In this document: positions 1-28,458 of the stretch, in pieces
Layout: every line of letters begins with the position of its first letter
Numbering within the stretch: the stretch's first letter is position 1
Source of the DNA: a virus
Length of the DNA: 28,458 bases
Virus record (IMG/VR): IMGVR_UViG_3300013118_000173
Coordinates: 1 to 28,458 of that record
Strand: one strand, 5' to 3'
The notes under the pieces: generated by a model
Told to the model about the DNA's origin: nothing
Database searches by the model: none
The model's input: only the letters and a program-made list of their open reading frames with translations
Program-made: the position numbers and the translations under genes

Positions 1-7
1 TCTCAAT

Positions 8-27
8 AATATACTTTTTTGTATATT
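8..27. repeat. Perfect 7-bp inverted repeat with T6 loop
   Basis: AATATAC and GTATATT flank six T residues. It could be a hairpin terminator for a gene to the left or an operator. It lies at the window edge, so its context is missing. Confidence 0.4.
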
Positions 28-225
28 TCCAAGCGATTCTGTCATCAAAACGTTGAACACCTGTATGAGGCTATCTGTTTGTTATTACTTCGCGTATTAC
101 AAAGAATTGTGGACAAATATATAAAACTTCCTATAAGAAAATTAGCTTAGCTGGCACGCAAGTAATAACTATGCAGAGCACATAGAATTAAAACCAACCA
201 AGCTAATATTAAACGTCAGTATTAA

Positions 226-266
226 TTTTATATAAAACTATTGAAAATGTAAGCAACATTTATATA
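226..266 (+). promoter_or_regulatory. Archaeal-type promoter region of the plus-strand membrane protein gene
   Basis: TTTATATA at 259-266 is centred about 28 bases before the ATG at 291, and no GGAGG/GGTGA-like site lies between them. That is the layout of an archaeal leaderless transcript. A second TATA-like sequence, TTATATAAAACT, lies at 228-239 and a third, similar one at 117-128, so other start points are possible. The 221-239 stretch (ATTAATT, two extra T, ATATAAA) resembles the late element found at 25063, 19124 and 12532 with a two-base insertion. Bases 28-220 otherwise contain no gene that I can support. Confidence 0.55.
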
Positions 267-290
267 TCAGTAATACATTCTTGCACAGAT

Positions 291-926
291 ATGCAGAGAA
301 AACTAACTTTACTTTGTATTCTTATTTTGGTTCTACCTATTGTTTATGCTGGACAGTTCGAGGTCATGAAGATTGAAAACCAGTATTGTAACTGTGACAT
401 GCAATGTTCTGCTGAAACAATTTGTATAACTTCATTAACGGATTCAACAATACTAACTTTAGATCCACACATTAAACTATGGGTTAGAGATGCAATAGAC
501 CATCGCAAAAGAGAAGGATTCTGCGGCAAGGTTCTAATGAAACTTCCCGATCATACTCGTACAGATCTAACTTCAAAATATTTAGGCACTGCTTGTCGTG
601 AACCACAAGTTAAACCAAAAGAAGTCTTAACGAATATCACAACTAACAATCTCATACAAAAAACAACTCTACCCAAAGCAGCTCAAAACCTAACCGAAAA
701 AAATGGTTCTAACGAACCTATTCTTTCACCAAATACTTTCAAAAAAAATTACCACATTTTGTTCTGGGCTGTTTTGGTTTATGCTTTATTGGTATCTGTA
801 GTTTTGGCGTATAAGGTTAAGGGGGTGGAAGTCTGTCCTTCTTGTAAGGGCAGGCTCATCACTTTTACCTATAGGGGTATTAATTCTAAACGCTGTGAAA
901 ATTGCGAATATAGAAGAAGAGTTTAA
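291..926 (+). CDS. Secreted-domain, single-span membrane protein with C-terminal zinc ribbon
   Basis: This is the only clear plus-strand gene (211 aa). I do not recognise a family. Visible parts: a signal peptide at residues 1-20 ending in VYAG; a presumed extracellular domain with six cysteines (C33, C35, C39, C45, C78, C102), suitable for disulfides; a Thr/Asn/Lys-rich linker (about 105-152) with three N-glycosylation sequons (N115, N133, N138); a membrane span at about 154-174; and a cytoplasmic tail with a CPSC...CENC zinc ribbon (C182, C185, C202, C205). The type I topology resembles a sensor or a surface-modifying protein placed in the host membrane, but that role is inference. It converges on the late operon, overlapping the last minus-strand peptide gene by four bases, and has its own promoter, so it is probably expressed at another time than the virion genes. 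Confidence 0.8.
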   Translation: MQRKLTLLCILILVLPIVYAGQFEVMKIENQYCNCDMQCSAETICITSLTDSTILTLDPHIKLWVRDAIDHRKREGFCGKVLMKLPDHTRTDLTSKYLGTACREPQVKPKEVLTNITTNNLIQKTTLPKAAQNLTEKNGSNEPILSPNTFKKNYHILFWAVLVYALLVSVVLAYKVKGVEVCPSCKGRLITFTYRGINSKRCENCEYRRRV

Positions 927-1018
927 TCTTGCAAATAAGCAATCGAACAAGCAATAAATGTACAAACTATAAGTAAGCACCATTCGACCCAACCAAATGA
1001 TAACATTACTTCTAACAT
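923..1018 (-). CDS. Tiny single-span membrane peptide (31 aa), possible lysis accessory
   Basis: The ATG at 1018 follows the stop of the upstream peptide by one base, and GGGTGA a few bases before it matches an archaeal Shine-Dalgarno site. The peptide begins MLEVMLSFGWVEW, followed by a hydrophobic stretch with two cysteines (C19, C24) and the tail YLQD. It is the last gene of the minus-strand operon and its stop overlaps the end of the convergent plus-strand gene. Its size and position behind a holin-like gene suggest a role in membrane permeabilisation, but this is inference. It could be a chance ORF; the ribosome binding site and the coupling to the gene before argue otherwise. Confidence 0.5.
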   Translation of the reverse strand: MLEVMLSFGWVEWCLLIVCTFIACSIAYLQD

Positions 1019-1019
1019 T

Positions 1020-1097
1020 TCACTCACCCAACATTAGAACTATCGCAATGACTATTAAAAGGAGTCCAAAGAAGCCAACCCAGTATAAAATCGGCAT
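1020..1097 (-). CDS. Tiny single-span membrane peptide (25 aa)
   Basis: This 25-residue ORF begins MPILYWVGFFG and is almost entirely hydrophobic, ending LMLGE. One membrane span would cover residues 4-23. It lies 27 bases downstream of the stop of the holin-like gene and one base upstream of the next tiny membrane peptide, so the three would be read together. No clear ribosome binding site is seen in the sequence before its ATG. Function unknown; a lysis or envelope role is inferred only from position and hydrophobicity. Confidence 0.45.
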   Translation of the reverse strand: MPILYWVGFFGLLLIVIAIVLMLGE

Positions 1098-1124
1098 CGT
1101 TTTAGACCAAAGAAAAAATTAAAT

Positions 1125-1310
1125 TTATTCAACTATCACCAGTTTATGTTTACTTACTGCTCGCAAGACTAAATTAGCCACCGCTACTGCACTTAAAACA
1201 CCGCCAGCCTGCATGTGATCTGCAGCTGCTAAAGATATGCCGCCAACAAGTAATGCAACGTTAATCCAAAGCGTTTTACTCTTCAAAAAGTTCTTTTCCC
1301 TCTTTACCAT
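1125..1310 (-). CDS. Holin-like small membrane protein
   Basis: The protein has 61 residues: a charged N-terminus (MVKREKNFLKSK), a first hydrophobic segment at about 14-30, a short turn containing DHMQAGG, a second hydrophobic segment at about 36-52, and a basic tail. Small two-span proteins that start with a Lys-rich stretch followed by LWINVALL are common next to phage lysis or tail-end genes, where they are annotated as holins. A good GGAGG site lies nine bases before the ATG, just after the stop of the transglutaminase-like gene. I infer that it makes the membrane lesion that exposes the envelope to the lytic enzyme; no assay-level evidence is in the sequence. Confidence 0.55.
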   Translation of the reverse strand: MVKREKNFLKSKTLWINVALLVGGISLAAADHMQAGGVLSAVAVANLVLRAVSKHKLVIVE

Positions 1311-1323
1311 TTTATTGCCTCCA

Positions 1324-2895
1324 TTAAGCTTTTAATTTGAATTTCTTATAGCCACGACAGTCATTGCACGACCACCACTCCTTATGATACCTTAAATCAC
1401 TTTCTAAGGTGTTAAATCTTTGATCTAAAGCTCTTGAATCTTGATGATAACACCAATCAAGATGATACCATTTAAAGTCCTTATTTGCCCTGTATCGAAC
1501 GTACAAATGCCCAACAGTTTTCTTAGGATTGTTAGGATCAATAACAGGGCCGCCTTGTATTCTTATTTGATTAGCTGGAACTCCTGCCAAACGACACAGC
1601 ACCAATAACAAGACCGCACCACCATCACAATTATGCACTACACAATCACTTGATGGCAGATAGATTTCATGATCTTCGACTTCTATGTCATATACATCAG
1701 TTTCTATTGATTTTCTGATTCCAATTAGTTTCAAAGGTTTAGATAACGATCTAACTCTAATTCTCCATATTGGATTGTTTCCAAATTGAGTTCTAGTTGG
1801 TTGTACTAGAGAAGTATAACATTCTTTACCTTGCATTTTTAACAAGACACGAATTTGATTCTTTAGCTTTTCAGAAATTGTTGCAAACACGATCTCTTCA
1901 GTCTGCCAACGTTTTCTAATATGTGCATCCGCTTTTAAGCCCTCAATAAGTGCGTTGACATTCTCAGGATTTTGCGGTAATGTATCAACATGCTTTTCAA
2001 TGGCTCGCCGACCACATTTTCTAAAGTCCAGATATAATTCTTTACTCTTTACAACAATATAACGCTCATTCCAAGTATATTTGATATTATTACTTTCACA
2101 ATAGCGCTTTACCCATTCCTTTTGCTTCTCTTTGGGGTGGCCATCTTTACCAGATATAAATATGGATTTGTGTTCCTTATCAGTCCAACCATCAGCTACA
2201 AAAAGACCTTTCAAGTACCAGTAATCTAAGTCTAACGGTTCCTCTGAATCCAAGGAAATTTGGTTTATCTGCCTCAGTGCATCCCCTATTCTGAGCGCGT
2301 CTAAAGGCTTCTGAGAACCATCTGCCAATATGAATTTATGCTTTTCCGTTGCCAAAATTTGTGAACCATTATTTAATTCTAATTCATAAACTGCTTTTTT
2401 CCCCTTCGCCCATTTGTTAATTACGGTTTTTAATTTACCACCTTTGCCAATGATTTTTTCGCCTATAGCCACATCCTCTATATTAACTAACGCTCCATCG
2501 GAATTAAGTAATTTCGTATCCCAGGCTAGACAATCGTCAAAACCTTTATTTAAAGCTTCATAAGCTTCAGCCCAATATTCCCAAGTTTTCCAAGTTTCTA
2601 TGTCTGGCTTATATTTTAAAAGCTTCTTAACCAATCTCAATGCATAGACCACAGTTTTGTCAGGGTCTTTATGTTTGATCTTTTGGACTTCTTCTAACAA
2701 GTCAATGTGGGGATTATTTAATTGTTTCTTCAACCATTTACTAACATCTTTCAATTCGTTCTTACGCCAGTCTAATCTATACCAAACTGTAAAAGGCGAC
2801 CACTTAGAATCTAACCAATCATGTAATATTGTAGATATATTCTTACCAGTCATTGATTTATATTTCTCTGCCAACTTATCAGTCCATAATTTCAT
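1324..2895 (-). CDS. Transglutaminase-like cysteine enzyme interrupted by an intein
   Basis: The precursor has 523 residues. Removing the intein (C122-N422) leaves a 222-residue protein in which DD of residues 120-121 joins C423-D-G-G-A-V-L-L. This is the nucleophile motif of phage-associated transglutaminase-like proteins; H463 (in GHLYVRY) and D480 (in YHLDWCY) complete a Cys-His-Asp triad. The C-terminus has a CNDC pair (C510, C513). Members of this fold cleave or form amide bonds; pseudomurein endoisopeptidases of methanogen viruses use the same triad, so an envelope-degrading lysin is possible. A virion-associated protease is the alternative. The gene overlaps the preceding fibre-like gene by four bases (ATGA) and is followed by a holin-like gene and two tiny membrane peptides, which favours lysis. 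Activity must await splicing because the nucleophile is the intein +1 residue. Confidence 0.8.
   Translation of the reverse strand: MKLWTDKLAEKYKSMTGKNISTILHDWLDSKWSPFTVWYRLDWRKNELKDVSKWLKKQLNNPHIDLLEEVQKIKHKDPDKTVVYALRLVKKLLKYKPDIETWKTWEYWAEAYEALNKGFDDCLAWDTKLLNSDGALVNIEDVAIGEKIIGKGGKLKTVINKWAKGKKAVYELELNNGSQILATEKHKFILADGSQKPLDALRIGDALRQINQISLDSEEPLDLDYWYLKGLFVADGWTDKEHKSIFISGKDGHPKEKQKEWVKRYCESNNIKYTWNERYIVVKSKELYLDFRKCGRRAIEKHVDTLPQNPENVNALIEGLKADAHIRKRWQTEEIVFATISEKLKNQIRVLLKMQGKECYTSLVQPTRTQFGNNPIWRIRVRSLSKPLKLIGIRKSIETDVYDIEVEDHEIYLPSSDCVVHNCDGGAVLLLVLCRLAGVPANQIRIQGGPVIDPNNPKKTVGHLYVRYRANKDFKWYHLDWCYHQDSRALDQRFNTLESDLRYHKEWWSCNDCRGYKKFKLKA
1630..2532 (-). mobile_element. LAGLIDADG intein in the transglutaminase-like gene (301 aa)
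   Basis: The intein runs from C122 (block A, CLAWDTKLLNSDG) to N422 of the precursor, with the C-terminal junction VVHN followed by Cys. Block B is near TEKHKF (183-188). Block F is VYDIEVEDHEIYLPSSD (401-417). Between them is a homing endonuclease of the LAGLIDADG type: first motif LKGLFVADGW (228-237), second motif ALIEGLKADAH (315-325), both with the acidic residue retained, so the enzyme may be active. All splicing residues (Cys1, His-Asn, Cys+1) are present. The insertion point is immediately before the catalytic Cys of the host protein, the most conserved position available. Confidence 0.9.
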
Positions 2896-3986
2896 AAGTC
2901 AAAGTCTCTTGTTAAAAACCATCCACAGTTGTGGTGATCTGTTGAAACGTTTCCGTTATCCACACCAATAACTAAATCTCCATCCCACGTTGATGTGTCT
3001 CTCGTATTTGTTGCTGTTGCAGTTGTCATCGGAGTTGCTACACTAGTCACCCAAGTATTAACTGTTGCGTCATACGAGTTGCCATCTGCATCCATTGTTA
3101 ATTTAACTATATACGCGGTAGCATCAGGATTTGAATCGTTAGCCTCGGCTTGACTATCAACATGATCTCCGGAGAAGATTGTCAATTTATCATTAGCTTG
3201 CCTGAAACATCCACAAGTCATAACTCTTCTAAAACCTTTTAGATCCTTGGAAAACAAAGTAGCATTAACTGTAGTATCACAATACGAACCTACCCAAAAG
3301 CGACTATCTAAGCCATTGTCCCATCCGTTAGGGTGCAAAGTTGAACCCAAAGCAAAACTTCCATGAGGAGACCATAACGTATTGCTATCTGATGCAAATT
3401 TCATACAAAACGGAATAACAAAACCTCCTTTTCCTGAAGCCACATTAGTTGTAGTAGTTAATCTTATCTTAGGAGCGCCACCTAAATTTAAAGTTCTCCA
3501 TCTTTTATTGTCTGCAGTATCAGTACCTTTGTCTCCAGTAGCAACATATTGGTCAGACGCAATTTTAAAAACAGTTAAAGCTCCTGCAGATGCATTATAA
3601 GCAGTGCCTACTCCGCTAGAATTATCAGCAGAAAATATAGTTGTTCCTCCAACACTTACAGCTACACCTGAATTAGCTGCACCTCCACCGCCTCCGTCAT
3701 GTCTCATTGGAAACATAACAGGCATAAAAATCCCTTCCCCTATTTCAAGAGTGCTTAAATCTAAATTAAGTTCCACATAACCATTATTTGGAAAGTTCGT
3801 GTTGTATAAAGCTCCATTAGTCTCTGCCACAGTTAAACCTGTTCCTGTAACCCATTGAGCATCAACTGCACCATCTTCAAAATCATCAATAATCTCTGTT
3901 CTAAACACCACATTCATTGCGAAAGGCAATTCAACTGCACTTTCATAAGTTGGTCCGTTAATAGTATTTCCTAGTATTTCCATCAT
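2892..3986 (-). CDS. Beta-rich fibre/receptor-binding-like virion protein
   Basis: The protein has 364 residues and no family that I can name. It is rich in Gly, Thr, Asn and Asp and appears all-beta, with a stretch at residues 35-75 (IIDDFEDGAVDAQW...) of the kind that begins carbohydrate-binding jelly rolls, a Gly-rich loop (DGGGGGAANSG) near residue 100, and a Cys-containing C-terminal half. It is the last of a run of tail-tip genes after the baseplate hub and overlaps the start of the transglutaminase-like gene, so I infer a tail fibre or host-surface-binding protein. GGTGAT lies seven bases before the first ATG (3986); a second ATG follows at once. Confidence 0.55.
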   Translation of the reverse strand: MMEILGNTINGPTYESAVELPFAMNVVFRTEIIDDFEDGAVDAQWVTGTGLTVAETNGALYNTNFPNNGYVELNLDLSTLEIGEGIFMPVMFPMRHDGGGGGAANSGVAVSVGGTTIFSADNSSGVGTAYNASAGALTVFKIASDQYVATGDKGTDTADNKRWRTLNLGGAPKIRLTTTTNVASGKGGFVIPFCMKFASDSNTLWSPHGSFALGSTLHPNGWDNGLDSRFWVGSYCDTTVNATLFSKDLKGFRRVMTCGCFRQANDKLTIFSGDHVDSQAEANDSNPDATAYIVKLTMDADGNSYDATVNTWVTSVATPMTTATATNTRDTSTWDGDLVIGVDNGNVSTDHHNCGWFLTRDFDL

Positions 3987-3996
3987 TTTGCATCAC

Positions 3997-4263
3997 CTAA
4001 CTCATGTCCTGTTCTAAAAATTCCATGTCTGCGCTTTCGCCGGTGTCACAAATTCCGTAAACATCTCCTGTAAAATCGTTTTGATTAAATGTTTTGCCGC
4101 CTAAGATAGGCAAACCATTAGCTGCAGTTACAGAATTATCATCTGCAATATAAATTGGAACATTACCAATATTTTTCATGATTAATTGTTTTCTATTTGC
4201 ATTAGAAGCTACAATTAAACCAGCTGCATCAGTCACAGTTATTTGGTCAGTATTCATTGCCAT
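3997..4263 (-). CDS. Small beta-structured virion protein, paralogue of the gene upstream
   Basis: The start at ATG 4263 is preferred to a TTG at 4272 because GGGAGG lies nine bases before it. The 88-residue protein contains the pattern ITVTDAAGLIVASNANRK, then LIMKNIGNVPIYIADDNSV, then GGKTF and VYGICDTG. This pattern recurs in small proteins coded near tail-fibre genes of many phages and is thought to be structural. The neighbouring protein (4265-4609) has the same arrangement (LIKAANSGRKSMLIFNNSDTV, IYVGAAGVTITDG, AIYGVHGDAG), so the two look like a tandem duplication. Precise role unknown; the gene ends 11 bases before the next one. Confidence 0.6.
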   Translation of the reverse strand: MAMNTDQITVTDAAGLIVASNANRKQLIMKNIGNVPIYIADDNSVTAANGLPILGGKTFNQNDFTGDVYGICDTGESADMEFLEQDMS

Positions 4264-4264
4264 T

Positions 4265-4609
4265 TTATTCAACCTCCCAATATCTTATATCTTTAGTACC
4301 TGCATCACCATGCACACCATAAATTGCTTCAGGATCTTCATAGTAAAAAGATTCATTCAAACCAATCTCGAACCCATCTGTAATTGTTACTCCAGCCGCT
4401 CCAACATATATAACAGTATCACTATTGTTGAATATTAACATTGACTTTCTGCCACTATTTGCTGCTTTAATTAATGTTGCAGACGTTGCTACATTAATAT
4501 TACTATAGTTTAAAGTTGACGATAAAGCCCCTTGATAATATGAAGCATTAGCATCGGGCCCGTAAAATATATCTCCATTAATCTTTGGAAAAAATCCGCT
4601 TGCTGCCAT
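4265..4609 (-). CDS. Small beta-structured virion protein with extra N-terminal segment
   Basis: This 114-residue protein has a roughly 25-residue N-terminal extension (MAASGFFPKINGDIFYGPD) and then the same repeat-like domain as its downstream paralogue: a beta segment, the Arg-Lys turn in NSGRKS, FNNSDTVIYVGAAGVTITDG and YGVHGDAGTKDIRYWE. The extension could attach it to another virion component. It sits two bases after the preceding gene's stop and its own stop overlaps the ribosome binding site region of the next gene, consistent with translational coupling. A virion surface or fibre-accessory role is inferred from the neighbourhood. Confidence 0.6.
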   Translation of the reverse strand: MAASGFFPKINGDIFYGPDANASYYQGALSSTLNYSNINVATSATLIKAANSGRKSMLIFNNSDTVIYVGAAGVTITDGFEIGLNESFYYEDPEAIYGVHGDAGTKDIRYWEVE

Positions 4610-4611
4610 TT

Positions 4612-4827
4612 TTAATTATCCTCCTTGTCTTGTAGTTTTATCATATTAACCAAGTCTCTCAACATCATTATACGAATATATAACTCGTCACGACTTTCTA
4701 ATTCTAAACTCGGAAATCCATAAAATCTTAACTTAATTGGAAACTTATGAGTCTTCAATAAAAGCTGTTCGAGGCTTTCTAAATACTTCCGCATTGCTTC
4801 TTTTCCGTCTTCAGTGAAATATTGCAT
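4612..4827 (-). CDS. Small helical protein of unknown function
   Basis: This 71-residue, charged and probably helical protein begins MQYFTEDGKEAMRKYLESLEQ and ends MIKLQDKEDN. I recognise no family. GAGG lies about eight bases before its ATG, one base after the stop of the preceding fibre-like gene. Its middle (KLRFYGFPSLELESRDELYIR) is the only part that looks like strands. In siphovirus tail operons small helical proteins at this place may act as fibre chaperones, but nothing in the sequence proves that here. Confidence 0.55.
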   Translation of the reverse strand: MQYFTEDGKEAMRKYLESLEQLLLKTHKFPIKLRFYGFPSLELESRDELYIRIMMLRDLVNMIKLQDKEDN

Positions 4828-4828
4828 T

Positions 4829-5746
4829 TTAATCCTCTATCCTATCCTTTATTATATATAAAAACTCATCAGTTGAACCTTTACTTTCTGCAGTGTGAAC
4901 ATCTTCACCATGAAGCCTAATGCTAGTGTCATCATTAAAGATTCCTAGCGCATTCAAATCAAAACCATTAGCTTCCGCAGCATTAATTAAACATCTAGTT
5001 TCTGCTTGGAAATTGGATTCATCTATGTCTGGGAAATTTGTTAATATAACTTTAAGCAAATCAGTCGTTGCCCATTGTCTAAGTAAATCATAAACTACAT
5101 CCCCAGCTACAAAAGTATCAGTTGCATTATTAGTAGTCACTTCGATTTCAAAATAATCAATGTTTCCTGCAACAGTTCCGGTTTCTGTTAAAGCATTAAC
5201 TGCAGTTGTGTTTGATGTTAACCAGTTCCAACCTGTTGCCAATTGAGCCACAGTCCAAACTTGACTATAGTAATTAGCATTATCGCTGCCCAACTTAACT
5301 TCTACAGCAGTACCACTGATTAAAAACTTTGCAAAAGCAGTTGCATCTTTAATATAAAACCATAAACCGAAAGGTTCAGTTCCAGTAATTAACGAGCCAA
5401 GCGCAGATAAATCCGCAATGAACCAACGCTTCGAAGTGTCAGTGTTGTTAGCAATAAGATTCTGAGCAGTATTATCATTTATGCCTGCGCCTTCTTTGTA
5501 AGTGGCAACATTATCAGTAGTGTTATCTCCGCCATCAGCTCCAGTCAATAGATTACTCCCATCGTCATTTACCGTTCCATCTGTTATGGGAATTGCAATA
5601 TCTAAATCTGTATCTGGCGCTAAAGGAGTTGTATTAGATATACCCACTTTAAAGTCGCTAATCTCGTTGTAATCTGGCGAACCTTTATAGCCTCGATTAA
5701 GCAAGATGTTCTTTCCTAAAGAGGTGATTATTGATCCGTTTGCCAT
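4829..5746 (-). CDS. Tail-fibre-like protein with carbohydrate-binding-like middle domain
   Basis: I use the ATG at 5746 (305 aa): it follows the upstream stop by one base, and its N-terminus (MANGSIITSLGKNILLNRGY, then ISDFKVGISNTTPLAPDTDLD) matches the N-terminal segment of many phage tail-fibre proteins. An upstream in-frame ATG at 5833 would overlap the end of the neighbouring gene. Residues roughly 90-220 look like a jelly roll (KRWFIADLSALGSLITG, FGLWFYIKDATAF, IDYFEIEVTTNNATD) of the carbohydrate-binding kind. The C-terminal part is helical (DEFLYIIKDRIED). I infer that it is on the tail tip and contacts the host surface. Confidence 0.65.
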   Translation of the reverse strand: MANGSIITSLGKNILLNRGYKGSPDYNEISDFKVGISNTTPLAPDTDLDIAIPITDGTVNDDGSNLLTGADGGDNTTDNVATYKEGAGINDNTAQNLIANNTDTSKRWFIADLSALGSLITGTEPFGLWFYIKDATAFAKFLISGTAVEVKLGSDNANYYSQVWTVAQLATGWNWLTSNTTAVNALTETGTVAGNIDYFEIEVTTNNATDTFVAGDVVYDLLRQWATTDLLKVILTNFPDIDESNFQAETRCLINAAEANGFDLNALGIFNDDTSIRLHGEDVHTAESKGSTDEFLYIIKDRIED

Positions 5747-5747
5747 T

Positions 5748-6158
5748 TTAAGGGAACCCCACTCCGCCACCAATACTAATGCTGAGCCATTCAGAAGCAG
5801 AAACGGCCATAATGTCAATATGATCTTCTTCATTTGCTAATACTGCAGAATTACCGCCTGCTGGATTACCTATCCCTATAAAGACATCTCCTCCAGCACA
5901 GTTAATAGTTACATCATTTCCGCCATCAGTAGTTAAAACTACCATGTATCTTTTACCTAAAACTGTTGAAGCCTCAGGTAATGTTAATGTTATTACATTT
6001 CCAGTTGTATCGCAAGTAATTATACTATGAGTATCATCTAATACTAAAGCTGTGTCTGTCTGATGTGTAACATCAGTTCTTTTAATCCAATCCACCATGT
6101 TATTCCATTCAGTATGAGTGATTGATGTTGATGCAGTTTGTGTACCGTACCATGTCAT
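5748..6158 (-). CDS. Small beta-helical virion protein (tail-tip accessory)
   Basis: The 136-residue protein begins MTWYGTQTASTSITHTEWNN, then has a beta domain with the sequence pattern HSIITCDTTGNVITLTLPEA, GKRYMVVLTTDGGNDVTINC and DVFIG, often repeated in phage tail-spike and fibre proteins. Here it stands alone, with a Gly-rich end (SIGGGVGFP). A GGAGG site lies about 11 bases before the ATG. The gene lies directly after the baseplate hub and before the fibre-like gene, so I infer a tail-tip or fibre-anchoring component. Confidence 0.6.
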   Translation of the reverse strand: MTWYGTQTASTSITHTEWNNMVDWIKRTDVTHQTDTALVLDDTHSIITCDTTGNVITLTLPEASTVLGKRYMVVLTTDGGNDVTINCAGGDVFIGIGNPAGGNSAVLANEEDHIDIMAVSASEWLSISIGGGVGFP

Positions 6159-6162
6159 TTTA

Positions 6163-8094
6163 TTATTCCTCCATTAATGCACTTATTCCGGGTGCAGTTT
6201 TTCTACTATAAATATCTTGAGTGTTGGTTATGTATCCTGCGCCAAATATTATTGGAAATCCTAACCCTCCACCAAACAAAGGCGCGTCAACATCCGTTGC
6301 AGTTATTCGAATATAAGTTCCTGTTCCGTCGCTTGAAGCTACAGCTGTTCTTGTAGCATTAGTAACTGTTTCCCAGCTAACTTTATTATCTGAACTGATC
6401 TCTATAACTAAAGTTCCAATTGTAGTTCCTAAAGTTACAGTTATCCAACTTAATGTAGTTCCAATATCTATCGCGCTTGAATACCAGATTTCATTCTGAG
6501 AGAAATGGATGTCACCGCTAACTTCTGAAAAGGTTGCCGTTGAATTAACCGCATCGTGGAAATCAGTATCATAAATATATTCCTTGTAAGTATTCTGACC
6601 TTGAACAATCTTAACAGGCACGTCCGCTGTATTAGTTGTTTTACCAAGTATATCAGTTCCTAAAACTCCAGCATCTGGATGCCCTAAAACAAAACTATTA
6701 TCTAGGTCTAGTTCTGTCTTTTGTACTTCCATATATCTACGACGATATTTGAAGGTTCTAGTTTTTCTAATCAAGTGCAATAATTTGCCTACATTTCTTA
6801 ACTTCTCTTTCTGTAAGGCAACAACCTTACTTTCAAGTTGGTCAATAAACTCACTTAATTTCCATTCTTTATCTCCAACTCTTAAAATATCTGTTTGTTC
6901 AGGCCATCTTAAAGAAACTTCCCTAACCACCATAGAACGATCTTCGTTCTGAGGAGAATCAATAACTCTAACTCTATATCCAGCAAAAATGTCTGTAACT
7001 TCGAAAACTTCTAAACTAGTATTAACAAAAGGATCTTTAAAAGTATCTACTATGGCTTGAGTCTTTTCAGTTACGTCATCTACAGTTTTGAAATCATCTA
7101 CTGTCAACGTTGTTTCCTTTAAATTATAAGCATCAATGCTATCCTCATCATCAGCAATAACTGCTCTAGGTTGAAAATATGAATAACGAATCTCAATATT
7201 ACCTACACCAACACCTGGCGCAATAAAGAAAACTACCTTTTGAATACCTGGTTCTTTTCTAACATAATAATCTGCAGTATCAGAATCTTCTTCATTTCCT
7301 CCCGATTGTAATGTTCCACCAACAAAAACCTTAACTGATTTAGGTGCAAAATCCAATTCAAAATCTGTTTCTAAAGCATCCCCATCGAAAGTTTCAGTTG
7401 TTTCAACTTCATCGACAGCTCCTAAAACCGTACACTGATTAATCATTTGGGTAGAATTATATTCCCAGATAGGTTTGTTAGCAATATTAACTCCAACTTC
7501 CAAAGTTGTCGGATAATCAAAGAAACCTACAGGTTGAAAATTAACTTTATCAGTAGTTGCCCTATAAAACATGTGCCAATCTAATATCCGTTTTAAAGCT
7601 CGACAACGTTCTAATATCTTATCATGGTCGCAAAAGAAAATATCTAACGTTACTGCAGTTCCACTATCTTCAATAGAAGTTGCATCCGCATTTAATTCTC
7701 CAAATGTTGTAACTAAATCTAGGAATATATCACTTATAACACCAGCTTCAGGATCAATATTTTTCTGATAAGATTTTGTGACTTCTGTGGTTGCCAATTT
7801 CCACATTTTATCCTTACCTTTAACATTAACCATCGGTCTATTCTTAGTAAATTCAGAAACAAATCCACTAAAAATCTTAGTATCCGTTGCAGTAGTGTAA
7901 CCTCTATAAATTTCTATAGTTTGATTAATATCTACAGATGGAAATATCGTTGCAAAATCCGAAACTAAATCAATATTACATTCAACTAAATCATCTTCAA
8001 CAGTATCTTTAATTTCATATCGAAGAACGTACTGACTAACATCAACCCCATTAATTTCTACTTGCGTTAATTTTCTACTTGTTGATATTGCCAT
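6163..8094 (-). CDS. Baseplate hub / tail-tip protein (gp27/gpD-like) with inserted beta domain
   Basis: The 643-residue protein follows the short tail-tip gene after the tape measure, where hub proteins are coded. Its start (LTQVEINGVDVSQYVLRYEI, then IEIYRGYTTATDTKIFSGFV) is typical of hub proteins related to T4 gp27 and phage late-control protein D: a strand with NG-VDVS, then 'IYRGY...IFSGFV'. Residues about 232-310 form an inserted beta domain (FAPKSVKVFVGG ... YYVRKEPG ... IEIRYSYFQPRAV) similar in pattern to one in the tail-terminator candidate. A helical, basic segment at about 425-460 (KVVALQKEKLRNVGKLLH) leads to a C-terminal beta domain from about 490. It should cap the tail tube and hold fibre proteins; the exact fold is inference. 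Confidence 0.75.
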   Translation of the reverse strand: MAISTSRKLTQVEINGVDVSQYVLRYEIKDTVEDDLVECNIDLVSDFATIFPSVDINQTIEIYRGYTTATDTKIFSGFVSEFTKNRPMVNVKGKDKMWKLATTEVTKSYQKNIDPEAGVISDIFLDLVTTFGELNADATSIEDSGTAVTLDIFFCDHDKILERCRALKRILDWHMFYRATTDKVNFQPVGFFDYPTTLEVGVNIANKPIWEYNSTQMINQCTVLGAVDEVETTETFDGDALETDFELDFAPKSVKVFVGGTLQSGGNEEDSDTADYYVRKEPGIQKVVFFIAPGVGVGNIEIRYSYFQPRAVIADDEDSIDAYNLKETTLTVDDFKTVDDVTEKTQAIVDTFKDPFVNTSLEVFEVTDIFAGYRVRVIDSPQNEDRSMVVREVSLRWPEQTDILRVGDKEWKLSEFIDQLESKVVALQKEKLRNVGKLLHLIRKTRTFKYRRRYMEVQKTELDLDNSFVLGHPDAGVLGTDILGKTTNTADVPVKIVQGQNTYKEYIYDTDFHDAVNSTATFSEVSGDIHFSQNEIWYSSAIDIGTTLSWITVTLGTTIGTLVIEISSDNKVSWETVTNATRTAVASSDGTGTYIRITATDVDAPLFGGGLGFPIIFGAGYITNTQDIYSRKTAPGISALMEE

Positions 8095-8096
8095 TT

Positions 8097-8483
8097 TTAA
8101 AATGAGTTAGCTACTTCTTTTAATTCTAAAACGTAGTTCAGCCTGTTAGGGATTCCACTTTGGTTTGAATCAATCGAATACTGGAATCTATTACAAATCA
8201 CTGTAAATGTATTACCAAAAGCATCTGTGAGTGTAGCATCCGCCTGCGTTCCAGTGACATTGACCCAAGAATTTACATCAGTCACAAAATTATTCAACAC
8301 CGTAGTAGTGCCATCCACATGCCCAGAAACAGTTAGTATTCTTTTTGTCGTAGTGTTTAATGAGTATGTTGCACTAGCTGACTGTAAAAAAGGAATCGTT
8401 AAATCAAAAAAGTTGTTATCTACTATCTGTTCGAAAAAGTCTACTATTCCTAAGTTCGATATTTCACTAATTGCTATTGCCAT
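8097..8483 (-). CDS. Tail-tip protein between tape measure and hub
   Basis: The protein has 128 residues, begins MAIAISEISNLGIVDFFEQI and is mainly beta (KRILTVSGHVDGTTTVLNN, TLTDAFGNTFTVICNRFQY, RLNYVLELKEV). I do not recognise a family by sequence. Its place after the tape measure and before the hub is where distal tail or tube-to-hub adaptor proteins are coded. GGTGAT lies a few bases upstream of the ATG. The next gene starts two bases after its stop without a clear ribosome binding site, suggesting translational coupling of this protein with the hub. I infer an adaptor role with moderate confidence. Confidence 0.55.
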   Translation of the reverse strand: MAIAISEISNLGIVDFFEQIVDNNFFDLTIPFLQSASATYSLNTTTKRILTVSGHVDGTTTVLNNFVTDVNSWVNVTGTQADATLTDAFGNTFTVICNRFQYSIDSNQSGIPNRLNYVLELKEVANSF

Positions 8484-8491
8484 ATTATCAC

Positions 8492-9523
8492 CTAAAAGCT
8501 CTCCGCATTATAGAAGCTACCAGTTATTGGAGTATAATTTGGTCTATTGAATGGATTATCTAACAAACTTCCAGGAGCTAAACTGATTCTTCCTTTAGAA
8601 GACATTTGACCAAATGAAAAGCCCTTAGTAACATTTAATGCATCTACAGCACTACCCTTAGGAACTTCAAATCTTCTTCCAGCCTCTAATTCTTTGGCTC
8701 TAACTAACCGCTTTATTGCGTCTGCTTCTTTATTGATTGCTGATGCGTTTGCATTTCTTCGCTCAGCCTCTGTCTTTTTTTGAGGATTTAATCTTAATAT
8801 ACTATTAAACTCTACATCAGTCAAAACATTACTTTGACTGTGAACTCCGATATTAGTTCCCATAACATTATTCAATAAAGCCACCTGATCTTCGTTTAAT
8901 GCAAGTTCTGCAGTTAATTCACTGAGAGGTTTCTTTGCCGCAAAATGTGCTTCAACTATCGCTTTAGTATTATCTCTAAATTGTTTTTGTTTAGGATCTA
9001 TTTGAGAATAGGCAACTATTTGCTTGCCAACTTCTTCATTCAATACTTTGGTTTGATTTATTGGATCTGAAGTTAAAGGAATTGTTCCTTGACCTTTAGT
9101 AGGATCTGTCATGCCAAATCTTCTTATATCATCTTGCGTTACTTGAGGACTAGGAAAAGTTAATTTCTGACCAGCCCCCATATCTTCAACTAATTTGTCT
9201 GTTGCTTTTTTAACTACTGCGGCACCTATAGCTGCGGCTGCAACCACTGCCACTGCTGGAGCTGCTGCTGTTAAACCAGCTATAATAGCAGGTAAAGCTG
9301 CCCCCACTGCTGCAGATAATGCGCCCCCGCCTAAACCTCCGCCACCAATTCCAAAGGCGAACTTCCTAGTTAAAAACCTTAAAGGCGCACCTACTGTTTT
9401 CTGAATAACGCTAGTCTGTTTTCTTATACCATCAACTATATCTGATGTTGCATCCTTCCCTCTAGAGACTCCTGCCGTAGACGTGTCTAGTACTAATTTG
9501 GCTGTTATTTGTTGGGTTGCCAT
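8492..9523 (-). CDS. Short tape measure protein
   Basis: The 343-residue protein directly follows the tail chaperone genes and precedes tail-tip genes, the standard place of the tape measure. It has a Gly-rich hinge (FGIGGGGLGGG, about 57-67), a long hydrophobic Ala/Val/Ile stretch at about 68-110 suitable for membrane insertion, and a helical, charged remainder. Tape measures set the tail length at about 1.5 angstrom per residue, which would give a tail near 50 nm, short for a siphovirus. Its ATG lies inside the last part of the frameshifted chaperone frame (overlap 9462-9523), an arrangement often seen. No ribosome binding site is visible, so it is probably translated by coupling. Confidence 0.75.
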   Translation of the reverse strand: MATQQITAKLVLDTSTAGVSRGKDATSDIVDGIRKQTSVIQKTVGAPLRFLTRKFAFGIGGGGLGGGALSAAVGAALPAIIAGLTAAAPAVAVVAAAAIGAAVVKKATDKLVEDMGAGQKLTFPSPQVTQDDIRRFGMTDPTKGQGTIPLTSDPINQTKVLNEEVGKQIVAYSQIDPKQKQFRDNTKAIVEAHFAAKKPLSELTAELALNEDQVALLNNVMGTNIGVHSQSNVLTDVEFNSILRLNPQKKTEAERRNANASAINKEADAIKRLVRAKELEAGRRFEVPKGSAVDALNVTKGFSFGQMSSKGRISLAPGSLLDNPFNRPNYTPITGSFYNAESF

Positions 9524-9976
9524 ATTCTTTGTTTCGTTCCTCTCTCTTATTTAATATAATTAAAAAAGCATCATATTGTTCTATTGTTAAGTTATCTACT
9601 TGTTCAGGCGTGAAACCTAATTTATCTGCAAAAATAAAATAAGCTAGTTCTTTAGCTACTGATTGGTCGGGCCTGGCTCCGTCACAGACCCTGAGGATTT
9701 TTTTTTTAATTCCGCCAATTCAATTAACATTTTATCCATTTCTTGAATTATGGGATCATAGTCTTCAGTATCTAAACCGTTAAGCACTTCCCTTATTGGT
9801 CTAACACCAAAAGGATGAGATTTTATACAGTAAGGCAAAAGCTCAAACCTAAATTTGTATTCGCTAAGAGTTCCATCCGCTCTTTCGGCAGCTAGTATTG
9901 CTGCATTTCTTGAGCCAGCTAATGGCTTCCTTAATTCTACAATTCCTTTGCTCGTTTTTGCTTTATATTCTACCAT
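9462..9976 (-). CDS. Tail assembly chaperone GT made by -1 frameshift
   Basis: A long product arises if ribosomes slip back one base at the run of ten A (9698-9707). The -1 frame then reads on past the normal stop at 9656 for some 75 codons to TAG at 9462-9464, giving about 171 residues. The T part includes SVAKELAYFIFADKLGF, then TPEQVDNLTIEQYDAFL, ILNKREERNKE: the helical type found in the second halves of siphovirus tail chaperones. The zero frame reads TTA AAA AAA AAA, so A AAA AAA is in the correct register for simultaneous slippage. G/GT pairs bind the tape measure and recruit tube protein during tail assembly. The frame ends inside the tape measure gene. Confidence 0.8.
9656..9976 (-). 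CDS. Tail assembly chaperone G (unshifted product)
   Basis: The unshifted product is 106 residues: a beta-rich start (MVEYKAKTSKGIVELRKP), a middle with KFRFELLPYCIKSHPFGVRP, a helix (PIIQEMDKMLIELAELKKK) and a short low-complexity tail (SSGSVTEPGPTNQ) that lies after the slippery sequence. A tail beyond the slip that looks like filler while the other frame is well structured is what programmed frameshifting predicts. GGAGGG lies upstream of the ATG. It follows the tail tube gene and precedes the tape measure, the canonical order tube, G/GT, tape measure. Confidence 0.75.
   Translation of the reverse strand: MVEYKAKTSKGIVELRKPLAGSRNAAILAAERADGTLSEYKFRFELLPYCIKSHPFGVRPIREVLNGLDTEDYDPIIQEMDKMLIELAELKKKSSGSVTEPGPTNQ
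9698..9707 (-). promoter_or_regulatory. Programmed -1 frameshift slippery run (A10)
   Basis: Ten A on the coding strand read TTA AAA AAA AAA TCC in the zero frame, giving A AAA AAA heptamers in two overlapping registers. It joins chaperone G to the downstream T frame. Homopolymer sequencing error is possible, but both frames are coding-like on their own sides, as in known G/GT pairs. Confidence 0.75.
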
Positions 9977-9988
9977 ATTTTATCCCTC

Positions 9989-11014
9989 CTAAGCAATAGC
10001 ATACCATCTGATTGGCACATTATCCGCACCATCTGTTAAACCTGCTAAACCAAAGCCACCAATAGTTACTTCAATTTCTCCATCTAAGCCAACTGTTTCA
10101 TCCCAGCTTTCGAAATAACAAGTTTCAAGATCTATGTTTACCACCCTATCTCCTGAAGCTGCTCCTTCGGTTAAATCTAAACTAACTGTTCCTGCGCTAG
10201 GAATCTCTGCTGCATCAATGTTTGTTGTACCGTTTGTTGCACCATTTAAAACTCTACCACGCGCTTCTATAGCACTTAACGTAGACGCAGTATCGTTATA
10301 GTCTTTCTTCATAACTAAAGTAAAATCATATCTTCGTTGACCAGTTAAGGGTTGAGCAATTAGTCTACTATCAAATTCCCAAAACCAAGTTAATCCTGTA
10401 GTTACATTCATCTCATAGCTAACAACCTTGCCTGAATCTGATCCAACAGTTACATTCCCTGAAATAGGAACAAACGGCCCGTCAGCATTAGGAGTATATG
10501 TTTCTAAAGTTGTGGAACTAGTAGCTTTCCTAGCAACAAAAGCCATGCTACCAGTAACTGCTTGTCCTATTTCTGCTCGTATTCTAAGTGATTCAAATGC
10601 TACTCCATCTAACTGAACTACGTCATCATTAGTTCCTCCTTCAGAACCAACTTCAACGGTTAAAGTCGGCGTAAATCCAGAAGCATATCCAATATTATCC
10701 ATTTCGTCTACTTGATATGGATCTGCAATTGCTCCTGCACCTGAAACTTCGCCTATAGCATATTGAAATATTGAAAAGTTATCTACTTCAAAATCCATTG
10801 AACCTTTAATCTCTAAGTTACCCAATCTTACTTGTGTTGCATTTCTACCTTCACCAATCCCTTGAGATCTAATTAGGTTGTTTGTCATTGTATAAGTGAA
10901 ATTAGTCACTTTTCCGAATGTTGAACTTCCACTTGGCGTTCCTGGAGTTCCAAATGCAGAATCTTCTGCATATATTACATAAGTATCAAATCCTTTGTAT
11001 ATTGATCTTGCCAT
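9989..11014 (-). CDS. Major tail tube protein
   Basis: The 341-residue beta-rich protein begins MARSIYKGFDTYVIYAEDSAFGTPG; the pattern 'Y ... EDSAFGTPGTPS' is typical for tail tube proteins of siphoviruses and myoviruses. It continues with strands such as NLEIKGSMDFEVDNFSIF, ITGSMAFVARKA-like segments and, at the end, CYFESWDETVGLDGEIEVTI. It is followed by the G/GT chaperones and preceded by the terminator candidate, as expected. No sheath gene is found between terminator and tube, so the tail is probably non-contractile. AGGAGG lies about 11 bases before the ATG. The protein is longer than the minimal tube fold, which suggests an extra surface domain. Confidence 0.75.
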   Translation of the reverse strand: MARSIYKGFDTYVIYAEDSAFGTPGTPSGSSTFGKVTNFTYTMTNNLIRSQGIGEGRNATQVRLGNLEIKGSMDFEVDNFSIFQYAIGEVSGAGAIADPYQVDEMDNIGYASGFTPTLTVEVGSEGGTNDDVVQLDGVAFESLRIRAEIGQAVTGSMAFVARKATSSTTLETYTPNADGPFVPISGNVTVGSDSGKVVSYEMNVTTGLTWFWEFDSRLIAQPLTGQRRYDFTLVMKKDYNDTASTLSAIEARGRVLNGATNGTTNIDAAEIPSAGTVSLDLTEGAASGDRVVNIDLETCYFESWDETVGLDGEIEVTIGGFGLAGLTDGADNVPIRWYAIA

Positions 11015-11028
11015 TTTTATTTATCCTC

Positions 11029-11700
11029 CTATACTGTTTCATAATTAAACGGTGCCAGATAATCTATATTTCTCTGGAACACTTTTTGTTTATTACCTTC
11101 ACTGAATAGCCCAATGTTACCCATCGCTAAAAGCCGAATATAAGCTAAATGAAAAAATGATTTCTTGTTAGCAATTATGTGCTCTTTAATTGATTTAATA
11201 TAACCCTCAATATCTTCTACCTTTTTATCGTAAACTATGATTGTTAAAGTCAAGTTAAGTCTTTCAGTACTGCCAGTTATTTCAATATCGTTACTATCTG
11301 CTCCAATAATATCCATTCCAATAACGGGGAAATCGCTTATCTTTCTAGTATTTTTTGGGAAACCTACAAAGATTCTTTCATCCGCACCAAAGTCATACGG
11401 AATTGAATAAGCACCAGTTTGCGCAGCTACAAAAGTAATCTGACATTTAATAGTTCCAGCATCATCATAATCATAATCAACAGAATAATCTGTGCCAAAA
11501 GCTAACGGTGATCCTCCAACAGTTATGCTACGTATATTTCTCACGGTTGAAACAGCTATCAAATGAGTAGAGTCTGCAGCAAATGTTCCAGTGTCGGTAG
11601 CAGTTGTTACACCTCTTTGAGTTATTGTTAATATATCTGCATTCTTTAAGCTAACTGCCAACTCTTCTTTTACTTCTCTTAAATCTACAACTGATGTCAT
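11029..11700 (-). CDS. Tail terminator candidate with inserted beta domain
   Basis: The 223-residue protein lies between the gp10-like gene and the tail tube gene, where tail terminators are coded. Its N-terminal helix (VVDLREVKEELAVSLKNAD) and the C-terminal pair (ERLNLTLTIIVYDKKVEDIEG, SIKEHI) agree with the alpha-beta fold of terminators. Residues about 37-105 form an insertion with RSITVGGSPLAFGTDYSVDY and TIKCQITFVAAQTGAYSIPYD, an Ig-like beta pattern also seen in the hub. It overlaps the start of the next-upstream gene's end by four bases. The identity rests chiefly on gene order, so it might be another neck protein. Confidence 0.55.
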   Translation of the reverse strand: MTSVVDLREVKEELAVSLKNADILTITQRGVTTATDTGTFAADSTHLIAVSTVRNIRSITVGGSPLAFGTDYSVDYDYDDAGTIKCQITFVAAQTGAYSIPYDFGADERIFVGFPKNTRKISDFPVIGMDIIGADSNDIEITGSTERLNLTLTIIVYDKKVEDIEGYIKSIKEHIIANKKSFFHLAYIRLLAMGNIGLFSEGNKQKVFQRNIDYLAPFNYETV

Positions 11701-12092
11701 GATACATTCGCCTCTGCATCCATATTCAAATGTCTTTTAGCATTCTTCTCTAAAATATTTGGTAAATCGTGATAAAAAGTGTTTCTTATGAATGGTTGTG
11801 GTCTAGTTCCAGGATGATTAACTTTCTTAGCAAACACATCTTTTCCGCCTGATTTCCAATGTAATGCTTTCTTATTCTTAGGAACAATAACGTGAGGTTT
11901 GGTTCCAAATTCAACGTCACTTGCATAATCAACCATGTAAAAATCAATTGAACTATCTTTATAATTTACCTCCCATTTAACACTGTTCTTTAATCTGCCA
12001 GTATCAACAGGAGCTTTTCTAACTAGTGCTGCATTAATATCTAAAGATACAGCATTCAAAAAGTCACTTGCATCAATTTCAATTATAGTCAT
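11697..12092 (-). CDS. HK97 gp10-like head-tail joining protein
   Basis: The 131-residue protein carries the hallmarks of the gp10-like family of neck/tail-completion proteins: APVDTGRLKNS (about 27-37), VEFGTKPHVIVPKNKKALHW, and HPGTRPQPFIRNTF near residues 93-106. It starts within the last four bases of the stopper gene and ends with a four-base overlap with the tail terminator candidate, so the three are translationally coupled. In HK97-type phages this protein is needed for tail completion or joining. The identification by motif is good; its exact structural site is not certain for the family. Confidence 0.8.
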   Translation of the reverse strand: MTIIEIDASDFLNAVSLDINAALVRKAPVDTGRLKNSVKWEVNYKDSSIDFYMVDYASDVEFGTKPHVIVPKNKKALHWKSGGKDVFAKKVNHPGTRPQPFIRNTFYHDLPNILEKNAKRHLNMDAEANVS

Positions 12093-12445
12093 ATTTTAAA
12101 ACATTGACACGCCTTATAAAAAGCAGTAGTTCCAAGCCTCCTCGTTACGACATCATCAACTCTATAATCTTCAGATTCATAAGTTAATTTGTCTTCTTTA
12201 TTGACAGTTACTGCAGGTTTAACTAACAGAACTGCATCTGCGTTTTGTAGTAAACCAAACTTATCAGGATTGTGCACATCGATTTTACGAAAGAAAGCAC
12301 CAGATATGTTTGCAGGAGTACCTTCAGTTAAAGTCTCATCACCTGAAATGTTAGAAGTGGTTTTTGTAACAGGAGTTCTACTAATAGTCTTTGCAAAATT
12401 ATCTAAAAGTGCTGTGAACCCAGCTGTATCAAAGTTTATACTCAT
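12089..12445 (-). CDS. Head-tail stopper candidate
   Basis: The 118-residue protein begins MSINFDTAGFTALLDNFAKT and has the small beta-barrel pattern of stopper proteins (GAFFRKIDVHNPDKFGLLQNAD, VNKEDKLTYESEDYRVDDVV, TAFYKACQCFKI), where a DK-x-x-YES-x-D-YRV segment is usual. It is first after the third late element and follows the head-tail adaptor if the HNH gene is disregarded, the normal order adaptor, stopper, gp10-like, terminator. GGGGTG lies about 9 bases before the ATG. The leader upstream contains a hairpin (12485-12518). Confidence 0.65.
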   Translation of the reverse strand: MSINFDTAGFTALLDNFAKTISRTPVTKTTSNISGDETLTEGTPANISGAFFRKIDVHNPDKFGLLQNADAVLLVKPAVTVNKEDKLTYESEDYRVDDVVTRRLGTTAFYKACQCFKI

Positions 12446-12484
12446 TGTTTAACACCCCTTGGTGATTTTTACCCTGCGGTTTAG

Positions 12485-12518
12485 AATAATAAGAAAAAAG
12501 TTCCTATGAACTATTATT
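12485..12518. repeat. Two-part inverted repeat in the leader of the neck/tail operon
   Basis: AGTTC and GAACT (12499-12503 and 12508-12512) pair around CTAT, and AATAATA (12485-12491) pairs with TATTATT (12512-12518) outside. On the minus strand a T-rich run, CTTTTTTCTT, follows the inner stem, so it might be a terminator of the HNH transcript or a leader structure. Confidence 0.35.
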
Positions 12519-12531
12519 GTTATACTTTATT

Positions 12532-12549
12532 GATTTAAATAATTAATCT
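12532..12549 (-). promoter_or_regulatory. Late promoter-like element, copy 3 (neck/tail unit)
   Basis: On the minus strand this reads AGATTAATTATTTAAATC. It differs by one base from copy 2 (19124-19141). It overlaps the stop codon of the HNH gene and is about 90 bases before the stopper gene. The TTATTTAAAT core resembles an archaeal TATA box. Confidence 0.6.
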
Positions 12550-13036
12550 AAATATTTGGATTATGATGTGCTTTCATATGTTCTGAATGTGAATTAAACA
12601 ATTCTAAGTTATTTAACTCGTTATTTAACGGATTGTTATCTTTGTGATGAACGACTTCTTTAGGTTCTAAAAATCGTCCTATGTGTTTTTCCATTATGAC
12701 TCTATGCTCTCTCACATATCCTTGAGAGTTTGCATGAGGATGTCTTGGCATTAATAACCAAATGTAACCGTTATGTTCTAATTTGCCCGGAGATATTTGC
12801 CTTTTAGTTTTGGTTCGCCAAAGCCCATTGTTGTACATATTACGATAAGTTGTGTCTGGACGCTTTCTTCCAACATTAACTTTATTGCCCTTTTGAAAGC
12901 CCTTTAAGTGACTAGGTTTGCCTTGTTTCTTCTTATTAGCCCAGTAACATGTGTATGAGCAAAATTTTGCTTTGTTGATTCTTGCAGGTTCGACTCGAAA
13001 GCTCTTACTGCATTGAACACATTGTTTTGTTGCCAT
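12548..13036 (-). CDS. Free-standing HNH homing endonuclease with N-terminal zinc finger
   Basis: The 162-residue protein has a zinc finger (C6, C9, C26, C30 in CVQCSK ... FCSYTC) followed by a basic linker and an HNH nuclease of the type common in phages: GYIWLLMPRHPHANSQGYV, then REHRVIMEKHIGR, VVHHKDNNPLNNELNNLELF, with H130-H131, N142-N143 and H150 in SHSEHM. It is inserted between the adaptor and stopper genes, which are normally adjacent, and has its own leaderless-type promoter, so it is a selfish gene rather than a virion component. Its target is probably in the neighbouring neck genes of related viruses lacking it; that is inference. I see no intron boundary around it. Confidence 0.85.
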   Translation of the reverse strand: MATKQCVQCSKSFRVEPARINKAKFCSYTCYWANKKKQGKPSHLKGFQKGNKVNVGRKRPDTTYRNMYNNGLWRTKTKRQISPGKLEHNGYIWLLMPRHPHANSQGYVREHRVIMEKHIGRFLEPKEVVHHKDNNPLNNELNNLELFNSHSEHMKAHHNPNI

Positions 13037-13059
13037 AAACCATACACTAAAAGTGCGGC

Positions 13060-13071
13060 TTTATATATTTT
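13060..13071 (-). promoter_or_regulatory. TATA-type promoter of the HNH gene
   Basis: On the minus strand AAAATATATAAA is centred about 28 bases before the ATG at 13036 and no Shine-Dalgarno site is seen. This spacing equals that of the plus-strand gene at 291 and suggests a leaderless archaeal transcript. Confidence 0.6.
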
Positions 13072-13074
13072 ACG

Positions 13075-13902
13075 TTAAAGTAATGTAGGATAGCGAATTA
13101 AGCGCTCTTTTAATTCATCATATTCTTTTTTTAGTACATCATATGTTCCTCTTACATTAACATACGCCTGACCTATTGTTACACTTCCTTCTGGCAGATT
13201 ATATGTTGAAGGCAGATTATGTGTTCCACCCATTTGAGCTTCTAAAGTCTTTAATGCTGCTGAAACTATCACAAAACGTTTAACATCTTCCGGCAAAGGA
13301 TAAACTCCCCACCAGTAATCTATATCGATCAATTGAGGTTTCGAATTGTCGAAAGTACCAGTTTCGCCATCTGAACTTATAATTAACTTTCCAATCTCTG
13401 GATATTGATAAACATTAGTTGTGGTTACTGAAGTCGTATTTATTGTTAAGGATTCTAAAATCCTTAGAGGATAAAATTCTATAAATAATGTATCTATGCC
13501 TGTACCGTCAACACTCGGCGTAGAATAATAAGGGGGTGTAGCGGTGTAAATTATTCTGTATGTACTAGTGTTATCTGGGTTATCGTCCCAAGCTCTATCA
13601 ACTGTCAACGTATCGGTAGTGTTGTCTGTTATTTCTCTAACTTGACCTGAACCAGTTCCACCATAAACCCAAACATAGTTGCCAATGTAAGCATCTGCAA
13701 CCCAACCTATGCCAGTGTCTACTAAAGTAGTGCTACCTCCTGAGCTAGCAGTTCCACTATTTTCAACATTCCAATAAGTAGTAAACGTAAATCTATCTAC
13801 GTCTTTCTCTGCTGCCAATATAAAAGCATTCACATTAGCTTCAGTTACTTCACTACTAGTTAAAGTAGTAGCACCATATACTTCATCGGCTGTAACATAC
13901 AT
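13075..13902 (-). CDS. Head-tail adaptor (gp6/gp15-like) with inserted beta domain
   Basis: The 275-residue protein starts with the adaptor pattern MYVTADEVYGATTLTSSEVT, EANVNAFILAAEKDVDRFT: a helix that packs on the portal. It resumes with PEDVKRFVIVSAALKTLEAQ near the C-terminal third and ends in a helix (VLKKEYDELKERLIRYP). Between them, about residues 52-120, is an inserted beta domain (GSTTLVDTGIGWVADAYIGN, YVWVYGGTGSGQVREITDN, TLTVDRAWDDN), a barrel-like repeat met in phage structural proteins. It is the first neck gene after the capsid genes. AGAGG lies about 8 bases before the ATG. Confidence 0.7.
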   Translation of the reverse strand: MYVTADEVYGATTLTSSEVTEANVNAFILAAEKDVDRFTFTTYWNVENSGTASSGGSTTLVDTGIGWVADAYIGNYVWVYGGTGSGQVREITDNTTDTLTVDRAWDDNPDNTSTYRIIYTATPPYYSTPSVDGTGIDTLFIEFYPLRILESLTINTTSVTTTNVYQYPEIGKLIISSDGETGTFDNSKPQLIDIDYWWGVYPLPEDVKRFVIVSAALKTLEAQMGGTHNLPSTYNLPEGSVTIGQAYVNVRGTYDVLKKEYDELKERLIRYPTLL

Positions 13903-13914
13903 TTTAAACCTCTA

Positions 13915-14106
13915 TTATTTCTTTTTCTTTGAACTTTTCTTTTTTGGTTTTTTAACTGCTTCTTGTTCGTACAAAGGCACATCTTCTGCGTCCCTCTTAA
14001 CTAACGGTCTACACGCCAATCTCGTAGTTCCATTTTGATAAACTTCCTGAACAAGTTCATAAGGAACTTCTGCCTTTTCGTTTCTTTCTAATACTTTAAT
14101 TTCCAT
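13915..14106 (-). CDS. Small protein with Lys-rich tail
   Basis: I choose ATG 14106 (63 aa) over the in-frame ATG at 14121, because the latter lies in the GGAGG sequence that serves the former with eight bases of spacing. The protein is MEIKVLERNEKAEVPYELVQ, then a middle with TTRLACRPLV and a strongly basic end (KKPKKKSSKKKK). I recognise no family. It lies between a small capsid-associated protein and the adaptor. The tail could bind DNA or the inside of the capsid; that is inference from charge only. Confidence 0.55.
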   Translation of the reverse strand: MEIKVLERNEKAEVPYELVQEVYQNGTTRLACRPLVKRDAEDVPLYEQEAVKKPKKKSSKKKK

Positions 14107-14152
14107 AGTTATAACCTCCATTAATAATGAAAAAATAAAAAAATCAAAAGGC

Positions 14153-14413
14153 TTAGTGGCCTATTGATAAAATTGTTCTAGCCTCATTGTCTGTCGAACC
14201 AGGCAATGTTATGGTTGTACTGGTTGTTGCTACATCTGTAAGAGTTCCATCTGTTGCTGCACTAACAAATGAAAAGCATACTGAATCAAACAAAGATGAA
14301 GCATCAATTGTGTCTCCATCATCTGCAGTTGCAGGTGTAACTATCTGAACCATTTTCCATCCATTAACATTCCATTGACTAACAGTACAATCGCTTAATA
14401 ATATTGCTGCCAT
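14153..14413 (-). CDS. Small capsid-associated (decoration-like) protein
   Basis: The 86-residue protein begins MAAILLSDCTVSQWNVNGWK and has VQIVTPATADDGDTIDASSL and STTITLPGSTDNEARTILSIG. This pattern belongs to small beta proteins encoded directly downstream of HK97-type capsid genes in many environmental phages, regarded as decoration or head structural proteins. It follows a protein of similar size and beta character (14427-14696), with DTVTITNAF and TNVITLTDTTTG segments corresponding in position. AGGAGG lies upstream of the ATG. A capsid surface role is inferred from family pattern and location. Confidence 0.6.
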   Translation of the reverse strand: MAAILLSDCTVSQWNVNGWKMVQIVTPATADDGDTIDASSLFDSVCFSFVSAATDGTLTDVATTSTTITLPGSTDNEARTILSIGH

Positions 14414-14426
14414 TTTGTTTTACCTC

Positions 14427-14696
14427 CTATCTCGCTCTATAAAAAACCAATCCACTAACTGCACCTGTTGTTGTATCAGTCAACGTAATAACGTTAGTTG
14501 CGATAGTTACTGCTTCTTCAGTTCCATCTGCATCTATTGTTAATGTTGCCCATTCAACAGCAAAAGCATTAGTAATGGTTACGGTGTCGTTTTGCGCTGC
14601 CTTAGTTGCACTATTCAAATAACCAAGCCTGAAGCCTGAGTTATTTGCTGCCCCTAAAGGAGCCACTTCTTCTACTGCTGCATTTACATTAGCCAT
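14427..14696 (-). CDS. Small capsid-associated beta protein
   Basis: The 89-residue protein lies 10 bases after the major capsid gene. It begins MANVNAAVEEVAPLGAANNS and continues FRLGYLNSATKAAQNDTVTI, EEAVTIATNVITLTDTTTGA, ending VSGLVFYRAR. It appears all-beta and is probably related to the next protein in the operon. Small beta proteins here usually decorate or stabilise the capsid. GAGGTGG lies about 7 bases before the ATG, a strong site as expected for a protein needed in many copies. The role is inference. Confidence 0.55.
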   Translation of the reverse strand: MANVNAAVEEVAPLGAANNSGFRLGYLNSATKAAQNDTVTITNAFAVEWATLTIDADGTEEAVTIATNVITLTDTTTGAVSGLVFYRAR

Positions 14697-14706
14697 TCAA
14701 ACCACC

Positions 14707-15867
14707 TCAACCTGATATAGCAGTTACGCTAGAACAAAATGCGGTGTTTCTTATGATTAAAGCTTCGTAAATCTTCAACATAAACTTGTCACTGTCGTTA
14801 GTATGTGCTAACTCTTCAAAGGTTAGGTCTTGTAAAACTCTCATTTCAACAACACTTAAGTCTAAAAAGTAAATAGCCTTACTGCCAGATACGTTACTCA
14901 TAAACATGCTCGGTATAATTGGAATATCTCCAACCATTGTGTGATATACAATTGTTGAAAAGCCCCAGAATACTTGACTAGTAGCTTGCATGTAACCTAT
15001 TTTCTGCTGTAATAATCCTAGGATGTCTGTGTAAACTCCACTAGAACATACACCAAAGTTAGGTCTTCCACCATCATCAAACGCATATCTAACAGCTAAA
15101 TCCATATCGCCTAAAGCTAATGCAGTTGTACCTTTTGCAACTGTGTTTGTTGTACTCATTAAAGTAATGATTCCATCGTACTCAGTTCCATTAGGGTTAC
15201 CAGCAATACCTGATGTTGTAGCGTTACCGTTTATGATTAAGTTCTCTTCAAGTTCTCTAATTTCTCTTGATTTAACCAATACTTCCTGTTGCTTAGCATT
15301 AGGAGCACTTTGGTCTGAGAAAGGGCCTGTTGCACCGCTTCCAGGTTGCATTCCTGCTAAAACATAGCTAGGTTGTGCTGCCTTAGATGGGCCAGTTACT
15401 CTTCCTACAGCGTATAAAAACTTAATCTCAGTGCTGTTTCTGTCGTATGTTGTATTTGTTTCACTTAATGCTGCATCTTCTCCTCTAGTGTATGCACCAC
15501 CTTTTGCTGTTATGTTGTTATAATCAGCAAACATTCCCTGATTTGTTACCCTTGGTATAATTTCTACCACTGGGGTATATTGTCTTGTTTGGTCTATGAT
15601 CTTAGGATCAACGAAAATTGGCACCATAGCATAACCTGCCGTACCTGCTCCGCCTGATGTGGTAGAGTGGGCTTTTAGGCCTACTTGAAATGCGCCGTTT
15701 AGGTTGTTTCTCAGATCAACATTAAAAGTCGGTTTACCAGTTGCTAAACTTTTTAGGTTAGCTGATTGATAAACTGTCTTGTGTGGCAACATTCCAAAAC
15801 TTTGCTGATAAGCACCAGCTGCATTGAAATTTCCGCCAACAGCTTTTGTTCCTGTTCCTTCTTCCAT
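14707..15867 (-). CDS. Major capsid protein (HK97 fold)
   Basis: The 386-residue protein follows the protease/scaffold gene by 15 bases and precedes small capsid proteins, the usual place for the capsid gene. It has a flexible N-arm rich in Gly/Ala, a stretch AGYAMVPIFVDPKIIDQTRQ, YTPVVEIIPRV at the start of the HK97 core, the E-loop-like FADYNNITAKGGAYTRGED region (about 113-131), a long helix containing REIRELEENLIINGNATTSG and the terminal part RVLQDLTFEELAHTNDSDKF. CGGAGG precedes the ATG. The N-arm may be trimmed by the protease encoded just upstream; the cut site is not visible to me. Confidence 0.85.
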   Translation of the reverse strand: MEEGTGTKAVGGNFNAAGAYQQSFGMLPHKTVYQSANLKSLATGKPTFNVDLRNNLNGAFQVGLKAHSTTSGGAGTAGYAMVPIFVDPKIIDQTRQYTPVVEIIPRVTNQGMFADYNNITAKGGAYTRGEDAALSETNTTYDRNSTEIKFLYAVGRVTGPSKAAQPSYVLAGMQPGSGATGPFSDQSAPNAKQQEVLVKSREIRELEENLIINGNATTSGIAGNPNGTEYDGIITLMSTTNTVAKGTTALALGDMDLAVRYAFDDGGRPNFGVCSSGVYTDILGLLQQKIGYMQATSQVFWGFSTIVYHTMVGDIPIIPSMFMSNVSGSKAIYFLDLSVVEMRVLQDLTFEELAHTNDSDKFMLKIYEALIIRNTAFCSSVTAISG

Positions 15868-15882
15868 TTTGCATTCCTCCGT

Positions 15883-16302
15883 TTATATTGTATCTAAAGG
15901 ATCTTGTTTATACAATCCTTCTTTTTTCTCCTTCTCTACACGAGATTTAAGAATAGGAGCCTCAAGTTTGGCTTTTAATTCAGCCATTGTTTTTTTGTTT
16001 TCTTCAGCTTGGGCTTTCAAAGATTTAATCTGAGCCATTGGCCCTTCAGGATCTTTTAATGCTTCTTCCTGTTTCTTTTTATCGTCTTCAAAAACTTTCT
16101 TAGCGTCTTCTAAGGCTTTTTTCTCTTTTTCCAACGCTGCTTTTTGTTCTTCAATATCTTTTTTTACTTCTTCTAAAGAGCTTTTTTCTTTATCTTCTTC
16201 AGCCTTATCAGCTTCTGCTGCTTTACTATCTTCTTCTTTTTTACCAGCATCTTTTTCTGGTTCTTTATTTTCTTCTTGTTTTTTACTTTCTTCTTCTGAC
16301 AT
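15883..16302 (-). CDS. Nested scaffold protein from internal start (139 aa)
   Basis: Within the protease-scaffold gene an ATG at 16302 (residue 185) has GGAGGG seven bases upstream, one of the best ribosome binding sites in the window, at the exact border between the protease and coiled-coil parts. The product would be the scaffold alone, same frame, like Nu3 within lambda C. The scaffold would be made in excess over protease. The coding of KTMEGSNM could produce a purine-rich stretch by chance, so the case is good but not proven. Confidence 0.6.
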   Translation of the reverse strand: MSEEESKKQEENKEPEKDAGKKEEDSKAAEADKAEEDKEKSSLEEVKKDIEEQKAALEKEKKALEDAKKVFEDDKKKQEEALKDPEGPMAQIKSLKAQAEENKKTMAELKAKLEAPILKSRVEKEKKEGLYKQDPLDTI

Positions 16303-16854
16303 ATTACTTCCCTCCATGGTTTTTAAAACAGCCTTCATTACTGGTGTAAATGTGGCATTCTTATTGACAGGGCATCCTGTCAGTGTTACATTAATTAAGT
16401 TTAAATCTTCAATGAAACGCATAGCTCTTCCTTGAACTTCTTTAGTGATGGCTTTAACAGTCGCAAATGCAATACTAAATGAATGTAAAAACTGATCTTT
16501 AATACTTCCCCAAATTTCCCCAAATCTAGATGAATTTTTATTTATCTCAGCTTTGACCCATACGCCCTTCGATCTTAATTCGCTTTCAACTATCTTTGCG
16601 ACTGGGACGTGATTGCTTTTAGGTCTAGGTAATACTTGACCATTACCGTCTAAAAACTCTTCATGCTCAACATCCATAGTAATGATTTTGTTTTGAACTT
16701 GCCTAGCTAAAGATTCTTGAGCTTTGAGAGTTACAACTTCATTAAAATCATCTGGTTTAATTGAACTAATATAACCTTCAATGAAATACTTCTTTTCTCC
16801 TTTTAACTCTACTTCAGTAAAGTGAAATTCTTGTGTTTGATATGCATGCGTCAT
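15883..16854 (-). CDS. Prohead protease fused to scaffold domain
   Basis: Residues 1-180 form an HK97-type U35 serine protease: GYISSIKPDDFNEVV, H64 in DVEHEEF, S125/S127 in HSFSIAF, and the conserved VTLTGCPVNKNATFTPV. Residues 185-285 are highly charged coiled coil (EEESKKQEENKEP ... ALEDAKKVFEDDKKK), as in scaffolding proteins, and the C-terminus is ILKSRVEKEKKEG. One gene thus provides maturation protease and scaffold. It lies between the MuF-like protein and the capsid gene. A second translation start inside it (16302) would make the scaffold alone. GGGAGG is upstream of the first ATG. Confidence 0.85.
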   Translation of the reverse strand: MTHAYQTQEFHFTEVELKGEKKYFIEGYISSIKPDDFNEVVTLKAQESLARQVQNKIITMDVEHEEFLDGNGQVLPRPKSNHVPVAKIVESELRSKGVWVKAEINKNSSRFGEIWGSIKDQFLHSFSIAFATVKAITKEVQGRAMRFIEDLNLINVTLTGCPVNKNATFTPVMKAVLKTMEGSNMSEEESKKQEENKEPEKDAGKKEEDSKAAEADKAEEDKEKSSLEEVKKDIEEQKAALEKEKKALEDAKKVFEDDKKKQEEALKDPEGPMAQIKSLKAQAEENKKTMAELKAKLEAPILKSRVEKEKKEGLYKQDPLDTI

Positions 16855-17466
16855 TTAACTACCTCCCTCTACATAAACTACTCTTGATCTGCAATTAACA
16901 TGAAACGGATTAATATCCCACTCCTGACCATCCAATTCAAACTTAGCATCAGTAGGAATAGCTTTATCTGCGGATCCATACTTTTGATCTAAACCTTGAC
17001 ATATACTTGAAGTTCTCTTATCCAAATGAGCATCAACATACTTAACCAATTGTAAACCAGTTTGTCTAGCCGCATCTCGGTGTGCCATACCCTCAGCACG
17101 ATTGGATTCAGTTCTTGCAATCATTTTAGCCCTAGTTTGTGCCATCTCTGATACGCCTTGAATCCGTTCTGCAATTGCGGCGACGCTTTCATTATTCATA
17201 ACTCCTTGCGTGACTTCTTTTCGAATTTTTTCTTGCATCTCTTCGTTCATACCTTTTATATTCTCAGCAACATAATCATTAAGCAATTCAACACGATTAT
17301 CCTTTCTTGTAAAATTCATGTTAAATTTTACTTCCATGTCTTGTAATCCTTTATCATAAAACTTCATTAATGATCTGGCAACAATATCTTTACCAACATC
17401 AATAGCAAATAATGAAGATAAACTTTTCACTATTGAACCAATTATATTCTTAAGTTCACTTGACAT
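16855..17466 (-). CDS. MuF/SPP1 gp7-like minor head protein
   Basis: From ATG 17466 the protein has 203 residues; an upstream ATG at 17487 would add seven residues that overlap the portal gene. The C-terminal half carries the MuF pattern: MIARTESNRAEGMAHRDAARQTG, then VDAHLDKRTSSICQGLDQKYGS, and the closing NPFHVNCRSRVVYV. The N-terminal half is helical. MuF proteins sit in the capsid by the portal and are sometimes ejected with DNA. It follows the portal gene with an 11-base overlap and is followed by the protease gene at no distance, the classic order portal, MuF, protease, capsid. Confidence 0.8.
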   Translation of the reverse strand: MSSELKNIIGSIVKSLSSLFAIDVGKDIVARSLMKFYDKGLQDMEVKFNMNFTRKDNRVELLNDYVAENIKGMNEEMQEKIRKEVTQGVMNNESVAAIAERIQGVSEMAQTRAKMIARTESNRAEGMAHRDAARQTGLQLVKYVDAHLDKRTSSICQGLDQKYGSADKAIPTDAKFELDGQEWDINPFHVNCRSRVVYVEGGS

Positions 17467-19072
17467 TGTCCAACTTACCCTCATCATATAACTTTAAAGC
17501 ATCAACGACCTTAGTAGCATTACTCTTAATTTGATTAACTAATTCAGTCTCTAATTCTGTTGTTTCGAACTCATCAGCCGGATTGGCTTTTATCCCAACG
17601 TCATTTTTGTCTTTGTTATCTTTATCTTTCTGTCCTTCTTTATCTTTGAAATTCTCTCCTTTATCCTGGTTGCCAAATAGGGCTTCATCTTCTTTCTGTT
17701 TCTCCTCTTTACTTTTCTTTAATTTAGCAAGATCAATTCCTTCTTCTTCAGCAATCATTTCCGGAGTTTTAATTCCCAGTCTTAATTGTGCTTCATACAA
17801 TGAATGCTTTTGAATATCTTCATCTAAGTCATAGTCCTCAAACTTAAACTTTAAATCATTCGTTCCAAACTCAGGGATAATTTCCATGTTAATTCTTTCT
17901 TCCATAAGTCTTAACAAAGGCCTAACTGCCTTTCGTGCGAAACGTTTAGCCACAGTTTGTGAGACAGCTTTATTACTATCTTGAGTGAAACCCATGTCTT
18001 CGGGACTAATACCGAAGCACATCCAAACAACCTTAGTAAACCATTCTTGTTGTTCAATGATTTGTAGTTCTTTAGCTGGTAATTGGAACGGCGTAAATTT
18101 AGCTTCAACATTTACAACAGGCATCTTAAAGCCAACCTTTCTGAAGAATCCAGTTACAGAATCTTTGAAACGATTACTATTTTCTAATCTTTCTTTAACT
18201 GATTTTACTTGTGCTGATTGTGCACCTATTAGTTGTAAAACTCCTTCTGGAATATTACTATTCATGTAAAAATCCAAATTATATTGTGAACCGTAAACTA
18301 ATGTTAAAATAATATCTGCTAAAACCTGAACAGGACTTATACCATACATTGAATCCGTTCTTGGGTTTTTCATGAAATAAACAATCTCACGTTTACCAAA
18401 AGGAATAGGCATAGCTGCACTAGTCCAACTGTATTGGAAATATGCTGCTTGATTTCTGTAATGCAAATCATAATGCTGGACTTGTTGAGTTTCTGTCATG
18501 CCTGAAATATCAAAGTGTGAAGCAGGTAAAATAATATCTTCTCTATCACCCATGTAACCATAAATATCTGGATTTTTTAAGAAAGCACCACCATCTCTAG
18601 CAAACAATTGCACCATTTTCCCTGCACGATTAAACACCTTAACAAAACATCCTGCGTCTACCTCGCAAATATCTCTAATACACGCCTTAGTTAAATCCCC
18701 AAAACTTTCTTTATTACCGTTAGGATTATTAAGAAAATCACATATTTGGTCACGCTTAGCCATTAATTCTGGATTGTCTTCTATGCGAACTGAGCCGTCT
18801 TTAGGTACGATCTTCCACGGATTACCTGCGGCCTCTTCTTGAAGCAAATTAATAACGCCAAAGATATAAGGATATTTTCCAAATACTTTCAATAACGGTA
18901 TGTTTTCCGGTCTAGGATAACCATAGGGGGGTTTGTATAAGAATTTTGGAATATACGCCTTAAATATGCCGCCAGCAATATTGTCACGTTCAATTACATC
19001 ATTAGATTGTTGACTAGCTTTTACTTCAGGCTCAGCTTTGATCGTTGGTTTATCTTTTCTAAATAGTCCCAT
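17456..19072 (-). CDS. Portal protein
   Basis: The 538-residue protein has the HK97/SPP1-type portal pattern: GKYPYIFGVINLLQEEAAGN near residue 65, a wing with DAGCFVKVFNRAGKMVQL, REIVYFMKNPRTDSMYGISP then VQVLADIILTLVYGSQYN, GFKMPVVNVEAKFTPFQLPA, and the stem helix with KVVWMCFGISPEDMGFTQDS and KAVSQTVAKRFARKAVRPLL. The C-terminal 110 residues are charged and Lys/Glu/Asp-rich. It is first in its transcription unit, about 50 bases after late element copy 2. GGTAAC before the ATG is a weak ribosome binding site. Twelve copies form the DNA gate and the motor dock. Confidence 0.85.
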   Translation of the reverse strand: MGLFRKDKPTIKAEPEVKASQQSNDVIERDNIAGGIFKAYIPKFLYKPPYGYPRPENIPLLKVFGKYPYIFGVINLLQEEAAGNPWKIVPKDGSVRIEDNPELMAKRDQICDFLNNPNGNKESFGDLTKACIRDICEVDAGCFVKVFNRAGKMVQLFARDGGAFLKNPDIYGYMGDREDIILPASHFDISGMTETQQVQHYDLHYRNQAAYFQYSWTSAAMPIPFGKREIVYFMKNPRTDSMYGISPVQVLADIILTLVYGSQYNLDFYMNSNIPEGVLQLIGAQSAQVKSVKERLENSNRFKDSVTGFFRKVGFKMPVVNVEAKFTPFQLPAKELQIIEQQEWFTKVVWMCFGISPEDMGFTQDSNKAVSQTVAKRFARKAVRPLLRLMEERINMEIIPEFGTNDLKFKFEDYDLDEDIQKHSLYEAQLRLGIKTPEMIAEEEGIDLAKLKKSKEEKQKEDEALFGNQDKGENFKDKEGQKDKDNKDKNDVGIKANPADEFETTELETELVNQIKSNATKVVDALKLYDEGKLDNVK

Positions 19073-19123
19073 TTTATCAGTTACCGCATAGAAGAATAAG
19101 AATAAAACTTTAATAGTGATTTA

Positions 19124-19141
19124 TATTTAAATAATTAATCT
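19124..19141 (-). promoter_or_regulatory. Late promoter-like element, copy 2 (head unit)
   Basis: On the minus strand it reads AGATTAATTATTTAAATA, identical in 17 of 18 positions to copies 1 and 3. It overlaps the stop codon of the 60-residue gene upstream. An ATTCTTATTCTT 12-mer lies about 20 bases downstream (19092-19103) and also follows copy 1. Confidence 0.65.
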
Positions 19142-19317
19142 CTAAAACCTAGAAATTTCTTAAGTTTGCTAACCTTTTTCTTAGGTTTCTTAATCATTTT
19201 ACCTTTTTTGAATATGTAGCTTTTACAAACTAAATTCTTAGGTTTAGGTTTCTTTTTCTTACTAGTATGTAATTTTATTGTTAATAATGGATGATCTTCT
19301 GGAAATTTATGTGCCAT
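19135..19317 (-). CDS. Small highly basic protein
   Basis: The 60-residue protein is about one third Lys (HTSKKKKPKPKNLVCKSYIF, KKGKMIKKPKKKVSKLKKFL) and has one Cys. I recognise no family. AGGAGG lies seven bases before the ATG and the start is nine bases after the stop of the small tail-anchored gene. It could bind nucleic acid or an acidic surface. It is the last gene of the adhesion unit and its stop codon is inside late element copy 2. Confidence 0.55.
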   Translation of the reverse strand: MAHKFPEDHPLLTIKLHTSKKKKPKPKNLVCKSYIFKKGKMIKKPKKKVSKLKKFLGFRD

Positions 19318-19326
19318 TTTAACCTC

Positions 19327-19563
19327 CTATAGGAATACTGAAAGCAATACTGCCGCGATGCTTACTACTCCGCCTCCGCCTGCAATGAGTTTCCATGTTT
19401 TTATACTGCCCCTTAGTTCCCACCAGCTTTTTAATAATCCTTGTTTGCCGTTACCCATTAGTTCTTTATATATTATGTCTAATTTAACAGCCATCGAATC
19501 AACCTGTGTATGAATGTCATTAATCTCTTTCTCTTTCGAACATATCACGCAAATCTCCTTCAT
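19327..19563 (-). CDS. Small tail-anchored membrane protein (XhlA-like)
   Basis: The 78-residue protein has a CVIC pair near the N-terminus (C5, C8), a coiled-coil segment (IHTQVDSMAVKLDIIYKELM) and one C-terminal membrane span (LIAGGGGVVSIAAVLLSVFL). This layout resembles XhlA-type phage haemolysin/holin-accessory proteins, in which a coiled coil precedes the membrane span. It begins inside the last four bases of the large LamG protein gene, so its translation is coupled to that gene. A membrane or lysis role is possible; being far from the lysis-like genes at the left edge makes it uncertain. Confidence 0.55.
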   Translation of the reverse strand: MKEICVICSKEKEINDIHTQVDSMAVKLDIIYKELMGNGKQGLLKSWWELRGSIKTWKLIAGGGGVVSIAAVLLSVFL

Positions 19564-21572
19564 TGTACCACCGGACTAAACCTAAAGTTTCTTATTGCAT
19601 CGTCTTGATCCATAATTAGTACAACATAGTTAAGAGCTAGATGGGTTGTGTCAGTTACGGGGTTACTTCCATAGTCTGCAGGAAATAAGGTGTATGTTTC
19701 ACCATTATCGCTTGAATAATAAACAGAGAAAACGCCTCCATTTCTAGTGACTTTTATTCTATACCAAGTATCAACAGACAAAAAGCTATTAACAGTATTC
19801 ATTATTGCTGTTGGTGTTCCAGCACTGGTTTCAAATAAAGTTACATTTTCATTTTGGCCAAACTCTAAGAAATAACCATTCTGTCCAGCTGCATTATGAG
19901 CACCAATATCTTCTGCCATAAAACCTAACCAAAATGTGCTAGCATCTTTCTTATACCAATCAAATTCCCAAGTACCAAAACCTTGTTGTGATTCTATACT
20001 TATAATTCCATCATTAACACAGGTAATTTGTTTATGTCCATCAGAACTATCATCAACCTGCCAAGTGCCAGTGCTTACATTCCAACCTGTGTTTTCTAGA
20101 ATGCCTGAAGTTATATTGCCAGTACTTACATTCCACTCTTCACCTTCAGAATAATATGCAAGTTTAGCTTTACCTTTCTCGTATTGAATTTGCGCTTCTG
20201 CCTGAGTAAATTCGGTGTTGTGGAGTTTAATAGTATCAATCCATCCACCCCAGATTCCATCGTTAGAGGCTGTACTCCCTATCCATAAATCTAAAGCAGA
20301 ATCATTAGTTGCTGTACCTACGGGTGTCTGTATTTCATCTAAACCACTGCCAACAGTATACTCTGTACCGTTAATGAAAAATGTAGGGTTATTTGCTACC
20401 GAACTATCATCATAAGAAACAATAAGATGGACTGGTGTGTTTAAAGGCATTACTATATCTGTAGTTTTCCAATCACCATTAGTACCATCAAACCCTTTTC
20501 TAAAAAATAATTTTACAAATCCTGCTGTTTCTGATTGAACCAATAAAAACCATGCATTCTTATCAGCAATTCTTCCTAAACTAGTACCACCATCACTTGT
20601 AGCCAAAACCCAAGCTTCTAATGCACCACCACCACTGAAAACATTATCTATAAGTGGATCTTCTTGAATCTGAACTCCTGAATTATTATCTACTCCTGGA
20701 AACTGTAATGCTTTGCCAAAAACTCCATCAACCTGCGTTGAACCAGTACCAGAGATGACTCCATTATTCCCTCCCCCAGTAATATCTAAAATCACACCTT
20801 CTCTAACATTCATATCCCATGCCCCTGTTACAGAGGATTCGAAATATTCTTCCGATAAATGAGTTCTTTGAGGTGTATAATCATAATGTCCTTCTTTAAC
20901 TGATTCTTCGTAAAGTAGCGCCATTTCTAAACTTGTTAAGTTTGTATCAAAAATAATTGCTTCACGCATTTCTCCATCAAAAAATGTAGCATTACCGCCA
21001 TTGTTCCAATTACCACAACCAATTCTACCATTATCTAAACCGCCAAGATCATTATGCCAAACAGTTTTATCTGTTGACGTAGAAAATGTTTGAGCAGGTG
21101 CAGTCCCATTAACATATAATATAGGTTCTGTTCCATCTTGAACAATACCAACCATAGTCCAAACACCATTAACCAATTGTGTTGCATCTGTATCTACTGC
21201 CCATTGAGTTACTCCTGCTGAACCTGCAAGAGCTCTTAACAAACCAGCACCATCAATATCGAACTGAATCCTTGTGTCTGCATTAGTATCTCCAAAACTA
21301 ATTATTTCTTGAGTTGTACTAGCATCATCAGTCTTTATCCACGCCACCCAAGTTCCAACAGTATCGGAAGCCAAATCACCAACAATTGTGTCAATATCAA
21401 TATAGCCACTTGAGCCTTCAAAGTTTAAAACTCTTCCACCAGAAGAATTATGCCAACCTATAGTTCCACCAAAAACGCCATCATTACTATTTGCACTCTG
21501 ATCTTTTATTGTTCCAGTCCTAAAATCCCAATGTCCAACAATGTTGGCTCTATAAGTTTCTTTGATTGTCAT
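19560..21572 (-). CDS. Large adhesion protein with LamG/concanavalin-like domains
   Basis: This 670-residue protein has three lectin-like parts. Domain 1 (about 9-228): VGHWDFRTGTIKDQSANSND ... VLNFEGSSGYIDID ... WVAWIKTDD ... LYVNGT, and a closing FDGEMREAIIFDTNLTSLEM. Domain 2 (about 247-470): VTGAWDMNVREGVILDITGG ... ALQFPGV ... FFINGTEYTV ... WIDTIKLHNTEFTQAEAQI. Domain 3 (about 485-668): WQVDDSSDGHKQITCVNDG, FEFDW-type strands and WYRIKVTRNGGVFSVYYSSD. The DFRTG...DQSANSNDG start and the final 'iifdt' strand are LamG features. It probably binds host-surface sugars; which ligand cannot be said. Its ATG overlaps the stop of the smaller LamG gene (TAATG). Confidence 0.75.
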   Translation of the reverse strand: MTIKETYRANIVGHWDFRTGTIKDQSANSNDGVFGGTIGWHNSSGGRVLNFEGSSGYIDIDTIVGDLASDTVGTWVAWIKTDDASTTQEIISFGDTNADTRIQFDIDGAGLLRALAGSAGVTQWAVDTDATQLVNGVWTMVGIVQDGTEPILYVNGTAPAQTFSTSTDKTVWHNDLGGLDNGRIGCGNWNNGGNATFFDGEMREAIIFDTNLTSLEMALLYEESVKEGHYDYTPQRTHLSEEYFESSVTGAWDMNVREGVILDITGGGNNGVISGTGSTQVDGVFGKALQFPGVDNNSGVQIQEDPLIDNVFSGGGALEAWVLATSDGGTSLGRIADKNAWFLLVQSETAGFVKLFFRKGFDGTNGDWKTTDIVMPLNTPVHLIVSYDDSSVANNPTFFINGTEYTVGSGLDEIQTPVGTATNDSALDLWIGSTASNDGIWGGWIDTIKLHNTEFTQAEAQIQYEKGKAKLAYYSEGEEWNVSTGNITSGILENTGWNVSTGTWQVDDSSDGHKQITCVNDGIISIESQQGFGTWEFDWYKKDASTFWLGFMAEDIGAHNAAGQNGYFLEFGQNENVTLFETSAGTPTAIMNTVNSFLSVDTWYRIKVTRNGGVFSVYYSSDNGETYTLFPADYGSNPVTDTTHLALNYVVLIMDQDDAIRNFRFSPVVQ

Positions 21573-22879
21573 TATATATTCAGCTCCCTGAATAGTTTAA
21601 AGTGTTGCCATCTGGCCTGCGTTGGTGTTAAATCAAATCTCCACAAGAATGGAAATTTCATATCTCCAACATAAAAGTTAGACCCCCTTGTGTAAATTGC
21701 ACCAAGAACTGGTTTTGCTCCAGTGGTATCTGTTGTTGTAAATTTATTAATAGTGTCACTCTTCGCTAATTCCCCATCAATGTAAATAGCTATATCTGTG
21801 TTTGCTCCGTTTTCTGAAAAATTAACAATACAAGAATGCCATTGGTCATCAACATAAGTACCATCAGTTTGTGCCCAGTTACCTACACCGCCTGCATCAG
21901 TAAACGCTCTTATTTTTCCCCCAACAAAAGCAACTCCAAAACCTTCATTTCCAGCTTCTCTACAATCCATCATATATACTGTATTTGTATCTGTTGACCT
22001 GAACAAACAACCTAAACAAAACGTATCTGTATTGGCGAGAATTAATGGATTATTAATATAAATATAATCTCCGCCATCAAAACTTACACCATTATTTGGT
22101 AGAAGAGTAGGATATGTTGAAGATGTTGAACCATCTCCCCACCTAATCGTATCGTCACCAATTACTCCAGTGTTAGGAGTTAATTCTGTTGTTCCATTAT
22201 TGTAATGGGTCCTTAAAGCTAAAAAGAACTCCAATTGATCTATTTTAACTTCGCCGAATGTTTGTTGAGTATAAATATCATTAATTTCTTCTGCAGTAAG
22301 TGCTTTACTATAATAAACAATCTCTCCAATCTGACCATTAAACCAACCTGTACTAAAATCTCCAATCCAAACTTCAGCAGTATCTAAACTGCCAGCCTCA
22401 CCACTAATAACAGCCGTACTTGTGCCAACCAGTAACCCGTTTACATAAAGAGTTGCTCTATTATCTCTATCAAAAGAAATAGTGAAAAAGTAAGGGTTTC
22501 CATCACTCCTATCTACTTCGTTGTTAAATCCGAAAATAGTTCCAGCCCCTGCATCTGATAAATAAAAACTAATTTTACCAGTCGTCGCATCCAAGTAAAC
22601 ATCCACACCTTCTGTTCCAACTCTCGTGCCTGTGATTCTTGGAGAACCCGTCTTAGAATTTGTTAAAAATCTACCACTAATGCTAAAATCTCTTAATCCA
22701 ATATCTAATGATTTGTTATAAGTGACTTTTTCATCTACGCCGTTGAAAGTTATGATGTTCTGTGCCATAGAAGGAGTACCACTAAAAGAACCCCCATTAT
22801 CAGTAACATACTGAACATTAATGAACTGCTCTCTAAATAAAACATCCTCTGCTGGAATTGTAGGGTATTTGTACGGCAT
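21572..22879 (-). CDS. Adhesion protein with two LamG-like domains
   Basis: The 435-residue protein has two LamG-like domains. The first (about 35-200) has IITFNGVDEKVTYNKSLDIG, FSISGRFLTN, TLYVNGLLVGTST and IGEIVYYSKALTAEEINDIY; the second (about 225-432) has GVSFDGGDYIYINNPLILAN, TFCLGCLFRSTD, CIVNFSENGAN, IYIDGELAKSD and the closing FLWRFDLTPTQARWQHFKLF. Both end in the typical exposed-helix turn. With the next gene it would give this virus about five lectin-like domains. GGAG lies upstream of the ATG. Lectin-like fibres between terminase and portal, far from the tail genes, suggest capsid fibres or a displaced tail fibre. Confidence 0.7.
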   Translation of the reverse strand: MPYKYPTIPAEDVLFREQFINVQYVTDNGGSFSGTPSMAQNIITFNGVDEKVTYNKSLDIGLRDFSISGRFLTNSKTGSPRITGTRVGTEGVDVYLDATTGKISFYLSDAGAGTIFGFNNEVDRSDGNPYFFTISFDRDNRATLYVNGLLVGTSTAVISGEAGSLDTAEVWIGDFSTGWFNGQIGEIVYYSKALTAEEINDIYTQQTFGEVKIDQLEFFLALRTHYNNGTTELTPNTGVIGDDTIRWGDGSTSSTYPTLLPNNGVSFDGGDYIYINNPLILANTDTFCLGCLFRSTDTNTVYMMDCREAGNEGFGVAFVGGKIRAFTDAGGVGNWAQTDGTYVDDQWHSCIVNFSENGANTDIAIYIDGELAKSDTINKFTTTDTTGAKPVLGAIYTRGSNFYVGDMKFPFLWRFDLTPTQARWQHFKLFRELNI

Positions 22880-22882
22880 TGT

Positions 22883-23155
22883 TTATACTCCTTTGTTAAT
22901 TGTTTTAATCTTTTCTTCAACCACTGGTGGGTGCCACTCCGCATTGACTTCTTTAATCGCTACAATAACATCTCTGCTACTATAATATTTTCCTTCTTTA
23001 TAGTAATGTTGAAGAACGTGTTGACAGATGTCATAGTAAGATTTTTTACCTTCATCTGTAACAAACTCTTTAATCAATGCTTTGGCTTCTTCTTTCGGAA
23101 GAATAAGCTTTTCTGCCTTTTTTGGTTCCTTATATTTTTTACCTTTTAAGTACAT
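22883..23155 (-). CDS. Small helical protein of unknown function
   Basis: This 90-residue protein is charged and predicted helical: MYLKGKKYKEPKKAEKLILP, EEAKALIKEFVTDEGKKSYY and, further on, YYSSRDVIVAIKEVNAEWHP. A winged-helix-like layout is conceivable but I cannot support it. GGAGG lies ten bases before the ATG, and its end is three bases before the start codon region of the LamG gene. It could be a chaperone or regulator of the adhesion genes; this is a guess from position. Confidence 0.5.
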   Translation of the reverse strand: MYLKGKKYKEPKKAEKLILPKEEAKALIKEFVTDEGKKSYYDICQHVLQHYYKEGKYYSSRDVIVAIKEVNAEWHPPVVEEKIKTINKGV

Positions 23156-23167
23156 TTTTCAATCCTC

Positions 23168-23827
23168 CTATGCTGCTGCAATTGCGCCATCTGAACTTAT
23201 TGGTTTGTATCTGACCATCCAAGTTACTGCTCCAGTGCTGTCATCATCTCCTGCACAGTTAACAACAATGTTTCCTGTTCCAACAGTTATTGCACCTGGC
23301 TGTGATACGAATGCACCACCAGTATTAATTATCATTGCGTTAGCAAAAGTGCCAGTAATAGAAAAAATACTAAATTGTGCAGCCCCAGTTATATCAACGA
23401 CTCCACAAATATCTACTGAACCTCCACCTGCTACAATCTTTGTATTATTAGCTATCACTTTAAAAGTGGTATCAACAGTACCAATAATCTCAACTATTTG
23501 AACTACGCCAGTAACTGTGAAAATATTATTATTTCCTACTGCCAAATTTATTGAAGCTGTTGTTGCAGTATATTCTGCAACTGCTTTCAAATCATCAACA
23601 ATCCCGTCAATCACACCAACTTCACTATCAATTGTAGCAATTGCTGTTGCTGCTGCTTCGGTATTGGTTACATTCTGTTTAGCATAAGCCATTACTGACT
23701 CTGTTGCTGTAACTGCCCCTGCCGCTGCTGCATCAGTTTTATTCCCAACGACATCCATTGCATAAGCATTGTCAGTTGTATCAGCTGTGGGTACAGCCAA
23801 ATCTTCCTTAGCTATTTGCGGTCTCAT
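23168..23827 (-). CDS. Ala-rich coiled-coil protein with beta C-terminal domain
   Basis: The 219-residue protein has an N-terminal Ala/Thr-rich helical part (about 30-95: ESVMAYAKQNVTNTEAAATA then IDGIVDDLKAVAEYT), as in trimeric phage fibre shafts, and a beta part (about 100-215) with IFTVTGVVQIVEIIGTVDTT, SVDICGVVDITGAAQFSIFS and ISSDGAIAAA at the end. This is typical for minor virion proteins described as 'structural protein' in phage genomes. It starts inside the last four bases of the upstream structural gene, and GGAGG precedes its ATG. I infer a virion surface component of the adhesion unit. Confidence 0.55.
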   Translation of the reverse strand: MRPQIAKEDLAVPTADTTDNAYAMDVVGNKTDAAAAGAVTATESVMAYAKQNVTNTEAAATAIATIDSEVGVIDGIVDDLKAVAEYTATTASINLAVGNNNIFTVTGVVQIVEIIGTVDTTFKVIANNTKIVAGGGSVDICGVVDITGAAQFSIFSITGTFANAMIINTGGAFVSQPGAITVGTGNIVVNCAGDDDSTGAVTWMVRYKPISSDGAIAAA

Positions 23828-24951
23828 ATTGCTTTCCTCCGTGCCTTAACAATCACTGTACTGGCAGCATCACCTACTCCTGCTGAAATTACAACAACCC
23901 TATAATACCTATAGTTAAAATTATCAGCATCAATTGCATAAGTTAGTGTTGCTCCGGCTGCTTGATAATTTGCATTTCCAGTTGTGTTGTTTTCTGCATC
24001 GTAAAATGCTTTAGTTACGTCAATCCAATCTGCATTTGTTGTGTCTTCATCATTGGTTGCTTCAATCGTTAAGGTAACAGTTCCACCTGAACAAATAAGT
24101 TTTCCAGTTAATGAAAAGTCTGCATAACCATCCATTGTTGCCCCAGTATTGCTTGGGTAACGGGTAGTTGTGTTGTCTGCGTAAGCTGCATCTACATCAG
24201 CCAAACTCTCACTTACAAACTGCTGATTAACCGGACTAACTTCAAACACTTTCTGTGAATCAGTACCAACATCGTAACCTTTTGGTCTGGTTTTCAAATA
24301 ACCATTTACGTCAGATTGAAGAACTGTTGCATCTCCGTCAGTGTAAGTTGTTTCTGATGCTCGGTATTCTCCACCAGTAGCTACAAATTCTGGAGTTGCT
24401 GGCATAGCTGATTCATCAATTATTCCACCAACAATCCATAAAGCTCCAGCAGAAGTTGTCTGTAATATTGTAAAATCGCCATCCCCATACACTACTGGTG
24501 TTGCGTTATATTCTCCCATTACAGGTACACCTTGCGCATCTGTAGGAGCTGCTGCATTATCAGTTCCTATTGGAAAAGCTCTAAATCTATCAGCAGTTTC
24601 ATCATAACCGCCAAATCCTTGCCATACTTCAGATACTGCACTTAAGTCCGCGTCATGAGTAAATACCCATGCATTTGCATCAGTACCATCGACTAATTGG
24701 TAAGACCAAACGTCTACTGCTAAATCTCCGCCAACTTCTATTGCGGATTTTAATGTACATAACAAATAACCTTCATCGTCTAATCTCATAAATCCAAAAT
24801 CGTTATTTGCTAATGTCGGTGCCGCTGTTGTATATAATCCTGCACTTATCTGACCATAAGGTACGCTACCAGGATGATTATTTTCAGCAGAAGTTTTATT
24901 ATTTTCAATCAGACTAGAATATTTTCTGTCTGTTAATGTATGTGTTGCCAT
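23824..24951 (-). CDS. Structural protein with repeated beta modules
   Basis: The 375-residue protein contains at least two copies of a short module: GEYNATPVVYGDGDFTILQT ending TTSAGALWIV, and GEYRASETTYTDGDATVLQS ending DVNGYLKTR; a diverged first copy (GLYTTAAPTLANNDFGFMRL then DDEGYLLCTL) is near residues 38-66. Such 'Gx Y ... dGd ... lq.d.nGyL' modules occur in many phage virion proteins of unknown position. The C-terminal domain (about 250-375) is a jelly-roll-like beta domain (SLTGKLICSGGTVTLTIEAT, NYRYYRVVVISAG). First gene of the unit controlled by late element copy 1; CAGGAGG is nine bases before the ATG. Confidence 0.6.
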   Translation of the reverse strand: MATHTLTDRKYSSLIENNKTSAENNHPGSVPYGQISAGLYTTAAPTLANNDFGFMRLDDEGYLLCTLKSAIEVGGDLAVDVWSYQLVDGTDANAWVFTHDADLSAVSEVWQGFGGYDETADRFRAFPIGTDNAAAPTDAQGVPVMGEYNATPVVYGDGDFTILQTTSAGALWIVGGIIDESAMPATPEFVATGGEYRASETTYTDGDATVLQSDVNGYLKTRPKGYDVGTDSQKVFEVSPVNQQFVSESLADVDAAYADNTTTRYPSNTGATMDGYADFSLTGKLICSGGTVTLTIEATNDEDTTNADWIDVTKAFYDAENNTTGNANYQAAGATLTYAIDADNFNYRYYRVVVISAGVGDAASTVIVKARRKAI

Positions 24952-25062
24952 ATTATATGCCTCCTGTATCTTTTATTAATCCGACCCCGTAGAAGATTGG
25001 GTCATCATATTATTGCTTAAAATCTGAAAGAATAAGAATCTAATTAACATTAAGGCCATACT

Positions 25063-25080
25063 TATTTATATAATTAATCT
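25063..25080 (-). promoter_or_regulatory. Late promoter-like element, copy 1 (adhesion unit)
   Basis: On the minus strand it reads AGATTAATTATATAAATA, identical to copy 2 in 17 of 18 positions. It touches the stop codon of the gene upstream and lies about 110 bases before the ATG at 24951. The ATTCTTATTCTT 12-mer follows at 25028-25039. The leader has a small GACCC/GGGTC inverted repeat (24989-25014). Confidence 0.65.
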
Positions 25081-25496
25081 CAATTTTTCTTCAAAAGACA
25101 GTTCGGAGTTATATAATAACCTTCTTGATTATCTTCATCTAGATTAGCACACATCTTTAGTTTTATTCCTTGAGCGTGTTGTTTACATAAATTGTTCTCA
25201 TCTAACTGGTTACAAATCGCATGCACTAAAATTACCAAACCTTTCTCGTCCGACGATAAGATTTCAATATTGCCAGTGTTTTGAATCACTACGTAAGGAA
25301 CGCGGTTTTTATATATCACCTTGACGCCCGCATGATAGTTATAATATTTCTTTTGTTCTAAAGTAAATGGATGTAGCCTAACTGTTAATTCTTTTAGCTT
25401 TAAAACTGTTTCAGCAGAAGTCGTGCTTGGTAATGTAAAAACCAAGCACTTACAGCACTCGGCTTTACAAATATCCAAATGTTTAACACAATCCAT
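25080..25496 (-). CDS. YkgJ-like Cys-cluster protein
   Basis: I use ATG 25496 (138 aa), one base after the upstream stop; an in-frame ATG at 25523 would overlap that gene. The cysteine pattern, DCVKHLDICKAECCKCLVF at the N-terminus and CNQLDENNLCKQHAQGIKLK then MC later, matches the YkgJ/FliB zinc- or iron-chelating domain (C...CCxC ... C..L....LC ........C). The metal and function are not known for most members. The place in a virus, between terminase and structural genes, is unusual. It might modify a virion protein, as FliB homologues methylate flagellin, but the short length suggests only the chelating domain is present. Confidence 0.6.
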   Translation of the reverse strand: MDCVKHLDICKAECCKCLVFTLPSTTSAETVLKLKELTVRLHPFTLEQKKYYNYHAGVKVIYKNRVPYVVIQNTGNIEILSSDEKGLVILVHAICNQLDENNLCKQHAQGIKLKMCANLDEDNQEGYYITPNCLLKKN

Positions 25497-25497
25497 T

Positions 25498-25977
25498 CTA
25501 AGCAGGCTGGAAATTCTTCTCAATAAACGTTAATTGTTCATTAATTCTTGTTATGTTTTCCATTAAAATAGTCATGTTCTTTTTAGCTTCAAAGTTCATT
25601 AAAACATTCTTAGCAACTGTATCTAAGTGTTTAATTCTTTCCTTGTCTGCACCCTTCTTATTCGCAGCGCTAACTATCTGGTTAAACTTCACCATCTCAT
25701 CACTTAAACCTTCTAAGCTAAACTTTTCAGTGTCAGCAATTACTTGCTTAGCTTTGTTATGTCTCTCTACTAAGTAATCCTTTTGTTCGTTTAAGTAGCT
25801 ATACAAAATGCCTATGTTCTCCTTCTTAATTACGTTTGGCACGCTATAACTTGGCTGCACACCTACAACTGCTTCTTTGCCATCTTTCAATTTCAATACT
25901 ACATTCTTCTCTGCATATACTGCATCCGAATACATATCTCCGTTTTCGTCTACTTTCATCTTTGTTTCAAAGTTCAT
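25498..25977 (-). CDS. Coiled-coil protein of unknown function
   Basis: The 159-residue protein starts with a short beta part (MKVDENGDMYSDAVYAEKN, VVLKLKDGKEAVVGVQPSYS) and is then helical (LNEQKDYLVERHNKAKQVIA, ENITRINEQLTFIEKNF). I recognise no family. AGGAGG lies nine bases before the ATG. It lies in a run of four small genes after the terminase, all packed with gaps of 1-3 bases or overlaps, so it belongs to the terminase transcript. A role in packaging or head assembly is possible. Confidence 0.5.
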   Translation of the reverse strand: MNFETKMKVDENGDMYSDAVYAEKNVVLKLKDGKEAVVGVQPSYSVPNVIKKENIGILYSYLNEQKDYLVERHNKAKQVIADTEKFSLEGLSDEMVKFNQIVSAANKKGADKERIKHLDTVAKNVLMNFEAKKNMTILMENITRINEQLTFIEKNFQPA

Positions 25978-25980
25978 TTT

Positions 25981-26196
25981 TTATTCCTCCTTAATTTCTA
26001 TTGTTTTCCACTCTTTGGCGTTTATTACTTTAAAACACCCGCCTTTACTAGTTCCTTCTGACGTATATTCTGTGTACCTGCCTAAATGAATAACTTGATG
26101 TTGAAAATTAAAAAAACATAAAGTTCCTTCAATCTTCTCATCCCCCTCTAATTTAACAGATACTGTACGTCCAATATATTTACTTATTTGCTCCAT
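25981..26196 (-). CDS. Possible Sm-like (LSm) fold protein
   Basis: The 71-residue protein begins MEQISKYIGRTVSVKLEGDE and goes on KIEGTLCFFNFQHQVIHLGR, which fits the Sm1 motif (helix, 'G..V.V.L..G..i.G.L..f......L'). The last third, KGGCFKVINAKEWKTIEIKE, could be the Sm2 strands, though the usual RG/KG-N signature is only partly met. Archaeal Sm-like proteins bind RNA as rings; a viral copy would be notable. Another small beta-barrel (SH3-like) is the alternative. GGTGAGG lies seven bases before the ATG, which is inside the end of the zinc-ribbon gene. Confidence 0.45.
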   Translation of the reverse strand: MEQISKYIGRTVSVKLEGDEKIEGTLCFFNFQHQVIHLGRYTEYTSEGTSKGGCFKVINAKEWKTIEIKEE

Positions 26197-26333
26197 TTCT
26201 TCCTCACCGTCTCTTTCATATTTTTTAAACGTTCTTGCTCGATTTTAACCCTACAAGCAGGACAAACCTTAGGACGTTTAAATCTTTGTTGTAAATCTGC
26301 AAATTGATTCCTACATCTTTTACAGAAAGGCAT
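26184..26333 (-). CDS. Tiny zinc-ribbon protein (49 aa)
   Basis: Its ATG shares one base with the terminase stop (TAATG), giving tight translational coupling. The protein, MPFCKRCRNQFADLQQRFKR then PKVCPACRVKIEQERLKNMK, has two CxxC pairs (C4, C7, C24, C27) and a basic helical tail, the form of a nucleic-acid-binding zinc ribbon. The end overlaps the Sm-like gene by 13 bases. A cofactor of DNA packaging or a transcription regulator are both plausible; the coupling to the terminase favours the first. Its high Cys/Lys/Arg order makes a chance ORF unlikely. Confidence 0.7.
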   Translation of the reverse strand: MPFCKRCRNQFADLQQRFKRPKVCPACRVKIEQERLKNMKETVRKKWSK

Positions 26334-28458
26334 TACCACATCACCACGACTTCTTTATTTGCAGACCAAACAAAATAAACTAGGCAATCTGCAAAATCTG
26401 GGCTCTTATCTTCAGGGTCAACTATTTTAATCTTTTCGCTTAAAGTCTTGTCCCACTTCATTTTCATTAACTCAGATCTTAAAGTGATGTTGTTAGGTAT
26501 GTCAACCCTTTTCTCAACCATCAAATTTTGTAACCTAAAGTATTGTTCTGCTTTTTTATTCATAAAGCGTTTCCTGCTAGAAGTTGGTAACTTGGCTTGC
26601 ACAGTAGTCGCTTCTTCGGGAGCTTCTCCAAAGTGACACGCGTTTACTTGGATGATGCCATCAGGATATATCTCATTCAAACGACTCACTATGCCTGCAC
26701 CTATACCTATACAATCAACATTAATCTTAGCCACATCTTCCTTTTCATCAACTAACCTAACAATGCGGTTTACTATTTGCATATTGTCACTCTTAGGTTC
26801 ATGATAAACATATTCAACTTTAAACAAGCCATCCGATTCATGACCATACATAATAACAGTAAAATCCAAACCTTTATCGCTAGGATCACAGGCAATTATG
26901 CCATCTCCTCTAGAAAGAAAGTTATTTTCTATTGCATTATTGATGTCTTTTAACCGAAATAAACTATCTTCAGCTTCAGGTGGAAAAACACTTTCATATA
27001 AAACTGTAAACTCAATAGGCGTTAATTCATCTCTCATCTCGTCTATAAAGGTCTCTGTCACTCTACCTTCTTCAATAGCAGTTTTATAACCAACATGAAT
27101 CACTAAAAATCTGCCAGAAACATAATGATCATAATATTTATTATCCATATCCCATGGGTTAGCTAACTCTATCAAAACACTATTCTCAGGGTCATCTCCA
27201 AGCATTCTAACTATTTTAGCATAAGCTTCTCTACTTATTTTAGCGCTCTCATCACAATTATGTGTTAGAAAACCATTTACAAAATAATTATTATTGTTTG
27301 CTATCTCTAAATTATAGACATATTTGTCTTTTGTGTTGACACTTTTAATTGATTTGATAGTAGCGATTTCCACATTTCTCTTTTGTAATTTGTTCTTGTG
27401 TGACAGCTCACACAAAGAGTTATTAGATTGTTTTCTTGAGAATTGTTTTTGTCGTAATCTATATGATGAACACAAAGCTTTCCAGTTTTCCCACAAAGAA
27501 AACACACATTTCCATCTCTTTTTTTGATTTTTCTCTTTAGTTTTATATTGAACTCTGGAGGCCAAGGAAGATTTCCTATCCCTCCCCTCCATACAGGATT
27601 GCCCTCCATTAGCATTTTCTCTGAATGACCTCTGTTCGCACACTTTCTTGAACAATATTGTCTCGTGTCTTTCATTGCAGGAATTACCTTTAATTGCTTT
27701 CCACAATATACGCATGAAATCAAAAAACGTTTTTTTTCTTGCTTTTGGATATTCTGCGAACGACAAATTACTGAACAGAACACTCTTTTTTTCTTTGTGT
27801 TTGGATCTACATAAAAAGAACTTCCACATTCTTTGCACAATATTTCTTTCTTGCCACCTCCCCACATAGGATTTTTTTCTCCTTTCTGCCAGTCTCCTCT
27901 GCATTTGTGACTGCAAAAATTTAAGTTCTGATTCTTCTGCCTTTTTATATGGCTCGGTCTCTTGTAAAATGGGGTTCTGCAAATATTGCACATAACTATT
28001 GGCATCTTTCTTAGAAGTCGTTACGCATTTATATATCTTATCGTTCTCCCTTAGTTTTTTAGCGGCAATATAACCTCTTTTTTCCTCAAATACAGGATGA
28101 TTTTCAGTTACTCTAAAACTGCCCAAATTAGTTTCTATTTCTAAAATCTTATCTTTTCTAGCATTCTTAAAATATCTCTTAATAGGTTGATATTCTAATT
28201 TTTGAGTGTCTGTATTATAAGATAAAACTTTTAATTTTAATTTTTTATCAACTATGTTTTTTATATCCTTTTCCCCTTTATTTGTCATAAATCTTTGACC
28301 TTTAGGTACACATATGACAAGATCAGCACCAAATCCCATTAATCTAGTGGCTTCACCATGAGCAGAAATAGTTAATAACTGACAACCATTCTTAAATGTC
28401 CAACGCCTTCTGCTTGTTTCTCGTTTTAATCTTTCAATAGAATTGTCCCGATCTATAT
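26333..28458 (-). CDS. terL: Terminase large subunit, 5' part missing, interrupted by an intein
   Basis: The frame is open to the window edge, so the ATPase N-terminus with Walker A lies outside. Numbering here is from the internal Met at 28339. Upstream of it is QLLTISAHGEATRL. Walker B reads GFGADLVI, intein, C362-D363-E364-S. The motor part continues ELANPWDMDNKYYDHYVSGR (coupling motif). The RNase H-like nuclease domain has D485 (IIACDPSDKG), D542 (INVDCIGIGAG) and D648/D651 (SPDFADCLVYFVW). Host-protein sequence is thus intact after splicing. TerL cuts the concatemer and pumps DNA into the head. Without splicing the Walker B aspartate is moved away from the phosphate site, so packaging depends on the intein. 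A zinc-ribbon gene follows at overlapping start/stop. Confidence 0.93.
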   Translation of the reverse strand, partial: IDRDNSIERLKRETSRRRWTFKNGCQLLTISAHGEATRLMGFGADLVICVPKGQRFMTNKGEKDIKNIVDKKLKLKVLSYNTDTQKLEYQPIKRYFKNARKDKILEIETNLGSFRVTENHPVFEEKRGYIAAKKLRENDKIYKCVTTSKKDANSYVQYLQNPILQETEPYKKAEESELKFLQSQMQRRLAERRKKSYVGRWQERNIVQRMWKFFLCRSKHKEKKSVLFSNLSFAEYPKARKKTFFDFMRILWKAIKGNSCNERHETILFKKVCEQRSFRENANGGQSCMEGRDRKSSLASRVQYKTKEKNQKKRWKCVFSLWENWKALCSSYRLRQKQFSRKQSNNSLCELSHKNKLQKRNVEIATIKSIKSVNTKDKYVYNLEIANNNNYFVNGFLTHNCDESAKISREAYAKIVRMLGDDPENSVLIELANPWDMDNKYYDHYVSGRFLVIHVGYKTAIEEGRVTETFIDEMRDELTPIEFTVLYESVFPPEAEDSLFRLKDINNAIENNFLSRGDGIIACDPSDKGLDFTVIMYGHESDGLFKVEYVYHEPKSDNMQIVNRIVRLVDEKEDVAKINVDCIGIGAGIVSRLNEIYPDGIIQVNACHFGEAPEEATTVQAKLPTSSRKRFMNKKAEQYFRLQNLMVEKRVDIPNNITLRSELMKMKWDKTLSEKIKIVDPEDKSPDFADCLVYFVWSANKEVVVMW
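27257..28312 (-). mobile_element. Intein at the Walker B motif of TerL (352 aa) with out-of-frame endonuclease gene
   Basis: The intein runs from C10 (CVPKGQRFMTNKGEKDIKNI, block A) to N361, before C362. Block B is SFRVTENHPVFEEKRGYIAA (with H81). The C-terminal blocks are DKYVYNLEIANNNNYFVNGF and LTHN followed by Cys. Splicing residues Cys1, His-Asn and Cys+1 are intact. Between about residues 112 and 322 the intein frame reads a basic, Ser/Lys/Arg-rich sequence with no recognised fold, because this DNA codes the HNH endonuclease in another frame (27307-28005). So it is a mini-intein of about 140 functional residues with a spacer of about 210. Confidence 0.9.
27307..28005 (-). CDS. HNH homing endonuclease in a +1 frame inside the TerL intein
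   Basis: The 232-residue protein has three zinc-finger-like modules (C6-C9 with C31-C35; C57-C60 with C77-C81; C98-C101 with C118-C122), then WPPEFNIKLKRKIKKRDGNV, and the HNH ribbon: CFLCGKTGKLCVHHIDYDKN, NNLITLCVSCHTRTN, with H180-H181, N193-N194, H202 and zinc Cys at 168, 171, 198, 201. It is complete and looks active. An in-frame TAA at 28021-28023, six codons before ATG 28005, separates it from anything upstream, so it needs its own initiation; no strong ribosome binding site is visible (AAGAAAG precedes the ATG). Its last 20 codons overlap the start of the intein C-terminal splicing segment in the other frame. Confidence 0.85.
   Translation of the reverse strand: MPIVMCNICRTPFYKRPSHIKRQKNQNLNFCSHKCRGDWQKGEKNPMWGGGKKEILCKECGSSFYVDPNTKKKRVFCSVICRSQNIQKQEKKRFLISCVYCGKQLKVIPAMKDTRQYCSRKCANRGHSEKMLMEGNPVWRGGIGNLPWPPEFNIKLKRKIKKRDGNVCFLCGKTGKLCVHHIDYDKNNSQENNLITLCVSCHTRTNYKREMWKSLLSNQLKVSTQKTNMSII

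Follow-up and report, generated by a model that had tools for sequence, protein, structure and literature searches.

The window, the whole stretch of DNA analyzed here, is a 28,458-base IMG/VR virus record. Its minus strand carries, at 1324..2895, a gene for a precursor of 523 amino acids, predicted to be a transglutaminase/LapG-like protease that contains an intein. The N-extein (2533..2895, residues 1-121) ends in G-F-D-D. The intein itself (1630..2532, 301 amino acids) runs from C122, whose codon starts at 2532, to N422, whose codon ends at 1630. The C-extein (1324..1629, residues 423-523) begins C-D-G-G and holds the catalytic residues. Here, a single codon (C423, 1627..1629) encodes both the +1 residue of the intein and the predicted catalytic nucleophile. 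These coordinates and residues bear out the preliminary description of this DNA, which had placed the intein exactly before C423.

The gene is the last of a tail operon. Because terminase, portal, head, capsid, and tail genes adjoin it (among them a Mu-F-like head protein and an SU10-type capsid protein), the window virus is a tailed virus. The same virus, at 100% DNA identity, recurs in two further metagenome records, both of which carry the intact intein, and the reading frame of the precursor is unbroken in all three samples.

The intein signal is far beyond chance. The precursor matches the Pfam families Intein_splicing (43.4 bits, cut-off 35.8), Hom_end_hint (33.2 bits, cut-off 32.1), and LAGLIDADG_3 (24.0 bits, cut-off 22.5). 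Every residue that defines a class 1 intein is found: Cys1, the TxxH of block B, the Asp of block F, the penultimate His, the terminal Asn, and the +1 Cys. In precursor numbering, these are C122, T-E-K-H, D282, H421, N422, and C423; as listed in intein numbering, they are C1, T62-x-x-H65, D282, H300, and N301. The intein presumably splices autocatalytically.

Two acidic motifs of the LAGLIDADG homing type are present as well, one containing VADGW (LKGLFVADGW, 2185..2214, minus strand) and the other LKADAH (LIEGLKADAH, 1921..1950, minus strand). The Asp in each is invariant in the five inteins that were aligned. An intein family signature, ISGKDGHPKEKQKEW, lies in the endonuclease domain at 2113..2157 (minus strand), and the pattern ISG[KQ]DG[HC]PKE is invariant in the same five inteins. 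The endonuclease is probably active. In a structural model of the precursor, the best fold match of the intein part is the endonuclease-bearing TliVMA intein (7qsu, E 2.3e-13); that intein differs in its host protein, which is VMA (V-ATPase) and not a protease.

Removal of the intein makes the nature of the exteins clearer. With residues 122-422 deleted, a protein of 222 amino acids is obtained, and its match to Transglut_core, which is split in the precursor at 15.1 bits, rises by 9.6 to 24.7 bits, above the cut-off of 23. The spliced protein belongs, by this score, to the transglutaminase-like superfamily (PF01841), and the Cys-His-Asp set expected of that superfamily is present as C423, H463 (1507..1509, minus strand), and D480 (1456..1458, minus strand).

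In seven viral homologues without the intein, C423 and H463 do not vary. Relatives of the portal gave 36 loci, in which four related viruses have an intein-less homologue, three of the four directly after tail-fibre-like genes. Three more homologues of this kind are L058, L059, and gp34 of Salisaeta icosahedral phage 1. The last, at 3884-4798 of L085, is transglutaminase-like (Transglut_core 29.6 bits) and has the same D-C motif. The intein-less homologues keep the D-C pair at the exact position of the junction. An alignment of 12 exteins has only four invariant columns (D121, C423, G438, and H463); the position of D480, the predicted third catalytic residue, holds Asp or Glu in most of them, Glu being found in a few homologues.

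A profile made from five sequences of the extein family finds the LapG structures 4u65 (1.7e-14) and 4fgo (1.7e-7), and in both it pairs the D-C of the family with the D-C of LapG. The intein-less homologue L044 was modeled with a mean pLDDT of 66 (about 90 in the core). In a fold comparison, this model comes closest to LapG (Z 12.8, 3.3 A over 146 residues), ahead of the pseudomurein endopeptidases PeiP and PeiW (Z 9.3 and 8.9), for which no Pfam family match was found. The main, catalytic helix of the L044 model (residues 130-143) begins exactly at the catalytic Cys.

The extein family is a distant relative of LapG, not LapG itself. The periplasmic cysteine protease LapG (4fgo, 4fgq, 4u65; Peptidase_C93/BTLCP) is like the window enzyme in profile, in fold, and in its catalytic D-C. 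It differs in having no intein, whereas the window enzyme is viral and scores far under the cut-off of the LapG equivalog NF045674 of NCBIfam (38.7 bits, against 320). For Peptidase_C93 (PF06035), the best homologue reaches 23.8 bits against a cut-off of 27, and the window protein gives no match at E 0.1. No convincing family was found for the spliced protein in PHROGs, no match for the extein by tblastn against phage records, and no relatives in scans of genome contigs, one with the extein and one with the intein profile. The spliced product would be expected to have protease activity.

The preliminary description had predicted C423 to be the nucleophile. That prediction now has behind it the gain in Transglut_core on excision, the invariance of the residue in homologues, and the alignment with the D-C of LapG. 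Two outcomes had been set beforehand as counting against it, the lack of a Cys-His-Asp set and an intein-less homologue with another Cys as nucleophile. Neither occurred; the set is present, and the number of such homologues is zero.

The intein has relatives. Full-length members of its family are found in five other virus contigs (L062, L067, L075, L076, and L090). All six inteins sit between the D and the C of a transglutaminase-like D-C-(D/E) motif, directly before the catalytic Cys. In the joined exteins, Transglut_core spans the junction with 20.2 bits in L062, 27.8 in L067, 17.6 in L075, 12.4 in L076, and 18.4 in L090; L067 alone passes the curated cut-off, and the transglutaminase-like assignment of the four that lie under it rests also on the D-C pair and the downstream His/Asp. 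Members of the family match one another over their full length, with E values of 1e-35 or lower, whereas inteins inserted elsewhere (in terminase, ribonucleotide reductase, DNA polymerase, methylase, and RtcB) match mostly in the splicing part, at E values of at least 3e-12. Matches in Bacteroides and Thermus phages proved to be ribonucleotide reductase inteins, and that in L077 an RtcB intein; these were left out of the count.

Six distant lineages, AT-rich and GC-rich alike, carry one intein family at the codon of the nucleophile. What is new here is the insertion site, which lies outside the nucleic-acid enzymes that usually host inteins and has an intein family of its own. Among open-access papers, none was found to report that a transglutaminase-like or LapG-like protein carries an intein.

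A +1 residue that doubles as a catalytic residue is, of course, not new, because ribonucleotide reductase inteins already show it. In those of the Bacteroides phages DAC16/SJC03, the Thermus phage G20c, and a Nodularia phage, the +1 Cys lies within the motif N-P-C-(A/G)-E-I, and the Cys of that motif is the radical-bearing catalytic residue. The likeness is that one thiol is both +1 and catalytic. The difference is that the host is another enzyme and that the similarity of the inteins is partial, mainly in the splicing domain.

More generally, there is ample documentation of inteins at active centers, in enzymes of phages and cells alike (PMC5050341, PMC5874633, PMC7765530). Those of mycobacteriophages (Kelley et al., 2016, PMC5050341) resemble the window intein in their insertion in functional motifs, their mobility through homing endonucleases, and their spread among phages. 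Their hosts, however, are mainly nucleic-acid enzymes, and transglutaminase is not mentioned there. For native inteins, the mean distance from insertion to active site is 8.3 A, and other C/S/T sites average 21.1 A (PLoS One 2012, PMC3359363). That paper already argues that the block of activity selects for splicing, and discusses closeness as a reason for retention. In the window, this distance falls to zero, with the predicted nucleophile itself as the +1 residue.

The pathway proposed for maturation is that of a class 1 intein. The precursor would be translated as a single chain. C122 would perform an N-S shift, C423 would accept the N-extein by trans-thioesterification, and N422 would then cyclize. 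An S-N shift would form the bond between D121 and C423, and in the resulting 222 amino acid protein C423 would act as nucleophile with H463 and D480.

Before this, the precursor would be catalytically dead, the nucleophile and the helix that it caps being still joined to the intein. There are sound grounds to consider it probably inactive until the intein is removed, because C423, still bonded to N422, cannot start the catalytic helix, which in the L044 model begins exactly at the catalytic Cys. The model of the precursor (pTM 0.48) resolves the intein and leaves the exteins mostly at a pLDDT below 60, too weak to judge disruption of the active site. Splicing would most likely be constitutive maturation.

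Why, then, does an intein sit at this codon? Very probably, a mobile class 1 LAGLIDADG intein has come to lie between D121 and C423 of a LapG-type, transglutaminase-like cysteine protease of a tailed virus, where it is removed by constitutive maturation. The anatomy of the gene, the conserved residues, the specificity for one site across six virus lineages, and the patchy distribution are direct observations; homing to an invariant active-site codon by itself explains both the pattern of occurrence and the conserved residues of the endonuclease. The inteins of the window and L062 are 40% identical over 304 amino acids, and their exteins match at E 0.01-0.03 only. The best matches of the window extein (L044, L045, and L046, at 90, 68, and 57 bits) are all without an intein, and the nearest extein to that of L067 is the intein-less Salisaeta gp34. 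Homing is favored because similar inteins are found in exteins that can barely be aligned, while close extein relatives have no intein.

In the extein tree, which is weakly supported (two starred branches), the intein label needs four gains or losses (bootstrap range 3-4). The pattern found is that of a LAGLIDADG homing intein: the same codon in six lineages, patchy presence, and relatives without the intein. A common DNA target, G..GA(C/T)|TG(C/T)GA, corresponds to the codons of the best-conserved residues. The codon would be occupied because it lies in D-C-(D/E), the most invariant stretch of the gene, where a target for the endonuclease is always present. The intein would be retained there because only an exact deletion gives back a working enzyme. 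Vertical descent with losses could account for part of this history, since inteins and exteins split alike, with window and L062 on one side and L067-L090 on the other. No close relative was found to carry another copy at this site, which would have been a sign of recent homing.

The same placement can, of course, be read as regulation. The preliminary description had proposed that, if the enzyme lyses the cell, intein release would act as a switch, which redox or temperature might time. In a fuller form, the virus would gain from a protease that is kept silent, with release timed by redox, temperature, or assembly. C423 is needed for both reactions, which makes activity of the precursor unlikely; the site is common to six viral lineages; and conditional splicing, documented for other inteins, provides a precedent (PMC5790916, PMC6195587). 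However, homologues closely related to the window protein have no intein, and homing accounts for the site without any switch. Further, the motif residues of the endonuclease are invariant in the five aligned inteins, as a selfish element needs. Beyond the placement, no feature was found to support the switch. At the position of C418, the only extra Cys beside the splice site, relatives have Ile, Trp, or Val, and the N-extein contains no Cys; the conserved regulatory Cys partner of a redox-type conditional-splicing intein was not found. A redox trap through C418 was dropped because that residue is not conserved. A generic disulfide between C1 and C+1 is conceivable. A zymogen switch of this kind is improbable. 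It likewise seems quite unlikely that a selfish element has become such a switch, as a dedicated family on the codon of the catalytic Cys whose delayed splicing, in some viruses, silences the protease until assembly or lysis.

Alternatively, the intein might splice poorly or only cleave, so that the enzyme would be lost or made in two parts. An Asp at position -1 may favor N-terminal cleavage, and D121 precedes C122; further, the L076 intein ends in Gln instead of Asn. Against this, the window intein has all of the known splicing residues, the C-extein retains its C, H, and D, and the frame is intact in the three samples, which leaves impaired splicing highly improbable. Related viruses that carry versions of the enzyme with and without the intein constitute a clean natural test of whether active-site inteins are selfish only or also regulatory. 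A protease tool that activates itself could also be built on this use of one thiol for both splicing and catalysis.

The spliced enzyme would presumably act on an envelope or in the virion. Lysis, the role that the preliminary description had entertained, did not find confirmation. Under that role, which is compatible with homing, the protease would be the endolysin-like lysis enzyme of the virus, and the small membrane ORFs after its gene would be holins. Directly after the protease gene, 14 bases past its end, starts an ORF for 61 amino acids that resemble a small membrane protein (1125..1310, minus strand; a possible holin with no family match), and two more small hydrophobic ORFs lie behind it. 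The fold is common to PeiP and PeiW, which are lysis enzymes of archaeal viruses. But LapG scores above both of these, a search of holin families gave no match to any of the two or three small membrane ORFs, and the homologues that were inspected do not have the same membrane ORFs behind them. On balance, a lysis enzyme is rather unlikely. A role in the virion or tail is equally or more likely, because homologues lie beside or inside tail proteins (a tail-like protein of L058 contains the domain) and the annotation of Salisaeta gp34 reads "structural protein."

The window contains a second intein, in the large subunit of the terminase (27257-28312, minus strand, 352 amino acids; Intein_splicing 60.5 bits), with the junction C..HN|CDES at a Walker B-like motif. 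Inside it, in a different frame, lies an ORF for an HNH endonuclease of 232 amino acids (27307-28005, minus strand; phrog_1271, 8.7e-27). The intein frame has no stop across this ORF. Both frames appear to be kept, because synonymous shuffles of the HNH ORF, which place a mean of 17 to 25 stops in the intein frame, leave that frame open in 0/3000 and 0/20000 cases. Phage methylases provide known cases of out-of-frame HNH insertion; the closest precedent, the ShiLan element (PMC11855218), has no intein splicing domain. In two sister viruses, genes are interrupted within an intein, so that each consists of two overlapping ORFs, at 224-1066 and 1045-1773 (plus strand) of L050 and at 2732-2256 and 2262-1303 (minus strand) of L051. 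The genes affected are for a Mu-F-like head protein and a neck/tail-completion-like protein, and the second ORF comprises an HNH domain, a C-intein, and a C-extein. These are fractured genes with split inteins, and a relation to the window's own hidden-HNH intein is possible.

Elsewhere in the window, a free-standing HNH endonuclease (12548-13036, minus strand; HNH_3, 39.9 bits) lies inside the structural gene cluster. The Mu-F-like head protein (16855-17487, minus strand) has a weak match to the ADP-ribosyltransferase family Tox-ART-HYE1 (22.9 bits, under the cut-off of 25). A divergent gene at 291-926 (plus strand), preceded by a TATA-like sequence, encodes a product that resembles a signal peptide, one membrane segment, and a C-terminal zinc ribbon, with a weak match to Zn_ribbon_TFIIB. 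When G001 (38,292 bases) is compared with the window, the order of the terminase and protease genes and the spacing between them fit only a circular or circularly permuted genome, for which the coordinates of the two together give about 38.2 kb.

Follow-up and report, generated by a model that had tools for sequence, protein, structure and literature searches.

A terminase large subunit intein with a putative homing endonuclease encoded as a separate, overlapping gene in the +1 frame

The DNA analysed here, referred to as the window, is the whole 28,458-nucleotide stretch of the IMG/VR virus record IMGVR_UViG_3300013118_000173 (positions 1 to 28,458). The last 2.1 kb of the window form a single unbroken frame for the terminase large subunit (TerL), running from 28456 to 26333 on the minus strand, within which lie an intein and, out of frame with it, an HNH endonuclease gene. 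The features of the locus are:

26333..28456, minus strand: TerL precursor frame, with its 5' end cut off by the window edge
28313..28456, minus strand: N-extein fragment, its last residues (LMGFGADLVI) being the Walker B strand
27257..28312, minus strand: whole intein, 352 aa from Cys1 to Asn352, with a penultimate His
28025..28312, minus strand: N-terminal splicing half (IntN), blocks A and B, TENH
28021..28023, minus strand: TAA stop of the HNH frame, 5 codons before the HNH ATG
27307..28005, minus strand: zinc-finger HNH endonuclease gene, out of frame (+1), 232 aa, ATG start, TAG stop
27901..27990, minus strand: zinc ribbon 1 of the HNH protein (C6 C9 ... C31 C35)
27763..27837, minus strand: zinc ribbon 2 (C57 C60 ... 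C77 C81)
27640..27714, minus strand: zinc ribbon 3 (C98 C101 ... C118 C122)
27388..27519, minus strand: HNH nuclease core (C168 C171 H180 H181 N193 C198 C201 H202; Pfam HNH at 168-206)
27257..27373, minus strand: C-terminal splicing half (IntC), blocks F and G, THN at its end
26336..27256, minus strand: C-extein, starting with Cys+1, then the DE of Walker B (CDESAK)

The C-extein matches the terminase large subunit family PHROG_2 (E = 6.5e-14), and the intein site is the Walker B strand, split as LMGFGADLVI / CDESAK. An intein-less allele is present in a homologue (L036, 73% identical) that matches both Terminase_6N and PHROG_2 and in which the same region reads GFGANLVI-CDESAK without interruption: LMGFGANLVICDESAK. 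A separate IMG/VR contig (L035) carries the same locus with 1 mismatch in 2875 nt and supplies the TerL start that is missing from the window, giving an intact ORF of 813 aa.

The TerL frame contains a complete intein, although protein splicing itself is inferred. Block A at its N-terminus has Cys first (CVPKGQRF) and scores above the TIGR01445 cut-off, and the two splicing halves match the intein models Pfam Intein_splicing (E = 1e-16), TIGR01445 (1.4e-8) and TIGR01443 (6.8e-5). The TxxH of block B is TENH, with T69 and H72 invariant in A3, and the C-terminal THN is followed by Cys+1 at the junction with the C-extein. AlphaFold models the Hint halves with a pLDDT of ~90 and the linker between them (residues ~99-311) with ~38. 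The best PDB match of the predicted Hint domain is the Mtu RecA intein (3ifj, E = 7.4e-7), and this part also resembles the solved RecA, DnaE, DnaB and NrdJ inteins. No endonuclease domain was found in the intein frame, where the linker is without any recognisable domain.

It is in the +1 frame that the linker DNA encodes a nuclease. The HNH catalytic residues are intact (H180/H181, N193 and H202) and are accompanied by three C4 zinc ribbons, and the predicted structure of the protein has a pLDDT of 83. An earlier note, made from the sequence alone, had claimed that an HNH endonuclease lies in the +1 frame inside a TerL intein whose own frame is free of stops, and that the HNH frame is closed upstream by a TAA. 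Both claims held: across the HNH ORF there are 0 stops in the TerL/intein frame and 19 in the third frame, and the TAA lies at 28023-28021. Its estimate that random DNA would give about one stop per 21 codons must be corrected to ~1 per 13 codons here, and its statement that the HNH core ends where the C-terminal splicing domain begins held only in part, since the core ends before that point and the last ~22 HNH codons overlap the C-terminal splicing region.

Among TerL inteins, searches for this frame relation gave 12 distinct cases (counting L117 and L121 as separate members), and in 12 of 12 the HNH frame was +1 relative to TerL. They include Gordonia phage Clown gp5 (L047/L109) and Synechococcus phage S-EIVl (L048), both annotated in their records simply as terminase, as well as metagenomic kin of S-EIVl (most of L116-L126) and the sequences L055, L091, L111 and L130. 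IntN and IntC were detected in the TerL frame of every member by a profile search, the profile having been built from members of the set. The intein positions differ among members, but none is more than a few residues from the acidic pair of Walker B. Because two phage isolates share the design, metagenome assembly error can be excluded as its source. In Escherichia phage BUCT618, the TerL contains an intein with no recognisable out-of-frame nuclease.

Double coding of this kind leaves a simple signature. In phase +1, a stop arises in the host frame only if a nuclease codon ends in T before AA, AG or GA. At these risk sites the 12 overlapping TerL members had T in 0 of 586 cases, compared with 593 of 1541 elsewhere (Fisher p ~4e-101, bearing in mind that the 12 members are not all independent), whereas 19 control HNH genes, 18 of them free-standing and 1 fused in frame, had T at 656/1302 risk sites and 1113/2023 other sites. 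Synonymous shuffling of the window HNH gene, with protein and codons fixed, produced 17.3 +/- 2.7 host-frame stops and never fewer than 8 in 20,000 shuffles, against 0 observed. Chance openness of the intein frame is ruled out by the shuffles together with the control genes. The avoidance of T and the shuffling results indicate that translation passes through the intein frame and that selection keeps it open, in line with the earlier proposal that selection had removed stops from the second frame.

The two frames are constrained in different ways. Pairwise dN/dS among relatives, where estimable, was 0.11-0.15 in the HNH frame, as against 0.77-1.39 for the same DNA read in the intein frame; these are rough values, as the NG86 method ignores the overlap. 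This contrast identifies the HNH as the frame that is kept as a protein, while the linker is free to be anything without stops. The sequence statistics thus show an HNH frame under purifying selection and an intein frame selected only to remain stop-free, a division that the AlphaFold confidence of the Hint halves, the linker and the HNH protein also fits.

The same arrangement occurs outside terminases. In Vibrio phages 1.194.O and 1.088.O (L162:2593-5295 and L163), the intein interrupts a helicase at its DECH box, and the nuclease, encoded out of frame in +1, is a zinc-finger DUF559 protein; T is found at 0/54 and 0/53 risk sites in the two. This result rests on two of ~25 records in the set. 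As a side observation, Staphylococcus phage CUB-EPI_14 (L168:2462-2944) has an out-of-frame +1 HNH in a DNA-cytosine methyltransferase, with T at 0/53 risk sites and no intein seen. It resembles the ShiLan domain, discussed below, and lies outside the actinobacteriophages.

The common +1 phase can be explained without common descent, because only in this phase can every stop be avoided synonymously. In phase +1, a host stop is never imposed by two adjacent residues of the nuclease, while in phase +2 it is unavoidable wherever Met precedes Ile, Lys, Met, Asn or Thr, and every overlapping intein nuclease tested contains at least one pair that is forbidden in phase +2. Only one +2 case came to light, in the Mantra methylase, and its HNH contains no forced pair. 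In the HNH tree, the overlapping genes fall into three groups: the window group; S-EIVl, Clown, L091, L111 and L130; and L055. A single origin of all overlapping HNHs was considered and is not favoured, the AU test rejecting a single clade at p = 0.0012, with the caveat of long branches and a weak backbone. L125 is an overlapping duplicate of L117 despite its "free" label in this tree, and the fractured L056 and L037 are likewise labelled as free.

Several other states were found at the same host motif. In L056 and L037, TerL is split into TerL-N plus IntN and IntC plus TerL-C, with a separate HNH ORF between them. These fractured relatives show no stop avoidance (T at 43/77 risk sites in L056 and 36/61 in L037), and the HNH of L056 is sister to the overlapping HNH of L055 (support 100/96). 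L120:943-3518 is also a fractured TerL with split intein halves and has a different ORF between them, which looks GIY-YIG-like by eye only, without confirmation from Pfam. In the distant relative L011 (4005-7610), TerL apparently has two inteins, the first carrying an in-frame HNH. L031 and L032 are relics in which 600 and 531 nt, both multiples of three, have been deleted inside the HNH with the host frame kept, and L036, L045 and L046 are empty sites with no intein. The relatives L056 and L037 and the kinship with L055 lend good support to the earlier suggestion that the overlapping design is intermediate between ordinary inteins and fractured genes, and a link is plausible, but the direction of change is not shown. 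Separately, the uvsW-type helicase of Salmonella phage STP4-a (L166:2314-5040) has the look of a fractured gene: it is split into two ORFs, the break carries an intein half, and a further ORF lies between them.

Divergence along the locus points to mobility. Since double coding slows synonymous change in the overlap, IntN and not the HNH is the fair comparison with the exteins; the S-EIVl group is an exception, its HNH frame extending without stops over IntN too. Between L117 and L121, pS is 0.72 for the exteins and 0.16 for IntN; for L003 against L004, the C-extein approaches saturation (pS 0.94), while IntN and HNH stand at 0.51-0.58. The two Vibrio inteins are ~96% identical in nucleotide sequence and their exteins 76-78%. 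That the intein is less diverged than its exteins indicates horizontal transfer between diverged genes, as homing would bring about; cleavage and homing themselves are inferred. L003 and L042 were also observed to be 89% alike in nucleotides over the HNH segment and 71% over IntN, so that the nuclease segment may sometimes be exchanged alone or may be held back by double coding.

The reading we consider likely (probability roughly 0.78) is that a mobile intein occupies the Walker B motif of a phage TerL and that its homing endonuclease is a separate, overlapping gene, with splicing, expression of the nuclease and homing all inferred. The whole TerL frame would be translated as one precursor, for which the machinery is present. 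The Hint halves would then join across a disordered linker of ~210 residues, itself merely what the HNH gene yields when translated in the wrong frame, and the intein would excise itself to leave a working TerL. The same message would also be read in the +1 frame from the internal ATG at 28005 to give the zinc-finger HNH protein, which would cut intein-less terL at or near the Walker B site, with repair copying in the whole intein. Both frames are kept, the HNH by purifying selection and the intein frame by avoidance of a third-position T before AA, AG or GA, and this last step is shown by the sequence statistics. Were stops to be tolerated and the halves to splice in trans, a fractured gene such as L037 or L056 would result, while loss of the nuclease through deletions in multiples of three would leave a mini-intein such as L031 or L032.

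Three points count against this reading. The evidence is computational only, and out-of-frame HNHs of the ShiLan type, which occur without an intein, mean that an HNH need not work with a splicing element. In addition, there is no Shine-Dalgarno (SD) sequence upstream of the HNH ATG at 28005, although most genes of this phage have a GGAGG-like site ~8 nt upstream, and no internal sigma-70 promoter for the HNH above chance. Nor was an SD found at the likely HNH starts of the relatives examined. An SD-driven start at a later ATG (27867, MWGGGKK) was considered, with AAAGGAG 11 nt upstream, but was rejected as it is not conserved in L003 and L004.

These start signals leave some room for programmed +1 ribosomal frameshifting, which would produce a TerL-N/IntN/HNH fusion that splices in trans or acts as the nuclease. 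The missing SD sequences are in favour of this alternative, as is an HNH frame open far upstream over IntN in S-EIVl, L117, L091 and L047. Against it, the TAA five codons before the ATG in the window leaves almost no room for a shift, the initial Met is aligned in all four members of the window group, and no slippery site was identified, making it unlikely. The position of this TAA and the aligned Met of the window group are also what make internal initiation without an SD the preferred reading; this route of expression is inferred and remains unproven, and frameshifting is still possible, above all in the S-EIVl group with its HNH frame open over IntN. It was also observed that in L048:2590-2900, L117 and L121 the HNH frame is open and alike for ~100 codons further upstream over IntN, and the nuclease there may be longer, overlapping the splicing domain itself.

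The remaining alternatives fare worse. The HNH could be a decaying passenger without current function, with only the intein mattering, and the relics L031 and L032 do show that nuclease loss happens. The low dN/dS and the conservation of the HNH residues and most zinc ligands across the aligned members make this very unlikely. A role for the HNH in packaging and not in homing is suggested by its position in terL and by the frequent role in packaging of HNH proteins that neighbour terminases (Kala 2014, cited in PMC12613952). This too has very little to recommend it, given that the HNH is absent from L036, L045 and L046 and deleted in L031 and L032, that the carrier intein spreads between diverged genes, and that the analogous Vibrio element sits in a helicase.

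Indel errors in an ordinary intein with an in-frame HNH are all but excluded as the source of the two frames. The earlier note had named two observations that would refute its reading: indels restoring one frame, and a relative with the HNH in frame. The first was not borne out, since the second assembly agrees with the window, the same phase recurs in divergent members (58% HNH identity), two isolate genomes and the relics, and 0 stops at 586 host-frame risk sites cannot come from sequencing errors. The second exists in the distant L011, the one point for this alternative, but represents a different design and is not evidence of an indel error in the window. Phage group I introns often house HNH genes, but removal of the segment at the RNA level as a group I or II intron is virtually ruled out by the host frame being selected open, by the complete Hint halves that flank the HNH ORF, and by Rfam comparisons, which gave no hit at E<=1 for this region of the window and none at gathering level in 9 member loci.

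The closest published system is the ShiLan domain, an out-of-frame HNH in phage methylases that has no splicing domain (PMC11855218). The authors found no splicing domain of an intein or intron and describe the host gene as dispensable (PMC11855218), and the record of Violet is annotated "HNH endonuclease domain out of frame". Both ShiLan and the window type are stop-free insertions in a phage gene with a zinc-finger HNH in another frame, a patchy distribution and no SD; both have an uninterrupted host ORF over the HNH, and the HNH of Clown matches that of Mantra. They differ in that the window has a complete Hint/intein around the HNH and terL as host, whereas ShiLan is without an intein, and in phase, which is +2 in Mantra and +1 in the window type. 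In fractured genes, as reported by Dassa et al. 2009 (cited in PMC10448857), a split intein is combined with an endonuclease gene that stands alone. There, as in the TerL versions L037 and L056, the endonuclease is its own gene between two intein halves, while in the window the frame of TerL and intein is unbroken and the endonuclease gene overlaps it. Canonical inteins with an in-frame LAGLIDADG or HNH share the Hint domain, the block residues, the conserved host motif and the logic of homing, but in the window the endonuclease is out of frame, which excludes it as a domain of the spliced intein. The homing endonuclease of a group I intron is likewise encoded by a separate ORF inside a self-removing element; removal in the window type is at the protein level, so the second frame must stay stop-free.

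No out-of-frame endonuclease inside an intein was found in the literature searched. The earlier claim that no such intein has been described is not fully confirmed, however, because a precedent may lie in two works that PMC11855218 cites in connection with "overlapping reading frames": Gorbalenya 1998 and a preprint on actinobacteriophage inteins ("non-canonical architecture", bioRxiv 10.1101/2025.01.02.630785).

A bolder reading, which could as readily prove wrong as right, is that these cases belong to a general class of inteins, hitherto unrecognised and defined by a homing endonuclease gene that overlaps them in the +1 frame, with several origins and a place as the link between continuous inteins and fractured split-intein genes. 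Such a class would include at least two nuclease families (zinc-finger HNH in TerL and zinc-finger DUF559 in the helicase), always in the phase from which all stops can be silently removed. The present case shows that an endonuclease gene can invade an intein without in-frame fusion. With overlapping, fractured, in-frame, deleted and empty states all present at one host motif, ideas on how split inteins and fractured genes arose can be tested. The locus is also a natural instance of two-frame coding in which constraint is cleanly divided: amino acids are kept in one frame, and in the other only the absence of stops. Double-coded inteins, listed in current annotation as one large terminase or a "coil containing protein", can be found and verified simply by the codon rule (no T before AA, AG or GA).

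Elsewhere in the window, a free-standing HNH_3 endonuclease gene without a clear SD lies between structural genes (12548-13036, minus strand), and a transglutaminase-like phage protein (1324-2895, minus strand) contains a second, ordinary intein with an in-frame LAGLIDADG-like stretch.
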